Shown: in pieces, positions 1-64,000 of the stretch
How positions within the stretch are numbered: position 1 is the stretch's first letter
Layout: each line of letters begins with the position of its first letter
Assembly: GCF_003173335.1 (NCBI RefSeq)
Contig: NZ_QGMZ01000039.1
Location: 62,001 to 126,000 of the forward strand
Direction of reading: 5' to 3'
DNA: 64,000 nt
From: Methanospirillum stamsii
GTDB lineage: Archaea; Halobacteriota; Methanomicrobia; Methanomicrobiales; Methanospirillaceae
The notes under the pieces: generated by a model
What the model was told of the DNA's origin: nothing
The model's input: the letters and a program-made list of their open reading frames with translations, nothing else
Databases searched by the model: none
Position numbers and translations under genes: made by a program

Positions 1-344
1 CAAGGCTGAAAGTAAATGGTGATTATCTGCTTGCCCATATTTATACACTTCATGGATATGATTTTATACCGACCAGGCATTTTGGAGTGAAAAATATTGG
101 TGGTTCAGGATGCAGCGGACAGTTTTTTTCACCAGGAGAAACTATTGTCATAGATTTAAAAAACGGATATATTCATCCTGGAGATATAATTGAACTTCGA
201 ATATATCAAAAGAGTGATTCACGTAATTATCTCCCACCAGGGAACTTGCTGGATGAAGATTACATGGAAGAATACGAGGCTGAATACATCTTCAGCCAGA
301 TGAAGGATTACCGGATTTTTTCTCAAGCCTGGTATACTGCATAA
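1..344 (+). CDS. 3' end of a pilin-like or exported beta-domain protein (partial)
   Basis: The frame is open at the left edge (first full codon at base 3) and stops with TAA at 344, so about 113 C-terminal residues are visible. They are short beta strands joined by Gly/Pro turns, including FSPGETIVID followed by IHPGDIIELRIY. This resembles the C-terminal beta domain of archaeal type IV pilin-like proteins, where a PGE turn and a PGD turn precede the last strands. The diagnostic N-terminal class III signal lies outside the window, so the family call is inference. Its last 53 bases overlap the 3' end of the convergent DUF99 gene. Confidence 0.5.
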   Translation, partial: RLKVNGDYLLAHIYTLHGYDFIPTRHFGVKNIGGSGCSGQFFSPGETIVIDLKNGYIHPGDIIELRIYQKSDSRNYLPPGNLLDEDYMEEYEAEYIFSQMKDYRIFSQAWYTA

Positions 345-885
345 GATTACGGGCACAAAGTCGTGCAACCCTGATTGGTTCAGGTATTTTTCCATGCAAT
401 GTAAAAATTCTCAATAACTGCCTGACTTCAGGTTCATTGCATCCATATCCACGGGCAAATAGTTCCAATCCGGTTTTTAATGGGACGGTCATCCGTTCTC
501 CAAGCCCTACATATGCTCTGATCCGATTATCATCACCAGGAAAATGATGTTTTATGTGTTCTGTAAGACCTTCAGAATCCTGGTATGACACACAGATTAC
601 CGGAAGATTGGTTCTTTCTGCAATGAATGTAGGATCAATGATATTATACCATGCAATGACGCATCCATTCAGTAAAATCACATTTACATCCTGTCGGTTC
701 AAAGATGATATCATCCGGAGTATTTCATCGGTACCATCCATTCCACCAACCCGGACCTTGCCAAAACAAAAACCATCAATATGCAGGTCTCTTCTCATAA
801 CAACCCCGCACAAAACAGACCATTCCCGGTCTGAAAAACTCTCAGAAATTCCCAGGACCCGGATGCCATGTTTTTGGAGTTGCAT
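292..885 (-). CDS. DUF99 family protein
   Basis: This 197-residue protein matches DUF99 (UPF0215), an archaeal family with a fold related to endonuclease V and RNase H; its biochemical role is not established. Visible family features are the N-terminal GIRVLGISES strand, the GxVxVGGMDGTD turn near residues 42-52, the VILLNGCVIAWYNIID strand near 70-85 and a C-terminal helix rich in Arg and Glu that ends the domain. The ATG at 885 is the only usable start in frame. It stands alone, convergent with the partial gene on its left and divergent from the TPR gene at 1003. Confidence 0.8.
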   Translation of the reverse strand: MQLQKHGIRVLGISESFSDREWSVLCGVVMRRDLHIDGFCFGKVRVGGMDGTDEILRMISSLNRQDVNVILLNGCVIAWYNIIDPTFIAERTNLPVICVSYQDSEGLTEHIKHHFPGDDNRIRAYVGLGERMTVPLKTGLELFARGYGCNEPEVRQLLRIFTLHGKIPEPIRVARLCARNLMQYTRLEKKSGNPSSG

Positions 886-1002
886 GAAGATAACATCATC
901 ATGAAAGGTAAAAAGGATCTCCTGGAAAAACCGTTAACTTTTTTTACACCCACAGGGTGATAGAAACATATACCAGATTAATACAAGCGGTGGTAATTAT
1001 CC

Positions 1003-2049
1003 ATGACAATACCAGAGAGTTGTGAAAAAATACTTCAGGAGATACAGGAAAACATTCCGGAAAACCATGGTTTTATAAGAGATTATCTTATAGATCAAAC
1101 TAACCGTTTTTCATCTCATCAATGTCAAAAGGAAATTACAAAAGCAATTTCATCACTTGCGATTCAATCATTATCCACCGAAGAATTCCAACAGTATATC
1201 AGCCACTTAATACAGCCTGAACCTATTATTCAGGCAGTTCTGGATGCAGCCACTTTTTTTCTCCAGGAAAAAAAATTTCAGAAAACAGAGACTTATCTCG
1301 ATTATATCCTACCCTATGCTAATGGAAATCCAAAGGAGAAAGAAGATGTTGCTTTTGTATCTTTTAGAGATTTTATCGAATATGCATATTATGCAATGTA
1401 CCTAAACCCGGAATCAGAGTTACCTGTGTATCCGTATCTGGGGACAGAAATTCTTTTTGTATTAGGAAAAATATGTGCAGGAAAGGAAAAAAGGAGCAGG
1501 GCATTCGCAATTTTTACATATCTGGCCAGGGTCAGCCCGGTAAATGATGAAATTCTCTTTGAAATTGCAGAACTATATCGTAACAAAGGCGAACTTGAAG
1601 ATTACAGAAAAATCACCAACCGGTGTTTTACCTATGCCTGGCGACCTGAAGAACTTGCACATGCATATCGGAATATGGGATATTACTTTACAGAGTCAAG
1701 GGATTATGAAATTGCCATCACCTGTTACCTTATGGGAACAACTTGGGAAGAGTCCCCAGTGACCGCACGGGAAATTAGTTACATCACAGAGATATCTGGA
1801 ATAACTCCCGACATTTCAGATCTCATATCACATGGTCATAAATTATTGGAAAAAAATGATGTTCCCTTTGGCCCGAATCCGGAGATGACAGATCTCATGA
1901 TCCAGTATGCAAAGGAATGTAAAGATGAGGGGGATTTTTTTGAAGCACGAAAATACCTTAGTCGTGCAAAGGCGTTACAGCTCAGTGATGATTTGGAGAA
2001 GCAGATAACATCTATTGAACGTTTTATGGAAGACTCATTTATCTTCTGA
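1003..2049 (+). CDS. TPR-like helical repeat protein, function unknown
   Basis: 348 residues, almost wholly alpha-helical, soluble, with no signal peptide. The middle and C-terminal parts hold TPR-like helix pairs: a segment near 145-210 with ILFEIAELYRNKGELEDY, another near 220-245 with AHAYRNMGYYFTESRDYEIA, and a last pair near 305-335 with KECKDEGDFFEARKYLSRA. TPR proteins usually act as protein-binding scaffolds; no catalytic motif is visible and I do not recognise a named family. It is monocistronic, convergent with the AlkD-like gene at 2098. A 123-residue TPR protein at 21289 and a 360-residue helical protein at 21902 are of the same general kind. Confidence 0.75.
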   Translation: MTIPESCEKILQEIQENIPENHGFIRDYLIDQTNRFSSHQCQKEITKAISSLAIQSLSTEEFQQYISHLIQPEPIIQAVLDAATFFLQEKKFQKTETYLDYILPYANGNPKEKEDVAFVSFRDFIEYAYYAMYLNPESELPVYPYLGTEILFVLGKICAGKEKRSRAFAIFTYLARVSPVNDEILFEIAELYRNKGELEDYRKITNRCFTYAWRPEELAHAYRNMGYYFTESRDYEIAITCYLMGTTWEESPVTAREISYITEISGITPDISDLISHGHKLLEKNDVPFGPNPEMTDLMIQYAKECKDEGDFFEARKYLSRAKALQLSDDLEKQITSIERFMEDSFIF

Positions 2050-2097
2050 TAAGGAACATGAAATTTTTAAGATAGAACTCATCAGCAGAGTATAATT

Positions 2098-2838
2098 TCA
2101 CTTCCAGTCTTTCTTCATCGCTTCGGTCCTTCTTTCAGGGGGCATGAGTTCAATAGCATACCGTAGTGAAGTCCGAGGCATATCTTTTTTATGAGCCTGA
2201 ACATAAGCAAAAACTTCATCCTGATGAAGACGGCTTGCTTCTTTTAATAGCCAGCCATATCCTTTCCGGACCATGTCATCCTCATCCGTAAGAAGAAGAT
2301 CTGAAATCTCCAGTACCTCCTTTAGGTAATGACCTTGCTTTGCCGGAATAATAAGAGATACTGCAGCGGCCCTTCGCATCCACCGGTTATCAGATCGAGC
2401 CCAATCTTTTAGTTCAACGATATATTCTGGATATTTTTCAATAAAATCTCCTACAGCATGGTTACAGAATCCATCACAGGTGGCCCAGTTGGTAATGTAT
2501 ACCTCAATCCAGTTCCGGAATCTGTCAATATCTTCCGGTTCAAAGCGATCTTTCATGTTCGCAGCCCAGGTGGAGACAATAAAAGCCTCTTCCAGAAATC
2601 CGGAATCATAAAGTTCTTCACAGAGAGTAAATATTTCTTCTTTTTTCTGGTCTTTTACCAGTTTCCAGTATTTTTTTGCAATTTTCGTAACTGCTGCTGT
2701 TTTACACCCGTATGCCTTAACATCTTCCTTAAAAAAACGATGAAAACTCTCCCTGGTTTTCTCATCTATTACCGTCTGCAGTTCTTCCCTGATTTCTGCA
2801 ATAACCGGATCCATGAAAGGAGTAGGAAGAGTCCCCAT
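2098..2838 (-). CDS. AlkD-like DNA alkylation repair protein
   Basis: 246 residues matching the DNA alkylation repair (AlkD/AlkC) family of HEAT-like repeat proteins, which remove or bind alkylated bases. Family features are RESFHRFFKEDVKAYG near 30-45, VSTWAANMKDRF near 90, the NWATCDGFCNHAVG segment near 118-130, and DNRWMRRAAAVSLI near 149-162 followed by VRKGYGWLLKEA near 190-200. The Trp and Asp in NWATCD and the Arg of RWMRRAA fit the conserved DNA-contact surface. A second in-frame ATG at 2814 may be the true start, since family members often begin close to DPVIAEI; no clear ribosome-binding site separates the two. Confidence 0.8.
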   Translation of the reverse strand: MGTLPTPFMDPVIAEIREELQTVIDEKTRESFHRFFKEDVKAYGCKTAAVTKIAKKYWKLVKDQKKEEIFTLCEELYDSGFLEEAFIVSTWAANMKDRFEPEDIDRFRNWIEVYITNWATCDGFCNHAVGDFIEKYPEYIVELKDWARSDNRWMRRAAAVSLIIPAKQGHYLKEVLEISDLLLTDEDDMVRKGYGWLLKEASRLHQDEVFAYVQAHKKDMPRTSLRYAIELMPPERRTEAMKKDWK

Positions 2839-2902
2839 ATATGCTATTCGAAATATACAGATTGTATATCACCTCTGCTGCTCATTGGAATATGATACAA
2901 CA

Positions 2903-3239
2903 ATGACATATACTACATCTGATTCACGATACCAGGCACTACTAAAAAACCCTGATGACGCAGTCAAACCCATTGAAAGTGGAGAAACAATTGTATATGG
3001 GATGAGTGTGTCCCAGCCTCCTGCACTTCTTCGTGCACTTGCAGACAGAATACTGTCCGAAAACCTTCAAAACATCAATATCTACTAGATATGAGGTTCA
3101 TTATCTTGTCACCGAATTCGGGAGTGTAAACCTGAAAGGGAAGGATACACGAGAGCGTGCGCTTGCTATCATTAAACTTGCACATCCTGCATACCGTGAC
3201 AACCTGCTCCATGAAGCGGATGTGGTGGGGCTTATCTAA
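2903..3239 (+). pseudogene. Remnant of an acetyl-CoA hydrolase / 4-hydroxybutyrate CoA-transferase gene
   Basis: Two pieces of one family lie side by side in different frames. Bases 2903-3088 encode an N-terminal segment (ALLKNPDDAVKPIESGETI then PPALLRALADRI) typical of acetyl-CoA hydrolase/transferases. Bases about 3093-3239 encode the C-terminal signature (HYLVTEFGSVNLKGKDTRER then AHPAYRDNLLHEA). Intact members have over 400 residues; here only about 60 plus 49 remain, so some 300 codons are deleted and the frame is broken at the junction near 3075-3095. The remnant cannot make enzyme. It sits between the AlkD-like gene and a radical SAM gene in the same direction. Confidence 0.85.
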
Positions 3240-3290
3240 TTTAGTTCTCCCGTTCAACGATAATCTAATAACGAGATTTGTGGTATTCCA

Positions 3291-4448
3291 ATGAAGACTC
3301 CCTTCCATATAATGATTATACCAACACTTGGCTGCCCATCTAACTGTAAATACTGTTGGAGTTCGGAAGAAGGCTCGCCAATAATGGATATCAGAACCAT
3401 ACAAGACATTGTATCCTGGCTTTCTGATTTTAGAAAAGACCCGGTCACGATAACCTTTCACGGGGGTGAACCACTTCTTGCAGGCCCTGAATTTTACCTT
3501 AAGGCCCTTCCAATACTTGCGGAGGGTCTTACAAAAAATAACCCGTCATTTGCAATACAGACAAACCTCTGGAGGATGACTCCGGAACTTGCAGAGATAT
3601 TTAAAGCATATCATATCCCCATCGGTTCCAGCATCGACGGCCCGAAAGATATAACTGATTACCAGAGGGGTGAAGGATATTTTGACAAGACAATGCAGGG
3701 ATTTTCTGTTGCACAAAACCACGGCCTTGAAGTCAGGTTTATCTGTACCTTTACCAGGCATTCAGTAGAAGAACGGGAAAAAATCGTGCAGTTCTTCCTT
3801 GATCAGGGTTTTACCATGAAATTACACCCGGCACTTCCATCACTTCGTAATTCCAATCCGGATGAATGGGCACTGGCGCCGGAAAAATTTGGTGAACTCC
3901 TCGTATATCTGCTGGATGAATCCCTTGAACACATCAATGAGATTGATATTATGAATATCAATGACCTTGTCAGGTGTGTCTTTACCCGTCGGGGAAACGT
4001 CTGCACTTTCGCAGACTGTATGAGTAATACCTATGCTATTGGTCCGGATGGGAATATTTATCCCTGTTATCGGTTTGTGGGAATGGATGAGTATGTAATG
4101 GGCAATGTTAGGAATCGACCGACCCAGGAAGAACTTGATAATTCCAAACCCGGGAAACTAATGAGTGACTACAAACAGTATGTAGATAGTCATTGTGCTG
4201 ATTGTTCCCATATCAAGTACTGTCGTGGTGGGTGCCCATATAACGCAATAACTCCATCCGGAGGAACGATAACCAGTGTTGATCCCCACTGCTCTGCATA
4301 TAAAAGAATATTCGACGAAATATCAGGCAGACTTAACACTGAGATGTTTGAGGCACCCCCTATGTTTAGCGGGTTTCAAAACAGCCCTTCATTGAAAGGC
4401 AAAAAACCCGGAATCATGGCACTTATGCAAAAGATTGCCATGCGATAA
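3291..4448 (+). CDS. Radical SAM/SPASM peptide- or protein-modifying enzyme
   Basis: 385 residues. The radical SAM cluster motif CxxxCxxC is at Cys15, Cys19 and Cys22, followed by the FHGGEPLL SAM-binding stretch near 58-65. The C-terminal SPASM region, about 235-345, carries many Cys, including the CYRF motif and CADCSHIKYCRGGCPYN, expected to hold two auxiliary [4Fe-4S] clusters as in anaerobic sulfatase maturases. The N-terminal IPTLGCPSNCKYCWSS pattern recalls the TIGRFAM group of peptide modifiers called CbpB, but I cannot confirm this. No small Cys-rich precursor and no sulfatase lies next to it, so the substrate is unknown. It starts 51 nt after the CoA-transferase remnant. Confidence 0.85.
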   Translation: MKTPFHIMIIPTLGCPSNCKYCWSSEEGSPIMDIRTIQDIVSWLSDFRKDPVTITFHGGEPLLAGPEFYLKALPILAEGLTKNNPSFAIQTNLWRMTPELAEIFKAYHIPIGSSIDGPKDITDYQRGEGYFDKTMQGFSVAQNHGLEVRFICTFTRHSVEEREKIVQFFLDQGFTMKLHPALPSLRNSNPDEWALAPEKFGELLVYLLDESLEHINEIDIMNINDLVRCVFTRRGNVCTFADCMSNTYAIGPDGNIYPCYRFVGMDEYVMGNVRNRPTQEELDNSKPGKLMSDYKQYVDSHCADCSHIKYCRGGCPYNAITPSGGTITSVDPHCSAYKRIFDEISGRLNTEMFEAPPMFSGFQNSPSLKGKKPGIMALMQKIAMR

Positions 4449-4496
4449 AAAAGAAAAATCACCATCCGTGAAAAGGCCCAAGTACTAAACACCTTT

Positions 4497-5060
4497 ATGG
4501 ATCCGGTTCAACCTGCCTGTATGCAAATGATATGGGTAAGTAATCGGGGATCAGGGCAGACTGCATTGGTTTCAATTCTTTTCGGCCTACTGCTCCTCAT
4601 ATTTTCTCCATTCATTCCGGGCCTGATAGGCATCTTTCTTGCAGCAGCAATATTCATACTCTCTCTTGCATTGATTGGAATTGGAATTACCATGAGAGGA
4701 ACAGGGCTATCTGTCCCACTTATTATTATCGGTGTCATAGGGGGAGGATTAAGTCTGTATGCTCTTCTCAGTCCGGAAGTGACCGTTTCACTAATAGGTA
4801 TCCTTCTGGGGATAGTAATTCTAATAATGGGAGTTTCACAATTATTTTTCTCACCACAATTCATTCAGGATCGATTATCATGGTTTTTCCTGATTGGAGG
4901 AGGGATTATCACCCTTCTTGTTGGGTTTTACATGATCCTGTACCCACAGGAAGGCATGCAACTGGTCATGGCATTTCTTGGATGCTATTTAATCATTTAT
5001 GGAATCATTGGATATATCAGATCAAGAAAAGTGCCATGTTCTGACTTTTATTACCAGTAA
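4497..5060 (+). CDS. HdeD/DUF308-like integral membrane protein
   Basis: 187 residues with about six hydrophobic segments arranged as short hairpins, many small residues (G, A, S, I, L) and few charges. This pattern and the IGIGITMRGTG and YLIIYGIIGYIRSRK endings of segments fit the DUF308 (HdeD-like) membrane family, whose role is poorly known (acid-stress in enterobacteria). ATGs at 4518 and 4527 are alternative starts, and the first roughly 15 residues are not hydrophobic. It follows the radical SAM gene by 48 nt in the same direction, so co-transcription is possible, but no functional link is evident. Confidence 0.65.
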   Translation: MDPVQPACMQMIWVSNRGSGQTALVSILFGLLLLIFSPFIPGLIGIFLAAAIFILSLALIGIGITMRGTGLSVPLIIIGVIGGGLSLYALLSPEVTVSLIGILLGIVILIMGVSQLFFSPQFIQDRLSWFFLIGGGIITLLVGFYMILYPQEGMQLVMAFLGCYLIIYGIIGYIRSRKVPCSDFYYQ

Positions 5061-5112
5061 TTTTGGAAAGGAGAATCTTACGTTACATAAAAATACACCC
5101 GGTTTGATCTAA

Positions 5113-5147
5113 TCCGGAACAGGAACGCTTCTTATATCTGTTCCGGA
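5113..5147 (+). promoter_or_regulatory. Inverted repeat bracketing a TATA-like box upstream of the 5172 gene
   Basis: Arms of ten bases, TCCGGAACAG at 5113-5122 and CTGTTCCGGA at 5138-5147, are perfectly complementary and separated by 15 bases that include CTTATAT at 5131-5137. That AT-rich core is about 35 nt before the ATG at 5172, where an archaeal TATA box would sit for a nearly leaderless mRNA. The layout suggests a dimeric repressor site over the promoter. An RNA hairpin is less likely, because most of the repeat would lie upstream of the transcript start. Confidence 0.5.
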
Positions 5148-5171
5148 GTTCGATGTACTGCATAGATTTGT

Positions 5172-5915
5172 ATGACAATCACCATCACTCTGCATGGAAC
5201 AAACGGATGGTACACCTCAAAAACCGGGTATACAACCTGTCTTACCATCGATACTCCGGATTATTTTATCATCCTGGATGCCGGAGAAGGATTTTCAAAG
5301 ATTCCTGATGTATATCCATCCGTTCAAAAACCAGCCTTCCTCTTCCTCTCCCATTTTCACCTGGATCATATATCAGGTTTTCATACTCTGGCACGATGCA
5401 AATTTGAAAAAGGTCTTCGAATTTTTGGCCCGACCGGAGTGAATATACTACACTCATTTATTGGGTATCCATACACAATTCCGATAGCTGAACTTCCATA
5501 TACGGTGTCAATCGAAGAATTCACAAAATCCTGTACAGATATTCCATTTGCGGTTATTTCAGCAGATCTTGTTCACAACCAGCCAGTAAATGGATATCGG
5601 TTTGAACTCGAAAAAACCATCGCATTTTGCACAGATACCGGCCCATGTGAGGGGATTGTCACTCTTGGTACGGGGGCAGACCTCCTGATAACTGAATGCT
5701 CCTATCTTCCCGGACAGGAAAATCCAGGTTGGCCTCACCTAAATCCGGAAACCGCATTACAAATGGCAGTAAAATCTGGAGCAAAAAAACTGGTACTGGT
5801 TCATTTTGCTGCTGATCTCTATACATCTTTAGAGCAAAGAGAAGCCATTAAAAACATCAGTCCTGATTTTTCAAAAGTGATTATTGGGCAGGACAATATG
5901 GTAATCTGGCTCTAA
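5172..5915 (+). CDS. Metallo-beta-lactamase fold hydrolase, RNase Z-like
   Basis: 247 residues with the metal motif HxHxDH at His61, His63, Asp65 and His66 (SHFHLDHISGF). Further ligands are likely the His of DLVHNQ, the Asp of FCTDTGP near residue 156 and the His of LVHFAADLY near residue 216. The order and spacing fit the RNase Z / cyclic phosphodiesterase branch of the fold. A separate, more canonical RNase Z is encoded at 35219, so this one is probably a phosphodiesterase or hydrolase of unknown substrate. It is transcribed alone behind the dyad at 5113-5147 and is convergent with the MarC gene, 6 nt away. Confidence 0.8.
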   Translation: MTITITLHGTNGWYTSKTGYTTCLTIDTPDYFIILDAGEGFSKIPDVYPSVQKPAFLFLSHFHLDHISGFHTLARCKFEKGLRIFGPTGVNILHSFIGYPYTIPIAELPYTVSIEEFTKSCTDIPFAVISADLVHNQPVNGYRFELEKTIAFCTDTGPCEGIVTLGTGADLLITECSYLPGQENPGWPHLNPETALQMAVKSGAKKLVLVHFAADLYTSLEQREAIKNISPDFSKVIIGQDNMVIWL

Positions 5916-5921
5916 TTTTTT

Positions 5922-6599
5922 TCACCCAAGATTCAGTTCAGGAATTATCATGGTTGTTATCGCCCCGGTAATTCCTTCAAGAGTTAATTGCACAGCTATT
6001 GCTGCAAGAACCAGACCCATTAGTCTTACAAGGATTTCAATTCCCTGATTACCAAGTATTTTTCCGATTAGGTCAGAACAAAGATTCAGGATGGTGATGA
6101 ATACTACAATACTTAAAATAACGAGCAGACCACCCAGAAAGGCAGTATCAGTCGGTGCATTACTTCCAAACAAAATTGCAGCAGCTATTGATCCCGGACC
6201 AACATACAAAGGAATGCCAAGAGGTACAAAAATTCTTGGAAGAATAGATTCATTCTGTTCTAATAACTGCTCCTTTCCGGTATCATGAATTACCTTATTC
6301 ATGGTAATGGTGTGAGTCCCGCTCATCATTGAAAATGCTACCCCGAAAAGAATGATCCCTCCTGCAATCTGGAATGCAGGAATGGATATATGAAAAAAAT
6401 TCAATACAATCTGACCTGAAAATAAAAATATTGTCATTGACAGGAAGATAAAAGCTGAAAGAATAAGAGCAGTTTTTTTCCTGATCCGGGAGGTCAGGTT
6501 ATTAGTATATGCAATGAAAAAGGGGAGGTTTCCAAACGGATCAAGAATAGCAAAGAAGGTTCCCACTGCTCCTACCAGATAGCCAATGTCTGACACCAT
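5922..6599 (-). CDS. MarC family (UPF0056) membrane protein
   Basis: 225 residues with six hydrophobic helices. The family signature FAILDPFGNLPFFIAYT in the first helix pair (residues about 16-32), the GGIILFGVAFSMM segment near 79-91 and the VPLGIPLYVGPGSIAAAILF repeat-like stretch near 126-145 are typical of MarC/UPF0056 proteins. Despite the old name (multiple antibiotic resistance), the transport role is unproven. It is monocistronic, converging on the metallo-beta-lactamase-fold gene. Confidence 0.85.
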   Translation of the reverse strand: MVSDIGYLVGAVGTFFAILDPFGNLPFFIAYTNNLTSRIRKKTALILSAFIFLSMTIFLFSGQIVLNFFHISIPAFQIAGGIILFGVAFSMMSGTHTITMNKVIHDTGKEQLLEQNESILPRIFVPLGIPLYVGPGSIAAAILFGSNAPTDTAFLGGLLVILSIVVFITILNLCSDLIGKILGNQGIEILVRLMGLVLAAIAVQLTLEGITGAITTMIIPELNLG

Positions 6600-6691
6600 T
6601 TCCGCGTATTGTTACTATTGGTTTTACAGCCTTAATGAAATTCCCTATACACTAAAGTTCACCTAAAGGGGTTTTTTCTATTCTCCTGTTG

Positions 6692-6997
6692 TTATCTCTC
6701 ATGTTCTGGAAAATTTTCAATAATCTGATATAACTGATCCGGAGGCATAGCCATCAGGGTTTCAGAACACACTGTACTGAATCGGCCAATTTCAATGAGA
6801 ATCATTGTCATGACATCTTGTGATGGTGCCTCAATAATCGCTACAAAATCGTATTGCCCATAGGTATAGTATAGAGAAACCAGGTTTCCTCCGGCATCTT
6901 TTATAATTTTAGCAGCTCTTCTGTCACGTTCCTTAAACTCCCGGGCCTGTTCAAGTGCAAGACTGGTCAGTCTTCCAAGAAGGATGAAAGTGAGCAT
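6692..6997 (-). CDS. GYD domain protein
   Basis: 101 residues of the GYD family, small alpha/beta proteins with a ferredoxin-like fold and no established activity. It shows the LTxLALEQAREFKERDRRAAKIIKDAGG helix, the YYTYGQYDFVAIIEAP strand that carries the family GxYD motif, and the closing AMPPDQLYQIIE helix. The protein fills its whole usual length. Its upstream region is shared with the divergent transglutaminase-like gene at 7177 and contains two palindromes (7034-7045 and 7067-7090). Confidence 0.85.
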   Translation of the reverse strand: MLTFILLGRLTSLALEQAREFKERDRRAAKIIKDAGGNLVSLYYTYGQYDFVAIIEAPSQDVMTMILIEIGRFSTVCSETLMAMPPDQLYQIIENFPEHER

Positions 6998-7033
6998 GGA
7001 AAATACTTGGCGACATGATTTATAAACTTCGTG

Positions 7034-7045
7034 TTATTGCAATAA
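7034..7045. promoter_or_regulatory. Perfect 12-bp palindrome in a divergent promoter region
   Basis: TTATTGCAATAA reads identically on both strands. It lies 37 nt before the GYD start codon and 132 nt before the transglutaminase-like gene, where a dimeric regulator could control the GYD gene. There is no second copy in the spacer, so an operator role is only inferred. Confidence 0.35.
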
Positions 7046-7066
7046 TATCAAATTTTTACGGATTAT

Positions 7067-7090
7067 TTTAAAATTCAACTGAATTTTAAA
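7067..7090. promoter_or_regulatory. Inverted repeat with 10-bp arms and 4-nt loop
   Basis: TTTAAAATTC at 7067-7076 and GAATTTTAAA at 7081-7090 pair perfectly around AACT. The arms are AT-rich and overlap what could be TATA elements for either divergent gene, so this may be an operator or simply a promoter palindrome. Confidence 0.35.
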
Positions 7091-7176
7091 TGTTTTAACA
7101 GATTCTGAGAAGAAGAAACACGGAAGGACTTTAGTGCTGAAAAATTAACAGATGTAACACAGGATGGAAACAGTAA

Positions 7177-8673
7177 ATGATCAGGAATATTGTCCTTTTT
7201 CTATTCGTTATTCTACTAACCGGGATACCTTCATTGGTTGCTGATGAACCAATATTCTCTCCGGATGAATTGTATAAGCAGGCAGAAACAGCGATGGAAC
7301 AATCCAGGTATGAGGAAGCATATTACCAGTTTCTGAATGCCTCTGAGGGTTACGCACTTTCAGGGGATACAGATATGAAACGTAAATCTCTTCAACAGGC
7401 GAAGAGGATAAACTGGATGTTTGCGGAGATGCAGCTCAATAAAACCAGCGCGGATGAGATTATTGCAGCAACCATTCCAGTTCTTACCCCAAATGAACGA
7501 GAGGTTTTTTTGGAACCTGGAAAATCTATTCAGACCGAATCGGATGGGGAAACCTTTTATTTTGAAGGAATCGCACGAAACATCCAGTATCATAATACCA
7601 CGTTAATCAGGGAAAATATGCGCAAAAGTGGAGAATCTCCCTTTTTTGATCAGATGTCCCCATATATTGGAAACGCAGAAAACCCGGATAATCCAATTTA
7701 CCAGAATCATACGTATACTGCTATCGGAGTAATGAGTATTCCACGTGAGGAACTCGTAGAGAATGGGACATTGCAAGTTTGGCTGCCGCTTCCGGTTGCA
7801 ACTGAATATCAAAAAAATATCTCCATTCTTTCAGTAGAACCATCTGCTTATGTCGTATCCGGCCCGCAAACATCAGGAAATATCGGTGAAGTGTACCTTG
7901 AAATACCCCTCGAAGAGATGACCGGAGAATATGTGAACATTTCAACGGAGTTTTCTTTTACTACTAGTCCGAGGATTAATCGGATTAATCCGGATGACAT
8001 CAAGGCATATGATACCAACAGTCCCCTTTACCAGAGGTACACACAAAGTCAGGCAAGTATCAATGTCAGTCAGGAGATTGTTAAACTTGCTCACCAGATT
8101 GTCGGAGATGAGACAAATCCCTATAAAAAAGCTAAATTAATCTATGATTACATTATTGACTCACTGCCTTACAGTAATGTTCCCCATACATATATTGCAG
8201 CAATGAACATTTCAGAGTCGGATTTTGTCCATGATACCGGATTTGGTGATTGTGGAACACAGAGTGCATATTTTGCAGCATTATGCAGGGCAGTGGGAAT
8301 TCCGGCACGGGCACCAGGGGGATACCAGTTGTTTCCCGGTTATTCCGGAACGCATTTCTGGGCTGAATTTTTCCTTCCGGAATATGGATGGATGCCAGTG
8401 GATGTAACTATCGCAGAAGCAGGAACATGGGCATATAATGCTACACCAGAGCAGGTGGAAGAATATTCTGAGTTCTTTTTTGGAAACATGGATCCCTACC
8501 GGTTCACCATTCAGACAGATATGGATGAACCCTTCAGTGGAGAACCAAACCCGGATATCCTGTTTACTATCGTTCATCAAAACCCGTCTCTTATCTGTAT
8601 AAACTCTGATGAAGATGTGGAGATGATTGGAATGGCATCCTGGACTTATACCTTTGAAGAACAAAAAGAGTGA
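7177..8673 (+). CDS. Exported transglutaminase-like protein with N-terminal TPR-like helices
   Basis: 498 residues. Residues 1-22 form a signal peptide (hydrophobic VLFLFVILLTGIPSLV), so the protein is exported or membrane-anchored. A helical TPR-like segment follows at about 30-75, then beta-rich sequence, then a transglutaminase-like core (papain-type fold). The triad is Cys359 in GFGDCGTQ, His393 in SGTHFWAEF and Asp409 in MPVDVT, all in the order and spacing of the family. Such archaeal proteins are thought to be proteases or peptide-bond-modifying enzymes at the cell surface; the substrate is unknown. A second, cytoplasmic relative is at 24172. Confidence 0.85.
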   Translation: MIRNIVLFLFVILLTGIPSLVADEPIFSPDELYKQAETAMEQSRYEEAYYQFLNASEGYALSGDTDMKRKSLQQAKRINWMFAEMQLNKTSADEIIAATIPVLTPNEREVFLEPGKSIQTESDGETFYFEGIARNIQYHNTTLIRENMRKSGESPFFDQMSPYIGNAENPDNPIYQNHTYTAIGVMSIPREELVENGTLQVWLPLPVATEYQKNISILSVEPSAYVVSGPQTSGNIGEVYLEIPLEEMTGEYVNISTEFSFTTSPRINRINPDDIKAYDTNSPLYQRYTQSQASINVSQEIVKLAHQIVGDETNPYKKAKLIYDYIIDSLPYSNVPHTYIAAMNISESDFVHDTGFGDCGTQSAYFAALCRAVGIPARAPGGYQLFPGYSGTHFWAEFFLPEYGWMPVDVTIAEAGTWAYNATPEQVEEYSEFFFGNMDPYRFTIQTDMDEPFSGEPNPDILFTIVHQNPSLICINSDEDVEMIGMASWTYTFEEQKE

Positions 8674-8696
8674 AAATCAGGATATGATTAGGGAGA

Positions 8697-8708
8697 TTTT
8701 TTCTTTTT
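8697..8708 (+). terminator. T-rich tract after the transglutaminase-like gene
   Basis: TTTTTTCTTTTT starts 23 nt after the stop codon at 8673, just before the convergent fprA gene ends. Archaeal termination usually needs only such a pyrimidine tract on the coding strand; no hairpin precedes it. Confidence 0.4.
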
Positions 8709-8710
8709 GA

Positions 8711-9928
8711 TCAACCCCTTATCTTGTTTGCCATTGCAAGACCTGCCTCATATGCTTTATCCAGTTCATCACCATCTGGAACATAAAGAACTTCCATGGA
8801 ATCAATTATGGTAAAACCTGCAATTTTTAATTCTTCCGCAACCATGGCCGGTGCTCCTCCTTTTCCTCCCATGGAACCAAAAGTCAGGGCAAAGCGTTCA
8901 CCTGTCCGATTAAAGTGCAGACCTTTCAGATAATAAAGGAGGTCTCCAATACTGGGATAAGGAACGTCATTGATCGTGGGAACTCCGACCATCAGCCCTT
9001 TTGATTCCAGTATATGTTTTACAATCTCTGATCTTTCATCCTCATGAAGATTGAAAACTTTTACATCACATCCTCCTGCTATTACACCTTCAGCCAGGGC
9101 ATGAGCGAGCATCTTTGTCGACCCGTGCATGGTATCATAAACGATGGTAGTTTTCGGCTTAATCATGGACCCTGTTGCCCACCCGACATAAGCATTAATT
9201 ATTTTTAAGGGATCTGTCCAGATCTGTCCGTGCGATGGAGCAATAACCTTCACCTTACTTATCAGATCAAGTTCTGTCAGTTCTGTAGCTTTTTTAATAA
9301 ACAATCCGGATAGTGGAACTATGAGATTAGCATAAAATTTTTGTGCACCATCCATCAGAACTGATTCCGGAATATCAGTATCAAGTCTTTTTGTGTAACA
9401 AAGGTGCTGACCGAAAGCATCATTCGGAAATAAAATTCCATCATCAACAAGAAGAGTGAACATGGAATCAGGCCAGTGAAGAAGAGGAGCCTGCACAAAA
9501 GCAAGTGTTTTTCCGCCATAATCAAGAGTATCTCCGGTATTTACATGTCTGAATTTTGCTTCTTTCAGACCAGGATAGTGACGGAGTAGCCCATTTTCAG
9601 CAATCTCGGTACAGTATATCGGTGCATCAGGGAATTTCTTATGGATTTCGGTGAGTGCTCCGGAATGGTCTTTTTCAACATGGTTCTGGACGATGATATC
9701 AATCTTAAGGTCTCGTCCTTCTTTTTTGCAAGCATCGGCAATTCTGCCCCACATCTGGGCAGCCTGTCCCGGATAAACATTATCAACCAATACGGTTTTA
9801 TCACCAAACAACAGGTATGCATTATATGTGGTTCCATCAAGGGTGTATCCATGATAAGAACGGAGGTCCCAGTCAAGAGTTCCCACCCAGTATACACCTT
9901 CAGCCATTTTATACGAAGTAGCTTTCAT
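8711..9928 (-). CDS. fprA: F420H2:O2 oxidoreductase (A-type flavodiiron protein)
   Basis: Counted from the ATG at 9928 the protein has 405 residues and two domains. The metallo-beta-lactamase-like domain (1-250) holds the di-iron ligands His83, Glu85, Asp87, His88, His151, Asp170 and His233. The flavodoxin domain (about 258-405) starts with [15 protein letters not shown], the FMN phosphate loop. In methanogens this enzyme, FprA or FpaA, reduces O2 to water with F420H2 and protects against oxygen. The 9928 start is preferred over the upstream TTG or GTG codons because GAGGATGATC precedes it. The neighbour across the spacer is msvR, its known regulator in other methanogens. Confidence 0.93.
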
Positions 9929-9938
9929 GATCATCCTC

Positions 9939-9975
9939 GTTCGTGATATTGCGAACATTCTATTGCATGCGAACA
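9939..9975. promoter_or_regulatory. Probable MsvR operator between fprA and msvR
   Basis: GTTCGTGATATTGCGAAC at 9939-9956 is an inverted repeat TTCG-N8-CGAA. The reported MsvR box of Methanothermobacter, as I recall it, is TTCGTA-N4-TACGAA, which has the same spacing. A further half-site, TGCGAACA, recurs at 9950-9957 and 9968-9975, exactly 18 nt apart. The sites lie 11-47 nt upstream of the fprA ATG and 30-66 nt upstream of the msvR start, so binding there could block both promoters. Confidence 0.7.
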
Positions 9976-10004
9976 AATATGAATCTTCCGGATAAATATT
10001 CTAT

Positions 10005-10835
10005 GTGGCAGGAGAGCAGAGCGGCACAGAACCTGATGCGGATGGAGAAATTCTTCTTTTTTCTTCAAAAAACCGGGTTATGGCTATTGAAAGTGAGGTA
10101 AAGAAAAAAATTCTTGAACTCCTTCAAGAGAGAGATTATTCCTTTGACGAAATTGTAACCAAATGCGGTAAAGCAAAATCCACGGTTTCTGTCCACATTC
10201 GTGACCTTATAAATGCCGGACTTATTACATCCAGAATTGACCCTTTTGATAACCGGAAAAAAATCCTTACAATTTCAGCAATTCCAATCGGTAGCCTCAC
10301 GAACATAGACAGGAATGCTCCAACCCGGGAGGAAAGATTGACAGAATCATCCACTCTTCCTTTTACCCCAGGTGATATCCCCTCATTCTTCAGATGGGGG
10401 GTCAGGTTATTCAGAACAGAAGCTATGGCACTCGGGATAAACGTTGACCCGGTACTTGAACGAACCGGATGGGAGATGGGAACTATCCTTGCTCATCTGG
10501 TATATAATCCGGACCTCTCAGGAATGGTAAAAAACATGAGTGATTTCTGGCAGGAACATGGACTGGGAACCATTATATTAAGTAGTACAGACCCGGTTTC
10601 CCTGACTGTCCATGGGTGTTTTGAATGTGAAGATCTCCCGATAACAGGTCATGGTACATGTTCTTTTGATATTGGGGTATTATCAGCAATATTTACAAAT
10701 TACTTTCATAGTCCGGTCCAGATCACAGAAGTGGAATGTTACTCGGCAGGTGATGATCACTGCCGGTTTATTATAAAAAAAAATAAGACAACAGGAGAGG
10801 TATTTTTTAAAAATATTAACTCTCAAATAGTTTAA
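10005..10835 (+). CDS. msvR: MsvR-type redox-sensing transcription regulator (wHTH + V4R)
   Basis: 276 residues. A winged helix-turn-helix at about 25-95 (ALxSEVKKKILELL, then STVSVHIRDLINAGLI) is followed by a V4R domain at about 120-260 that carries Cys205, Cys208, Cys219, Cys245 and Cys253. MsvR is a methanogen-specific regulator that binds its operator when reduced and lets go when V4R cysteines are oxidised, controlling itself and the F420H2 oxidase. Its divergent placement next to fprA is the same as in Methanothermobacter. The GTG at 10005 keeps the conserved residues ahead of the HTH; an ATG at 10080 would remove them. Confidence 0.88.
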   Translation: MAGEQSGTEPDADGEILLFSSKNRVMAIESEVKKKILELLQERDYSFDEIVTKCGKAKSTVSVHIRDLINAGLITSRIDPFDNRKKILTISAIPIGSLTNIDRNAPTREERLTESSTLPFTPGDIPSFFRWGVRLFRTEAMALGINVDPVLERTGWEMGTILAHLVYNPDLSGMVKNMSDFWQEHGLGTIILSSTDPVSLTVHGCFECEDLPITGHGTCSFDIGVLSAIFTNYFHSPVQITEVECYSAGDDHCRFIIKKNKTTGEVFFKNINSQIV

Positions 10836-11353
10836 GATAACCTTTGTATTAGTTCATGAGAGACAATTAAATCAAATAAACTGTGAATATCCTCCCGGGC
10901 ATAATCAAACCATTCTAAAACAGAATCAAACCAGATTTCCTGTTTTCTGTCACTTACCGCCTCGAATACCAGAAACATGCGATCATTCTCCTGATTAAAC
11001 CGGATGATAATCATAGAACCATGATTTCTCCCTTTCACCGATATTTCAGAACTTGATCTCCCGGATGGCAGGAAAAATTCACTATCAGGGACTCTTGGAG
11101 CTATAGAGATAAGATCATGAGGAATATCCCCTTCATGAAGAGGAAATATATCAGTATACCGAAGCATACAGGAATGCATTGTTTTATTAACTGAAACAGA
11201 GTCCAGAACTTCTGCAATTTTCTCCCTGACCTCCTGCCATCCAGGATATGGTGAAGGAATAATCGTCTCTACCGGTGCATGAGCGTCAAAAGAAAAACGT
11301 ACACGGACTTCATCAACAGGAGAGTGTGCATATTTATGGGGAGGAACCTGCAT
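10832..11353 (-). CDS. TIGR04255-like protein of unknown function
   Basis: 173 residues, soluble, no signal peptide. The N-terminus (YAHSPVDEVRVRFSFD) resembles the opening of the sporadically distributed TIGR04255 family, where a PPIxEVxxxIRF-type strand begins the domain. The C-terminus ends in a helix after VLEWFDYAREDIHSLFD, also like that family, whose function is unknown. It overlaps the last 4 nt of msvR tail to tail. The family match is by eye and could be wrong. Confidence 0.6.
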   Translation of the reverse strand: MQVPPHKYAHSPVDEVRVRFSFDAHAPVETIIPSPYPGWQEVREKIAEVLDSVSVNKTMHSCMLRYTDIFPLHEGDIPHDLISIAPRVPDSEFFLPSGRSSSEISVKGRNHGSMIIIRFNQENDRMFLVFEAVSDRKQEIWFDSVLEWFDYAREDIHSLFDLIVSHELIQRLS

Positions 11354-11457
11354 GAAAGTATCATTTCATCAAAATGGTATAAAGGTTTCATCGCCGATTA
11401 ATTGCAAAATGGACATTTTCCGAATCATCAAATAGAAACAGGAAAAAACCATTAGAT

Positions 11458-12321
11458 ATGGTCACGATAATTGATAAACCTCGAGTGATCCCAGCTGCAG
11501 GAACACCACCAAAAACAATAGAAGAATATATCGGCAGAGTTGTATGTGGAATATCAGAGGTAAGTATTGCAAAGATGGTGAGTCCCCCTGGCTGGACTGA
11601 ACCATTTCAGACACCTGATTTTGATGAGTATACACTGGTTCTAAAAGGGACACTCATAATCGAAACTGAAACCGAAAGGTTCAGTGTTTCTCATGGTCAG
11701 GCAATAATCGTCCTTAAGGGATCTACCATACGATACCAGACACCTGAGGGAGCAGAATACATCGCAATATGCATCCCGGCTTTTTCTCCAGATATAGTTC
11801 ACCGGTTACCATTGGAGACAGAGGAAAAAAAGGAAGAAAAAACCACCAGAATCCAATCGTACCATGTTGATACAACCGGACCGGAAGAGATTGACCGGAT
11901 AGAATCATTATGGGAATTACTCCGAGAATATACTATCCAGAACAACCCACAATTTTCCAGCAAAATCAAAAAGAAAGGATATTATTACCGAAAAATAGAA
12001 ATTATCGAGAAGAATAAAGAACGAAAAATCAGATTGGATTTTGCAGTTGATGATAAAACAGGAAAAGATATTGGATATTGTATCTGTTCAGCTGCCCCCC
12101 AGTCATTTGGAGAAGTTGAATCAATTTTCATCCATGAAGAGGCAAGAAACAACGGGATCGGAACATCATTGATGAATCATGCCCTTTCCTGGATGAAGGA
12201 GCAGGAAGTATCAGATATCAGGGCATATGTTACCGTTGGAAACGAGGTTGTTATGCCATTTTACAAGAAGTTTGGATTATATCCAAGGCAATATATTTTG
12301 GAGAATCATGAAGGATTATGA
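11458..12321 (+). CDS. Cupin-GNAT fusion protein
   Basis: 287 residues in two domains. Residues about 40-115 form a small cupin barrel (DEYTLVLKGTLII, then SVSHGQAIIVLKGSTIRYQ), similar to EutQ-like cupins but with few of the usual metal His residues. Residues about 135-280 are a GNAT N-acetyltransferase: the acetyl-CoA loop is visible in EARNNGIGTSLMNHA near 239-252 and the FYKKFGLYP ending is typical. A cupin could sense the substrate that the GNAT domain acetylates. The stop overlaps the next gene's start (ATGA), indicating translational coupling with the isochorismatase-type hydrolase. Confidence 0.8.
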   Translation: MVTIIDKPRVIPAAGTPPKTIEEYIGRVVCGISEVSIAKMVSPPGWTEPFQTPDFDEYTLVLKGTLIIETETERFSVSHGQAIIVLKGSTIRYQTPEGAEYIAICIPAFSPDIVHRLPLETEEKKEEKTTRIQSYHVDTTGPEEIDRIESLWELLREYTIQNNPQFSSKIKKKGYYYRKIEIIEKNKERKIRLDFAVDDKTGKDIGYCICSAAPQSFGEVESIFIHEEARNNGIGTSLMNHALSWMKEQEVSDIRAYVTVGNEVVMPFYKKFGLYPRQYILENHEGL

Positions 12322-12884
12322 TAAAAACAGCAGTACTTTTAATAGACATTCAAAATGATTACTTCCCCGGGGGGGCTATGGAATGTGTGAAAAGCATTAA
12401 GGCCGGTGAAAATGCAGGGAAAATTTTACAATGGGCAAGGGACAGAAGGGTAATCCCCATCCACATCAGACATATCTCAACAAGACCCGGAGCATCGTTT
12501 TTTCTCCCGGGAACAGTCGGTTCAGAGATACATGAACTGGTTTCTCCTCTTTCAGGAGAGAGAATAATTATAAAAAACTTCCCAAATAGTTTTAGGGAGA
12601 CAAATCTTGAGGAAATACTGAGAGAAAACAATATTGAGAGACTCATCATCACAGGCATGATGACACATATGTGTATTGACACAACTACCAGAGCTGCAAC
12701 TGATTTGGGTTACTCTTGTATTTTGATCCATGATGCATGTGCAACAAGAGAACTGACCTTTGAAGATGAGAGAGTACCTTCTCATTATGTGCATGCGTCA
12801 TTTATCAGTTCCCTGTCTGGATTATATGCCAGAATTTTCTCGACAGAGGAGTTTCTTTCAAATCAGGAATTTAATCCATCGTAA
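12318..12884 (+). CDS. Isochorismatase-type cysteine hydrolase
   Basis: 188 residues with the full catalytic triad of the isochorismatase-like superfamily: Asp10 in LLIDIQND, Lys86 in IIIKNFPN and Cys119 in TGMMTHMCID. The cis-peptide region and the DACATRELTFE helix near 140-150 follow the usual order. The superfamily includes nicotinamidases and other amidases; the substrate cannot be told from sequence. Its start overlaps the cupin-GNAT stop by 4 nt, so the two probably act on related small molecules. Confidence 0.88.
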   Translation: MIKTAVLLIDIQNDYFPGGAMECVKSIKAGENAGKILQWARDRRVIPIHIRHISTRPGASFFLPGTVGSEIHELVSPLSGERIIIKNFPNSFRETNLEEILRENNIERLIITGMMTHMCIDTTTRAATDLGYSCILIHDACATRELTFEDERVPSHYVHASFISSLSGLYARIFSTEEFLSNQEFNPS

Positions 12885-12966
12885 TAAGTCTCATAATTGA
12901 AAACTATTACCAAATTAATAACCATTTAGAAAATTAAAACAGACACCATATTTGATCAGACGGAAA

Positions 12967-13257
12967 ATGGGAATAAACAATATGAATGATGCAGCATTTA
13001 TCCTCTATCTTATCCTTAATGTCATAGCATTGGCAGTTTTCGGAATTGACAAATATCGTGCAGTTTCTGACAAATACCGCATCCCAGAAAAAAGATTATT
13101 AACTGCGGCATTTTTTGGTCCGGTTGGGGCATATGCCGGTATGAGGATCTTCAGACATAAAATCCGAAAACCACTTTTTTCAATTCTGATTCCACTGTTT
13201 ATACTGGTACATGCCGGAATATATGGCCTGATGATTTCAGGGTACCTCCATTCCTAA
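12967..13257 (+). CDS. DUF1294 family small membrane protein
   Basis: About 96 residues with three hydrophobic segments. The family pattern is clear: FGIDKYRAVSDKYRIPEKRLLTAAFFGPVGAYAGM, then RHKIRKPLF, which is the shared core of DUF1294 proteins found as short stand-alone membrane proteins and as C-terminal domains of cold-shock proteins. Function unknown. I prefer ATG 12967; an ATG at 12982 is equally possible, and no ribosome-binding site decides between them. Confidence 0.75.
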   Translation: MGINNMNDAAFILYLILNVIALAVFGIDKYRAVSDKYRIPEKRLLTAAFFGPVGAYAGMRIFRHKIRKPLFSILIPLFILVHAGIYGLMISGYLHS

Positions 13258-13331
13258 CCTTTATCAATACAGTATTACGATAATTGAACAATACCAGAAC
13301 TCTTTTCTTTTTTTCTGCCGAAAAGGATGGT

Positions 13332-14411
13332 ATGATTCGATCATCAGTACCTACCTTGGTATTCCTTCTGACACTCGCACTCATCGGCGTCAGCGGGTGT
13401 ATTGCATCAGAAACCAACCCTTCACTAACAATTACCGGAGAAATCATTTACAATGACCTTGAAGGAGGATTTTTTGGTATAACAACCCAGGAAGGAGATA
13501 ATTACCTTCCAATTGATCTTCCTGATGAGTTTAAAAAAGAAGGTCTCCTGGTAACGATTACCGGAATCATTGATCCTGATGTTATGACAATTCAGATGTG
13601 GGGACAGCCACTTCGTATTCAGTCTATTGAAATTACGGAAGAACCTTCGGAAATAAAAAAAGGATGGTATGAAGGAGAAAATCCAGACTTCAATCCCGAC
13701 CGGGATCTTGTAATGACAAAACTTCTTCTTGAGTCCTCTACGGCATTACAGCAAAAACTGGAGATTATGAATGAGGGTGTGAAAAACACAGCGGCTGAAC
13801 TAAAAGGAACTAATCTTCAAAACAGCAATTTGACACCATATCTAAAAAATTTGATAGAGATGTATCCGGAAATTTTTGAGGTAGCCGTTCTTAACAGGGC
13901 AGGAATAATCACTGAGGTATATCCTGAATCCTATAAAGCAAGCATTGGAGCGGACACCGGTGGACAAGAACTCATATCAGAATTAATAAAATACCCAGTT
14001 CCGGGAATGAGTAGATATATTGAGACACTGGAAGGTGAAAAAGCAGTAAATATTGTTTACCCTCTTTTTTCTTCTTCTAATTCACTTACCGGTTACCTTT
14101 CCATCTTGTTTCATCCGGATGAACTTGTAAAAAACTCGATGGAGGTTCCATTTAATGATTATCAGTTCACTATCCAGGTCATCCAGCCAGATGGAACATC
14201 TCTTGGATACAAAGGAGAGAATGATACAAATATATCAGTTCCTTCAAAATCTCCTCCGACCCGGGTGATTTCCGGCTGTGGATTAATTGACTTTACATCA
14301 GGAACAGGAGATCAAGAAATCAGTAATCCTGATAATACAAGTAAAATGACTTATTGGACTACAATTTCCTTACATAACATACCCTGGAGAGTATTGGTCA
14401 TATCAGGATGA
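13332..14411 (+). CDS. Lipoprotein with OB-like and Cache-like extracellular domains
   Basis: From the ATG at 13332 (GGATG-containing purine tract just upstream) the protein has 359 residues. A signal peptide ends in a lipobox at GVSGC, so Cys24 is the likely lipid anchor. Residues 30-100 form an OB-like beta domain (LTITGEIIYND to LLVTITGIID). Residues about 135-300 look like a single or double Cache sensor domain, with the long helix after LLLESSTALQQKLEIMN, then VAVLNRAGIITEVYPE and AVNIVYPLFSSS. No cytoplasmic signalling domain follows, so it may be a ligand-binding surface lipoprotein rather than a receptor. Confidence 0.65.
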   Translation: MIRSSVPTLVFLLTLALIGVSGCIASETNPSLTITGEIIYNDLEGGFFGITTQEGDNYLPIDLPDEFKKEGLLVTITGIIDPDVMTIQMWGQPLRIQSIEITEEPSEIKKGWYEGENPDFNPDRDLVMTKLLLESSTALQQKLEIMNEGVKNTAAELKGTNLQNSNLTPYLKNLIEMYPEIFEVAVLNRAGIITEVYPESYKASIGADTGGQELISELIKYPVPGMSRYIETLEGEKAVNIVYPLFSSSNSLTGYLSILFHPDELVKNSMEVPFNDYQFTIQVIQPDGTSLGYKGENDTNISVPSKSPPTRVISGCGLIDFTSGTGDQEISNPDNTSKMTYWTTISLHNIPWRVLVISG

Positions 14412-14474
14412 TCCTTTGTACTCTTTTTCCTATAGTAACACATATGGTAATTACAAATCAGGGCATGTACGGTT

Positions 14475-15311
14475 ATGAAAATTCAGAGAAATATCTGGGA
14501 AAACAAGGGAGGATTTCTGCTGGCAACTATCATTGGAATTATCTGCGGTCGAATTGTTGAAGCGTTCTTTCATGAATCCGGACATTATATGGCTGCAAAA
14601 ATTGCAGGCATATCTTTTCAGACAAACCAAGTCCATTCTTTTTCATTTTTGCCAGCATTCATCAATTATTATCCGCCAGGAATTCCCTTTTTTACTGAAA
14701 GTTACTCTTACATACAATATTTACCAACAATGCAGGAATATTCGGGGATTATCGCAATCAGCGGCCTTCTGATGAATGCCCTTGCATCCTTACTGTGTTT
14801 CTGGTTTTTTTTCAAATCTCAAATTATCCGATCGAAAATTATCATAACAGCAATATTCTGGATCCTGGTCTTCAATCTGGGAGCATTATTTTCATATATC
14901 CCATTACGGGTTTTTAACTCTTCTAAAGATGTGGGAATTTTTCTGACCTCGTACCAGATTCATCCGTTAATCTTATTATTACCTTGTGTAATTCTCATTG
15001 GAGCAGGATTAATCGTGTTTTTTACCACAATATTACCGATATATTGTATTTCCATACCGGTTCAGTCAGGAATAATCCGAATATTACTTCTTCTCTGTTC
15101 CACCACCATATTTCTCTTATATATGGTAGAACCAGTATTTACCGGATTTAAAATTGAGGATATAATCAACTTCCATGATGCAATGAATATATTTCCCATA
15201 ATAGTAATCGGGCAAATTATGTTTCTTTCAGCAGTAACAATGCTTGGGTTTTTCCGCATATGCTATTTATCCTCATCCCATTTTATTGGAAATAATCAAA
15301 AAACCAGGTGA
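14475..15311 (+). CDS. Polytopic membrane protein with HExxH motif (M50-like)
   Basis: 278 residues with about six transmembrane segments. The first segment carries HESGH at residues 33-37, the zinc-binding HExxH motif of site-2-type membrane metalloproteases, directly inside a hydrophobic helix as expected for M50. The second family motif (NxxPxxxxDG) is not obvious; the best candidate region is LVFNLGALFSYIPL near 134-150. It may therefore be a divergent protease, or a relative that has kept only the first motif. It stands alone between the lipoprotein and a DNA-binding protein. Confidence 0.6.
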   Translation: MKIQRNIWENKGGFLLATIIGIICGRIVEAFFHESGHYMAAKIAGISFQTNQVHSFSFLPAFINYYPPGIPFFTESYSYIQYLPTMQEYSGIIAISGLLMNALASLLCFWFFFKSQIIRSKIIITAIFWILVFNLGALFSYIPLRVFNSSKDVGIFLTSYQIHPLILLLPCVILIGAGLIVFFTTILPIYCISIPVQSGIIRILLLLCSTTIFLLYMVEPVFTGFKIEDIINFHDAMNIFPIIVIGQIMFLSAVTMLGFFRICYLSSSHFIGNNQKTR

Positions 15312-15400
15312 AAAAAGGGGCACTTTGTGTCAGGATACCCTTTAGGAAAAAGATCCTGAGATCCTTTTTTCACATCAAAAACCAATACAACACATAGAGG

Positions 15401-16126
15401 ATGTCCCACCCAATGCAAAAAATTACCCTCACCATTTCATCTGATATTGCCTTACAGTTACAACATTTAGCTTCAGAACAAAAGGTTACTGTTGAGGTTA
15501 TCGCCACAGACCTGTTAAACCAGGCAATGCAGGGTAAAAAACCGGAAGCATTCAGGATTGTACAAAGTGAAAGGATAGGACAACCGGTTTTTTCAGATTC
15601 GGAGGGATTAAAGGAGATCATTCATCGTCAGGATGAAGAAATAATCTGGCTTCGGGATCAGATAACACGGCTCTCAACCCTGACACCTACAACACATGTT
15701 ATTAAACATGAATACCCGGCTTTCAATGCAACCCTCCGTGATAATCCAGAAAACCCATTCTGCGATGAGAAAAAAAATCTAAAACCTGGAAATAAGAAAT
15801 CGGAAACTGCTGATACAATTCAACCATACCAGGTTTCAGTAGAGGATGTTCAATATTCTGTTCAGGAGCCCGGCATTGAGTCTGATGAACTATTGACATC
15901 AAACTTTTCCGGTCCAGACCGGGTGGATGAACGTACACTTCGTGATTCAATCGGAGGAGTCAGAGGTGAGGTTGACTACACAATACGTGAGGCGGCAGCT
16001 ATTGCCGGTGAATCAGAGGCAGTTATCCTAGAATTCATCACCAACGGATTTTTACCTGCGAAAATGGAAGGAACAATGTACCATATCAGAGGCGCCGATC
16101 TTCAACGATACATGATGAGTAAATAA
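15401..16126 (+). CDS. DNA-binding protein: RHH-like N-terminus and excisionase-type HTH C-terminus
   Basis: 241 residues. Residues 6-45 (ITLTISSDIALQLQHLASEQ) resemble a ribbon-helix-helix domain. A short coiled coil follows near 75-95 (HRQDEEIIWLRDQITRLSTL), then about 90 residues of polar, probably disordered linker, then an excisionase/MerR-type helix-turn-helix at 190-240 (YTIREAAAIAGES, then a closing DLQRYM helix). Both ends are thus likely DNA-binding, joined by a dimerising segment. ATG 15413 is an alternative start better spaced from the AGAGG tract. It could be a regulator or nucleoid factor; no target is evident. Confidence 0.6.
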   Translation: MSHPMQKITLTISSDIALQLQHLASEQKVTVEVIATDLLNQAMQGKKPEAFRIVQSERIGQPVFSDSEGLKEIIHRQDEEIIWLRDQITRLSTLTPTTHVIKHEYPAFNATLRDNPENPFCDEKKNLKPGNKKSETADTIQPYQVSVEDVQYSVQEPGIESDELLTSNFSGPDRVDERTLRDSIGGVRGEVDYTIREAAAIAGESEAVILEFITNGFLPAKMEGTMYHIRGADLQRYMMSK

Positions 16127-16200
16127 TTACGAAAATTTTTAAAATCGGAATACTTCAATCAGATCATTATCTTTTTTACCTCATCCGTAGAGGGATAGAC

Positions 16201-17553
16201 ATGTTACTTTTTCGGACATCTGTAAAGATAATCCTGATTTTGTGTTTTTTGTCAGGAATTACCCTCGTATCTGCATCATCTGTTACTGATGAACAACCTA
16301 GCACGGTAATCATGGTGAATGAATCCTGTTCACCATTCATGGTTGATGACCCTGAATTTGACTTTGAATTAAAAAGGACACTTACCAGCATGTATTCAAA
16401 GGGATCAGATTTGGGAGAAGTAATAGCGACAGCTGCTCGTATCGATCCTCTGTCTTATGAAAATTGGTATAAAGAATGGACTAAAACGGCAGATCACTTC
16501 AGAGATATTGGGAATAATGCATATGAAAATGGACATCTGGTTTCCGCACATGATGCCTGGCTCAGGGCACAGACATATTATCGGACTGCTGAATTTTTCC
16601 TCCACAATAATCCAGATGACCCCCGGATAATCAGTTCCTGGCAAAATAGTGTGGATACTTTCAGGGATGCAATGAAACTGGACCCAGTCAATATGGAAAT
16701 TGTCGAGATCCCTTATGAAAATACCACTCTTCCCGGATACTTCTATTCCGCTGATGAATCAGGAAAGAAAAGACCACTTCTGATTATCCAGACAGGATAT
16801 GACGGGACTCAGGAAGAACTCTACTCGAATGCTCTGGAGGGGGTCAGACGAGGTTATAATGTTCTCACATTCGAAGGTCCGGGACAGGGAGAAGTAATCA
16901 GGATTCAGAAAATCCCATTCAGGTATGACTGGGAAGCAGTTATCACTCCTGTCCTTGATTATGCACTGCAAAGATCGGATGTAGATCCTGAAAGAGTGGG
17001 ATTGTGGGGGATTAGTATGGGAGGATACCTTGCACCCAGGGCTGCTGTTTTTGACCACCGGATTTCTGCCCTTATCGCAGATTCAGGAATATATGATATG
17101 GCAGCACAGGAAGTTGAAGAGATCAAACAGGGTTTTCCCGATCCTCAAAACACAACAAGAGAGGATGTTTTCGAATTCATCCGGGAAAATGAGGGTGATA
17201 TGAACATGGAGATGTATGCCATTATGAATAATTCAACCAGCATGAACTGGAGCATGGCAAATGGTATGTTTGTTTTTAACGTTAACACTCCCGCAGATGT
17301 CATGCTGGTATACCAGGATTATAACCTTGAAGAGATTCTGGATAAGATTCAGTGTCCCACACTTGTCTGCGATGGACAAAATGATTCAAAAATTGGTAAT
17401 CAGGCAAAAACATTCTATGATATCCTAACCTGCCCAAAGAAATATCTCCAATTCACCGATGAATATTGTGCAGGTGAACACTGTCAGCTTGGAGCATCAG
17501 CAATTTCATTCCAGGAAAAATTTGACTGGTTGGATGACCAGTTAAATCCTTGA
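16201..17553 (+). CDS. Exported alpha/beta hydrolase (FrsA/dienelactone-hydrolase-like)
   Basis: 450 residues. An N-terminal signal peptide (about 1-28, ILILCFLSGITLVSAS) directs export. Residues about 90-170 are helical, as in the cap-like region of FrsA-type hydrolases. The alpha/beta hydrolase core follows, with nucleophile Ser272 in GISMGG, acid Asp391 or Asp395 in CDGQND and His427 in GEHCQL. Esterase or peptidase activity on an extracellular substrate is the likely role. It is the first of a run of exported proteins (16.2-20 kb). Confidence 0.82.
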   Translation: MLLFRTSVKIILILCFLSGITLVSASSVTDEQPSTVIMVNESCSPFMVDDPEFDFELKRTLTSMYSKGSDLGEVIATAARIDPLSYENWYKEWTKTADHFRDIGNNAYENGHLVSAHDAWLRAQTYYRTAEFFLHNNPDDPRIISSWQNSVDTFRDAMKLDPVNMEIVEIPYENTTLPGYFYSADESGKKRPLLIIQTGYDGTQEELYSNALEGVRRGYNVLTFEGPGQGEVIRIQKIPFRYDWEAVITPVLDYALQRSDVDPERVGLWGISMGGYLAPRAAVFDHRISALIADSGIYDMAAQEVEEIKQGFPDPQNTTREDVFEFIRENEGDMNMEMYAIMNNSTSMNWSMANGMFVFNVNTPADVMLVYQDYNLEEILDKIQCPTLVCDGQNDSKIGNQAKTFYDILTCPKKYLQFTDEYCAGEHCQLGASAISFQEKFDWLDDQLNP

Positions 17554-17623
17554 TTTCGATTTTTGTAGAATATCCTAAATAATAGATCGGATGTCTCTGA
17601 AAAAAGGAATGAGAAGTTCAGAT

Positions 17624-18079
17624 TCAGGGTAATTGGATAGTCCTGGTCTGATTAAAAGGTATTTTAGGAGAAAAACCAAAAAATGTTGGCTCTGCAGTAC
17701 CTTCAACTTTTACCGTTATTTCTCCGGAAATAAGGAACCTAAACCCGGCTTTTATTAGATCGGCATTCTTTGCAGATACCGGTAAAAGCAGGGTATTTTC
17801 ACCACTTGAAATATCAACATCTGCTTTTTCAATATAACTCAAAGGTTCCCATTTCCCATTTTGCAGATATGTTACATTGGCATTTATCTTCTGAAACAAA
17901 ACTCCAAATGGATTGGGATTATCAATTGCCAGCGTGACATCAAGACAAAGATCAGTTGCATTGATAGAAGCAAGATCAACAGAACTGACATCTACCGTCG
18001 GTTCTTTAAAAAGGGCAGTACAACCACATAGGAGAAGGGTTGATATAAGCAGGAAAATTAACAGACAAATTTTTTTCAT
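17624..18079 (-). CDS. LEA14-like (WHy domain) lipoprotein
   Basis: From ATG 18079 the protein has 151 residues. It opens with KKICLLIFLLISTLLLCGC, a signal peptide with a lipobox ending at Cys20. The rest is an LEA type 2 / WHy immunoglobulin-like beta domain: DLCLDVTLAIDNPNPFGVLFQKINANV near 43-70 contains the diagnostic NPNPF motif, and GEITVKVEGTA closes it. Such proteins are linked to desiccation or stress tolerance, but the role at an archaeal surface is unknown. Upstream ATGs exist but would bury the signal peptide. Confidence 0.8.
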   Translation of the reverse strand: MKKICLLIFLLISTLLLCGCTALFKEPTVDVSSVDLASINATDLCLDVTLAIDNPNPFGVLFQKINANVTYLQNGKWEPLSYIEKADVDISSGENTLLLPVSAKNADLIKAGFRFLISGEITVKVEGTAEPTFFGFSPKIPFNQTRTIQLP

Positions 18080-18160
18080 GATAATATAACCGGATTTATT
18101 TACTGTATACATGGGCATTAACAATATACAAACACATTCACAAAAAAAGGATTACTACCA

Positions 18161-18520
18161 ATGAGAGAAACATCTGTCAATCAATTAATCCGGACAATTT
18201 TTAGATATATTCTGTTAGTCGGTTTAATTTCTGGTTTTACATTTGCTGATAACAACCTGGTTTCTAATACCACATTATCAGATTATGAATCTGATGAGAT
18301 CAGTATTTTGCTTTCTCTCCTTCAGAAAATTGGATTTGATTTCTCATATGGTAATGATGGAGAAACCATCTTTTCAATGGTCGATAAATCCCTGACCCAA
18401 ATTATTTCATCTCTTGCTTCAGGAAACGTGGAAGGATTCATGGACATACCCATCATAAAAGAAACATTAGCTTTCGCAAATATGACAGTTGAGGATGTTG
18501 TTATTGACCCAGATGTTTAA
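18161..18520 (+). CDS. Small exported protein, unknown
   Basis: 119 residues with an N-terminal hydrophobic signal (IFRYILLVGLISGFTFA, residues about 13-29) and a mature part of about 90 mostly helical residues rich in Ser, Ile and Leu, with no Cys. I do not recognise a family. It is divergent from the WHy lipoprotein (82 nt spacer) and 106 nt upstream of another exported protein, so the three may be jointly involved in the cell surface. Confidence 0.55.
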   Translation: MRETSVNQLIRTIFRYILLVGLISGFTFADNNLVSNTTLSDYESDEISILLSLLQKIGFDFSYGNDGETIFSMVDKSLTQIISSLASGNVEGFMDIPIIKETLAFANMTVEDVVIDPDV

Positions 18521-18626
18521 AAAAAGATGAATCTGAAAAAAATTTGTCTCTGTCCAGGTGATATTTTTATCAGAATAGAGGAGAGATGTTTTATTTAACA
18601 AAACAAAATAAGGGTAGGAAACTCTG

Positions 18627-19961
18627 ATGAAACCTATGTATGCAAAATGCAATTCAAAAAAAGAGAGAAAATATATAGCAGTTTTCTTTTCTCTTTTGAT
18701 TCTTCTTATCTTACCAGTAAACGGAACCGTAACAGAGCAAGAAAATGGTATCATCTTCAATGGTCCTTTCTTTGAAAATTATGGTCAGGGATTTTCTAAC
18801 TGGTCGGGGGATTCTCCAATTCCACAAGGGACTCTTTTACTTAAAGGGAGTTTAAAATTTGTCCCAGATGAAATTTTACCAGGTGATGAAATCGAATGTC
18901 TGCTTGATTTAAGCGTTTCTGCAATGACTCTAACCGGAAAAGATGGGGCTGTCCTGAAAAATACACAGGACCGAGTCTGGTCAGTTGATACATCCAGATT
19001 TATGAATAAAACAGTGAATTTCCCGGTTGTTCCGGATTCTGAACTCCTGGGAATAGGGGTAGGATCACAAGTTCCTGACCTTATCAACCGGGATACAAAA
19101 CGAATTATCAGCATGACCATCCCGGATACAGCAAAACCGGGTGTTTATCCTGTCAGAGCATTTGTGAACGGAACTAATCTCCGGACAAAAGTTGTTAACC
19201 TGACCATTATCGGCAATAATGAAAATAATTCCATCAATGCTACCATTGAAGAGGATACACCAGTCCCAACTGAAATTCCGACTCCTGAAATAACCATTGC
19301 TCCGGATTCCGGAGCCGATAGGCAGAATACTGACACACAATATGCTGGAATGAGCGAAAAAATCATCAATGAACGCAATCTTCATGTTACCAGTATTTAC
19401 CCATATAGTGGCGGGGCAGGAAACACCATGGGTATAAAAGTATACGGAGATCATTTTGCATCCCCGGTTTATGTAACCCTGGTAAAAAATAACCAGGGAA
19501 TTGATGCATATAATTACTGTTTTGAAGAAAACCAGAAATATGGAGTGGTCATGATTGACATCCCCGCCGATGCTGAACAGGGAATATGGGATCTGGTGAT
19601 TACTACCAGGGATGGAAAAGCAACAGTACCTTTTGAAGTAACAGACAGACTTATTGATCCCGAGATAATATCCATCGATGCACCACTCCTGACTCCGGAT
19701 GAAGGAAAAGATATCACCATTTCAGGAAAACAGATGATGGAACCATGTGAAATCCTTCTTGCTAATGAAGACCTCAAGTGGTTTTCTTTCACACCAAAGC
19801 CGGTTCTCATGCACAATACATTAAAAATCAGGGTGAAGATCAATGCTCCTCTTTCAGATGAAGTTACATCAGGTCAGCTGGATCTTTCTGTGTGGAATGG
19901 GGACGGAGCAACATCCACATATGAAAATGCAGTATCATTTTCTACAGAAACTGACCTGTAA
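18627..19961 (+). CDS. Exported beta-sandwich protein with IPT/TIG-like repeats
   Basis: 444 residues. A signal peptide spans about 1-34 (after a basic KKERK stretch). The N-terminal third resembles DUF3821-type archaeal surface domains (NGPFFENYGQG to GTLLLKGSL). A Pro/Thr-rich spacer follows near 205-230 (PVPTEIPTPEITIAP). Two IPT/TIG-like sandwich repeats come after it: VTSIYPYSGGAGNTMGIKVYGDHF near 252 and EIISIDAPLLTPDEGKDITISGKQM near 343. It is probably an S-layer-associated or adhesion protein. No membrane anchor is visible at the C-terminus. Confidence 0.65.
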   Translation: MKPMYAKCNSKKERKYIAVFFSLLILLILPVNGTVTEQENGIIFNGPFFENYGQGFSNWSGDSPIPQGTLLLKGSLKFVPDEILPGDEIECLLDLSVSAMTLTGKDGAVLKNTQDRVWSVDTSRFMNKTVNFPVVPDSELLGIGVGSQVPDLINRDTKRIISMTIPDTAKPGVYPVRAFVNGTNLRTKVVNLTIIGNNENNSINATIEEDTPVPTEIPTPEITIAPDSGADRQNTDTQYAGMSEKIINERNLHVTSIYPYSGGAGNTMGIKVYGDHFASPVYVTLVKNNQGIDAYNYCFEENQKYGVVMIDIPADAEQGIWDLVITTRDGKATVPFEVTDRLIDPEIISIDAPLLTPDEGKDITISGKQMMEPCEILLANEDLKWFSFTPKPVLMHNTLKIRVKINAPLSDEVTSGQLDLSVWNGDGATSTYENAVSFSTETDL

Positions 19962-20012
19962 ATTCTGATTTTTGAGAAAATATTAAATATGTCCTCACGG
20001 GTTGAGTAATTA

Positions 20013-20591
20013 TCACTCTTCCATTTCTTTCCGGATTGTCCTGACAAATGAAAACAGGTATTCATGCCGCCTTATGGCAATTTCTTCACCGGTTCTCGTA
20101 TACATCATATATTTTAGTTTTATGAGTTTTTCATCGATATGATCCATAGCATCGGTAATATCACCCTGTCTTTCACCAGCGGATATAAATGTCCGGGCAA
20201 TTCCCACGGCCCCTATTGCATCGAGTTTGTCTGCGTCAGAGAGAATTTTCGCTTCTAATGTTTCAGGGACCAGATCTGAACTGAAACGGTGGGTTCTGAT
20301 TGCATGGGTGATAAAGGGAATTAAATCACGTGGATAACCGATATTCTGAAGATATTCTTCAGTTATCCTGGATCCTTCAATCTCATGAGAAATCCCTGTC
20401 TTTTTTTCAAGAGGCCTCGCAATATCATGAAAAAGAGCGGCGGGAATGAGAATATTCAAATCAGCGTTCTCATTTTTCCCGATAATTTCACATAACCGGG
20501 TCACCCGGAGGGTGTGGTCAAATCCATGTGAGCCTGGTTCAACAAGAGTCTTTCTGACATGCTCTTTCATGGAAATAAATAGTTTATTCAT
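20013..20591 (-). CDS. HD-domain phosphohydrolase
   Basis: 192 residues of the HD superfamily, metal-dependent phosphohydrolases. Ligands visible are His26 in GFDHTLRV, His54-Asp55 in LFHDIARP, and the later Asp in SDADKLDAIG near 119. The overall layout (HD, then THAIRTHRF, then DADKLDAIGAVGIARTF) is that of the YedJ/MJ1020-like nucleotide phosphohydrolases. It is translationally coupled to the methyltransferase upstream, whose stop overlaps its start by 4 nt. Confidence 0.85.
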   Translation of the reverse strand: MNKLFISMKEHVRKTLVEPGSHGFDHTLRVTRLCEIIGKNENADLNILIPAALFHDIARPLEKKTGISHEIEGSRITEEYLQNIGYPRDLIPFITHAIRTHRFSSDLVPETLEAKILSDADKLDAIGAVGIARTFISAGERQGDITDAMDHIDEKLIKLKYMMYTRTGEEIAIRRHEYLFSFVRTIRKEMEE

Positions 20592-21142
20592 GACTTTTTT
20601 AAGATTATCTGGTATTCCATCAGGCCACTTTTATCTGAAAAACAAGTAAACCCAGCGTTTTTAGCATGGATTAATTCCTGATCAAACTCTTCCTTTTTCA
20701 CATGTCCTTTTGGCTCGCTGAGGAGGAATATTCCTCCTTTTTTTAACACATCGAACACCTCGCTAAAAAGAATTCCCGGACGGGGAACTTCATGGACCAT
20801 GTGAAATGCAATCACAAAATCAACATAGTTTTTATCAGGGAGATTTATTGAGTCAGCCAATGTCTGGTGGAGAATAACCTGGTCAGCCAATCCCTGGCGG
20901 TTTATTTTTTCTGCTACCATGTCCAGCATTTCGCGTTGCAGGTCAGCAGCGATAACTCGACCTGAAGGTCCGCAAAGCTGTGCTAAGGGAGTGATAAAAA
21001 ATCCGGGTCCGCACCCGATGTCAAGAACCGTCATCCCTGGTTTTACATAAGGAGCCAGGAGACGATTGGGTCTGATAAGAAGAGAACGGAGCGGATTATC
21101 TAGCATCCTGGCTCGTTCTGCAGAGCATACTGAATGGGCCAT
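20588..21142 (-). CDS. Class I SAM-dependent methyltransferase
   Basis: About 184 residues from ATG 21142. The SAM-binding glycine loop is MTVLDIGCGPGFF near 36-48, the acidic residue after strand 2 is in VIAADLQREML, and VIAFHMVHEVPRP is motif III-like. It belongs to the UbiE/Methyltransf_11 type; the substrate cannot be inferred. The first codon of the longer frame, TTG 21163, is less likely than ATG 21142. It forms a two-gene operon with the HD phosphohydrolase. Confidence 0.85.
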   Translation of the reverse strand: MAHSVCSAERARMLDNPLRSLLIRPNRLLAPYVKPGMTVLDIGCGPGFFITPLAQLCGPSGRVIAADLQREMLDMVAEKINRQGLADQVILHQTLADSINLPDKNYVDFVIAFHMVHEVPRPGILFSEVFDVLKKGGIFLLSEPKGHVKKEEFDQELIHAKNAGFTCFSDKSGLMEYQIILKKS

Positions 21143-21288
21143 GTAGACATATTTCCTGTTCAATCAATATCAATACACTAGAATTATGGCGAATTGTGTT
21201 TTTTCATCATAATATTTAAGTAAATAAAAGGAGTCAGCATTACAGGTAAAAAGAAATTATAATCTATTCATTACGAGAAATATTCATT

Positions 21289-21660
21289 ATGGGATCCAGG
21301 GGAGATGTAGATGCATATTACAATAAAGGATTTGCATTGTTATCAGGAGGCTATCATGAAGATGCACTTACATATCTTGATAAAGGGTTAAGTATCAACC
21401 CCGATGATACCAAAACATGGATCCTTAAAGGATCAGCCTATATGGAACTACAAAAATATGCGGAAGCGAATGAAGCATTTGACCATGTACTAATGGCTTG
21501 TCCTGATGATACAGATACCCTGACTTCTAAAGCAGAAGCACTTATTTACCTGGGTAAATTTCAAGAAGCAGAAACACACTGTGAAAAAGCTCTGAAAATT
21601 GAACCAAACCATTACCTTGCATTACTACACCTCAGAAAAATAAAAGAAGAGCAAAAATAA
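21289..21660 (+). CDS. TPR protein
   Basis: 123 residues made almost entirely of three tetratricopeptide repeats: residues 7-39 (AYYNKGFALLSGGYHEDALTY), 41-73 (TWILKGSAYMELQKYAEANEA) and 75-107 (TLTSKAEALIYLGKFQEAETH), with the canonical Gly/Ala and Pro spacing (INPDD, ACPDD, IEPNH). No signal peptide. It is a likely cytoplasmic adaptor; partners are unknown. Confidence 0.8.
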   Translation: MGSRGDVDAYYNKGFALLSGGYHEDALTYLDKGLSINPDDTKTWILKGSAYMELQKYAEANEAFDHVLMACPDDTDTLTSKAEALIYLGKFQEAETHCEKALKIEPNHYLALLHLRKIKEEQK

Positions 21661-21835
21661 CACCGGTTTCTCCTTACAAAGCCATTCTATAAAAACCACT
21701 TATACCGACATCAAAAAATTTCTGGTATTCCGGATGAATATTTGCATTTTTTTGAACTTGGAATCGAAATATCGTAACTTTTCTTCTTTTTGTTAAAACG
21801 GCCTTTTTCATCTATGATAAGAAGATTGGATTTTC

Positions 21836-21872
21836 ATGTTTCCAAACCGATAATGATATCGGAATGAAACAT
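21836..21872 (+). promoter_or_regulatory. Nested inverted repeat upstream of the 21902 gene
   Basis: Outer arms ATGTTTC (21836-21842) and GAAACAT (21866-21872) and inner arms CCGATA (21847-21852) and TATCGG (21857-21862) pair perfectly around an ATGA loop, giving a 37-nt interrupted hairpin that ends 29 nt before the ATG. It could be a leader hairpin or a compound operator. No known riboswitch has this shape. Confidence 0.45.
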
Positions 21873-21901
21873 CCTTTTCCCTGAAGGTCAAATATTAAGA
21901 G

Positions 21902-22984
21902 ATGGGTTCTCTCTTTTCAATCCGTGAAAATGTTGAAGATTTTTCAGATGCATTTGACCTTATCTGCGGTCAACTTTCAAAATCCCTGATTCTTGCCATA
22001 TTTTCAGATTATGAAAGAATGCTTGAAAAAAACCAGGATGATCATCTACTCATACTTGACTGTGAATCACTGCTTACCATTCTTGGTGAGGATGCAAAAG
22101 CACTCGAACTCCTGTCCAAAATACAGAATAACCCCACATTTCTCCTTCCAAAACTCAGATATGCCGCTCATTGCGGTGTTATTGGTGATTCATCCGGCAT
22201 GAATGAGATACTACAGGATCTTCTTAAAAACCCCGTTACATCTCATGAGAAGATTTGTGCCTTCATCGCTTCAGCAAGACTTGGGGACAGAAAGTCCGCA
22301 TACGAATTGTGGAAAGAACTTCTAAAAGAATCAGGAGTTCAAAACTGTGTCATGAACGCTGATGTTCTGGATGACCCGGACTCCTATACCTGCCTCTCCT
22401 CACTGTTCCTTCGTGAGAGAATAGAAGCGATTAATCTGCTGTTCAAATTAGACATAACAGAAAACCGGGATATTGAACTTTATTTTCACACATCCTCACT
22501 CCATTATCAGATTGGGCTTTTACTAAATCCAATCCTTCAGGCAATCATGTATGACGGTGAATATTCTGCTTTTACCGGGTTTGTTGTTGCTCGAGCAGTC
22601 GCTGACGGAGCACAAAAAACCATGAGCAGATTACGCGATTCGGTAACTACTCAGGACCCACGAGTATTTCAGGAACTTATCCTGAACCTTGAAGGAATCC
22701 GGAGATATAGAGCTCTGTATGCAATAGGTGAAGGATTGCTCACTTTTTTTTCAAGTAATAAAAAATCTGACCGAATCTATATTGAAACCCTTATTCAGGA
22801 AACCGGGGGTGACATCTATCAATTATTTGACATGCTGAATATTTTTAAAAACGCAGGGCTTGAAACTGAAGTTTCTCCTCTCCTTGAAATTCTAATCAGT
22901 GATGTTCCTGAAATAGAGCAAAAGGTATCAGACAGAAAAAATCTGGACTCATATCTTGGACCATGTCCGCCGCTTACATTGTGA
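21902..22984 (+). CDS. Helical-repeat protein of unknown function
   Basis: 360 residues, alpha-helical, without signal peptide or membrane segments. Repeating helix pairs of about 30-40 residues are suggested (RYAAHCGVIGDSSGMNEI near 82, FIASARLGDRKSAYELWKEL near 120, LRDSVTTQDPRVFQELILNL near 247), reminiscent of degenerate TPR/SEL1 repeats. No catalytic motif. The gene is preceded by a nested hairpin and followed by a symmetrical hairpin terminator. Function cannot be assigned. Confidence 0.6.
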   Translation: MGSLFSIRENVEDFSDAFDLICGQLSKSLILAIFSDYERMLEKNQDDHLLILDCESLLTILGEDAKALELLSKIQNNPTFLLPKLRYAAHCGVIGDSSGMNEILQDLLKNPVTSHEKICAFIASARLGDRKSAYELWKELLKESGVQNCVMNADVLDDPDSYTCLSSLFLRERIEAINLLFKLDITENRDIELYFHTSSLHYQIGLLLNPILQAIMYDGEYSAFTGFVVARAVADGAQKTMSRLRDSVTTQDPRVFQELILNLEGIRRYRALYAIGEGLLTFFSSNKKSDRIYIETLIQETGGDIYQLFDMLNIFKNAGLETEVSPLLEILISDVPEIEQKVSDRKNLDSYLGPCPPLTL

Positions 22985-22994
22985 AAAGCATAAG

Positions 22995-23013
22995 TTTTTC
23001 ACTCCGTGAAAAA
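22995..23013. terminator. Hairpin between convergent genes
   Basis: TTTTTCAC (22995-23002), loop TCC and GTGAAAAA (23006-23013) form a perfect 8-bp stem 11 nt after the stop of the 21902 gene. T-runs flank it on both strands, as suits a shared bidirectional terminator. Confidence 0.45.
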
Positions 23014-23052
23014 TCCACCCTTTTCCCCAAATTTTCTGATATTCTCTTCCAC

Positions 23053-23295
23053 CTATTCTTCCCATATGACCGAATAATCGGGCAATTCTTTTAAACAATT
23101 CCTGATAGTGATGACTGCTTCTTCACCAGTTGCGTGACCAATAATTATCCCATTTACAAAAACCAGTTCTCCAGGAAGGCATCCACCGATACTGCGAATT
23201 TCCGGAGGGCAAGCCAGATGTGCTTTACCGGATAAACATGAATATCCGGTTTTTTGACTAGATATGAGACAATTTCCATATCTACATAACCTCAC
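23053..23295 (-). CDS. Small cysteine-rich protein, unknown
   Basis: 80 residues from GTG 23295, with Cys at positions 4, 9, 20, 29, 39 and 67. The N-terminal half (CRYGNC, then CLSGKAHLACPPEI) looks like a metal- or cluster-binding segment, and the C-terminal half (LVFVNGIIIGHATGEEAVITIRNCL) like a small alpha/beta tail. No ATG start is available in frame, and the frame runs a few codons further upstream with one more Cys, so the gene could be slightly longer. Composition looks coding, but I do not recognise the family. Confidence 0.45.
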   Translation of the reverse strand: MRLCRYGNCLISSQKTGYSCLSGKAHLACPPEIRSIGGCLPGELVFVNGIIIGHATGEEAVITIRNCLKELPDYSVIWEE

Positions 23296-23434
23296 ACAAG
23301 TATCTGACCGGTTCCTGAATCTATGGATAACTCATTGAAAAATTTATTCAAAATAAGAGAAAAAGGGGAGTATATACGATGCAACACAAAGGAAATAATT
23401 TGTATCAGTAAACTATCCAGGCAGGATAAAAAGA

Positions 23435-23758
23435 TTAAATGTTTTGGGAAGCCAGTTCGACATCTTCTTCTTTGATTGTCTTCCGTCCCCCATGAGATGC
23501 CATTTTGTTTGCTTCTTTCGTCAGTCTGCCGAGATATGCCTCAGTCATCTGAACAATGAGCTCGGCACCATCACTTCCGACCCGTTCAGCTCCATTTGCC
23601 TTTGCAATCCTGACAACTGCCGCGATCGGCAGATCTGTCGCCCGGACCGAAGTTTTTGGTTTTACCGGAGCAGCCTTTTTTGAAGTAGATTGTTTTGCCT
23701 TTACTGCCAATTTCCCAGGTTTTTTAGATGCAGTTTTTGGCACTGTTTTACTTACCAT
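23435..23758 (-). CDS. Archaeal histone with basic N-terminal tail
   Basis: 107 residues. Residues 43-105 are a canonical HMf-like histone fold: LPIAAVVRIAKANGAERV (helix 1 and loop), a long central helix with AYLGRLTKEANKMA, then GGRKTIKEEDVELA. The protein compacts DNA as dimers or higher oligomers. Residues 1-42 are an extra tail with 11 Lys and several Pro, Ala and Ser (SKKAAPVKPKTS), unlike standard archaeal histones of about 67 residues. GAGG lies five bases before the ATG at 23758, and no ATG, GTG or TTG occurs near the fold's usual start, so the tail is almost surely translated. Confidence 0.92.
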   Translation of the reverse strand: MVSKTVPKTASKKPGKLAVKAKQSTSKKAAPVKPKTSVRATDLPIAAVVRIAKANGAERVGSDGAELIVQMTEAYLGRLTKEANKMASHGGRKTIKEEDVELASQNI

Positions 23759-24171
23759 ATTTCCTCATTCCATCATGATGTGCTGCACGTGTTCATGAAA
23801 ACTGCGTATACAGGATTGTTGTTCCAGGTTCCTTCAGGAATAACATCATCATGATTAATTTATATTATGAATAGGATATTAAAAAAATTATGGTAGAAAA
23901 TTTCTATTTTTTATGATTTGAAGATATGAAAGATTCATTTTTCATAAAATATCCATATACCATCCTCTTCCTAAAGGGATTGAACAGAAGGAAAAAAATT
24001 ACAAATGATATCGGGATAAAATAAATAAAAGCGGTACAAATATACCGAAGAATTATTAAGATCTTTTCTCCCGGCTATATTATACGAGAGACAGAATTTT
24101 ATCAGATTATTCACCGTTTCCCGAAAAAAAGTAATTATTGACTAACGATGTAACAATCTATGATAATGAAT
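23759..24171. other. 413-nt AT-rich intergenic region
   Basis: This holds the histone leader and promoter in its left third. The remainder is AT-rich with many short A or T runs and in-frame stops in all frames. I see no convincing small gene or RNA. The right end is the 3' flank of the transglutaminase-like gene. Confidence 0.6.
23855..23866 (-). promoter_or_regulatory. Putative TATA box of the histone gene
   Basis: On the minus strand AATATAAATTAA lies about 97 nt before the histone ATG, fits the archaeal TATA consensus and is the best such element upstream. It implies a leader of about 70 nt. Confidence 0.45.
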
Positions 24172-24777
24172 TTATTTATGGTTCAATCTTACTTCTTCCA
24201 GCCACCGATTTAATTCTTTGATAAAATTGATCTGGTAAAAAGGGGCCTTTGGAGACGTGATAGGCAGACGATTTTTTTCAACAGGATAAAACCCGGATAC
24301 TGCAGGAATTGTATCAGACATACCATCCCACCGACAATTCACCGGAAAATCTGCATTTATTAAAGCAGAATCCCAGGTGGCATCAATGATATGCCATTGA
24401 TTATCCAGGCAGGCCTTGCAGCAAAGATGGGTGCTATCCGGAAGCAATACGAGGAGTTGCCGGATCAGTTCAGGGTATCTGAAAGGTTGATCCTGCCATC
24501 TGAACGGAATCAGGACCGGTTCAGTTTTAATTCCCATCTGGTCAAACATCCACATCAGTAGGCGGTGTTTTGGTCCACACCACCCCTTGTTTTCCATAAC
24601 CATCATCCGGATTGTATCATCAGCACTCTTCCATTCTGGTATTATCGCATACGGGATATCCCGTATATGAGTAAAAACACTGATCCTGCTATCTAATGGA
24701 GAGAGATCCCGGATCCACTTTTTGAGAAGTGACTTCCTGAACTCTTCCTCTTGCCCGGATAACAATCTGCCAGACAC
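24172..24777 (-). CDS. Cytoplasmic transglutaminase-like protein
   Basis: 201 residues without signal peptide. It has a transglutaminase-type triad: Cys67 in GWCGPKHRLL, His117 in THLCCKA and Asp132 in HIIDATWD, the last set being the typical [WH]xxxDxT strand. Its order and compact size match archaeal transglutaminase-like superfamily proteins; these may hydrolyse or form peptide or isopeptide bonds, but substrates are unknown. It lies alone with no operon partners. The exported relative is at 7177. Confidence 0.8.
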   Translation of the reverse strand: MSGRLLSGQEEEFRKSLLKKWIRDLSPLDSRISVFTHIRDIPYAIIPEWKSADDTIRMMVMENKGWCGPKHRLLMWMFDQMGIKTEPVLIPFRWQDQPFRYPELIRQLLVLLPDSTHLCCKACLDNQWHIIDATWDSALINADFPVNCRWDGMSDTIPAVSGFYPVEKNRLPITSPKAPFYQINFIKELNRWLEEVRLNHK

Positions 24778-25009
24778 AATAACAGGTATACCTCCTGATC
24801 TTTGATTATACCATGTGAGATGATAAAATCATTGAATAGCAAAGCAATCATTAGAAAAGAATCAGAGAGTAATCACGAACAACGCAGATAAGTGGACCAG
24901 AATCAGGTCTCGACCACAAAAAAATTAACCAAAAAGGAAAAAGAATATAAATTCTATCTCAATTTACCTATAAACTCAATAAACCAGATACACCGTGAAA
25001 AGCAGTGTC

Positions 25010-25039
25010 CTCTGAACTAAACAATACCATTGTTCAGAG
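25010..25039 (-). terminator. Hairpin at the end of the UPF0173 gene
   Basis: CTCTGAAC (25010-25017) pairs with GTTCAGAG (25032-25039), with an additional AACAAT/ATTGTT pairing inside. The UPF0173 stop codon lies within one arm. It probably shapes the mRNA end. Confidence 0.45.
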
Positions 25040-25687
25040 AGTATACTCCATGCCGGGTTTCACGATGACGACCTCGATATCTGTTGTTTCATTTACTGCT
25101 CTTGCAAACTCCTGCTCATCCTGACTGATTTTCTCAAAGGTATTGTAATGAATTGGAATGACAATCGGGGCACCAATAAATTCTGCAGCCATCATCGCTT
25201 CTCGTGGCCCCATAGTAAATCTTCCCCCAATTGGAATCAGCGCAACATCCGGATGATAGATCTCACCAATGAGTTTCATATCTGAAAAGAGTCCGGTGTC
25301 ACCGGCATGATAAACCGTAACTCCATCCATGGTGATAAGAAAACCGGCTGCAGAACCACCGTACATTCCAATCCCTTCTTCTTCAATCCATGAAGAATGA
25401 AGTGCCTGGGTCATGGTAAAAGTGACACCCTGAACAACAATGGTTCCACCAATATTCATCGCTTCAGTAATGCAGCCTTTCCCCCGGAGATAATGAGCAA
25501 TTTCATTATTTGATACTACCGGAACAGAAAAGGATGCAACAATACCCATATGATCTGCATGAGCATGAGTGACTGCAACAATGTCAGGTTGAACCGGGAT
25601 TTCTCCTTCAGGAACAAAAGGATCGATGAGGACACGTCTGGAACCATCCAGTATTACACATGCATGTCCGGGATAGATTATCTTCAT
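25034..25687 (-). CDS. UPF0173 metal-dependent hydrolase
   Basis: 217 residues from ATG 25687. The metallo-beta-lactamase motif HxHxDH is at His41, His43, Asp45 and His46 (THAHADHMG). The SVVSNNEI-like strand, TQALHSSW, VYHAGDTGLFSDM and IPIHYNTF complete the UPF0173 pattern (His near 94, Asp in AGDTG, His in IPIHYN). The physiological substrate is unknown. It follows the HTH protein at 25695 by 7 nt, so the pair is an operon. Confidence 0.88.
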   Translation of the reverse strand: MKIIYPGHACVILDGSRRVLIDPFVPEGEIPVQPDIVAVTHAHADHMGIVASFSVPVVSNNEIAHYLRGKGCITEAMNIGGTIVVQGVTFTMTQALHSSWIEEEGIGMYGGSAAGFLITMDGVTVYHAGDTGLFSDMKLIGEIYHPDVALIPIGGRFTMGPREAMMAAEFIGAPIVIPIHYNTFEKISQDEQEFARAVNETTDIEVVIVKPGMEYTL

Positions 25688-25694
25688 AAAAAAA

Positions 25695-26306
25695 TCAGGT
25701 GATATCAATCAGCTCTGCTTCTGTGATATCAATTGACTCGCCAAAGGCATCTTTCGTGGCAGAGGAAGTCATACTTTCAGTCAGGTCACGATCTTCCATG
25801 ACATCCCTGATCCGTTCAAGGTAATGATCCATCTCCCGGTCAACCATAGCCTCCAGAACATGGCGGTATTCCCGAAGGGTTGAAGGACTGATACCCAGTT
25901 CTTCGCTAATCTCCTTCATGGTTTTACCAGATAAGAGCAGATGTTCCATCTGATTACGGTCAAAGGGCATTTTAAAATCAAGCTCACGGAAGAGTTTCAT
26001 TCTGACACGGGCACGGGCAACAGTCTTTGAGAGTTTTTCATCTCCCAATTCTCTTGCAATCTCCGTGTCATTTTTCCCACCATAATAAGCACAAATCAGC
26101 TTAGCAAGCTGAATAGGTCTTAATTTTGTTTTGAAGAATCCCTGGTCAAGGAGTTCACGCATGATTAACGCTATCTCCCGTTCAACCGCATCGCTATCAC
26201 GAAGGGTACCATGGATCTTCTTCATCGGCTCCACAATCTTTGTGTTGCCGGTCATATTGGCAAACAGTTGTAACAACTGTTCTTTCTTTGCAACCTCTTC
26301 AGGCAT
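25695..26306 (-). CDS. HTH protein of the conditioned-medium-induced protein 4 (Cmi4)-like family
   Basis: 203 residues. Two helix-turn-helix-like parts can be seen: CAYYGGKNDTEIARELGDE near 73-92, followed by KTVARARVRMKLFRELDF, and LLSGKTMKEISEELGISPSTLREYR near 122-146, which resembles sigma-70 region 4. The family is conserved in haloarchaea and methanogens, and was named after a protein induced by conditioned medium in a haloarchaeon. The long acidic C-terminal tail (MTSSATKDAFGESIDI) is typical. It is probably a transcription regulator, co-transcribed with the UPF0173 hydrolase; the name is from memory and only moderately certain. Confidence 0.7.
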   Translation of the reverse strand: MPEEVAKKEQLLQLFANMTGNTKIVEPMKKIHGTLRDSDAVEREIALIMRELLDQGFFKTKLRPIQLAKLICAYYGGKNDTEIARELGDEKLSKTVARARVRMKLFRELDFKMPFDRNQMEHLLLSGKTMKEISEELGISPSTLREYRHVLEAMVDREMDHYLERIRDVMEDRDLTESMTSSATKDAFGESIDITEAELIDIT

Positions 26307-26393
26307 GGGGAATCACACACATTAGGGATACCGATATAGATACCGCTGAAATTATTTAAGTTTGTTGGATTTTATGCGAAATAAGACCGAAAT

Positions 26394-26404
26394 CTTATAT
26401 ATGG
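26394..26404 (+). promoter_or_regulatory. Promoter of glyS-hef
   Basis: CTTATATATGG with the purine-rich CGAAA just upstream is a good archaeal TATA box with BRE. The ATG of glyS lies about 155 nt downstream, so the mRNA should have an unusually long leader of roughly 130 nt for a methanogen. Confidence 0.6.
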
Positions 26405-26558
26405 ACATACCAGATGAGACAAAAAAGTGTAGTGTTGCAACTCATTAAGCACGGCTCAGCTATATCAGGGTTTTAAGTATCTGACAGAGGCGGGGCAGGT
26501 GCAGAAGAAAATCTTCATCGTAGATGAGAGCTTTATGTATTCCGGTTTGTGATCCCAG

Positions 26559-28277
26559 ATGAGTGACGTCTTTGATAATGTGATGGATCTGGCAAAACGC
26601 AGAGGGTTTGTCTGGCCAACAACAGAATGCTATGGCTCGGTTGCAGGATTTATCGATTACGGCCCTCTTGGCACTCTTGTCAAACGCCGTATCGAAGACC
26701 TCTGGCGCCAGTTCTATGTTATATCAGAAGGTTATTACGAGATAGAATGTCCGACAATTGGCCAGGAAGCCATGTATATAGCATCCGGACATGTAAAGGG
26801 ATTTTCTGATAAGATGTGCCAGTGTCCGGCGTGTGGAGAATATCTTCGGGCAGATCATGTCGCAGAGGCACATAATATTCCGAATGCAGCGACCCTTTCC
26901 TGTGAAATGCTGGCAGAAAAAATAAACAGCCTCCCCTGTCCGGCATGTGAAAAAATTCTCGGAAAAGTTGATGTATTTAGCTTTAATCTGATGTTCCAGA
27001 CAACCATCGGACCTGGATCCCAGAGAATCGGTTATTTAAGGCCTGAGACTGCACAGGGAATATTTGTTGATTTCACCCGGTTACTCCGCTTTTACCGGGA
27101 TAAACTTCCATTTGGAACGGTTCAGATAGGAAAATCATACAGGAATGAAATCTCACCACGGCAGGGTATGATCCGGCTTCGGGAATTTACCCAGGCTGAA
27201 GCCGAGATCTTTGTCCACCCGGCAATGAAAGGACATCCAAACTTTTCCCGGTACTCAGACTATGCATTTCCTCTTTTATCTTCAGAGCAGCAGTTGGGAG
27301 AGCTTGAAGCAAAGACATACACCATGAAAGATGCAGTGGCACAGGGAGTTATTGCAAACGAATATGTCGCTTATTACCTTGCAATGACTCATGAGATCCT
27401 GGTGTCTGTCGGAGTTATTCCAGAAAGGCTCAGGTTCCGCCAGCACCTTCCTGATGAGCGTGCTCATTATGCTGAAGACTGCTGGGATGCAGAGATATAT
27501 TCTGAACGGTTCGGCTGGGTGGAGACGGTTGGTATTGCTGATCGAACTGACTATGACCTCCGTGCTCATGCTGATAAGAGTGGAGATTCCTTTACCGCAT
27601 ATATCCAGTATGATGAGCCAAAGCGCGAGATGAGACGCGTAATTAATGCTAATATGGGAGTGCTCGGACCAAAATACCGTGGAAAAGCAAAGGACATATC
27701 AGATGCCCTCCAGGAGGTAACACCAGGACCGGATGGTGCTACCGTGGTTATTGACGGAGAGGAGATCTTTGTCCCCGCTGAACTGTATGAAATAAAAGAA
27801 CAGGAGGTGGATGTCCGGGGTGTTGATGTAAGACCTCATGTTATCGAACCCAGTTACGGAATTGACCGGATGATCTATGCAGTTCTTGAACACTCTTACC
27901 ATGAAGAAGAAGTAGAGGGAGAAGTCAGAAAAGTAATGAGGTTCCCCTCACGGATTGCTCCGGTTCAGGTTGCAATATTCCCACTCATGGCACGCGACGG
28001 TCTTGATGTCATGGCAAAAGAGATTACCCGGAATCTTCAGATGCAGGGAGTCCTTGCCGAATATGATGACTCTGGAGCCATTGGTCGCAGATACCGGAGA
28101 CAGGATGAAATTGGGACACCATATGCTGTGACGGTGGATTACGATTCATTGGAAGATGAGACTATTACTCTGCGTGACCGGGACAGCATGCAGCAGGTGC
28201 GGGTGAAAAAAGATCAGTTAGCTGATCTGATCCCAGCCCTTATCAGGGGCAAAAGCTCATTCTCTTCACTCATCTGA
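26559..28277 (+). CDS. glyS: Glycyl-tRNA synthetase
   Basis: 572 residues, class II aminoacyl-tRNA synthetase of the archaeal/eukaryotic alpha2 type, EC 6.1.1.14. Motif 1 begins near IDYGPLGTLVKRRIEDLW (33-50). A Cys-rich insertion, Cys87, Cys89, Cys92 and Cys127, Cys130, probably binds zinc. Motif 2 is YRNEISPRQGMIRLREFTQAE near 194-214. Motif 3 contains PSYGIDRMIYAVLEHS near 430-445. The C-terminal anticodon-binding domain runs from RIAPVQVAIFPL onwards. The stop codon overlaps the start of hef by one base (TGATG), so the two genes are translationally coupled. Confidence 0.96.
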   Translation: MSDVFDNVMDLAKRRGFVWPTTECYGSVAGFIDYGPLGTLVKRRIEDLWRQFYVISEGYYEIECPTIGQEAMYIASGHVKGFSDKMCQCPACGEYLRADHVAEAHNIPNAATLSCEMLAEKINSLPCPACEKILGKVDVFSFNLMFQTTIGPGSQRIGYLRPETAQGIFVDFTRLLRFYRDKLPFGTVQIGKSYRNEISPRQGMIRLREFTQAEAEIFVHPAMKGHPNFSRYSDYAFPLLSSEQQLGELEAKTYTMKDAVAQGVIANEYVAYYLAMTHEILVSVGVIPERLRFRQHLPDERAHYAEDCWDAEIYSERFGWVETVGIADRTDYDLRAHADKSGDSFTAYIQYDEPKREMRRVINANMGVLGPKYRGKAKDISDALQEVTPGPDGATVVIDGEEIFVPAELYEIKEQEVDVRGVDVRPHVIEPSYGIDRMIYAVLEHSYHEEEVEGEVRKVMRFPSRIAPVQVAIFPLMARDGLDVMAKEITRNLQMQGVLAEYDDSGAIGRRYRRQDEIGTPYAVTVDYDSLEDETITLRDRDSMQQVRVKKDQLADLIPALIRGKSSFSSLI

Positions 28278-30529
28278 TGGAATATATCTCCCATCCCTTT
28301 GTTACTCCGGAGTCAATGGAGAAACGGACATACCAGTTCTCCATCTCCATGAGCGCCCTTGAGGAAAACACCCTTGTAGTGATTCCCACGGGTCTTGGAA
28401 AAACTGCAATCGCACTTATTGTCGCTGCATCCCGGCTGTACCAGAATGGAGGCAGGGTGCTCATGATGGCACCGACAAAGCCTCTTGTGGAGCAGCACCT
28501 GCGGTATTTTAAAGCACATCTTACAATCCCGGGAGATGATGAAGCAAAATTCGCGATGTTCACCGGGGAATCATCTCCGGAGAAACGAACAACAGACTGG
28601 ATGGCAGCATCAGTCATCCTGGCAACTCCACAGGTAATAAAAAACGATATTATCGCCGGAAGGTATGACCTGACGGATGTCTCACTCCTGATTGTTGATG
28701 AAGGACACCGGGCGGTAGGAAATTATGCCTACGTTTTTCTTGCGAATAGGTACATGGAGACCGCAGAGGATCCACTTATCCTTGCCATGACGGCATCTCC
28801 GGGTGGCAACAAAGAGAAGATTGCTGATATCGTGGAGAACCTCCATATCAAAAATGTTGAAACCAGGACCGAAACTGACCCTGATGTATCCCCATATGTT
28901 CATGAAAAAGAACTGGAAGTTATCCATGTTGACCTTCCTCTGGATCTTAAGGCATCTCTTGAAGACCTGAAAGCCCTGGTCAGTGACCGGATGAGTCTGT
29001 TAAAACAGGCAGGTTTTCCAGTTACCGAACAGACGTCCCTGTCAATGAAGGCTCTCCAGGAGCTCTCTGCAATCATTCAACAGAAAATTGCTGAACGGGA
29101 TGCATCAGGATTTACTGCCGCCAGTATTCATGCAGAACTTATGAAACTGCGCCATGCTATCGGACTTGCAGAATCACAGGGCTGTATGGTCCTGAAAAAC
29201 TACCTGAATAAACTCCTGGCAGAGGGAAATGCTCCGGGAGGATCCAAGGCATCAAAGCGGATTGCATCCGATCCCAGGTTTATGCGACTGTTAAACAGAT
29301 CTATAGACTGGAAAGAGGAATGTCATCCCAAACTCCTTATTCTGCCAGACCTGGTGATGTCAATCCTTGAAGATTCACCAGATAGCCGCATCATAATTTT
29401 TGCAACCTACCGGGATACTGTGAAGATGATTACTGAAACCCTTCAGGCAGCAGGCATCTCCACTGAACGTTTTGTAGGCAAGGCTACAAAAGATCAGGAG
29501 AAGGGTCTTTCACAAAAAAAACAGATTGCAACCATTGGCAGGTTCAGGGAAGGAGAGTTCCAGGTACTCGTTGCAACCTCAGTTGGAGAAGAAGGCCTTG
29601 ACATCCCTTCAACCGATGTTGTGATTTTTTATGAGCCGGTCCCGTCAGAAATCCGGAGTATCCAGCGCAAGGGCAGGACTGGGCGGCATGGAACAGGGAG
29701 AATCATTGTTCTTGTCACCAGAAAGACATCTGATGAGACTTTCCAGATAGTGTCAAGACGACGTGAAAAAGCAATGACGACCGGGATGAAGGATCTTGTA
29801 ATCCATGAAAAAAAACTCCTTCAGACCGCTCTTCCACTTGACCCGGATGAACTGCAGAAAGCAAAAGTAGTCCAGGAAGAGTTCTTTGAGGGGCCGAAAA
29901 TCATCATTGATGATCGGGAACTGGTCTCTAAAGTTGCTGAAAATCTTTCATCGGCAGGAGCAATTATCAGGATTGAACGGTTGATTCAAGGAGATTATAA
30001 AATTGGTGAGCGGATCCTTGTCGAACGAAAAACATCCCGGGATTTTGTTGACAGTCTAATCGACCGGAACCTTCTTGATCAGCTCAGAGAGATGGCCAGA
30101 GCCTGTCCAAAACCGGTTCTTCTCATTGAAGGGGGAGATATTTACTCCCAAAGAGATATCCACCCGAATGCAATACGAGGGGCACTAGCAGCCATATCAG
30201 TATCAATGGGAATCGCCATTTTCATGACCAGGGATCCCGGTGACACAGCAGACCTTCTCCTTGTCCTTGCACGGCGAGAGGAAGAGACCGGATACAAGGA
30301 ACGCGGTTCGGGTCAGAAAGAAGCATATGAGAGCCTTGCCGTAGCACAGGAAGCAATCATGAGTGCATTTCCGGACCTGGGCCCAAAATACGCACGTGCC
30401 CTTCTTACCGCCTTTGGATCTATCAGGGCAGTCATTGATGCCAAAAAAGAAGACCTGCTACAGGTTCCAGGTATAGGGATTAAAAAGGCAGAGATAATTT
30501 ATGAATTATCCCGTCGCCCGTACCCGTAA
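28277..30529 (+). CDS. hef: Hef fork-specific helicase/endonuclease
   Basis: 750 residues, the archaeal relative of FANCM and XPF. The N-terminal superfamily 2 helicase has Walker A PTGLGKT at 37-43 and a DEGH box at 141-144, then the helicase C domain with ATSVGEEGLDIPSTDVVIF and the SIQRKGRTGR arginine-finger motif. The XPF-type nuclease follows (about 550-690), with IIIDDRE and the VERKT core at 582-586 (ERKxxxD). Tandem helix-hairpin-helix motifs close the protein (near 700-745). It acts on stalled replication forks. It is coupled to glyS by a one-base overlap. Confidence 0.95.
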   Translation: MEYISHPFVTPESMEKRTYQFSISMSALEENTLVVIPTGLGKTAIALIVAASRLYQNGGRVLMMAPTKPLVEQHLRYFKAHLTIPGDDEAKFAMFTGESSPEKRTTDWMAASVILATPQVIKNDIIAGRYDLTDVSLLIVDEGHRAVGNYAYVFLANRYMETAEDPLILAMTASPGGNKEKIADIVENLHIKNVETRTETDPDVSPYVHEKELEVIHVDLPLDLKASLEDLKALVSDRMSLLKQAGFPVTEQTSLSMKALQELSAIIQQKIAERDASGFTAASIHAELMKLRHAIGLAESQGCMVLKNYLNKLLAEGNAPGGSKASKRIASDPRFMRLLNRSIDWKEECHPKLLILPDLVMSILEDSPDSRIIIFATYRDTVKMITETLQAAGISTERFVGKATKDQEKGLSQKKQIATIGRFREGEFQVLVATSVGEEGLDIPSTDVVIFYEPVPSEIRSIQRKGRTGRHGTGRIIVLVTRKTSDETFQIVSRRREKAMTTGMKDLVIHEKKLLQTALPLDPDELQKAKVVQEEFFEGPKIIIDDRELVSKVAENLSSAGAIIRIERLIQGDYKIGERILVERKTSRDFVDSLIDRNLLDQLREMARACPKPVLLIEGGDIYSQRDIHPNAIRGALAAISVSMGIAIFMTRDPGDTADLLLVLARREEETGYKERGSGQKEAYESLAVAQEAIMSAFPDLGPKYARALLTAFGSIRAVIDAKKEDLLQVPGIGIKKAEIIYELSRRPYP

Positions 30530-30900
30530 AGGAGGAGAGCATATGCTTCGGCCCCATGCTTTACTGCATCCATAAGATGAAGAATCCGGGTGCTGTCTTT
30601 CTCTTCACGGGCTTCCTTTAGAAGAGCACGGAGAGTCATAGCAAATTCATCTTCAAGTCCCCCGGGTGCCTGAGTCTTACCAGACTGAAAAGTTGCAGGT
30701 TCTGATATAGGAGCAGTTCCTGACATCGGTCCAGGTTCATTTCCCATGGCTTTATTCTCCTCTTTGCATACTACACAAAGAGTTTCTCCTTTATATTCAA
30801 AAAGGGGAGAATGACAAACAGAACAGGTCTTTGCAAGCATTTTCCCTCCCTTTAAGAGGTACTCTGCCATTATTTCATCAGGACTTTTTATAGGAGTCAT
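30499..30900 (-). CDS. UPF0148 / Sjogren-scleroderma autoantigen 1-like zinc-ribbon protein
   Basis: 133 residues. The N-terminal part carries the family signature: MAEYLLKGGKMLAKTCSVCHSPLFEYKG, then LCVVC, i.e. a zinc ribbon with two CxxC pairs (near 26-29 and 42-45). A variable low-complexity middle is followed by a helical tail. Archaeal members are widespread but uncharacterised. Its 3' end overlaps the last 31 nt of hef on the opposite strand. Confidence 0.85.
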   Translation of the reverse strand: MTPIKSPDEIMAEYLLKGGKMLAKTCSVCHSPLFEYKGETLCVVCKEENKAMGNEPGPMSGTAPISEPATFQSGKTQAPGGLEDEFAMTLRALLKEAREEKDSTRILHLMDAVKHGAEAYALLLYGYGRRDNS

Positions 30901-30963
30901 CGGTCAGTACTGTTTTATGGGGTGGGGGTCTACTTATAAGCGAAGGTTCCAGCAGGTGATAAT

Positions 30964-31227
30964 ATGCCAACTCCAGAACAAACCATCGATATCTGTATTC
31001 AGATGTTATCCGCCATTATTGATGATGGCACGATACCCAGAAATATACGCCGTGTAGCAGACGAAACCCGCACTATTCTTCAAAACCAGGATCGCCAGCT
31101 CGGTCTTCGGGCAGCAGAAGCAATTTCCAAGATTGATGAAATCAGTAGCGATCCGAATATGCCTGTCCATGCACGCACCCGCGTCTGGGAACTGGTCTCA
31201 CAACTTGAGACTGTACCGCTCGATTAA
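30964..31227 (+). CDS. UPF0147 family protein
   Basis: 87 residues, full length for this small archaeal all-alpha family. Recognisable segments are [20 protein letters not shown], then [19 protein letters not shown] and [14 protein letters not shown]. The function is unknown. It is divergent from the UPF0148 gene with a 63-nt spacer. Just beyond its stop lies the convergent yjbQ gene. Confidence 0.92.
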
Positions 31228-31308
31228 TCACGCACATTCTGTTTTCGGAGGAGAGTAAACTCTTCTCCAGAGCCTTTTATGTACGGTGGAGAATATGCTT
31301 TCCAAAAG

Positions 31309-31728
31309 TTACTCTCCTATAACAGTCACCATCAGGTGCCTGTCCCGTCTTTGCCTTGTATCAAGTTCAAGAAGGACTATCTGTTGCCAGGTCCCAAGAA
31401 CAAGCGCGCTGTCCCTTACCGGTACTGTCAATGAAGGACCGATCATGGCAGCTTTTACGTGGGAACGGCCATTCCCGTCACCCCACCGACTGTCATGTGC
31501 ATACGTAATATCAGATGGAGCACATACCGACAATGCCCGGGAGAGATCTTTTAGAACCCCGGATTCATATTCAATCGTGGTTATTGCTGCGGTTGACCCA
31601 GTAACAAAAATATGACAGATGCCAGTTTTAACACCGGATGAGCGGGCTAACTCCTGCACTCTGTCGGTGATATCTATAATATCTCCTTCACCCCTGGTGG
31701 AAAGAGTGATACTTCCGGAAATTACCAT
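31309..31728 (-). CDS. yjbQ: YjbQ family (UPF0047) protein, possible secondary thiamine-phosphate synthase
   Basis: 139 residues with the UPF0047 signature: GICHIFVTGSTAAITTIEYE, then YAHDSRWGDGNGRSHVKAAMIGPS and the LELDTRQRRDRHLMVTVIGE ending. The conserved His and Glu cluster is intact. Some bacterial YjbQ proteins show weak thiamine phosphate synthase activity and suppress thiE mutations. Here it lies 58 nt downstream of thiC on the same strand, which supports a role near thiamine synthesis. The physiological reaction is not proven. Confidence 0.88.
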   Translation of the reverse strand: MVISGSITLSTRGEGDIIDITDRVQELARSSGVKTGICHIFVTGSTAAITTIEYESGVLKDLSRALSVCAPSDITYAHDSRWGDGNGRSHVKAAMIGPSLTVPVRDSALVLGTWQQIVLLELDTRQRRDRHLMVTVIGE

Positions 31729-31786
31729 TGTCTTAACAGTCGCATTCCGGGAAAAAAAGATCTTTTGGTAAAGTCAGGTGCAGATA

Positions 31787-33067
31787 TCAGTCAAGTTTTT
31801 TGATAACCTTGTTTGCTATCTTTAATGCACAATAATCACCGCACATCGTACAGGCGTCTGTGTCTGCAGAAGCACGCTCATTTCGGATCTGTCGTGCACG
31901 GGAGGGATTGATGGCCAGATTATACTGAGCTTCCCAATCAAGATCACGGCGTGCATGACCCATGGCCAGATCCTGCTCGGTCTTTTTAAGTTTAATCATG
32001 TCACCAACATGCGCCGCAATCCTGCTGGAGATGACTCCTTCGTAAACTTCTTCCGGATTTGGCAAGGCCAGATGCTCAGCAGGAGTGACATAGCAGATGA
32101 AGTCAGCACCATACATCGAGGACATGGCTGCACCAATAGCGGATACGCGATCATCATATCCTGGAGCAATGTCGGTAACAATCGGGCCTAACATATAGAA
32201 GGGTTTGTTTCCGGACATACGTTTCATAAGCCGGACATTGGTCTCCACCTGGTCAAGGGGAACATGACCGGGACCTTCGATAATTACCTGGATACCCATC
32301 TCATGGGCACGATCACCAAGTTCAGTATTGATGATGAGTTCCTGAACCTGTGCACGGTCAGTTGCATCATGTATTGCCCCTGCCCGCATCCCATTTCCGG
32401 TTGAAAGAGTTACTTCATGTTCTTTCAGAATCTCACACAGGTAATCAAACTCCGCATACAGAGGGTTTTCCTTGTCATTGTGGAGCATCCATGCGGTAAG
32501 GAATGCACCTCCACGGGAACAGAGACCACCATGCCTTCCCTGTCTTTGAAGACGGTCAAGAGTAATTCGATTTACTCCGGTGTGGATTGCCATGAAGTTG
32601 GTACCAAGTTTTGCCTGCTCTTCAGTAATCCTGAAAAGGTCATCCTCTCTCATGTGAATGACAGCACCATCTTTCCTGGCAGCTTCGATAAAAGCCTGGT
32701 ATAATGGAACTGACCCGACGGAAAGGGAAGTTGCCTCAATGCAGCGTCTCCTAACCTCAACAAAGTCTCCACCTGTTGAAAGTTCCATAATGGTGTCAGC
32801 ACCGGCACGCTCACCTGCTTTTACCTTTTCAACTTCCATATCAACGTCAACAATATCGGTGGAAGTCCCGACAGAACAGTTCACCTTGGTCTTCAGACCT
32901 CCTCCGATACCACAGAGTTTAACTTTTCTATATGGTGATACCGGAATTACAATCTGACCAGTTGCAATGCCCCTCCGGATAAAGTCTTCAGTAACGCCTT
33001 CCTGGGCTGCTACAACCTTCATTTCTTCGGTGATGATGCCTTTTCTTGCATCCTCGACTATTGACAT
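31787..33067 (-). CDS. thiC: Phosphomethylpyrimidine synthase
   Basis: 426 residues, ThiC, a non-canonical radical SAM enzyme that makes HMP-phosphate from aminoimidazole ribotide. Typical segments are [35 protein letters not shown]-like [16 protein letters not shown] and [17 protein letters not shown]. The C-terminal cluster motif is Cys406, Cys409, Cys413 (CTMCGDYC). Here the last spacing is three residues. It heads a likely operon with yjbQ. No TPP riboswitch consensus is visible in the 145-nt upstream region, only a hairpin at 33099-33122. Confidence 0.96.
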
Positions 33068-33098
33068 AGCCTATATGTTCCATAAGAAGATACATAAA

Positions 33099-33122
33099 GG
33101 CTCTTTTTTACTAAAAAGAGGC
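33099..33122 (-). promoter_or_regulatory. Hairpin upstream of thiC
   Basis: GGCTCTTTTT at 33099-33108 and AAAAAGAGGC at 33113-33122 pair with a single mismatch. The stem sits 32-55 nt before the thiC start. It may be an operator or leader hairpin; nothing resembles the THI-box. Confidence 0.35.
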
Positions 33123-33212
33123 AATTTTTGTTTATTGGAAAACAAGAAATATTGCTTATGCCTCATTTCACCCTGAATGTTCTATAGCAGGGAGATCAAA
33201 ATATCATAAGAA

Positions 33213-33959
33213 GTGACTGAATCAATACATATAAACTTTGGAGGATTTGTCCCGCTTAGCACGGTAGACTGGCGAGGGAGGTCTGTTTGCGTCATTTTTT
33301 TCAGGGGGTGTCCGGTTAAATGCTGGTATTGCCATAACCATACTATTCTGACCGGTGAAGATAAGAGACCAATCGAGGAAATCAAGGATCTTATCCGTTC
33401 ATCTTCTTTACTCATCAGTGGCGTCATTTTTTCCGGGGGAGAAGCAACGATGCAACCACCTGCGCTTTTTTCACTGGCGGAATATTGTAAGTCAATGGGG
33501 CTGAAAAACGGACTTCATACAAATGGTGTATATCCGGATGTTATCCGAAAACTTATCGAAAAGCGGTTGATTGATCATATCGCCCTCGATATCAAAGCCG
33601 AGTGGAACTTGTATACCGTGAGAGGAAAGGAACGGGCGGTTGGAAAACAGGTTAAAGAATCACTGACACTTTGTACTGCAGCATATCATGCCGGAACCCT
33701 CCCCGGTTTTGAGGTGGTAACAACCCTGTTCCCTGGATATGGTGAGGAGGTTATGACAATATCGCGCGATGTTGCTCCGGATGTGGATTTAGTCCTTCAA
33801 CAGGGAGTGTACATAGGAATCAGACCTCTTGATATTCATGATTTGAAAAAAATTGCTGATACAATAAATCGCAGGGTCAGAATTCGCACGAGGAGTGATG
33901 GAGAAATATCATATGAAGGTAATAGCAGTTGTGGGGATGCCGGGATCAGGGAAGGGTGA
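33213..33959 (+). CDS. NrdG-like radical SAM activase
   Basis: 248 residues from a GTG start. Cys33, Cys37 and Cys40 form the CxxxCxxC cluster motif in FFRGCPVKCWYCHN, followed by SGGEATMQP, the SAM-binding GGE stretch. The start FGGFVPLSTVDWRG is typical of anaerobic ribonucleotide reductase activating proteins (NrdG, archaeal branch), which generate the glycyl radical on NrdD. No nrdD gene lies nearby, so another glycyl-radical partner is possible. It opens a four-gene operon whose reading frames all overlap. Confidence 0.8.
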   Translation: MTESIHINFGGFVPLSTVDWRGRSVCVIFFRGCPVKCWYCHNHTILTGEDKRPIEEIKDLIRSSSLLISGVIFSGGEATMQPPALFSLAEYCKSMGLKNGLHTNGVYPDVIRKLIEKRLIDHIALDIKAEWNLYTVRGKERAVGKQVKESLTLCTAAYHAGTLPGFEVVTTLFPGYGEEVMTISRDVAPDVDLVLQQGVYIGIRPLDIHDLKKIADTINRRVRIRTRSDGEISYEGNSSCGDAGIREG

Positions 33960-34461
33960 ATTTTCAACCGTTGCTCAGGAACTTGGGATACCAGTTGTGG
34001 TAATGGGGGATGTAATAAGAGCGGAAGTTTCAAATCAGGGCCTGCCACCAACTGATGAAAGTATGGGAATCGTTGCGCGAAAACTCAGAGAACAATACGG
34101 AATGGCAGCAATTGCCCATGTTTGTGTTCCGACCATACAAAGACAACGAGAAAAAGTAATTCTTGTTGATGGCGTAAGAGGAGATGCTGAAGTTACCGAG
34201 TTTTCACAGGCATTTCCGGAATTCTCTCTTATTTCCATAGAGGCACCCTTTGAAACACGGTTTGCCAGACTTTCAGAGCGTGGCAGATCAGATGACCTGA
34301 TGAATATCAGCGAACTTATCGCACGGGATGAACGTGAGTGTTCTTTTGGTCTTGGAAAGGCAATGGGTCTTGCATCAGTCAGAATTGACAATAATGGAAC
34401 ACGTGAAGAGTTCAGAGATAAAGTAAGGGAATATCTGACAAGGATGAGAGAGGGAGCATGA
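33913..34461 (+). CDS. UPF0200 P-loop kinase-like protein
   Basis: 182 residues from ATG 33913 (ATG 33895 would add six). The Walker A loop GMPGSGKGEF lies at residues 8-17. It is followed by GDVIRAEVSNQGLPPTDES, VDGVRGDAEV near 86-95 and the SERGRSDDLMN arginine-rich lid. This pattern matches archaeal UPF0200 proteins, related to adenylate and dephospho-CoA kinases, for which the substrate is unknown. It overlaps the NrdG-like gene by 47 nt and the next gene by 4. Confidence 0.85.
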   Translation: MKVIAVVGMPGSGKGEFSTVAQELGIPVVVMGDVIRAEVSNQGLPPTDESMGIVARKLREQYGMAAIAHVCVPTIQRQREKVILVDGVRGDAEVTEFSQAFPEFSLISIEAPFETRFARLSERGRSDDLMNISELIARDERECSFGLGKAMGLASVRIDNNGTREEFRDKVREYLTRMREGA

Positions 34462-35228
34462 GCATCCGGTTTTTTTTTGGATCGTCAGCTAAGGTCTGGG
34501 ATGATATTTCATGGATTTATGGGATCGAAGAATCCGGTTTTGATGGCTGGGAGGTCTGTGCTGACGGAAATTACCATTTCAGTAAAAAGGGTCAGTACGA
34601 AATGGTTGTGGAAACATTGCAATCAACAAATCTTGACATTACTGTTCATGCCCCCTACGGAGACTTAAACCCGGCAGCTATCAATGATCCAATCTGGCGG
34701 GAAACGGTCAGACAACTGACTGAATGCATCAGGCTATCCTCAGAAATTACTAACCGGGTTACCATCCACCCGGGTTATCTCTCCTGCACAGGAAAACTGG
34801 TTCCAGATAAGATCTGGCAGCTCCAGAAAGATGCGATGAAAGAGGTTGGAAAAGCTGCAACTGAATACGGTGTGGTTGCATGTCTTGAGAATATGCCGGA
34901 TATCCCGGATTTTCTTTGCCGGTACCCTGAAGAAATCCTTGGCATTATTGAAGGGATTGAAGGTGTCTCCATGACCATTGACTTTGGTCATGCAAATACC
35001 ATGGGAAAAGTTAAAGATTTTTTAAAAGTGCTTCCCTTAGCCTCTCACATCCACATTCATGATAACCATGGAAAGTCAGATGAACATCTTCCGATTGGAG
35101 AAGGAAACATTGACTGGAATCGTGTTTCAAATGCAATTATGAAAAATTACCAGGGAGTTGTTGTCGTGGAGGGACGATCCATTCCTGAAGCAAAGCGTTC
35201 ATTTTCTGAAATCCGGGGGTGGAAATAA
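34458..35228 (+). CDS. TIM-barrel sugar-phosphate isomerase/AP-endonuclease-2-like protein
   Basis: 256 residues with the AP_endonuc_2/xylose isomerase-like barrel. Metal-binding residues are visible in VHAPYGDLN, TIHPGYLS, ACLENMPD, TIDFGHANT, SHIHIHDNHGKSDEH and VVVEGRS. The GHAN and HIHDNHG motifs are typical of the superfamily. It may be an isomerase or a divergent endonuclease IV; I favour the former on length and motif style. It is coupled to both neighbours: 4-nt overlap before and 10-nt overlap after. Confidence 0.8.
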   Translation: MSIRFFFGSSAKVWDDISWIYGIEESGFDGWEVCADGNYHFSKKGQYEMVVETLQSTNLDITVHAPYGDLNPAAINDPIWRETVRQLTECIRLSSEITNRVTIHPGYLSCTGKLVPDKIWQLQKDAMKEVGKAATEYGVVACLENMPDIPDFLCRYPEEILGIIEGIEGVSMTIDFGHANTMGKVKDFLKVLPLASHIHIHDNHGKSDEHLPIGEGNIDWNRVSNAIMKNYQGVVVVEGRSIPEAKRSFSEIRGWK

Positions 35229-36169
35229 TTTCCGGAGAAACCCTGCAGGTCTTTTTTCTTGGCACTTCTGGAGCACTACCTACAATATCACGAAACCTGC
35301 CCTGTATCCTCCTGAAGTGGGGATCTCATGATCTCATCTTTGACTGCGGCGAGGGATCTCAGCGTCAGATGATGAAAGCGCGTGCAGGGTTTTCTCCTGA
35401 AGTGATATATATTTCTCACTGGCATGCAGATCATTTTCTCGGGGTTGTCGGCCTTCTTCAGACCATGTCATTTAACGGAAGGGAACAGCCACTGACCATC
35501 GTAGGTCCGGATTGTGTCCACGATATGGTAATCGATATTACCCGCCTCTGCCGGACCAGACTTGGATTTCCGGTAGAATCTGTAAAAGTAAAGTCTGGAG
35601 ATATTCTCATATACGATGGATATTCAATCCGGGTTTTTGATGCTGACCATGGTATTCCGGGAGTAGGATACATTTTTGAAGAAAATATGAGACCAGGTCG
35701 TTTTAACCGGGAAAAAGCCATTGAACTGGGTATCAGACCCGGACCCCTTTTTGGTAAACTTCAGAGAGGTTCTGATGTAACAATCACAGTGGATGGTGAA
35801 GAACGAATTATTTCTCCCGAAATGGTTATGGGTCCCCTCAGGTCCGGAAGAAAGGTGATTTATACCGGGGATACTAGGCCGGTTCTTTCAGAACTTGGTG
35901 ATATCGGAGAAGATGCTGACCTTCTTATCCATGATGCAACTTTTGACCATCAGGAAGTAGAACGGGCAAAAGAATTTATGCATGCAACAGCATCAGAGGC
36001 AGGGATGGTCGCAGAGACACTAAAAGCCCACCGGCTTGCCCTCTTTCATTTCAGTACCAGGTATACCTCTACAGAAACACACGTTACTGATGCAAAAACC
36101 CATTTTTCAGGGGAGATATTTGCTCCGAATGACCTGGATATCATTGACATTCCATTCAGAAATGAATAG
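35219..36169 (+). CDS. rnz: Ribonuclease Z
   Basis: 316 residues from a GTG at 35219. The family pattern is complete: FLGTSGALPTISRN near 13-26, FDCGEGSQRQM near 41-51, the HxHxDH motif at His67, His69, Asp71 and His72, ADHGIPGVGYIF near 140, GDTRP near 222, HDATF near 239, and HFSTRY near 278. RNase Z cuts the 3' trailer of tRNA precursors. It is the last gene of the operon that starts at 33213. Confidence 0.95.
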   Translation: MEIISGETLQVFFLGTSGALPTISRNLPCILLKWGSHDLIFDCGEGSQRQMMKARAGFSPEVIYISHWHADHFLGVVGLLQTMSFNGREQPLTIVGPDCVHDMVIDITRLCRTRLGFPVESVKVKSGDILIYDGYSIRVFDADHGIPGVGYIFEENMRPGRFNREKAIELGIRPGPLFGKLQRGSDVTITVDGEERIISPEMVMGPLRSGRKVIYTGDTRPVLSELGDIGEDADLLIHDATFDHQEVERAKEFMHATASEAGMVAETLKAHRLALFHFSTRYTSTETHVTDAKTHFSGEIFAPNDLDIIDIPFRNE

Positions 36170-36256
36170 GAAAACGATAGTCAGCACGTTAAAAAAGGGT
36201 ACCCAATCGTCAGGAAAATCAAAAAAATAGTTAATAGAGAAAACAAAAACCTTTTT

Positions 36257-36799
36257 TTAGGCAGTAAGAATTACTCCTCCAGTATACCCATCTGACAGTT
36301 TTCTGGTCAATAAGAGACTTGCTCCAAATTTTGGTTTTAATTCAAGAGTAAATGTCCCTCCAGCGGCAGGCCCTCCCAAATTATCTAAACTAACCTGTAC
36401 TGATTGATCTGATGTAACGGAGGTAATTCCAGAAGGAGATGTTCCCGTAATTTCCTGGGGAGAACTTCCATCATGTGAGTAGATATACCTAATGTCAGAA
36501 AGAGAACAGGGTTCATTCCCTTCAGGAACAATGATAAGAAAATCAAGAACTTTCAATTTTCCGGAATCCATTGTCCCGTATAAATAACCATCCACAACAA
36601 CATTGGATGTTGCTTGTTTTACTCCTGCGCCTGTTGCCGCCTGAGCTTTTGCAGATGCAAAAAATCCGGAACCAATCAAAGAATAACTAAAAACGGCTGC
36701 TACAACGATGAATGCAATAAGCACGATAGCCGCTTCCAGGCCACTGAATGCATTATCACTAAATGCATTACTTTTAAATTTTGATGCTTTTGACCCCAT
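36257..36799 (-). CDS. Archaellin (flagellin FlaB-type)
   Basis: 180 residues. Residues about 19-45 are the archaellin N-terminal helix (SGLEAAIVLIAFIVVAAVF), following a basic leader cleaved by preflagellin peptidase before GLEAA-type residues. The rest is a beta-rich domain (VVVDGYLYGTMDSGKLKVLDFLII, VQVSLDNLGG) like archaellin C-termini. The motility filament is a polymer of such subunits. No fla or arl accessory genes are in the window, so it is an orphan copy. Confidence 0.85.
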   Translation of the reverse strand: MGSKASKFKSNAFSDNAFSGLEAAIVLIAFIVVAAVFSYSLIGSGFFASAKAQAATGAGVKQATSNVVVDGYLYGTMDSGKLKVLDFLIIVPEGNEPCSLSDIRYIYSHDGSSPQEITGTSPSGITSVTSDQSVQVSLDNLGGPAAGGTFTLELKPKFGASLLLTRKLSDGYTGGVILTA

Positions 36800-37135
36800 A
36801 TTATTCCCCCCCCATTTGGAGAATAAGATGCAGATGCCCGTACGAGTTTAGGCATTACATAATGTAACTACTTTTTACTTAAATTTTTAATAATTAAATT
36901 ATTTCGAAATTGATTTGAATGGTAAAAGAGAACAGAAAAATTTCTAAGGACATTTTCTCATATGATGGATCTCCTGAAATAGGAGAAAGGATGATACTTT
37001 TCTACTCATATGAACCGTCCCATAATATGGAACGGTATTCTTCTGACGCGATACGTTACATTCCGCCTTCAATGGAGCAGAATTTTCTAATTCCTGCTGC
37101 CGGCTGACGGGCCGGATATCACTTTGGTGAATAAT
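36800..37135. other. 336-nt intergenic region between the archaellin and RecJ-like genes
   Basis: This holds the archaellin leader and promoter, the dyad at 36855-36867, and a possible promoter for the RecJ-like gene at its right end. One 62-codon frame at 36919-37107 has no recognisable protein features and no ribosome-binding site, so I see no gene here. Confidence 0.6.
36855..36867. promoter_or_regulatory. Dyad near the archaellin promoter
   Basis: TTACATAATGTAA has 6-bp arms around one base. It lies 56-68 nt before the archaellin ATG. An AT-rich element, TTTAAGTAAA on the minus strand near 36875-36885, could be the TATA box, placing the dyad around or just past the transcription start, where a repressor could block initiation. 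Confidence 0.4.
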
Positions 37136-38974
37136 ATGCCAACAGGAACAGAGACAATAGTTTACAGCTTAGGCGATGGGTGCAGTATTACAGACATCGT
37201 CATCGGTAAGACATATACCGGAACAATACAGGGATTTGCGAATTTTGGAGCGTTTGTATTCCTCAATAGTTCGATCAAAGGACTCATCCATAAATCAAAC
37301 ATGCTGATGAATCACCGGGAGGGAGATACTGTCATTGTCAGGGTTGGAAATATCCGTGATAATGGAAATATTGACCTTGAAGAGATCGTCATTACATCCT
37401 ATCAGATCCAGCCGGTTGTATGCAAACGAAAAACCACAAGACTCGAGGAACTCGAAAAGAAAGTAGGCAGGACAGTAACTCTTGAGTGCCAGGTTGCACA
37501 GGTAAAACAGACTTCCGGCCCCACGATTTTTACGCTTGTCGATGAAAGCGGCACAGAAAACGCTGCTGGGTTTATCGAAGCAGGTAAAAGAGCATTTCCT
37601 GAAGTAAATCAGGGAGATACTGTCCGGGCTACCGGTGATGTTATGATGCGGGGAGGTCAGGTCCAGGTGGAACTTTCCAGACTTGAGGCTTTGCATGGGG
37701 CAGAAGCAAAAGAGGTTCTTAATCGGATAGAACAAGCAATAGAAGACAGAGCACAACCTGCAGATATTCCCCTTCTCATTGATAGTCCGGTTCTTGAAAA
37801 ACTGCTCCCGGAGATGCGCAAAATTGCTAAAGAAATCAGGAAAGCAATCTTCACTGCCCAGCCAATTCTTCTCCGCCATCATGCCGATGCAGACGGTATC
37901 TGTTCTGCAGTTGCCATTGAGCAGGCAGTTGTTGCACTCATCAATGATTCAGGTGGAGATTATGATACCGCTAATTACCTGTTCAAACGGGCACCATCTA
38001 AAGCTCCATTCTACGAGATTGAAGACATAGTCAGAGACCTTGACTACGCAACCAGAGATAATATCAGGTTCGGCCAGAAGATGCCCCTTATCATGCTGAC
38101 CGATAACGGGTCAACCGAGGAGGATCTTCCGGCGATGAAGATGGCAAAGGTTTATGGCATTCCCATGATTGTCTTTGATCATCATCACCCGGATGAGATA
38201 GTAGACCAGTATCTCGTTGCCCACGTGAACCCGTACCACGTGGATGGTGACTATGGGATTACTGCCGGGATGCTCGGGACTGAAATTGCACGACTTATCT
38301 TCCCAAAGGTTGATAATCAGATACGCCATATCGCCGGAGTTGCCGGAGTTGCAGACAGGAGTGAGGCACCAGAACGCCAACAATACCTTGACCTTGTTGC
38401 GGATCAATACAGTGAAGAGGACTGCAGAAAAATTGCTCTGGCCCTTGATTACATTCAGTTCTATCTCAGGTTTAATGACGGTAAAGAACTAATAAAGGAT
38501 ATTCTGGACCTCAATGGGGATCATGACCGGTACCGGAACATGGTTTCTCTCCTGGTAGCTGAAGCTGAATTTGCCATCGATGAACAGGTCAAAACCTGTA
38601 TGCCGCATGTCATATCCTCTACTCTTCCAAACGGAGCGCATCTTTTCAAGATTGATGTGGAGATCCATGCTCACAAGTTTACCTTCCCGCCACCAGGAAA
38701 AACATGCGGTGAGGTCCATGACAGATTATGTAAGCAGCACAGCCCTGAACCGGTAGTAACCCTCGGATTTGGACCTGATTTTGTTGTGCTCCGCTCACGT
38801 GGTGTTCTGATGAATATCCCCCAGATGGTTCGCGAACTCCGTGAAGAGATGCCAGGAGCCGGAGTGAATGGAGGGGGTCACCTTGTTGTCGGAAGTATCA
38901 AGTTTGTGGAAGGGATGAGAGAAGAGGTCATTGCCCGCCTTTCTGAAAAAATAGGAGCATTTCCAACGGCCTGA
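37136..38974 (+). CDS. DHH-family RecJ-like phosphoesterase with S1 and OB domains
   Basis: 612 residues from ATG 37136, which has GGTGA six bases upstream. Residues 15-85 are an S1 RNA-binding domain (GKTYTGTIQGFANFGAFVFL). An OB-fold domain covers about 95-190. The DHH phosphoesterase core follows: LRHHADADGICSA near 246-258, LTDNGS, and the FDHHHPDE motif near 346. A DHHA1 domain (GVNGGGH) closes it. The family includes archaeal RecJ-like nucleases and GAN; S1 fusion points to RNA or recombination substrates. Confidence 0.88.
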   Translation: MPTGTETIVYSLGDGCSITDIVIGKTYTGTIQGFANFGAFVFLNSSIKGLIHKSNMLMNHREGDTVIVRVGNIRDNGNIDLEEIVITSYQIQPVVCKRKTTRLEELEKKVGRTVTLECQVAQVKQTSGPTIFTLVDESGTENAAGFIEAGKRAFPEVNQGDTVRATGDVMMRGGQVQVELSRLEALHGAEAKEVLNRIEQAIEDRAQPADIPLLIDSPVLEKLLPEMRKIAKEIRKAIFTAQPILLRHHADADGICSAVAIEQAVVALINDSGGDYDTANYLFKRAPSKAPFYEIEDIVRDLDYATRDNIRFGQKMPLIMLTDNGSTEEDLPAMKMAKVYGIPMIVFDHHHPDEIVDQYLVAHVNPYHVDGDYGITAGMLGTEIARLIFPKVDNQIRHIAGVAGVADRSEAPERQQYLDLVADQYSEEDCRKIALALDYIQFYLRFNDGKELIKDILDLNGDHDRYRNMVSLLVAEAEFAIDEQVKTCMPHVISSTLPNGAHLFKIDVEIHAHKFTFPPPGKTCGEVHDRLCKQHSPEPVVTLGFGPDFVVLRSRGVLMNIPQMVRELREEMPGAGVNGGGHLVVGSIKFVEGMREEVIARLSEKIGAFPTA

Positions 38975-39059
38975 TATTGGTCATGATAAATCATGATAAT
39001 TAAGGTAAGTTTAAATCCCTGCAATGGAATGTGTAAAGTACGCTGATGGAGGACAAATA

Positions 39060-39311
39060 ATGCCATCACACTTAAAATTTAGAGAAAAGTATAACGAGAC
39101 GCAATCGCGACTGGTAACTTATCTCAGAAAAGGTCTCGAATCCGGAAGACATTATTTCAAGTCTAAGTATATTGCTAAAGACCTGGGATTATCTTCCAAG
39201 GAAGTGGGAACCAATATGGCAATTCTTGCAGAAATCTGCCAGGAACTTACCATAGTCAAGTGGAGTTATTCCAATAGCACCACCTGGATGGTTTCCCCGG
39301 TAAAAAATTAA
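39060..39311 (+). CDS. Small winged-helix protein
   Basis: 83 residues from ATG 39060, chosen because GGAGG lies seven bases upstream (39048-39052). It has one winged helix domain: a first helix after ETQSRLVTYLRKGLES, then YFKSKYIAKDLGLSSKEVGTNM as the helix-turn-helix, and a wing rich in Ser and Thr. Homologues occur in haloarchaea and methanogens with no known target. It may bind DNA as a dimer. Confidence 0.7.
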   Translation: MPSHLKFREKYNETQSRLVTYLRKGLESGRHYFKSKYIAKDLGLSSKEVGTNMAILAEICQELTIVKWSYSNSTTWMVSPVKN

Positions 39312-39336
39312 ATTCTTTTTTCCAAGTTATTGTATT

Positions 39337-39525
39337 ATGAAAGAGATTGTATCATTTGAATCTGATCTGGAATTTGTCGGTGACATCAACGAATTTAAAG
39401 ACTGTCTGATGTCCCAGGACAATACCCAGGATGATCCAAAAGTCCTCTGGTTTAACATCGATGTCCCAAAAGGTCATGGATTACAGGCCGGAGACCGGGT
39501 CAGAATCACTGTTGAAAAAGTCTGA
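39337..39525 (+). CDS. Conserved-looking 62-residue protein
   Basis: Acidic, soluble, one compact beta-rich domain (VLWFNIDVPKGHG then GDRVRITVEKV) and no Cys pair. It follows the winged-helix gene after 25 nt in the same direction, so a two-gene operon is likely. I do not recognise the family. Size and codon use fit a real gene. Confidence 0.55.
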   Translation: MKEIVSFESDLEFVGDINEFKDCLMSQDNTQDDPKVLWFNIDVPKGHGLQAGDRVRITVEKV

Positions 39526-39553
39526 ACATTTCTTTTTCTTGCAAAAAGTGGAT

Positions 39554-40810
39554 TTATTTTTCTTTCAAGAAAAAAGCCACTATTAATCCAAACGCTGCCA
39601 GGACGGCTACAACCGGAAAAACACCCTGGTATGAACCGGTTACTTCTCTGATATATCCTGCAATCTGCGGACCAGCAATTGCCCCGGCCCCGTATGCCAG
39701 GAAAATTACTCCATAACAGCGTGGATAGTCGGATGTTCCAAAAAACCTGGCTGTTGATGCCGGAGCAATTGCAAGCCATCCGCCCAGACACCCCCAAAGC
39801 AGGGCAAAAGCAAAGATATAAACCGGAACAGACGGAAAAAGGCCAAGCAGAAGAGATGCTCCCCCAATCAGGAGAAATGAAAGTACTGCAGTATTTCCCG
39901 GATTGATTTTATCGGTCAGGGCCCCGAAAACCGGTCTTCCCCCACCATTAAAAATCGCAAAAAACCCAACCAGCAGGGTTCCCAGTGCCGCTTCAATTCC
40001 AACGACTTCCGCTCCAACTGGTTTCGCAATGGAAATTGCCATAAGACCTGCCAGGCAGCCGATGAAATAACAGATCCAGAGGGCATAAAACCGCCCTGTT
40101 CTGACCATAGAGCGAAGGTCCAGAGAACAGACTTCAGTTGTGCAGGCTGGTCCGGAATATCCCTTCGGAATCCATCCAACCGGAGGAAATTTGAAGGGTA
40201 GTGCAAGAAGAACTGTGAGAATGATAAAGATGAATCCAAATATCCGGAAAGTTCCCATGACACCAGTGAGGGTAATGAGGTACCCGGCCAGATTTGCGGT
40301 AATAAATGCCGAAAACCCAAAACCAAGGAGGACAAGCCCTACGGCAAAACCGCGACGGTCAGGGAACCACCTGGCTGCTGCTGCAACTGGTGCACCATAT
40401 GCTATTCCTACTCCAAGACCCCCGATAAACCCGTAAAGGATGAACAACATGAGTACTGAAGTTGCATAGGATGCCAGAATCCATCCAAGGCCGGTAAGAA
40501 TTCCCCCGGCTATGATAATCTTTCGTGGACCATAGGTGTCGAGATATTTGCCGGTGAGTGGCATAGCAATTGCAAAAAAGGCCAGAAATACTGAGAAGGG
40601 CATCAGGATCTCTCCGGCAGTAACCGCTTCTCCGAGATTTTTTGTGAAATACTCAGTAAGAGGCCCTACAAAAACGCTCCAGGAATATACACTCCCAAGA
40701 CAAAGGTTGATGGCCATCCCCATAAAAATCAGGATCCATCTTCCTTTTTCTGCTTCCATGCCCCAAATTCTACAATCAATTCTGCTTTCCGTGGTTTGTT
40801 TTTCAGTCAT
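39554..40810 (-). CDS. MFS transporter of the OFA (oxalate/formate antiporter-like) family
   Basis: 418 residues with twelve predicted membrane segments. The first helix (INLCLGSVYSWSVF), the PLTGKYLDTYGPRK loop, GLGVGIAYGAPVAAAARWFPDRRGFAVGL and NGGGRPVFGALTDKI are hallmark OFA/monocarboxylate patterns. The substrate is probably a small carboxylate; acetate is suggested by the gene 22 nt upstream, acs, on the same strand. The start is either ATG 40810 or ATG 40759. Confidence 0.8.
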   Translation of the reverse strand: MTEKQTTESRIDCRIWGMEAEKGRWILIFMGMAINLCLGSVYSWSVFVGPLTEYFTKNLGEAVTAGEILMPFSVFLAFFAIAMPLTGKYLDTYGPRKIIIAGGILTGLGWILASYATSVLMLFILYGFIGGLGVGIAYGAPVAAAARWFPDRRGFAVGLVLLGFGFSAFITANLAGYLITLTGVMGTFRIFGFIFIILTVLLALPFKFPPVGWIPKGYSGPACTTEVCSLDLRSMVRTGRFYALWICYFIGCLAGLMAISIAKPVGAEVVGIEAALGTLLVGFFAIFNGGGRPVFGALTDKINPGNTAVLSFLLIGGASLLLGLFPSVPVYIFAFALLWGCLGGWLAIAPASTARFFGTSDYPRCYGVIFLAYGAGAIAGPQIAGYIREVTGSYQGVFPVVAVLAAFGLIVAFFLKEK

Positions 40811-40832
40811 GATATCCCCGCGGTGTGACCCA

Positions 40833-42722
40833 TTACTCCTCTAATGTTGAAGTATCTCCAAGATCCATGTTCATCTCTTTTGCTTTCAGTATTCGACGCA
40901 TGATTTTTCCGGATCTGGTTCTGGGAAGTGTATCAACAAATTCAATTGCCGCCGGCATCGCAATCGGTCCGATACTCATCCTGACATGATAAGTGAGTTC
41001 TGAAACCAGTTTCTGGCTGGGCGTATATCCCTTGACAAGAATGACAAATGCTTTAACCGCCTGCCCCTTAATTTCATCCGGAACACCGATGACTGCAGCT
41101 TCGGCGACTGCTTCATGTTCGACAAGAGCAGACTCAACTTCTGCAGTTCCCAGGTTGTGACCAGCTACGATGATGATGTCATCAGCTCTACCCAGGATCA
41201 TAAAGTACCCATCTTCATCCTTTACTGCAAGATCACCGGCAGCATAATAGTCTTTAATCTGGTTCCAGTACTTCTTGTATCGTTCATCGTTGCGGTATAC
41301 TGTCCGCATCATTGAAGGCCAGGGCTTTTTTATTACCAGCAGACCACCTTGCCCCGGAGGCAAACTATTACCTTCTTCGTCCACCACATCTGCGATAATG
41401 CCAGGAATTGGAACTCCCGCAAAACCCGGTTTCATCGGTTCCCCAAGAGGAGTAGTAATCATGTGCATACCAGTCTCGGTCTGCCACCAGGTATCCAGGA
41501 TCGGGCATCGCATTTTGCCTATGACTCGGTAATACCACTCAAAAGCTTCAGGGTTTAACGGTTCTCCAACCGAACCGATAATCCGGAGTGAATCCAGATT
41601 ATATTTATTCGGCCATTCTTCTCCCACCCTCATAAACATCCGGATTGCCGTTGGAGCGGTGTAAAAAAGAGTAACACCCAGCTCTTCAATGATGCTCCAC
41701 CAGATACCCGGGTCTGGCCAGTCAGGAGTTGTCTCGGTAATTACCACTGTTGCTCCGACGGAGAGGGGCCCATAAACGATGTAACTGTGCCCGGTAATCC
41801 AGCCAGTATCTGCAGTACACCAGATGACATCATTTTCCTTCAGATCAAACAGATATTTTGCTGTATAGTGAACTCCCGTAGCATACCCGCCGCAGGAATG
41901 GACAATGCCTTTTGGCATTCCGGTTGTACCACTGGTATACAAAATAAAGAGGGGCTCTTCTGCATCCATCTCTTCCGGAGAGCAATCAGCACTTACCCCC
42001 TCCAGAAGGCTGTAAAAATCCTCTTCCATCTCAGAATATAGTTCTACCGAACACTTTTCCCGACAAAGAACTATCACCTTCTCTACACTTGGAGCATTCC
42101 GGACTGCATCATCTACAATACTGCGAAGAGAGATTACTTTTCCCCTCCGTTTGCCGACATCTGCCGTTATAACTACTTTCGCTTCAGCATCCCGGATTCT
42201 TGAATGTAAGGCCTCTGCGCCAAACCCGGCATACACAATGGAATGAATGGCACCAATACGTGCACAGGCAAGGAGAGCGATGATGTGTTCCGGAACAAGT
42301 GGCATGTAAAAGCATATCCGGTCCCCTTTTTGAACCCCAATTTTTTTTAGAGCATTTGCAAATCGCATGACATCCCGGTGGAGCTGTCGGTATGTGTATA
42401 CCCGTTCTTCACCATCCTCGCCACGCCAGATCAGGGCCAGTTTATTCCGTCTGCCTTCTTTGACATGGCGGTCGAGACAACTCGTGGTGATATTGAGTGT
42501 TCCACCGGTAAACCACCGTGCGTAGGGATGGTTCCACTCAAGGACCTTTGTCCAGGGTTTTATCCATTCAATTTCCTTAGCCATCCTGCTCCAGAACTCG
42601 TCTGGATCCTGAATGAATTCCTTATAAACGGCTTTATAATCCCCCAGAAACGATTGTTCCCGGTAAGCCGGATCAGGGATGTATGATTTTGAATCTACTT
42701 TTACTTCGAAATTTTCTGACAT
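40833..42722 (-). CDS. acs: Acetyl-CoA synthetase (AMP-forming)
   Basis: 629 residues, EC 6.2.1.1. It shows the adenylate-forming signature ILYTSGTTGMPKGIVHS near 261-277, the acetate-type pocket motif WWQTETG near 398, and the catalytic Lys606 in TRSGKIMRR. A strong AGGAGG precedes the ATG. It converts acetate, ATP and CoA to acetyl-CoA for biosynthesis, as is typical in acetate-requiring methanogens that lack acetoclastic growth. The MFS gene downstream likely imports the acetate. Confidence 0.96.
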   Translation of the reverse strand: MSENFEVKVDSKSYIPDPAYREQSFLGDYKAVYKEFIQDPDEFWSRMAKEIEWIKPWTKVLEWNHPYARWFTGGTLNITTSCLDRHVKEGRRNKLALIWRGEDGEERVYTYRQLHRDVMRFANALKKIGVQKGDRICFYMPLVPEHIIALLACARIGAIHSIVYAGFGAEALHSRIRDAEAKVVITADVGKRRGKVISLRSIVDDAVRNAPSVEKVIVLCREKCSVELYSEMEEDFYSLLEGVSADCSPEEMDAEEPLFILYTSGTTGMPKGIVHSCGGYATGVHYTAKYLFDLKENDVIWCTADTGWITGHSYIVYGPLSVGATVVITETTPDWPDPGIWWSIIEELGVTLFYTAPTAIRMFMRVGEEWPNKYNLDSLRIIGSVGEPLNPEAFEWYYRVIGKMRCPILDTWWQTETGMHMITTPLGEPMKPGFAGVPIPGIIADVVDEEGNSLPPGQGGLLVIKKPWPSMMRTVYRNDERYKKYWNQIKDYYAAGDLAVKDEDGYFMILGRADDIIIVAGHNLGTAEVESALVEHEAVAEAAVIGVPDEIKGQAVKAFVILVKGYTPSQKLVSELTYHVRMSIGPIAMPAAIEFVDTLPRTRSGKIMRRILKAKEMNMDLGDTSTLEE

Positions 42723-43066
42723 TATCCCCCTCCTTTAATTTTCATAAATGGTTTGACATGAGTGATTTCATGGAGAGAACTCCGTATGCTTCGATAGCAG
42801 TTCAGATAGGATATGCTAAGCATCAAATGATTAAACGATAGCGGCAGGTATAACTTTTTGTATTAGTTGTACAAATTAGTTAAACATTAAAAGACCTTTA
42901 ATTTATCATTAAAACTAAAATTTATCGAAAAAAAATTAGATAATAGTATTCAGGCACAGTTTTTCAAAATCAAAAATAATAAAGTAATCTTTATCGGCAT
43001 GGAACTCGTTAGAATATGTACGACATTTATCCATCTGCAAGAGAGAGGGTCGGGGAGAACTAATTC
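42723..43066. other. 344-nt divergent promoter region of acs and the 43067 gene
   Basis: The left end holds the acs ribosome-binding site (AGGAGGGGG on the minus strand, just before its ATG). The middle is AT-rich (about 42860-42960) with several TATA-like stretches, among them TTATACC on the minus strand near 42850. I see no small gene or RNA. Confidence 0.6.
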
Positions 43067-44455
43067 ATGATCGGAGATTATGATGAAATCCGTGCTATTA
43101 AGGATTTATTACATGTATCATCACAAGGACTTTCAATAACAGATATAGCACGAGAATTACAGCTCCACCGGACTACAGCGGCAAAATATCTGGATATGCT
43201 GCAGATGAAGGGAGATGTTGATCTTCGGATAATGGGAACCTCTAAAGTTTATCATCCCTCATGCAGGATACCTGCATCAATCATCCGTACCTTTTTTGAG
43301 GGTTCATATATCCTGTTTACCGCCAGACTAATTGTCAGGGAATATTCCGGCGATATTCAGGAAATATGTGACATTACAGGCGATATCACAGGAAAGGAAC
43401 TGACAGACGCCATCCTTTCACCCCTCATAAAGGAATCAATACCGGAGATGTGCAAGCGTGCTGTCCTTGGTAATCCAGCATCTTTTGATCTCACGATAGC
43501 TGATAAAAAAATTTCAAAAAATTTGCATGTCCGAATTATTCCCATTGTATTTGATGATGGGAGAGCAGGTTGTGCATTTCTCATCGAAGATAAAACACTC
43601 CTTTATAGTGCCCTTCGTGAGGCTGAAATTTGTGAAAAGGAACTCAAATCCGTCTCTGATGATCTATCGGAATTTATGTTCACATGTAATCCGGACGGGA
43701 TTTTAAAACGAGTTAATGCCCCTTTTTGCACCCGCATGGATAGAAACCCAAAGGAATTGCTGGGTTTTCCCTATGAACCGGTAATATCACATGAGGACCT
43801 TGAAAGACTGACCAGGTTAAAACAGGAAGTCACCCCCCATTCACCAATCCAGACAATTTCGTTTAAAGCGATTCAGCCTGACGGAATGGTAGCGTACGAA
43901 GAATGGACTTATCGAGGCCTTTTTGCAGAGGATGGAACGTTAACCGGGTACCTTGCAGTTGGCCACGATATTTCGAAAGAGCACCACCTGGAAGAGCAGT
44001 TAAATACATTTCATGCGAGTTTCGAGGCCCTTGTCAAACAACGAACAAAGGAGATGAGACAGGCCAACCAGGACCTCATGAAAGAGATTGCACGGCGGGA
44101 ACGAATCGAACGTGAACTTCTCATTATAGAAGCGGCATTTGATCATGCTTCCGATTCGATTCTTCTATTTGAGCAGTCTGGTTCTCTCTGGCGGGCAAAT
44201 GAAAGTAGTTGCAGACTACTCGGATATTCAAAAGAAGAAATCAAACAAATTTCTGTCTTTCAAATAAATCAGGAGATTACCCTTTCTCTCTGGCAGACCA
44301 TGTGGGAAAAATCAGAGGAGGAATCCGGGATATCAAGAGTTGTGTCAACTCATCTGCGTAAGGACGGGACTATCATCCCGGTTGACTTATCGCGGACATT
44401 TATTAAAGCAGGGCCCATGACTCTTTTTTGTTCCATCGCAAGGGAAATCAGGTAA
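43067..44455 (+). CDS. Winged-helix regulator with PAS domains
   Basis: 462 residues. Residues 5-65 are a winged helix (GLSITDIARELQLHRTTAAKYLDML). Residues about 65-190 look like a sensor module. A PAS domain spans about 195-315, a coiled coil 318-350 (EALVKQRTKEMRQANQDLMKEI), and another PAS at about 350-455. No kinase or response-regulator output follows, so it is a one-component regulator that reads its signal directly. The gene at 61652 has the same plan with more PAS domains. It is 74 nt upstream of the hybrid kinase at 44530. Confidence 0.82.
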   Translation: MIGDYDEIRAIKDLLHVSSQGLSITDIARELQLHRTTAAKYLDMLQMKGDVDLRIMGTSKVYHPSCRIPASIIRTFFEGSYILFTARLIVREYSGDIQEICDITGDITGKELTDAILSPLIKESIPEMCKRAVLGNPASFDLTIADKKISKNLHVRIIPIVFDDGRAGCAFLIEDKTLLYSALREAEICEKELKSVSDDLSEFMFTCNPDGILKRVNAPFCTRMDRNPKELLGFPYEPVISHEDLERLTRLKQEVTPHSPIQTISFKAIQPDGMVAYEEWTYRGLFAEDGTLTGYLAVGHDISKEHHLEEQLNTFHASFEALVKQRTKEMRQANQDLMKEIARRERIERELLIIEAAFDHASDSILLFEQSGSLWRANESSCRLLGYSKEEIKQISVFQINQEITLSLWQTMWEKSEEESGISRVVSTHLRKDGTIIPVDLSRTFIKAGPMTLFCSIAREIR

Positions 44456-44529
44456 CCAGCATTGATAGCAGGGTTCTATCAATCTACCAATATCGTTAAT
44501 TGAAAGCATAGCTCAATTGAAAGAACGAT

Positions 44530-46824
44530 ATGATACGTATCCTGCTGGTTGATGATGAACCCGATCTTCTTGATCTTGAAATGCGGATACTGGAACAGAA
44601 ATACGGGTTTTTAACAATAACTGCTCCTTCAGGGGAAGAAGCTCTTGAAATCTTTAAAAACCAACCGGTAGATGCCATCATCTCAGATTATTCGATGCCG
44701 GAGATGGATGGGATCACATTTCTTCGTAAAATTCGTGAGATTAATAATTCGATTCCCTTTATTCTTTTCACGATTCATGAAAAAGAAGAGATAGCCATAG
44801 AGGCGATGAAATACGGGGCAAATTCCTATGTTGAAAAGGAGAATTTACCCCAGGTTGTGTTTGCAGAACTAGCCCATGCAGTAACGAACTCTGTTGAATT
44901 ATACAGGGCAGAAAAAAATTTAAAAATTCAGCGTGATCTAGCTCTTGCCAATGCAAATGCCAAAAGTCTTGAAGAGACACTACTTGTATGTACTCGCGCA
45001 ATTCTTGATGTTGCCGGAATGAACGGAGTCGCAATATATCTTTATACCGATGGAGAACTAATTCTCGAATCAGCCAGCGGAAACAGACAGGAATATATAT
45101 CAGACAATATTCAAGAGGAGATTCGTTCATTTATTACGTCAATTATCACACAGCAGAGTCCGGCATTCAGGGATGAGAACGAGATACGAAAAACAACCCC
45201 TTCCCTGCTTGAACAGGATTCTGTATTTTCCGATATTTGTATCGGCATGCACCACCATGGCAGGATAATAGGTGCAGCACATGTTTTTTCATACCAGAAA
45301 CATGATACCTTTGATTTATCCATTCAGCGGTTTGTAACAGATATTTCTGTTCAGATTGCCGGGTATATTTCTGATCGCCAGGCCGAAGAAGCGTTGAAGA
45401 AAAGTGAAAACCGGATGAAAGCCATGATTGGCAATCTGCCGGGTATGGTCTATCAGGGTCATATTGATGAAAACCGGACGATGGAGTTTGTAAGTGATGC
45501 CGTTTTGACCCTTACCGGTTATTTTCCTGAGGAAATAATTCAAAATTCGGTTTGTTCATGGGGATCTCTTATTCATCAGCAGGACAGAGTCCATATTCCT
45601 GAAGTGATCACCCGTGCCATTGAAAAAAATGTCATGTTCAGACTGACATACCGAATTACCACAAAGGAAAAAAAATTCAGATGGGTTCTTGAACAGGGAA
45701 CCGGGATATATGATGATGAAGGTAGCCTTATCGGCATTGAAGGAATCATCATGGATATTACCAGACAGAAACTCCTTGATGATCAGGTCAGAATGTTCCA
45801 TACCCGCCTGAAAACTCTTTTTATGCTCATGAATGCCGGTTGTGCAATCTTTCGAAGTGAAGGAACCATCCAATCTACCACTCTTGTTGATATCAATAAT
45901 GCTGCCGAAGAGATTGAGAGGAAAAAAAAGGAGGAGCTGATCGGAAAGTCCTTTGAATCTATTTTTAGCGATGCAGATCCGACATTTCATGAAGCACTAT
46001 CCGGAATGCTTCAGGATAAACAATCACGTACCCTGGTAAAATGTAAAATTACATATCCATATGGTATCCGCTTTTTTGATATTTTTTTGAATATTGCACC
46101 GATCGGATCAGAAAAACAGAGTATGGAAATTTTTCTGATCTATAATGATGTAACCAGCAGGGTTAAAACAGAACAACAGATTATTTCGTCATTACACGAG
46201 AAAGAACTCCTTTTTAAGGAAATTCACCACAGAGTTAAAAATAATCTTCAGATTATATCGGGGATATTAAAACTTCAATCACTCCGGATAACTGATCCAA
46301 GAGCACAGGAGATCATCCAAGAGTGCAGAAACCAGGTCTATAGTATGGCATCTATCCATGAATTATTATATAATTCAAAGGATATTGGAAGAATCAGGTT
46401 AGAAGAATATATAAGCAAACTCGTTGATCATTTTAAACATGAATATGAGGGGATATCCATGCGCCTGCAGTTCATTGTGGAAACAGATCCAGATATCTAT
46501 CTTGATATTGAACGGTGTATCCCCTGTGGTCTGATATTGAATGAGCTGATTATGAATGCAGTAAAATATGCCTTTGACCCAGATAAGTTGGGGGAGATTC
46601 GGATTTCATTTACACAGAATGAACGAACATATCATATGCGGGTCGAGGATAACGGGCGTGGACTTCCCAGTGATTTTGATGTGAGAAAGTCTCAGTCATT
46701 GGGGATGGAACTGACTTCACAACTGACACACCAGCTCCGGGGTAAACTTGCCATTTCCGGAGAACATGGAACAAGTATTTCGGTAATTTTCCCCAAAACA
46801 GGAGAAGGGAGGATAAAAGTATGA
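44530..46824 (+). CDS. Hybrid sensor kinase REC-GAF-PAS-PAS-HisKA_2-HATPase
   Basis: 764 residues. A receiver domain (1-120) has phospho-acceptor Asp53 in ISDYSMPEMDG. A GAF-like domain lies at about 150-290, then PAS near 300-415 and another at 425-545. The HisKA_2 dimerisation helix has EIHHRVKNNLQIIS with His566 or His567 as phosphorylation site. The HATPase ends the protein (NELIMNAVKYAF near 675, DNGRGLP near 705). The stop overlaps the next gene's start by 4 nt, so kinase and response protein are made together. Confidence 0.9.
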   Translation: MIRILLVDDEPDLLDLEMRILEQKYGFLTITAPSGEEALEIFKNQPVDAIISDYSMPEMDGITFLRKIREINNSIPFILFTIHEKEEIAIEAMKYGANSYVEKENLPQVVFAELAHAVTNSVELYRAEKNLKIQRDLALANANAKSLEETLLVCTRAILDVAGMNGVAIYLYTDGELILESASGNRQEYISDNIQEEIRSFITSIITQQSPAFRDENEIRKTTPSLLEQDSVFSDICIGMHHHGRIIGAAHVFSYQKHDTFDLSIQRFVTDISVQIAGYISDRQAEEALKKSENRMKAMIGNLPGMVYQGHIDENRTMEFVSDAVLTLTGYFPEEIIQNSVCSWGSLIHQQDRVHIPEVITRAIEKNVMFRLTYRITTKEKKFRWVLEQGTGIYDDEGSLIGIEGIIMDITRQKLLDDQVRMFHTRLKTLFMLMNAGCAIFRSEGTIQSTTLVDINNAAEEIERKKKEELIGKSFESIFSDADPTFHEALSGMLQDKQSRTLVKCKITYPYGIRFFDIFLNIAPIGSEKQSMEIFLIYNDVTSRVKTEQQIISSLHEKELLFKEIHHRVKNNLQIISGILKLQSLRITDPRAQEIIQECRNQVYSMASIHELLYNSKDIGRIRLEEYISKLVDHFKHEYEGISMRLQFIVETDPDIYLDIERCIPCGLILNELIMNAVKYAFDPDKLGEIRISFTQNERTYHMRVEDNGRGLPSDFDVRKSQSLGMELTSQLTHQLRGKLAISGEHGTSISVIFPKTGEGRIKV

Positions 46825-47867
46825 GTCCCCGGAGAATCCTGATTGTGGAAGATGAGGCAGTGACCTCCGTAATGCTTGAAAAAACCCTGAAAGAACTGGG
46901 ATATGAGGTTGTAGGGAGTGCCTTTGACGGGTTGGAAGCAATCGAGATTGCAAAAACCAAGCATCCGGACCTCATCCTGATGGATATCCGTATCCAGGGA
47001 GATATGGACGGGATTGAAACGGCACAGGAGATATATAAACAACTTAATATCCCTAGCATTTACCTGACAGCTCATTCAGATGAAGATACTATCAAGCGTG
47101 CGGTTGAGTCCGGACCATTCGGATACCTCATAAAGCCATTCAAGGAACGTGAGTTATACAGCAATATTGAGATGGTGGCTCATAAGCATAAACTCTATAA
47201 AACCACTACCGCAAGACCCGAACCTGAACAGCCGGAAAAAGAACCGGAAAAGAGATATCAGCCACCATCTCCCCCAGCACAGCAGACCGGACGCCCTCCG
47301 GATTTGCGTCTTGGCATACTTGCGGTACAGGCCCTGCCGCATCCGGTCATCCTCCTCACAACCAACGGAACAATCGCTTATACTAACGGGGCATTCAGAA
47401 GTTTTTACCGGGTGGTTACCGGACAGTCCGATATGCAGGCCGGGACCATTGATGACCTCCCGGAATTGTGCAAAAAAGTATGGGTTTCGGGAAAAGACCG
47501 GTTCAAAGAGGGAAAACGTTTCTCAATCAACGGCCCGATTCAGGTAAAAGGAGCTCCCCACCGGTTCAGGATTGACATGCTCCCGATCATGGAGAAAGGA
47601 GTGCTCCATTTTATCGCCGGTATCATTCTGCCCAGTGAAGCCGGACCTGCGGGAGGGCCGGGAATTTCTGATTCTTCAGGAAACCTCCTTGAAGAAGCAA
47701 TTGACACAATCAAGGAGATCCGTTTCCTGGCGTCATCAGAAGAGACATATCGTCTCCACCAGATAGTCACCAGGGCAGATGAAGTCCTTAAAAACCTGGG
47801 AGAGATAAGAAATATCTCTTATCCCGGACAGACAGAAAAGAAAAGCGGTCAGATACTGACCGGGTAA
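46821..47867 (+). CDS. Response regulator with C-terminal PAS-like domain
   Basis: 348 residues. Receiver domain 1-120 with Asp55 in LMDIRIQGDMDG as the likely phosphorylation site and the VEDEA acidic pocket. A Pro/Glu-rich linker spans 130-160, then a PAS-like domain at about 165-275 (PVILLTTNGTIAYTNGAF). There is no DNA-binding or enzymatic output, so it probably signals by protein contact. It is coupled to the hybrid kinase by an ATGA overlap. Confidence 0.85.
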   Translation: MSPRRILIVEDEAVTSVMLEKTLKELGYEVVGSAFDGLEAIEIAKTKHPDLILMDIRIQGDMDGIETAQEIYKQLNIPSIYLTAHSDEDTIKRAVESGPFGYLIKPFKERELYSNIEMVAHKHKLYKTTTARPEPEQPEKEPEKRYQPPSPPAQQTGRPPDLRLGILAVQALPHPVILLTTNGTIAYTNGAFRSFYRVVTGQSDMQAGTIDDLPELCKKVWVSGKDRFKEGKRFSINGPIQVKGAPHRFRIDMLPIMEKGVLHFIAGIILPSEAGPAGGPGISDSSGNLLEEAIDTIKEIRFLASSEETYRLHQIVTRADEVLKNLGEIRNISYPGQTEKKSGQILTG

Positions 47868-48427
47868 TCATTTAGGATCTTGGCTGGCAGTCTCATCCTG
47901 ATATGCCATGAGACTTGCGGATAATGCTCTTCCAGAATGAGCAGTGAACATCGGTCAAGATTTCCAAAATGTTCACGATCAAACCTGGCTTCTGCAGCTT
48001 TGTAAAAAGCCAGGATTTTTTTTACAGGTTCGGTGGTATCTTCTCCCACCATAACCTTTCCCAGTTTATCACCGATTTCATAAGGGATTGGCAGTTCAAT
48101 ATCCTCCATCCAGAGAATACTTTTATCAACCTCTAAAAATTCCTTACCAATCATGATATAATGGAATTCCACATCAAGATTTAGATCCTGATTTTCTGAT
48201 CTGGCAAGCATGTTGTACAAAAAATCCAGAAGAACACGTTTGTTTGATTGGAGGTCAGAACCTACAGCCTCTCTTGACAGCCTTCGGGCCATATCCGGAA
48301 TAATATCCTGCCTCTCAACCATCATAAGAAACTGTTCCTGGGACTTAATATTGCTGGACATTACTTTCAGTGTCATGAACTGTTCCCTGAAATCTGAATT
48401 GACACCTCGTCCAATGTTCACTGCCAT
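47849..48427 (-). CDS. Conserved hypothetical protein
   Basis: 192 residues, alpha-helical in its N-terminal half (RGVNSDFREQFMTLKVM then SQEQFLMMVERQDII) with an alpha/beta C-terminal half (LNLDVEFHYIMIGKEFLEV). No signal peptide, membrane segment or catalytic motif is recognised. Its 3' end overlaps the response-regulator gene by 19 nt. It lies 95 nt downstream of the next gene on the same strand and may be the tail of the acylphosphatase operon. Confidence 0.6.
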   Translation of the reverse strand: MAVNIGRGVNSDFREQFMTLKVMSSNIKSQEQFLMMVERQDIIPDMARRLSREAVGSDLQSNKRVLLDFLYNMLARSENQDLNLDVEFHYIMIGKEFLEVDKSILWMEDIELPIPYEIGDKLGKVMVGEDTTEPVKKILAFYKAAEARFDREHFGNLDRCSLLILEEHYPQVSWHIRMRLPAKILNDYPVSI

Positions 48428-48522
48428 ACTAATAAGATCCTTGTTCCGGCATGAAGATATTCGTATCTGTTCAAAAAAAAAATTTCTCTGAGATATATAG
48501 CAGAATAGAGTTTATTATTTAA

Positions 48523-48894
48523 TCAGGACATATCCATCTCATCTAGGAAGGGTAAAAGCCCAATAACCCGGACATATTCTCCGGTTGGTTCGGTCCTGAT
48601 GATGGTGATACCAAGAGGAATCTGATCAAGGGCTTCATTAAAGATAGGGTTCATCTCACGTTGGAACTTTAAAAAAGATTCGAGGATAATGAATGGTCTT
48701 TCATGTTCCTCAAAACTGCTAAATTCTTTCAGATCTTTTTCGTAACTGGAATTCCTGGCAAGGTCCTCTTCAAAATATACGATGACCTCACAACGTTCCC
48801 GAAGTGATATCTGTTCAAGTGCCCGTATGTCTGCTTTTATCCCGGGTTTCAGGTTTGCTATGGTTACCGGAAATTCTGGTTTTTTTTCTTTCAT
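48523..48894 (-). CDS. Conserved hypothetical protein, partner of the acylphosphatase-like gene
   Basis: 123 residues, soluble, beta-rich with an acidic tail (LPFLDEMDMS). It shares one base with its neighbour (TAATG overlap at 48894). No family recognised. Translational coupling means it is likely to act with the acylphosphatase/coiled-coil protein. Confidence 0.6.
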   Translation of the reverse strand: MKEKKPEFPVTIANLKPGIKADIRALEQISLRERCEVIVYFEEDLARNSSYEKDLKEFSSFEEHERPFIILESFLKFQREMNPIFNEALDQIPLGITIIRTEPTGEYVRVIGLLPFLDEMDMS

Positions 48895-49370
48895 TATCCA
48901 ACCCCCTGCGTATGTATTGCTTCAATAACCCGTTCCAGGACTTCACGTCTCTTTTTTGACTCTTTTTTCATATCCCGAAGTGCCGAGACCATCTCTTCCT
49001 GCATCTTCAGGCTTCGTTTCTGTAGCTTGACCATTTCTTTTAGATACTCAAGACCAAGCTCAGACCGATAAAACATTTCTTTTTGGAAATCTCCAAAATG
49101 TGGTTCAAAGTGAGTAAGGTCACCATGAAATTCAGTCTCGGTAATATTCATCGATTCAACAGAGATGAGTGGTTCATCCTCTGCTTTCAAATCTTCACAA
49201 AACCGGGATAGCATCTCCTCTTCACCTTCGGCCACGATCCTGACTGACCCATCCGGAAGATTTTCAGCATACCCGAAAACACCGTACCGGTTGGCAACCA
49301 GCCGGGCAAATCCCCGAAACCCGACTCGTTGGACACGCCCGGTTACAAGAATAGTTAATCGTTTCTGCAT
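48894..49370 (-). CDS. Acylphosphatase domain with C-terminal coiled coil
   Basis: 158 residues. Residues 1-90 are an acylphosphatase: GRVQRVGFRGFARLVANRYG supplies catalytic Arg19 and GYAENLPDGSVRIVAEG contains Asn37, both in the family positions. Residues about 100-155 are a long charged helix (LEYLKEMVKLQKRSLKMQEE then KKESKKRREVLERV), which typical acylphosphatases of about 92 residues lack. The helix may dimerise the protein or bind a partner, perhaps the next gene's product. Confidence 0.85.
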   Translation of the reverse strand: MQKRLTILVTGRVQRVGFRGFARLVANRYGVFGYAENLPDGSVRIVAEGEEEMLSRFCEDLKAEDEPLISVESMNITETEFHGDLTHFEPHFGDFQKEMFYRSELGLEYLKEMVKLQKRSLKMQEEMVSALRDMKKESKKRREVLERVIEAIHTQGVG

Positions 49371-49430
49371 AGGCTATGGTTGTCCTATGCTGAGACGGGA
49401 AACGGGTTTAAGATTTCGATACTCTCATAG

Positions 49431-51050
49431 TCAAAAAATGAGGTGGAGATCCAGTTCAATTCCCATTGCCGGCTGATCGATATCAAATCCATTCAGGACT
49501 CCGGGGTGAATTTCTCCAAAGACTCCTACTTTTTTCCCGTCAACCATGATGTCTGCTGACCGGCCGTGTATGAATGCCGGATCGCTGCTTTCACGTGGAG
49601 TATAAGAGATTCCAAGTTCTCTCATGAGAGCATCGGTGGTTGCATATGCCTCAGAAAAATCCGCACCCGGATGGGTTGAAGCTAACGCAAGTTTCTGGTA
49701 TGTCTGCATTTCCAGAACCACATCTCCGGTGTGGAAGATCCGCTGAGGGAGTTCACGCCGCTTGTTCATTCGCAGGAGATCAAGGAGAAGGGGCAGGAGG
49801 TCTGTCCTTACCAGAGTCTGCTCTTCTGAAATCGGGTGGAGGACCCGGAGTGCATTTGGATCCGGATTTCGCTGCATCCGGGTATACATGACATCTTCGT
49901 TTGAGAGGGTAAACGGCATGACCTCAAGATACCCAAGCCCACAGCAGATATCACGGATAGCCGATGCGTGTTTCATGATGGGATGCTCACATCCGGCTGC
50001 AAAGGTCGTCGGAAGGGCAGCATTAAGCGATCCAAATCCTGCCCCAATGGCTACATCCTCATAGACATCCCATTCGTGCATGATGTCAGCACGGTAACAG
50101 GGTATCCGAATGGAGACAGAATTATCACCGGACTTTTCAGCACCAAACCGCATCTTTCTGAGGATTTCAGCCATTTCTTCGGCGGAAAGGGAGGTACCCA
50201 GGAGTTTGTTACAGGATGATACCTTTACTTCCCTGGTTTCAGGGGAGAGGTCAGGCATGATTACTCCGTTAATGGATACGCTCTCACATTTTCCTCCGGC
50301 GGTGATGAGCGTCGTGCAGAGTACCTTAAGAGCAGTCATGACTGCACGCTCATCGGTTCCGGTCACATCAAGGAGCAGATTTCTTGATGCTTCGGTCACT
50401 CTTGTCAGTTCACCATTGATAATCGGGGGGAATGAGAGCACATTGCCGTTTGCATCCTCGATAAGAGGCATGACCGGCTTATCTTTTACGATATGAGCAT
50501 AGTCCCGGCCTTTTGGGTGCTCTTCCATGATCTCCGCAAGGGTCATCTCCCGGTCAAAGTCAAGCGGAACAAAAGACCGTGATACCGGGGCACCGTAATA
50601 CCTGAAGGGAGGAGTTACCTTATCAAGGTCATGGACACCGATGGCAACTTTTGCCCGGCCACGGCCAACCACCCAGTGCAATGCTTCCTGGACACCCATG
50701 AGACTGATGATTGCCTCATTGTCAAGGTGTACATCCCGGATTACCGCTGATCCAATGTATGGCCTGACTTCTTTCAGGTTTGGATCCACCGTAAAGGAGA
50801 TGGAGGAGGGACTGACCGGATAGATCTCTTCTCCGGTTTCAAGGCCCAGAAATCCCCTCATTGCCCGGGCGACTCCTTCGGTAGAGTAAAGATCAACCCT
50901 GGACGGGAAGAACTCAACATCAACCTGTTCCTCAAGGATACGCTCGATATCTGAACCGATCATGGGGAGGTGTTCGATGATGGTCTTCCGGTCGGTACCG
51001 CACAGACGTTCAAGATACTTGTAGGGAAGTGACACAACCGGCATCAGCAT
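49431..51050 (-). CDS. pheT: Phenylalanyl-tRNA synthetase beta subunit
   Basis: 539 residues, the shorter archaeal/eukaryotic form. The B3/B4 region covers about 85-240, B5 lies near 270-340, and the catalytic-like core from [20 protein letters not shown] to the C-terminus. It makes the alpha2-beta2 enzyme with PheS. Its start overlaps the pheS stop by 7 nt, indicating coupled translation. The C-terminus ([11 protein letters not shown]) is typical. Confidence 0.95.
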
Positions 51051-52477
51051 CTCCCTCCATGAGTCGGCATCTGTCTGACCCAGTCAATATCACTCTGGTA
51101 TAACTGGCGAAGGTCGGTAAGGCCCATCCGGAGCATGGCAACCCGTGAGACACCAAGTCCCCAGGCAAGGACCGGACAGGTAATTCCCCAGGGCGCCGTT
51201 ACTTCTTCCCGGAAAATTCCGGCTCCTCCAAGTTCTACCCATCCAAGTTCCTCGATGTATACTTCAGGTTCAACACTTGGTTCAGTGTACGGGAAGTAAC
51301 CGGGCCTGAACCTGACCGATTCAAAACCCATACGGGTGTAAAATTCTTTTAAAAATCCAAGCAGGTTCCGGAAGGTTACATTATCGTCCATTACTATTCC
51401 TTCAAGTTGTTCAAACTCAGGGAGGTGAGTGGGATCTATTGCCTCTCTCCGGTATACCCGTCCGATACAAAACGCCTTGACCGGAGGTTTTGGATGAGCA
51501 GCAAGGTGCTGGATTGAAAGACTGGTGGTATGTGTCCGGAGCACGGTTGCCTTTGCTTTTTCCGGGTCCCACTTTCCTCCCCATCCGGTAGAGGAGGTAT
51601 TTCCCCCGGTCTCATGCATGTCCCTGACTTTCTCCCAACCCTCGGGAAGATCCTGTTTTCCGGCAAGGTGGAAGGTATCCTGCATTTCTCTGGCCGGATG
51701 ATCCTGTGGCTGGAACAGGGCATCAAAGTTCCAGAATGCTCCCTGCACAATGCTTCCATGAAGCTCGGTGAATCCCATGTCAAGGAGAATCCGACGCATT
51801 TCGTCAATCATCCGCTGATAGGGGTGGATTTTTCCCGGCCAGACCGGCCTTGGGTGTTTGTTGATATCATACCGGCGAAGGGTCAGGTCTTTCCATGCAC
51901 CGGAACTTATCTGGTCGGCGGTGAGTGTTCCGGTCTCTTCGGACAGGTCTATACCGGCTGCAGCCAGTTTTTGGCCCAGCTCAGTTATGCTGATGACATA
52001 CCTGACAGATTCTTCTTCGGTTGCAAGGCCACGCTTTATCAGTTCTTTCTTGATGTCAGCCGGTGCATTGTCAAGGTTCTTTACATGTATTTCAAGTGAT
52101 GAAAGAGAAGCGTCCCCGGTCTTGATGACGTTTCCGGATTCTATTTTTACCCAGCCAAGACGCTTCATCCAGCCAAGCCCGATTTTTGCATGGGGATGTT
52201 TATTCAGATCGGCCATGGATGAAGAGTCTCCAAAACTGTTATAGAGCTGGCGTTCAGGTAGTCCTTCACTTAGATACCTGGTGCCTTCTTCAGTCAGGGA
52301 TAATGTTGTCGTAACATTCCGCTCAACAGTTGCAAGATCTTTTTGTGATAAGAGTCCCCCGTACTGGACGACTGAATCAGCCGGACGGTCAAGGATAACT
52401 CCCATCTCTTCCGGAGTTGTTGTGCCGCATTTTACCAGCTCAAGAAGCAGTCGTTTTTCATTCAGGGTTAATTGCAT
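51044..52477 (-). CDS. pheS: Phenylalanyl-tRNA synthetase alpha subunit
   Basis: 477 residues. The N-terminal winged helix domains (1-180, [20 protein letters not shown] and [13 protein letters not shown]) bind tRNA. The class II catalytic core has motif 2 [20 protein letters not shown] near 344-363, the [18 protein letters not shown] substrate pocket near 395-412 and motif 3 [15 protein letters not shown] near 440-454. CAGGAGATACC precedes the ATG. First gene of the pheS-pheT operon. Confidence 0.96.
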
Positions 52478-52816
52478 GGTATCTCCTGATATCGTCCGGT
52501 ATTTTGTTTTAAAATGTTTGCAGGTTTTTTTGTCATTTTTATGTTTTGCATAGTTGTAAATCTCCTGATAACCTTCGGTAACAGTAATCGATTATTACAG
52601 GGGCCCGGGAAATGTCCAGACCCCTACCTAAACGAAAAGAATGAGCAGGAAAAGAATGGAAAGAATGATCCGGTATTGCTCATAAGTCTGCTGTACTGTT
52701 ACCTGTGATTAGTATTTATAAGATCGGGATCGAAAGCAACGAGTAACGGAATAACTGAAAACCCATTATGATCCGGCAGAAGGAACACTTTTGATTTATT
52801 GCAGGTAAGAGGTATT
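52478..52816. other. 339-nt spacer between pheS and the accessory island
   Basis: The left end holds the pheS leader. A perfect 10-bp palindrome TAATCGATTA lies at 52585-52594. TATTTATAA at 52713-52721 is a plausible TATA box for the + strand genes at 52817 and 53033. No other structure or gene seen. Confidence 0.5.
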
Positions 52817-53029
52817 ATGGCAATGAGAAAGGACGGTGATAATCTTGTTCTTGATGGCCGTTATCTTTCTAAGCTTGACCATTTTGTCTGTGATGTTCTT
52901 GATATTCTCACCAGATATTCAACCTATGTTATCGTTAGCGGGTATGTTGCAATACTTTTTGGCAGGACAAGGAGTACAGAGGATGTTAATGTTATCTTCT
53001 GGAAGATTTCTGTAAAACTTTTGGAGTAA
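52817..53029 (+). pseudogene. Truncated nucleotidyltransferase with mutated metal ligand
   Basis: 71 residues from ATG 52817 (AAGAGG upstream). It matches the N-terminal part of archaeal nucleotidyltransferase-fold proteins: VIVSGYVAILFGRTRSTEDV, where a GRxRxTEDVD motif is expected. Here the last Asp is Asn (EDVNV), removing one metal ligand, and the sequence stops after 15 more residues, whereas I recall homologues being two to three times longer. It is probably an inactive remnant. Confidence 0.6.
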
Positions 53030-53032
53030 CCT

Positions 53033-53287
53033 ATGATCCCCCCAGATAATTCATTTCGTGATAACCTTCGAAAAGAACGGATATGGTTTGTAAAAAAGTC
53101 CGTAGAGTGGGTAAATTCTGTTCCAAATGAGATCTGGAGTAAAGAACAGTGTGATTTTATTGACTCACTCTTTTCAAACAGAAAAAATTTCCCCCTAACC
53201 CGTGAGCAATATCTTCACATGATTGAAAAGGCTCGTTCTCTATCTACCCGGAGAAAAGGAAATCCACCTATGCCTGCAAAAAAGTAA
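53033..53287 (+). CDS. Small protein adjacent to the nucleotidyltransferase remnant
   Basis: 84 residues, basic, helical: WFVKKSVEWVNSVPNEIWSK then LFSNRKNFPLTREQYLHMIE. It begins 3 nt after the stop of the nucleotidyltransferase remnant and likely was its operon partner. It looks intact but I cannot name the family. A toxin-antitoxin-like role is only a guess based on company. Confidence 0.5.
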   Translation: MIPPDNSFRDNLRKERIWFVKKSVEWVNSVPNEIWSKEQCDFIDSLFSNRKNFPLTREQYLHMIEKARSLSTRRKGNPPMPAKK

Positions 53288-53294
53288 AAATCCC

Positions 53295-53516
53295 TCATCT
53301 GTCAGACAAAACAAGAGTCTGGTACGTCCGGCGGGCTGCTTCCATCAGTATTTTGTCAGTATGCTCAAAGGAGGGAACAAAACCCCGTTCACTCCATTTT
53401 ATCTCCTCCAATATTTTTCTACTACCCGGAGACATTCTGACTGTTAGCCGCTCACGGTCTGAATCATTCATGGGAACGCAGGTTAATGCATCTCTAAACT
53501 TCCTGGTGATAGTCAT
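53295..53516 (-). CDS. Small hypothetical protein
   Basis: 73 residues with GGGAG just before the ATG. Basic; a central stretch (RLTVRMSPGSRKILEEIKWSE) has the strand-helix pattern of a ribbon-helix-helix domain. It converges on the 53033 gene with a 7-nt gap. It may be an antitoxin-like repressor, but no partner gene is adjacent. Confidence 0.45.
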   Translation of the reverse strand: MTITRKFRDALTCVPMNDSDRERLTVRMSPGSRKILEEIKWSERGFVPSFEHTDKILMEAARRTYQTLVLSDR

Positions 53517-53688
53517 AAAATCTCCCGCTTATTTACGAACGAACTGGATAGTGTGTCCACCAGATCCAAGTGGTTCTCTTAATCGCCTGTTACTCTTTGT
53601 TGAATCAGGTGGTGGTATGTATGTTTATTGTACTGAATTGGAATTTTTTATATGAGATATTGTTCATATTCATAGTCCTTAACCTTAT

Positions 53689-53921
53689 CTAGATAATTAT
53701 TAAAATGATTTCAGCTTTCAAAATCTCCAGATTGAGATTCGCCTACTTCAAAATAGAGAGTAAGGTTCCTTTTTTGTTCATGATGAAGGGGAACAGCAAA
53801 TGATTGATCCCCTCGCTGCAAAATGACATGATCACCCACGAGTACGCCTGACAACTGCTCCATGATGACAGAGAATTTTTATCAATTCCCTTCCGGATAA
53901 AACCGGGAGTTTATGAGACAT
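53689..53921 (-). pseudogene. hicA: hicA toxin gene destroyed by two frameshifts and a stop
   Basis: Reading from ATG 53921, which overlaps the hicB stop by 11 nt, the frame gives LSGRELIKILCHHGAVVRR then TRG and hits a stop. After removal of one T near 53830-53836 it continues DHVILQRGDQSFAVPLHHEQK, the HicA RNA-binding core with the catalytic-type His in GDHVIL. A run of six A's (T's at 53770-53775) carries one base too many, and past it comes GTLLSILK, then an in-frame TAG (53743-53745) where Gln is usual, then ANLNLEILKA. Three lesions make a functional toxin impossible. Confidence 0.85.
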
Positions 53922-54135
53922 TTGCAATCTCTATCCGGGCTACCTGAGTCGTTGATAGAGCAAGCTTATCTCTTAAATCATCCTGTAGTACATCGAGAAG
54001 AAGTTCAATCGCTTCTTTAATGTTATCCAGAGCCTCCTCAACAGTTTCTCCCTGGCTTATCGCTCCAGGTAATTCAAGACATTGAACGGTGTAGCCACCT
54101 TCTTCCTGAGGCATTATGAAAATTGTGTATTGCAT
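53911..54135 (-). CDS. hicB: HicB antitoxin
   Basis: 74 residues from ATG 54135 (GGTG upstream). HicB/RNase H-like partial fold with the family motif YTVQCLELPGAISQGETVEEALDNIKEAIELLLD (residues 15-48). It binds and neutralises HicA. The short length without a C-terminal DNA-binding domain is common for archaeal HicB. Since the toxin next to it is broken, this antitoxin is now an orphan. Confidence 0.9.
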   Translation of the reverse strand: MQYTIFIMPQEEGGYTVQCLELPGAISQGETVEEALDNIKEAIELLLDVLQDDLRDKLALSTTQVARIEIANVS

Positions 54136-54162
54136 AACACCACTATAGAACAATAATTGCAC

Positions 54163-54680
54163 CTCTTAAAGAATATAGATAACTATTCATGGATTTTCAG
54201 ATACTTTTCTCCATATGATCGGCCATATCAGACTGCCTATTTACTAGGTCAAATCGATTTTTTTATTAACATGAGTGAAACATTATTATTATCGATCTCA
54301 TGATATTCACGATTCCTCTCCATATCTCCATTCACTCGAAAGATTTTCGATGTGAAGAAAATGCCTAAAATTATGTTTAGGCATCATGACCCTCCGGGAG
54401 ACGTGAATGTTTCGGAGGTCTTTGGAGGATGGGCACTTTTGAGAGGCGTTCTGGTACCAGGAATTACTAGATTTATCCTGATTTTTATAAAAGGGCCATT
54501 CCCTCCAGTTGATGGTATGCTTTTTTTGATCTCTCCGATTCTTTGGGGATTTCGGTTTGTTATTCCGGACAATCCACAACATTCCCGAAATTCAAGGCAG
54601 GTTTCCACACACCTACAACATCTGATACATTATTTGGATCTGGAAAAAACACAGGGCATACTAAAAAATTCAGAGAGGTT
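54163..54680. other. 518-nt region without a recognised gene
   Basis: Frames of 70-110 codons exist on both strands, but none shows protein-family features, and none has a ribosome-binding site. The right end serves as promoter and leader of the surface protein gene. It may contain the decayed remains of another gene. Confidence 0.5.
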
Positions 54681-56762
54681 ATGATGAAAACACCCGAATT
54701 GCTTAAAACTATAATCGTATGTGTACTGGTAACAGCACTGCTCATAATTCCCGCTTTTGGAGATGGAAATATCACAGAACCGTCTGACAGCGGAGTGATT
54801 GACAGCGAAACATCTCCACAGCAGCCAGCCGGTGACGGAGATTCTGGCGTCGGTGATGATCCCGGAACTGATTCTCAGCAGCCTGAAGGATCTGGAACGA
54901 ACGAAGAGAATACGCCGGATGAAAATACAGAGGATGAAGAAACCGATAACACAGGTGATGATCCCGGAACTGATTCTCAGCAGCCTGAAGGATCTGGAAC
55001 AAACGAAGAAGATACACCGGATGAAAATGCAGGGGATGAAGATTCTGAGGGTACAGGAGAAGATGAAGGGAGCGATGGTGAATCTTCAGAGATTTTTGAG
55101 ACTTTATCGCCTGAACCTCCTGTTCTCATGAAGAGCATGACCACTTCCCCTGACACCGGAGCACCTGATCCCCTGGCAGAGTCGGGGACTTCAGATCCGG
55201 GTGCTGGTACCGGAGTGGTTACTCTTGGGACGGTTCATATCACCGCAACCGGAACAGAATTAACGCCCGGTGGAGGAAATGGTTACACCTTCACCGGAAC
55301 TTACAGTGATGGTCAGATTACGATAACCGGCCAGGGTGATAATGCAGGACAATATTATCTTCGGGAGGATCTTCACAGTTCAGCTAATGATTTTGCGATC
55401 CAGATTCAGACATCCGGAGTCACCCTGGATGGAAATGGATTCAGTGTTATCAAGACCGGATCTGCCGGATCTTCTGGAGGGATCTCTCTCACCAGTGAAG
55501 CGGACGGAACCACTGTAAAGAATTTTGATGGGAGTAACGCATTAAGTGACCACTCAGGTATCACTGATTTCAACAGAGGGATTGAGTCATATGGTGATAA
55601 TGTTGTTATCACCGGCAACAAAGCAACCGGTAATGTTAATGCTGGTATCTATTCTGGTGGGGATACAGTAACGATCTCTGATAACTTAGTTCAGGGAACA
55701 CACCCCAACGGGGATGGAATCTTTGTAATAGGATCACAACCGAATGTAATCGGCAACACAGTCACCGATAATCCCGGGGCATCTGGAATTAACACGGATG
55801 CAATCTCTGCAACTATATCAGGAAATACCCTACAAAGAAATGAAGGAGGAATTATGTCCTATGGTGAGGGTTCTACCATACGAGACAATACTATATCGGA
55901 CAATATTTACGGGGGTATCTATTTGACTGACAGCGAAACGGGCGTTACGATAACCGGAAATACGGTTCAGAACAATCCGAGAGGTATTATGTTTGAAGAT
56001 CAGGGCGGAAGTGGAAATGGTCATATCTACAATAATTATTTCGCAAATACACAAAATGTTGATACCTCTGATGACCCTGATATCAGTGCCTACACCTGGA
56101 CCAACCCCTCAGGACCCACTCCCGGAACAAACATTGTCGGCGGCTCGAACATCGCCGGAAACTATTGGAGCGACCCGACCGGGACCGGCTGGTCAGATAC
56201 CCATGCAAGAGATTCCCGTGGATATACCGATGACCCGTATGAGATCGCCAATGGAGTGTATGACAACAAACCACTGGTGAAAACACCTGCACCAAATCCC
56301 AATCCAAGCCCGTCACAGAACCAGGATACCGACTCTGCAACAAACCAGAATACCAATAATCCAGGCTCAGGATCATCAGATACACCTCGGATAAACGTAG
56401 TCCTCACCGCTGCCTCTGTAGGAAATCCCGCTTCTCCGGGCACTACGACGAATCTTATTCTTACCCTTGAAAATATCGGGACATTACCACTCTCACCGTC
56501 AGCCAGAATTATTCTTGTTCCGGTGAATGAACGTGCAGAACCAATCGGAGAACAACCCGTTGAATATGTTGACGGGAAATTTATCCTGAATTATCCTCTA
56601 TTGATCCCAACCGAACCAGGAACATATACGTACATCTTCAGTCCGGTCATGGTGACAGAGGATCCGGATACCGGAGAAGAGGTACGGATTACCGTAGGGG
56701 ATAAAGTTCAATTCACTGTTGTGGTCGGTGAGGATGGAACCGTAACGGTGACAATGGGGTAA
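54681..56762 (+). CDS. Large exported beta-helix surface protein
   Basis: 693 residues from ATG 54681, preceded by GAGAGG. Signal peptide 1-27. Residues 30-135 are extremely acidic and repetitive, including a 34-residue unit present twice. A right-handed beta-helix of NosD/CASH type covers about 190-470 (repeats such as NVVITGNKATGNVNAGIYSG). An Asn/Pro/Ser-rich linker spans 530-560, then a CARDB-like beta-sandwich. No transmembrane helix closes it. It is probably a cell-surface adhesin or glycan-binding protein. Confidence 0.75.
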   Translation: MMKTPELLKTIIVCVLVTALLIIPAFGDGNITEPSDSGVIDSETSPQQPAGDGDSGVGDDPGTDSQQPEGSGTNEENTPDENTEDEETDNTGDDPGTDSQQPEGSGTNEEDTPDENAGDEDSEGTGEDEGSDGESSEIFETLSPEPPVLMKSMTTSPDTGAPDPLAESGTSDPGAGTGVVTLGTVHITATGTELTPGGGNGYTFTGTYSDGQITITGQGDNAGQYYLREDLHSSANDFAIQIQTSGVTLDGNGFSVIKTGSAGSSGGISLTSEADGTTVKNFDGSNALSDHSGITDFNRGIESYGDNVVITGNKATGNVNAGIYSGGDTVTISDNLVQGTHPNGDGIFVIGSQPNVIGNTVTDNPGASGINTDAISATISGNTLQRNEGGIMSYGEGSTIRDNTISDNIYGGIYLTDSETGVTITGNTVQNNPRGIMFEDQGGSGNGHIYNNYFANTQNVDTSDDPDISAYTWTNPSGPTPGTNIVGGSNIAGNYWSDPTGTGWSDTHARDSRGYTDDPYEIANGVYDNKPLVKTPAPNPNPSPSQNQDTDSATNQNTNNPGSGSSDTPRINVVLTAASVGNPASPGTTTNLILTLENIGTLPLSPSARIILVPVNERAEPIGEQPVEYVDGKFILNYPLLIPTEPGTYTYIFSPVMVTEDPDTGEEVRITVGDKVQFTVVVGEDGTVTVTMG
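54852..55055 (+). repeat. 102-bp tandem duplication inside the surface protein gene
   Basis: Units 54852-54953 and 54954-55055 begin with the same GGTGATGATCCCGGAACTGA and differ at only a few positions over the first 85 bases, diverging more in the last 17. Each encodes 34 residues (PGTDSQQPEGSGTNEE core). Confidence 0.85.
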
Positions 56763-56866
56763 GGACTGGAATAGAATCACGATTTAATAATCAAAACTAA
56801 TATGCGGCCACAAATTTCACTTTTTCACTAAAAATTTCATTTAGTATTGAACATATACATATAGAC

Positions 56867-57202
56867 ATGAAACCGATCCCGGTATCCCATGAAATACTGG
56901 CAGACATTATCAGGGATGTGTTTTCATCCCATGAAACATCAATTGATTCCATTATCCTTTTTGGGAGCCGTGTATCAGGAAATACCAGGGCGGATAGTGA
57001 TTGGGATTTTCTCATCGTCACTACAAATAGAATTAATCATTCATTGAAACGAAAAATTACTTCAGAAATAAGAAAAAAGTTCATCTTCGCCTATGATATA
57101 GATGTAGATCTTGTTGTGGTACCAAAAGAAGACATGATATCAGGAAAAACTGACACCGGGCGAATTTCTTACTATGCACTTCGAGATGGTATTGCGATAT
57201 GA
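56867..57202 (+). CDS. MNT-type minimal nucleotidyltransferase (antitoxin)
   Basis: 111 residues. The MNT core has Gly33-Ser34 (FGSRVSGNT) and acidic metal ligands Asp45 and Asp47 (SDWDFL), with a further Asp near 80 (DIDVDLVVV). Minimal nucleotidyltransferases of this type act as antitoxins by AMPylating their HEPN partner. Its last codon overlaps the following HEPN gene by 4 nt. Intact. Confidence 0.9.
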   Translation: MKPIPVSHEILADIIRDVFSSHETSIDSIILFGSRVSGNTRADSDWDFLIVTTNRINHSLKRKITSEIRKKFIFAYDIDVDLVVVPKEDMISGKTDTGRISYYALRDGIAI

Positions 57203-57609
57203 CAGACCGGTTTAAAACGGTCACGCATTGGTGCCACAAAGCTGATAACGATCTGAAAGCTGCAAATCATGAGATAGATCATGAGGATGGAGCATTTGAC
57301 ACAGTTTGCTTTCATGCACAGCAAACTGTGGAGAAATATCTAAAAGCATACCTCGTCTTTCATGGAAAGGAGATTCCAAGAACTCATGCTCTAATCAGAC
57401 TGATCAAGGACTGTATATCGATAGACGGATCTTTTGAAAAATTAATTGAAAAAGAGATCGATGAACTTACAGATTATGCTATAGAAATTCGTTATGCTGA
57501 CGACTTCTATATTCCAAACAGAGAAGAAGCCAGAAATGCGATAGATAAAGCTGAATATGTAAAAGATTTCGTGAAATCGCGATTGTCTAAAGGTGGATTC
57601 ATTGACTAG
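57199..57609 (+). CDS. HEPN-domain protein (toxin partner)
   Basis: 136 residues, all-alpha HEPN fold of the COG2250 type: WCHKADNDLKAANHEI near the N-terminus, FHAQQTVEKYLKAYLVFHG near 38-56 and EIRYADDFYIP near 100-110. This group is typically paired with an MNT gene, and here it overlaps the 56867 MNT gene by 4 nt. Classical RNase motif RxxxxH is not obvious, so its toxicity is uncertain. Confidence 0.9.
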   Translation: MTDRFKTVTHWCHKADNDLKAANHEIDHEDGAFDTVCFHAQQTVEKYLKAYLVFHGKEIPRTHALIRLIKDCISIDGSFEKLIEKEIDELTDYAIEIRYADDFYIPNREEARNAIDKAEYVKDFVKSRLSKGGFID

Positions 57610-57707
57610 CCCGACAATGAAAGAGCAAAAAGGAATAATCTCACCAGATTCATCATTTTGGAAACTCGTTGGATCAATAAAAACACCCCGTATTAACGGG
57701 CGGAATC

Positions 57708-57850
57708 ATGACGAGTATCTCTATGACAAAGCGTGATAGTATCTTTGTTGATACGAGTGCTCTCTATGCCCTTTTTAATGAGAATGATATCGACCATTCA
57801 TCTGCAAGAACCTGTATGAATGAATTGATACAGAGACATACGTCATTTAT
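57708..57850 (+). pseudogene. N-terminal stump of a PIN-domain (VapC-type) toxin
   Basis: About 47 residues resemble the start of a PIN ribonuclease: IFVDTSALYALFNENDIDHS with the first catalytic Asp in VDTSA. After RHTSFI (about 57850) homology ends and the frame runs into unrelated sequence. Three of the four expected acidic residues are missing. The break coincides with the start of an HI0074-family remnant in another frame. Confidence 0.7.
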
Positions 57851-58081
57851 CAGGGTAATACGGAAGTTATGGGCTCTCGGGACGCAATTCGCCAGGCTTT
57901 CTCTCTCGGACTCATTTCAGATGGAAAAACCTGGATGGCAATGACAGACAGTCGTAACCTTACTTCACATACCGATGATGAGGAGACTGTTGAGAATATA
58001 TTGGAACAGATAGCCGGTGAGTATTTCCCTTTGTTTGTAGAATTTCAGGAGAAAATGAGTCACCTTGCAAACAAAGACTAA
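57845..58081 (+). pseudogene. C-terminal remnant of an HI0074-family (MNT partner) protein
   Basis: In the frame of ATG 57869 the sequence begins YQGNTEVMGSRDAIRQAFSL and continues GLISDGKTWMAMTDSRNLTSHTDDEET, the C-terminal half of the HI0074 nucleotidyltransferase substrate-binding family. Full-length members have about 130-150 residues; here only about 78 remain. The fold's N-terminal helices have been replaced by the PIN fragment. The stretch from 57869 could still be translated as a short protein. Confidence 0.75.
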
Positions 58082-58388
58082 TACAGATTGTGGGCTGTCC
58101 CAGGATGATATAATCCGGATACAGCAGGTATTTGCCTCCTGTCCCCGGCTGAAAAAAGCAATTCTCTTTGGATCACGTGCCATGGGAACCCATCGCCCGG
58201 GTTCTGATATTGACATTGCCCTTGACGGAGAGGAACTGACTATTCAGGATCAACTCAGGTTAATGGGCATGATTGACGAACTCAATCTCCCAAATTTTTT
58301 TGACCTAATCCTCCTCAAACAAGTGAATAACCAGGATCTCATTTCACATATCAACAGGGTTGGAAAAATAATTTATTCGAACAAGTAA
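58065..58388 (+). CDS. HI0073-like minimal nucleotidyltransferase
   Basis: 107 residues from a TTG start. FGSRAMGTHRPGSDIDIAL holds the GS loop and the two-Asp metal motif. It overlaps the HI0074 remnant, as the two genes would in an intact HI0074-HI0073 pair. The enzyme looks whole even though its partner is truncated. Confidence 0.85.
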   Translation: MQTKTNTDCGLSQDDIIRIQQVFASCPRLKKAILFGSRAMGTHRPGSDIDIALDGEELTIQDQLRLMGMIDELNLPNFFDLILLKQVNNQDLISHINRVGKIIYSNK

Positions 58389-58417
58389 CCGAAAAAACAG
58401 AATATGTCTATACAATA

Positions 58418-58759
58418 TTAACCATATCCATACCTGGTTAATTGCTGTTTTAACACTATAATCTCATTATTACAGGTATCCCAGACAATCTGCCAATCTG
58501 TATGAAAGTATTGATGACATATGAAATTCCTCATTCCAATCATTCCACTCCAGTCAATGTCTGGTATTTGCGCCTGAACAATCGGATCAATTCTCCTTGC
58601 TGCTTCACCAATAATTTCTAAATTCCGTAAAACAGCATCCTGTGTTTTTTGATCTAAGAGAAACTCCTCGTAAGAAAATTCAGCAATATATGATTCAATC
58701 TTTTCAATAGCTTCAATGATGTCATGAATAAAAATATCACTGCTTCTTTTTTCAGACAT
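58418..58759 (-). CDS. hepT: HepT-like HEPN toxin (DUF86)
   Basis: 113 residues from ATG 58759. It has the DUF86 features: FIHDIIEAIEKIESYIAE, then RNLEIIGEAARRI near 63-75 and the toxin motif RNFICHQY (R-x4-H-x-Y) near 85-95, with Arg, His and Tyr present. HepT cuts RNA; the neighbouring MntA AMPylates its Tyr and so silences it. The start overlaps the mntA stop by 8 nt. An intact pair. Confidence 0.9.
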   Translation of the reverse strand: MSEKRSSDIFIHDIIEAIEKIESYIAEFSYEEFLLDQKTQDAVLRNLEIIGEAARRIDPIVQAQIPDIDWSGMIGMRNFICHQYFHTDWQIVWDTCNNEIIVLKQQLTRYGYG

Positions 58760-59054
58760 ACACAATATCTTCCATAATTGAACTGCGAAGAAGCGGGTGA
58801 AGTGCTCCTGGTGTGGTGAGATCCACATCTCTCCCAAGGAGTAAACGCATTTCATTTTGTAAATGTGACATCAAAAAAAAACCAACTGATTGATCAAATT
58901 CAACTAAAATGTCAATATCACTGGTATCTTTCAAATCATTTCTTGCAGCGGAGCCAAAAATGCCAATTCTTGTAATATGATATTTCTTTTGAAGATTTTT
59001 TCGATGAAGGTTGATGATGTCACGAATTTCATCACAGGTATCAACCCTGTTCAT
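58752..59054 (-). CDS. mntA: MntA-like nucleotidyltransferase antitoxin
   Basis: 100 residues. FGSAARNDLKDTSDIDILVEF has the family signature GSxARx9SDIDxxV, and a third acidic ligand is in LGRDVDLTTP. It comes first in the operon with hepT, so antitoxin is made before toxin. Third MNT module of the island. Confidence 0.9.
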   Translation of the reverse strand: MNRVDTCDEIRDIINLHRKNLQKKYHITRIGIFGSAARNDLKDTSDIDILVEFDQSVGFFLMSHLQNEMRLLLGRDVDLTTPGALHPLLRSSIMEDIVYV

Positions 59055-59164
59055 ACCACATATTGAACCTTTCAGGTAATCAGAGTATCATTCACATGAC
59101 AGAGAGGACCGGAGAAAAAAAGGAAAAACTATTGCCTCAGGAAATGAGGTCACAAAATTGGGTA

Positions 59165-60433
59165 TTAACAATTTTTTTCAGACCTGATCTTTTCTGCGGC
59201 AACCGCCTTCTTTTCCCTGAACTCTTTCAAAAATTCAGTTACCCGGGCTGCAGAATCTTTCTTGCATTTTCCGCACATTAGTTCCCCAGCCTTGCACTGG
59301 CGACGGATTTCAGCAAGTTCTGCATCTTCCGGAACCATGTGGAAGAGATTCAGGAGGAACACCGGGCAGGTATCCGGCTCTCCCCCGAGTTCTTTCTGTT
59401 CCTGAAGAGTCATCCTTCCTCCGGTAAGGGCAGACATCACTTTCTTTGTGACCGTCTTGTCATCCTCAAAAAATCCGATGATGCTCTCCGGAACACTTGA
59501 AGACATCTTGCCACCGGTAAGCCCTGGCATGAACCGATGAAACGTTGCAGAAGGCGTAACAAACCCGTACCCGCCATGAGTCCGTTCAATCGCCCGGACG
59601 GTTTTTTTGACAACATCTAGCGGGACATTGGTAATATCAATATGTCCTTCGTACCGCTTAGATCCTTTGAATGCCTTGTTTACCGCTTTCATGGCCTCTT
59701 CCGGTGCCTCTTTCGACCGGACACTCACATGGGTATTCCGATCTTCAACCGTGAACATCCTAAGTTTATGGGCCACACCCCGAGTCAGCCGGATGTGTGG
59801 ATCCTGGTCCAGACCTACCGGAACAATGGTCGGAGCCGGATCATCATTCACTTGGGGATGAAGGATATCTGCAACCTGGGTTAAAACACTCATTGCATGA
59901 CCAATATCAGTATCAGGAGTAAAACCGTAAATTGCAGAGAGTTCTGAAAAGTTCACCTTTGCCGATGCTTCAAACGCCAGGTCCTGCACAACCCGGTTTG
60001 TGCTCTGTTCGTAGGTATTTCCGTGATATCCAAGAGCAAACAGACAGGAGAGATATTCATCACCATACATCCGGCAATCATCCCAGGAAAGGTTTCGAAC
60101 TGCATGAGCTTCCCGGTCAGCAATGCAGATGTACCCCCTGCCTCCCTGCTGTACATGCCAGACAACCTCTTTCATGACCATCAGGTGCCCGAGGTGAGGA
60201 TGGCCGGACGGCATAAACCCGGTCATGACATTAAACGGCTCATTATTCCGGATGGCATTTGCAATCTGGTGATAATCACGGTGTCCAAAGACAATCCCTC
60301 TTCTGATAAAATCAGGAATGTCCGGGAGGAGGTCTGTCACGGTTTCAATACGCTCGATGCCAAACTCGACATGGAGACGTTCGATATCGACTGACTGATC
60401 TGATGACCAGGGGTTAACGGATTCAGTATTCAT
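59165..60433 (-). CDS. trpS: Tryptophanyl-tRNA synthetase
   Basis: 422 residues, class I. The HIGH-type motif is HPHLGH at 78-83 and the KMSSS loop is GGKMSSSVPES near 316-325, followed by a helical anticodon-binding region. The C-terminal tail is Lys-rich and contains CGKCKK. It charges tRNA-Trp. It follows endA by 7 nt in the same direction, an arrangement I regard as usual in related methanogens. Confidence 0.95.
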   Translation of the reverse strand: MNTESVNPWSSDQSVDIERLHVEFGIERIETVTDLLPDIPDFIRRGIVFGHRDYHQIANAIRNNEPFNVMTGFMPSGHPHLGHLMVMKEVVWHVQQGGRGYICIADREAHAVRNLSWDDCRMYGDEYLSCLFALGYHGNTYEQSTNRVVQDLAFEASAKVNFSELSAIYGFTPDTDIGHAMSVLTQVADILHPQVNDDPAPTIVPVGLDQDPHIRLTRGVAHKLRMFTVEDRNTHVSVRSKEAPEEAMKAVNKAFKGSKRYEGHIDITNVPLDVVKKTVRAIERTHGGYGFVTPSATFHRFMPGLTGGKMSSSVPESIIGFFEDDKTVTKKVMSALTGGRMTLQEQKELGGEPDTCPVFLLNLFHMVPEDAELAEIRRQCKAGELMCGKCKKDSAARVTEFLKEFREKKAVAAEKIRSEKNC

Positions 60434-60440
60434 GATGATT

Positions 60441-61448
60441 CTAAAGTTTTATTCGTGCAAATTCAATGAAGACAATGCCCTCATCATGTATACCGGCAAA
60501 TAACATCTTCTTTTTGACACTGTGTGCCATCCGGACCGACCGTGAAATACTGTTCATCGGAAGGGTTTCTCCCTGTCCGATAGCCTGTACAAGCATTTCT
60601 GAGTGGATTTTTCTTCCTGAATATACACGGAAATGATGACCGAATTTATACCCGGTCTTGGGAATATAGTTCAGTGATCGCAGGTGACTGTAGACCGTAT
60701 TCTTTTTCTCAAGTTCAGGATCATTTTCCCCGATAAGTGCACAATATACATCAGGAGTAAGCAGGTTTCCATCCTGCTCAATCGTGACCAGACCCTGTTT
60801 CATGAGATATGCAGCCTCAACAGTAGCTAAGACAATCCTGGAATCATCGAATCGTTTTCCATAAAATGCCTGATCATACCCAAGATCAACCCCTGCATAA
60901 ATTATCGCGGAGATGCTTGAGAGAATTCCACTGGCAGGTAGAGGTTCCGGAGACTCTTCAAGGCCGGGCAGTTTCTGGATTTTTACCTCATAATAGGTGA
61001 TCTCAAACTCATCATCAACCACCGCCAGAACATGCTGTTTTCTCATGTTAAGAGTAGTCTTAACCTCGCTCTGGACCACGGCAAAATCAATGAGGTCACG
61101 CTCCGAGAGCACCCGGACCATATATTGTGACTCACCTTTTCCAGGTTTTTCTCCCCTTCGAAATACCCGGAAATCATGCGGACCGGTCTGGACTACATAT
61201 CCACGTTCACGGATGTCCCGGTAAACCAGGAATGACCGGATCATATGGGCATCCTGAGAGAACCGGACTAACAGTGAGTCAAAATCCAATCCGGGGATCT
61301 CAATCCTTCCCCGGTACACGAGATAGAGTGCTTCTACCGGAGAGAGCTTGAGCCCGTCTTTTTGCGGCCTGCCAAAACCACTCTGTTCATAAAGGGCATA
61401 TCCCTCTGACCCCAGCAGGACTTTTTCATCTTCTATCCGTGCCTTCAC
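60441..61448 (-). CDS. endA: tRNA-splicing endonuclease (duplicated alpha2 type)
   Basis: 335 residues from GTG 61448, about twice the size of the single-domain homotetrameric form, so it carries two repeats on one chain. The first half (SLLVRFSQDAHMIRSFLVYRDI to FRVFRRG) is the inactive repeat. The second has the catalytic Tyr in TGYKFGHHF, His in KIHSEMLVQ and Lys in AHSVKKKML. It cuts pre-tRNA introns at bulge-helix-bulge sites. It is the first gene of an operon with trpS. Confidence 0.93.
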   Translation of the reverse strand: MKARIEDEKVLLGSEGYALYEQSGFGRPQKDGLKLSPVEALYLVYRGRIEIPGLDFDSLLVRFSQDAHMIRSFLVYRDIRERGYVVQTGPHDFRVFRRGEKPGKGESQYMVRVLSERDLIDFAVVQSEVKTTLNMRKQHVLAVVDDEFEITYYEVKIQKLPGLEESPEPLPASGILSSISAIIYAGVDLGYDQAFYGKRFDDSRIVLATVEAAYLMKQGLVTIEQDGNLLTPDVYCALIGENDPELEKKNTVYSHLRSLNYIPKTGYKFGHHFRVYSGRKIHSEMLVQAIGQGETLPMNSISRSVRMAHSVKKKMLFAGIHDEGIVFIEFARIKL

Positions 61449-61624
61449 GCCGTAATATTTGGAAGTTATGCATCATAAAACACCCCCGAGCTGAAGAGGG
61501 AAAACTATCAAATCATGAATTGTAAATATCATGATGCTATACATAAGGAATGAAAAATATTTATTCCAATATATTTTAAATTCAATCTCAAACATTTTTT
61601 ATTTATAAAAAAAGGGGAATTTAG

Positions 61625-61642
61625 AAAAATTTTAAAATTTTT
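61625..61642. terminator. A/T palindrome after the 61652 gene
   Basis: AAAAATTTTAAAATTTTT is a perfect palindrome 10 nt downstream of the multi-PAS gene's stop (on the minus strand). Its T-tracts on both strands make it a likely bidirectional terminator. It also lies in the gap ahead of endA. Confidence 0.4.
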
Positions 61643-61651
61643 TGTTAAAAA

Positions 61652-63523
61652 TCAGGAACCAAAAAATCCGGCTTTTCGGTTCTCAAGATTATTTATCTCA
61701 TCGCGAAGCGAGGTCACGTTTTTCAGAACGATGAGAATCGCAGATATCAGCCCGTTTGCATCTTTCTCCGGGATAAATGTGGCATCCATAAGCATTTCCA
61801 CACCTTCGTGACTGATAGTGAAGAGTTCATGCAAGGGAACTCCGGTAATAAAGACTGATTTAAACTGATCGCAACTGGGGAAGATTCTCCGGATCCCATG
61901 AGCTTCATTGATATGGTTGCCGATGATATGTTCAGGATTTATCCCAATCAACCTACCTAGAGAAGGATTTGCATACAGAATAGTACCGGCACGATTGATA
62001 ACCAGAATATCATCAAGGACATGTTCTGCAATACCCCGCAGAATTGCTCCTTCATCGCGGATTTTCTCTTCTATCTCACGAAAAACCGTGATGTCACGAA
62101 TTGACTGGATAGCACCGGAAACATCTCCTGACTCATTATAATAGGGAGTCACTTTGACCCAGTAAATCCGACTGCTCCCATCTTGCCGGTACGCGAGGGT
62201 TTCTGCAGTAAGAGCTTCTCCCTCCTGTTCCAGATTGTTAAAGAATGCAGCAATGGATGAATTAAACCGGTTAAAGATAAGGTCAGCAAGCACCGGACGA
62301 CTATACCCATATATTGCCGGAACAAACTGCTCAATTGGTTTTCCAATCGTCTCTTCTGACTGAAGACCGGTCATCACCTCAAGCTGCTTATTCCAGAGAA
62401 TGATTCTCTTGTTCTTATCCACTGCAAACGTTGGATCCGGAAGGTGATCCAGTATCCATTCCATCTGTTTTTGTGACTGTACAACCTGTCGTTCACGCAA
62501 TATCAGTTCGGTGATATCAAAACCTGCAAGGATCATGGGTGATCCGACCTTCCCTTTTCGAAGTCGAATCAGGTTCCAGGAATATATAGAGGACGTCAAC
62601 TGGTTCTGAATAATCAGCGGAGAATCCCAGCTTGAAAAATCAGAAATACCTGACCTGACATCACTGATTTTTTGTGATATTGTGGCGCCATGCTCATCAG
62701 TTACCGGGAAGAGAGAATGGAGAAGTGGCGGACTTTCCTGTTCTCCGTCATGAATATGGAAAATTTCCGAAGCATAATAATTACAATAAACAACCCTTCC
62801 TCCGCTATTTACTTTCAGAATGACAACCCTGACATTCTGAAGAAGGTCACGGATGACCCGCTCACGACTTGATACCTCCCGAACAGTACTCTTTACCTTT
62901 TCAAGATTTGTGGTAAGATCTGAATGAATCTGTGAGATCTGATATTCATATTCAGATTCAACAGAACGAGCCTTTTCTTTGCTTGAATAAACCTCGGTCT
63001 GATCCAGAATAATCATCACAGTCCCGGTTTCTCCATCAGGTAAATGCATTGCAAAAATACGATAATGAAGGAACCGATCTTGTTCAGGACCGGGTATCCG
63101 GATAATTCCCTTCAGTGATTGATCAGGTGGATGGAGAAGAGTATCAGTTATTTCCTCTGAAAAATATGCAGAAAGAGGGGAATAAAGAACCGATTTCCCT
63201 TTCAATTCTTCAGAGGTTAGAGAAAACAGGATCCCAAATGATGGATTAACCTCCCTTATAGTCCCATCCGGACCTGTTATCAGAATACCCTCATCAAGGA
63301 TGGTCAGAATTTCTGAGCTGGATACACGAAATGAAGCACGATATATCTTCGCCGGACCTAAGGATCTCCTTTCAGCACGACCCGCATGATAGAGAGATTC
63401 AAGATAACGGGCTGCAGTTGTCCGGGTAATATGCAAAAACCGTGAAACTTCTTCAATAGTCAGCCCTTCCCGGTGAGAACATAACAGGCTATGAACCTCT
63501 TCCTCATAAGTCCCGGTTGACAA
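61652..63523 (-). CDS. Winged-helix regulator with multiple PAS domains
   Basis: 623 residues. A winged helix at 5-65 (GLTIEEVSRFLHITRTTAARYLESL) closely parallels the one in the 43067 protein. PAS-like domains follow at about 75-180, 225-345, 355-485 and 495-610, with a coiled-coil between the first two. No histidine-kinase output is present, so it is a one-component sensor-regulator. It is monocistronic and faces the lysine aminomutase gene at 63771. Confidence 0.85.
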   Translation of the reverse strand: MSTGTYEEEVHSLLCSHREGLTIEEVSRFLHITRTTAARYLESLYHAGRAERRSLGPAKIYRASFRVSSSEILTILDEGILITGPDGTIREVNPSFGILFSLTSEELKGKSVLYSPLSAYFSEEITDTLLHPPDQSLKGIIRIPGPEQDRFLHYRIFAMHLPDGETGTVMIILDQTEVYSSKEKARSVESEYEYQISQIHSDLTTNLEKVKSTVREVSSRERVIRDLLQNVRVVILKVNSGGRVVYCNYYASEIFHIHDGEQESPPLLHSLFPVTDEHGATISQKISDVRSGISDFSSWDSPLIIQNQLTSSIYSWNLIRLRKGKVGSPMILAGFDITELILRERQVVQSQKQMEWILDHLPDPTFAVDKNKRIILWNKQLEVMTGLQSEETIGKPIEQFVPAIYGYSRPVLADLIFNRFNSSIAAFFNNLEQEGEALTAETLAYRQDGSSRIYWVKVTPYYNESGDVSGAIQSIRDITVFREIEEKIRDEGAILRGIAEHVLDDILVINRAGTILYANPSLGRLIGINPEHIIGNHINEAHGIRRIFPSCDQFKSVFITGVPLHELFTISHEGVEMLMDATFIPEKDANGLISAILIVLKNVTSLRDEINNLENRKAGFFGS

Positions 63524-63770
63524 GAGAGAACTCCATTAAACAGACAGAGTCAGTTTGTAGGATATATAATGGTATCCTATACCAATGAATTGAACTCATT
63601 GATAATGCTAATCAGATCTACAAAATTATAAATAATAGTTTTACTAATTATTCAATAACCGGGTCTTGCAAAAATGTGATTTTTTATGACCAGTTACCCG
63701 GACTTCAATTGCTACCAGGGTATTCATCAATGCCCCGGGCTTTATTGTTGACCACCAGGAGGTGAAAATG

Positions 63771-64000
63771 ATGAAAGGAACATATATTACAGACATTACC
63801 CAGATTCCCTACTTTCAGACCCTTGACAAAACAGAGCAGGAACGATTACTTCAGGTTACTTCGACATTTCCATTCAGGGCATCGAAACATTATCTCTCAT
63901 TAATAGACTGGAATAATCCGGATGACCCAATAAAACGAATAATCTTCCCTAATCCCGGCGAACTTTCCATGACCGGCAGTCAGGATCCCTCCAATGAAAA
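63771..64000 (+). CDS. KamA/AblA-type lysine 2,3-aminomutase, N-terminus (partial)
   Basis: 76 residues are visible before the window ends. They match the N-terminal part of lysine 2,3-aminomutases: TFPFRASKHYLSLIDWNNP, then DDPIKRIIFPNPGEL. The radical SAM CxxxCxxC motif would come later and is outside the window. In methanogens AblA makes beta-lysine for the osmolyte N-epsilon-acetyl-beta-lysine. GGAGGTGA lies five bases before ATG 63771, and an adjacent ATG at 63768 is too close to it. Confidence 0.8.
   Translation, partial: MKGTYITDITQIPYFQTLDKTEQERLLQVTSTFPFRASKHYLSLIDWNNPDDPIKRIIFPNPGELSMTGSQDPSNE

Follow-up and report, generated by a model that had tools for sequence, protein, structure and literature searches.

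A lysine-rich N-terminal tail on one of the five histones of a Methanospirillum genome

The window analysed here, a stretch of 64,000 nucleotides from a Methanospirillum genome, carries on its reverse strand a gene (23435..23758; 107 amino acids and a stop codon) for a histone whose fold is preceded by a lysine-rich N-terminal tail. The gene is an open reading frame with Pfam and NCBIfam histone matches and with orthologues in four other Methanospirillum genomes and, judging from a comparison of their sequences, its tail is coding and under selection. We read the protein, with a probability of roughly 0.6, as a separately regulated histone variant in which a disordered polycationic tail would add non-specific DNA contacts to those made by the fold.

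The histone fold (residues 42-107; 23438..23635, reverse strand) is recognised in several ways. Residues 42-103 match PF00808 (E=3e-14) and the NCBIfam family NF043032 (E=1e-16), both over the curated cut-offs; the Pfam Histone profile PF00125 is also above its cut-off, with a match that extends into the tail, and the protein matches HMfA and HMfB in sequence. An AlphaFold2 model built on a 22-sequence alignment places three helices at residues 45-54, 62-89 and 97-106, with pLDDT >90 over the greater part of the fold and no additional helix at either end of it, while residues 1-40 are without secondary structure (pLDDT 54-64). The model fits the HMfB-DNA structure 5t5k with a TM of 0.92 by target length and an rmsd of 1.0.

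The tail (residues 1-41, MVSKTVPKTASKKPGKLAVKAKQSTSKKAAPVKPKTSVRAT; 23636..23758, reverse strand) is predicted to be unstructured and includes 11 Lys and 1 Arg with no Asp or Glu, giving a net charge of +12; the net charge of the fold is -1. Against a Lys background of 4.9% in window ORFs of at least 200 aa, the binomial probability of at least 11 Lys in 41 residues is about 3e-6, although a 41-residue stretch with 11 Lys can also be found in one long window ORF, and the probability of finding 0 acidic residues in 41 is about 0.003. The tail DNA has no source match in the rest of the genome (best other match E=0.11). These results bear out what an earlier note, made from the letters of the window, had proposed, namely an archaeal histone with a lysine-rich N-terminal extension; the 42-residue tail that it described does exist, but counts 41 residues, one fewer than claimed, and its strand had been left unstated. 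The note had also taken the start to be fixed by a ribosome-binding site, and here it was right: a Shine-Dalgarno-like GAGG (23763..23766, reverse strand) stands four bases 5' of the ATG, in the context TGAGGAAAT-ATG, and a purine-rich equivalent precedes the ATG in all four orthologues.

To place the tail among archaeal histones, 232 genomes of the order and a 393-genome sample of the phylum were searched. Among the matches listed, 16 of the 133 distinct histone proteins read are tailed and all 16 come from two genera, in keeping with the earlier note's view of tails as an exception among archaeal histones. The count of tailed relatives that the note had called for comes to 5/12 Methanospirillum species genomes (4/7 among those at least 90% complete) and 11/13 Methanolinea genomes. 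The Methanolinea proteins, to which matches starting inside the tail led in both the order and the phylum searches, form a second tailed family with a 22-residue tail of the MPKPVKKAPAKKKAKSTRSTAF type; the assignment to Methanolinea comes from named records that contain identical DNA. No other histone of the order, among the matches listed, has a tail, the start lying two codons before a DLP-type motif; long open frames 5' of some of these genes (up to 189 codons) were considered as tails and set aside because an ATG or GTG is found two codons before DLP. One scan of viral contigs returned no viral relatives of the tailed histone. The window genome has five histones, of which four are tail-less and one tailed, and the tailed gene is absent from the complete or near-complete relatives G154, G182 and G177, so that it is dispensable at the level of the genus. 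Other chromatin proteins do not separate tailed from untailed genomes, as MC1 is absent from, and one Alba gene present in, 11/11 genomes tested. Among the matches listed, G171 and G077 have unusually many histone copies (11 and 9-10, respectively), most of the order having 1-6.

A tree of 134 folds unites the five tailed proteins of Methanospirillum in one clade (support 97/86), nested within the histones specific to that genus, and places the eleven Methanolinea tailed proteins in a separate clade (100/97). No bootstrap tree joins the two, and an AU test of a single tailed clade does not reject it (p=0.43, on an alignment of only 66 columns). The trees thus favour two origins of the tails, a single origin being neither shown nor rejected. 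In a reduced tree, the window protein takes no firm place within its tailed clade. The genetic contexts vary: the tailed loci of G163 and G167 share a neighbourhood, part of which is shared by G200, and those of the window genome (G000) and G171 are located elsewhere, while the neighbourhood of the Methanolinea tailed locus is largely conserved. In most Methanolinea loci (L217-L226) the tailed histone gene lies downstream of two genes, one for a phosphate transporter (PHO4) and one for a DUF47/PhoU-like protein. Just downstream of the window gene, an 80-aa ORF (23053-23295, reverse strand) aligns to the DUF2117 profile (325 positions) over positions 153-186 only and is probably a gene remnant.

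The tailed gene has a leader of its own. On the reverse strand, a TATA-box-like element at 23857..23866, the presumed promoter, corresponds to a TTATTCATA..TATAAA block conserved 5' of all five tailed genes. Beside it, at position -96, lies TCATGATG (23847..23854), a possible operator, and at position -20 the palindrome TCATGA (23773..23778); both are invariant in 5/5 orthologues and are the two longest invariant runs of the five Methanospirillum leaders (joint column-shuffle p=0.0002). In the leaders of tail-less paralogues that were read, TCATGA is only sporadic and neither block occurs at those two positions. The gene may be regulated through its TCATGA elements. The TCATGA pair was also tried as the mark of a regulon but shows none, since species with and without a tailed histone each have several pairs per genome; as the pair also turns up elsewhere in every genome, the proposal is limited to local regulation.

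Whether the tail is made at all is the first matter on which other explanations bear. If the start were misannotated, the true protein would begin near residue 41, as one might expect from where the remaining histones read in the order, described above, start. This explanation has next to no probability: all five Methanospirillum tailed genes lack an ATG or GTG close to the fold (a single TTG stands at the fold edge, in G163 only), both the start codon and the Shine-Dalgarno-like site are conserved at the long start, and the tail changes as protein-coding sequence does. In the two closest orthologue pairs, the pN/pS of the tail is 0.33 (0.20-0.51) for G000 and G171 and 0.28 (0.16-0.48) for G167 and G163, values that are if anything overestimates because synonymous sites are near saturation. 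Over the five species it is 0.50 in the tail versus 0.23 in the fold, a looser constraint, and purifying selection on tail codons is found in both genera. Taken with the lack of a start codon near the fold and the site at the long start, this selection indicates that the tail is translated and maintained. It also makes highly improbable a neutral extension, in which an AT-rich leader, taken into the gene by a new start codon upstream, would persist without function. An easy route of this kind to Lys-rich tails has been proposed (PMC10919886), and the restriction of tails to few lineages would agree with it, but pN/pS is well below 1, acidic residues are absent from most tails, and the gene has its own presumed promoter and leader 5' of the tail. 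A captured leader may nevertheless be the route by which the tail began.

The remaining alternatives concern what the tail does. The DNA-binding residues R10, R19, K53 and T54 (HMfB numbering) and the salt-bridge residues R52/D59 are invariant in 16/16 tailed proteins, and it is at the dimer-dimer interface that these proteins differ. H49, a tetramer residue, is lost in 13/16 tailed proteins and kept in 87/87 tail-less relatives of the same type; the Methanolinea tailed proteins have A/S46, S/A49, E/D50 and K62 with a shortened helix 3, and G167 and G163 have D49 and E49, respectively, both with N62. According to Henneman et al., changes at the interface are frequent in tailed archaeal histones (PMC6136690), and residue 49 is used by Stevens et al. 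as a diagnostic of capstones (PMC7776873). The tailed histone could then be a capstone that ends hypernucleosomes, the grip of its tail on DNA offsetting the lost dimer-dimer contact. We consider this unlikely, as the 13 losses of H49, given the shared history of the relatives, trace to about two events on the tree and are not strong statistical evidence, and as the window protein, G171 and G200 retain H49, D59 and L/M62. The acidic or hydrophobic residue 49 typical of capstones is found, among the Methanospirillum orthologues, only in G167 and G163. The window protein keeps M46, H49, D59 and L62 together with the small residue G16, and lacks all three stacking pairs of HMfB (30/61, 34/65 and 14/48). 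A signalling tail, with lysines reversibly acetylated or methylated to control chromatin as in eukaryotes, is very unlikely. The tail is indeed Lys-rich and accessible, and an HDAC-family gene is found in the window genome; such a gene is, however, found in 13/13 genomes tested, tailed and tail-less alike, Sir2 is absent from all 13, and both the tail length and many Lys positions change between species. These two erasers thus show no association with the tail, and the earlier note's suggestion that the tail is a candidate for modification is accordingly left without support. In four Methanospirillum genomes, some 6.5-8 kb separate the HDAC-family gene from the gene for the core tail-less histone (G000:C3, at 108229 and 114966; also G171:C19, G154:C1 and G182:C1).

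The reading as a DNA-contacting variant draws on the fold and its structural match, the DNA-binding residues kept in 16/16 proteins, the selection on an acid-free tail, several lysines of which are kept across the Methanospirillum orthologues while other residues change, the presence of one tailed beside four untailed copies, the dedicated leader, and the recurrence of this architecture, with conserved neighbours, in a second genus. The dispensability of the gene at the level of the genus speaks against it. So do the tail lengths in the four orthologues (42 residues in G171, 32 in G200, 37 in both G167 and G163) and the looser constraint, which would also fit a tail kept for bulk charge only. 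As we picture the variant, its fold would dimerise and bind DNA through the conserved R10, R19, K53 and T54, and the disordered N-terminal polycation would exit the particle and contact DNA without sequence specificity. Contact with the same wrapped DNA or with neighbouring DNA would bring higher affinity and compaction, or bridging of segments. The dimer-dimer interface being intact in the window species, the protein can probably join its four tail-less paralogues in hypernucleosomes; in the two sister species (G163 and G167) and in Methanolinea, where the interface is lost, the tailed protein would take a terminal position in a stack or bind as a lone dimer. The tail contact and the co-assembly are both inferred. 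Of the earlier note's idea that tails could bridge DNA as in eukaryotes, DNA contact stands as the natural reading of an acid-free segment of net charge +12, and the eukaryotic parallel is an analogy only.

Archaeal histone tails have been described as rare and mainly found in Asgard archaea (PMC13260811, PMC11390915, PMC10919886), the other published cases being from Huberarchaea and Bathyarchaeota (PMC6136690). In a literature search of main texts, including few subscription papers, we found no description of the tailed histones of Methanospirillum or Methanolinea. The kind, a tailed archaeal histone, is known; what appears to be new is its presence in two methanogen lineages, in part with capstone-like substitutions. 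Eukaryote-like histone tails are thus kept in methanogens, far from Asgard archaea, and two genera with maintained tails beside tail-less sister species offer a direct test of what a tail contributes. The findings are also relevant to the view that tails are readily gained and lost, and that eukaryotic tails need not descend from those of archaea. A bolder proposal, that methanogen tails, perhaps twice evolved, are functional equals of eukaryotic ones, being regulated, possibly modified, and replacing or tuning stack polymerisation, with interface loss repeatedly following tail gain, is in our estimate distinctly unlikely.

Among known systems, HMfA and HMfB of Methanothermus fervidus (PDB 1hta, 1b67 and 5t5k) have the same fold, with 45-47% identity in the structure match, and share with the window protein the DNA-binding residues and the dimer-dimer interface; they have no tail, whereas the window protein has 41 additional N-terminal residues and no HMfB stacking pair. 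The histones of Asgard archaea (Heimdallarchaeota LC_3), Huberarchaea and Bathyarchaeota B23 (PMC6136690, PMC11390915) also combine a nucleosomal histone with a Lys-rich N-terminal tail predicted to be disordered, and among published tails, too, a weakened interface is frequent, as in Heimdall HA with its H49N. The Methanospirillum protein differs from these in belonging to a methanogen lineage, in its 32-42-residue tail of Lys, Ala, Ser, Thr, Val and Pro, in missing the Arg triplet described beside the fold of Heimdall HA, and in being nested in a genus-specific histone clade; this nesting and the lineage-restricted distribution argue against shared descent with Asgard tails. The capstones of Methanobacteriales (Msp_0383 and Msm_1260; PMC7776873), for which the accessible part of the source describes no tail, share an acidic residue 49 with the tailed proteins of G163 and G167 and resemble those of Methanolinea, which are altered at 46, 49, 50 and 62, while the window protein differs from them in keeping H49. 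With the tails of eukaryotic core histones and the C-terminal domain of linker histone H1, the window tail has in common a disordered polycation; the window model differs from eukaryotic histones in its lack of extra terminal helices, and the likeness of the tails is one of analogy. It presumably extends to composition, which we take to resemble that of H1 and H2B.
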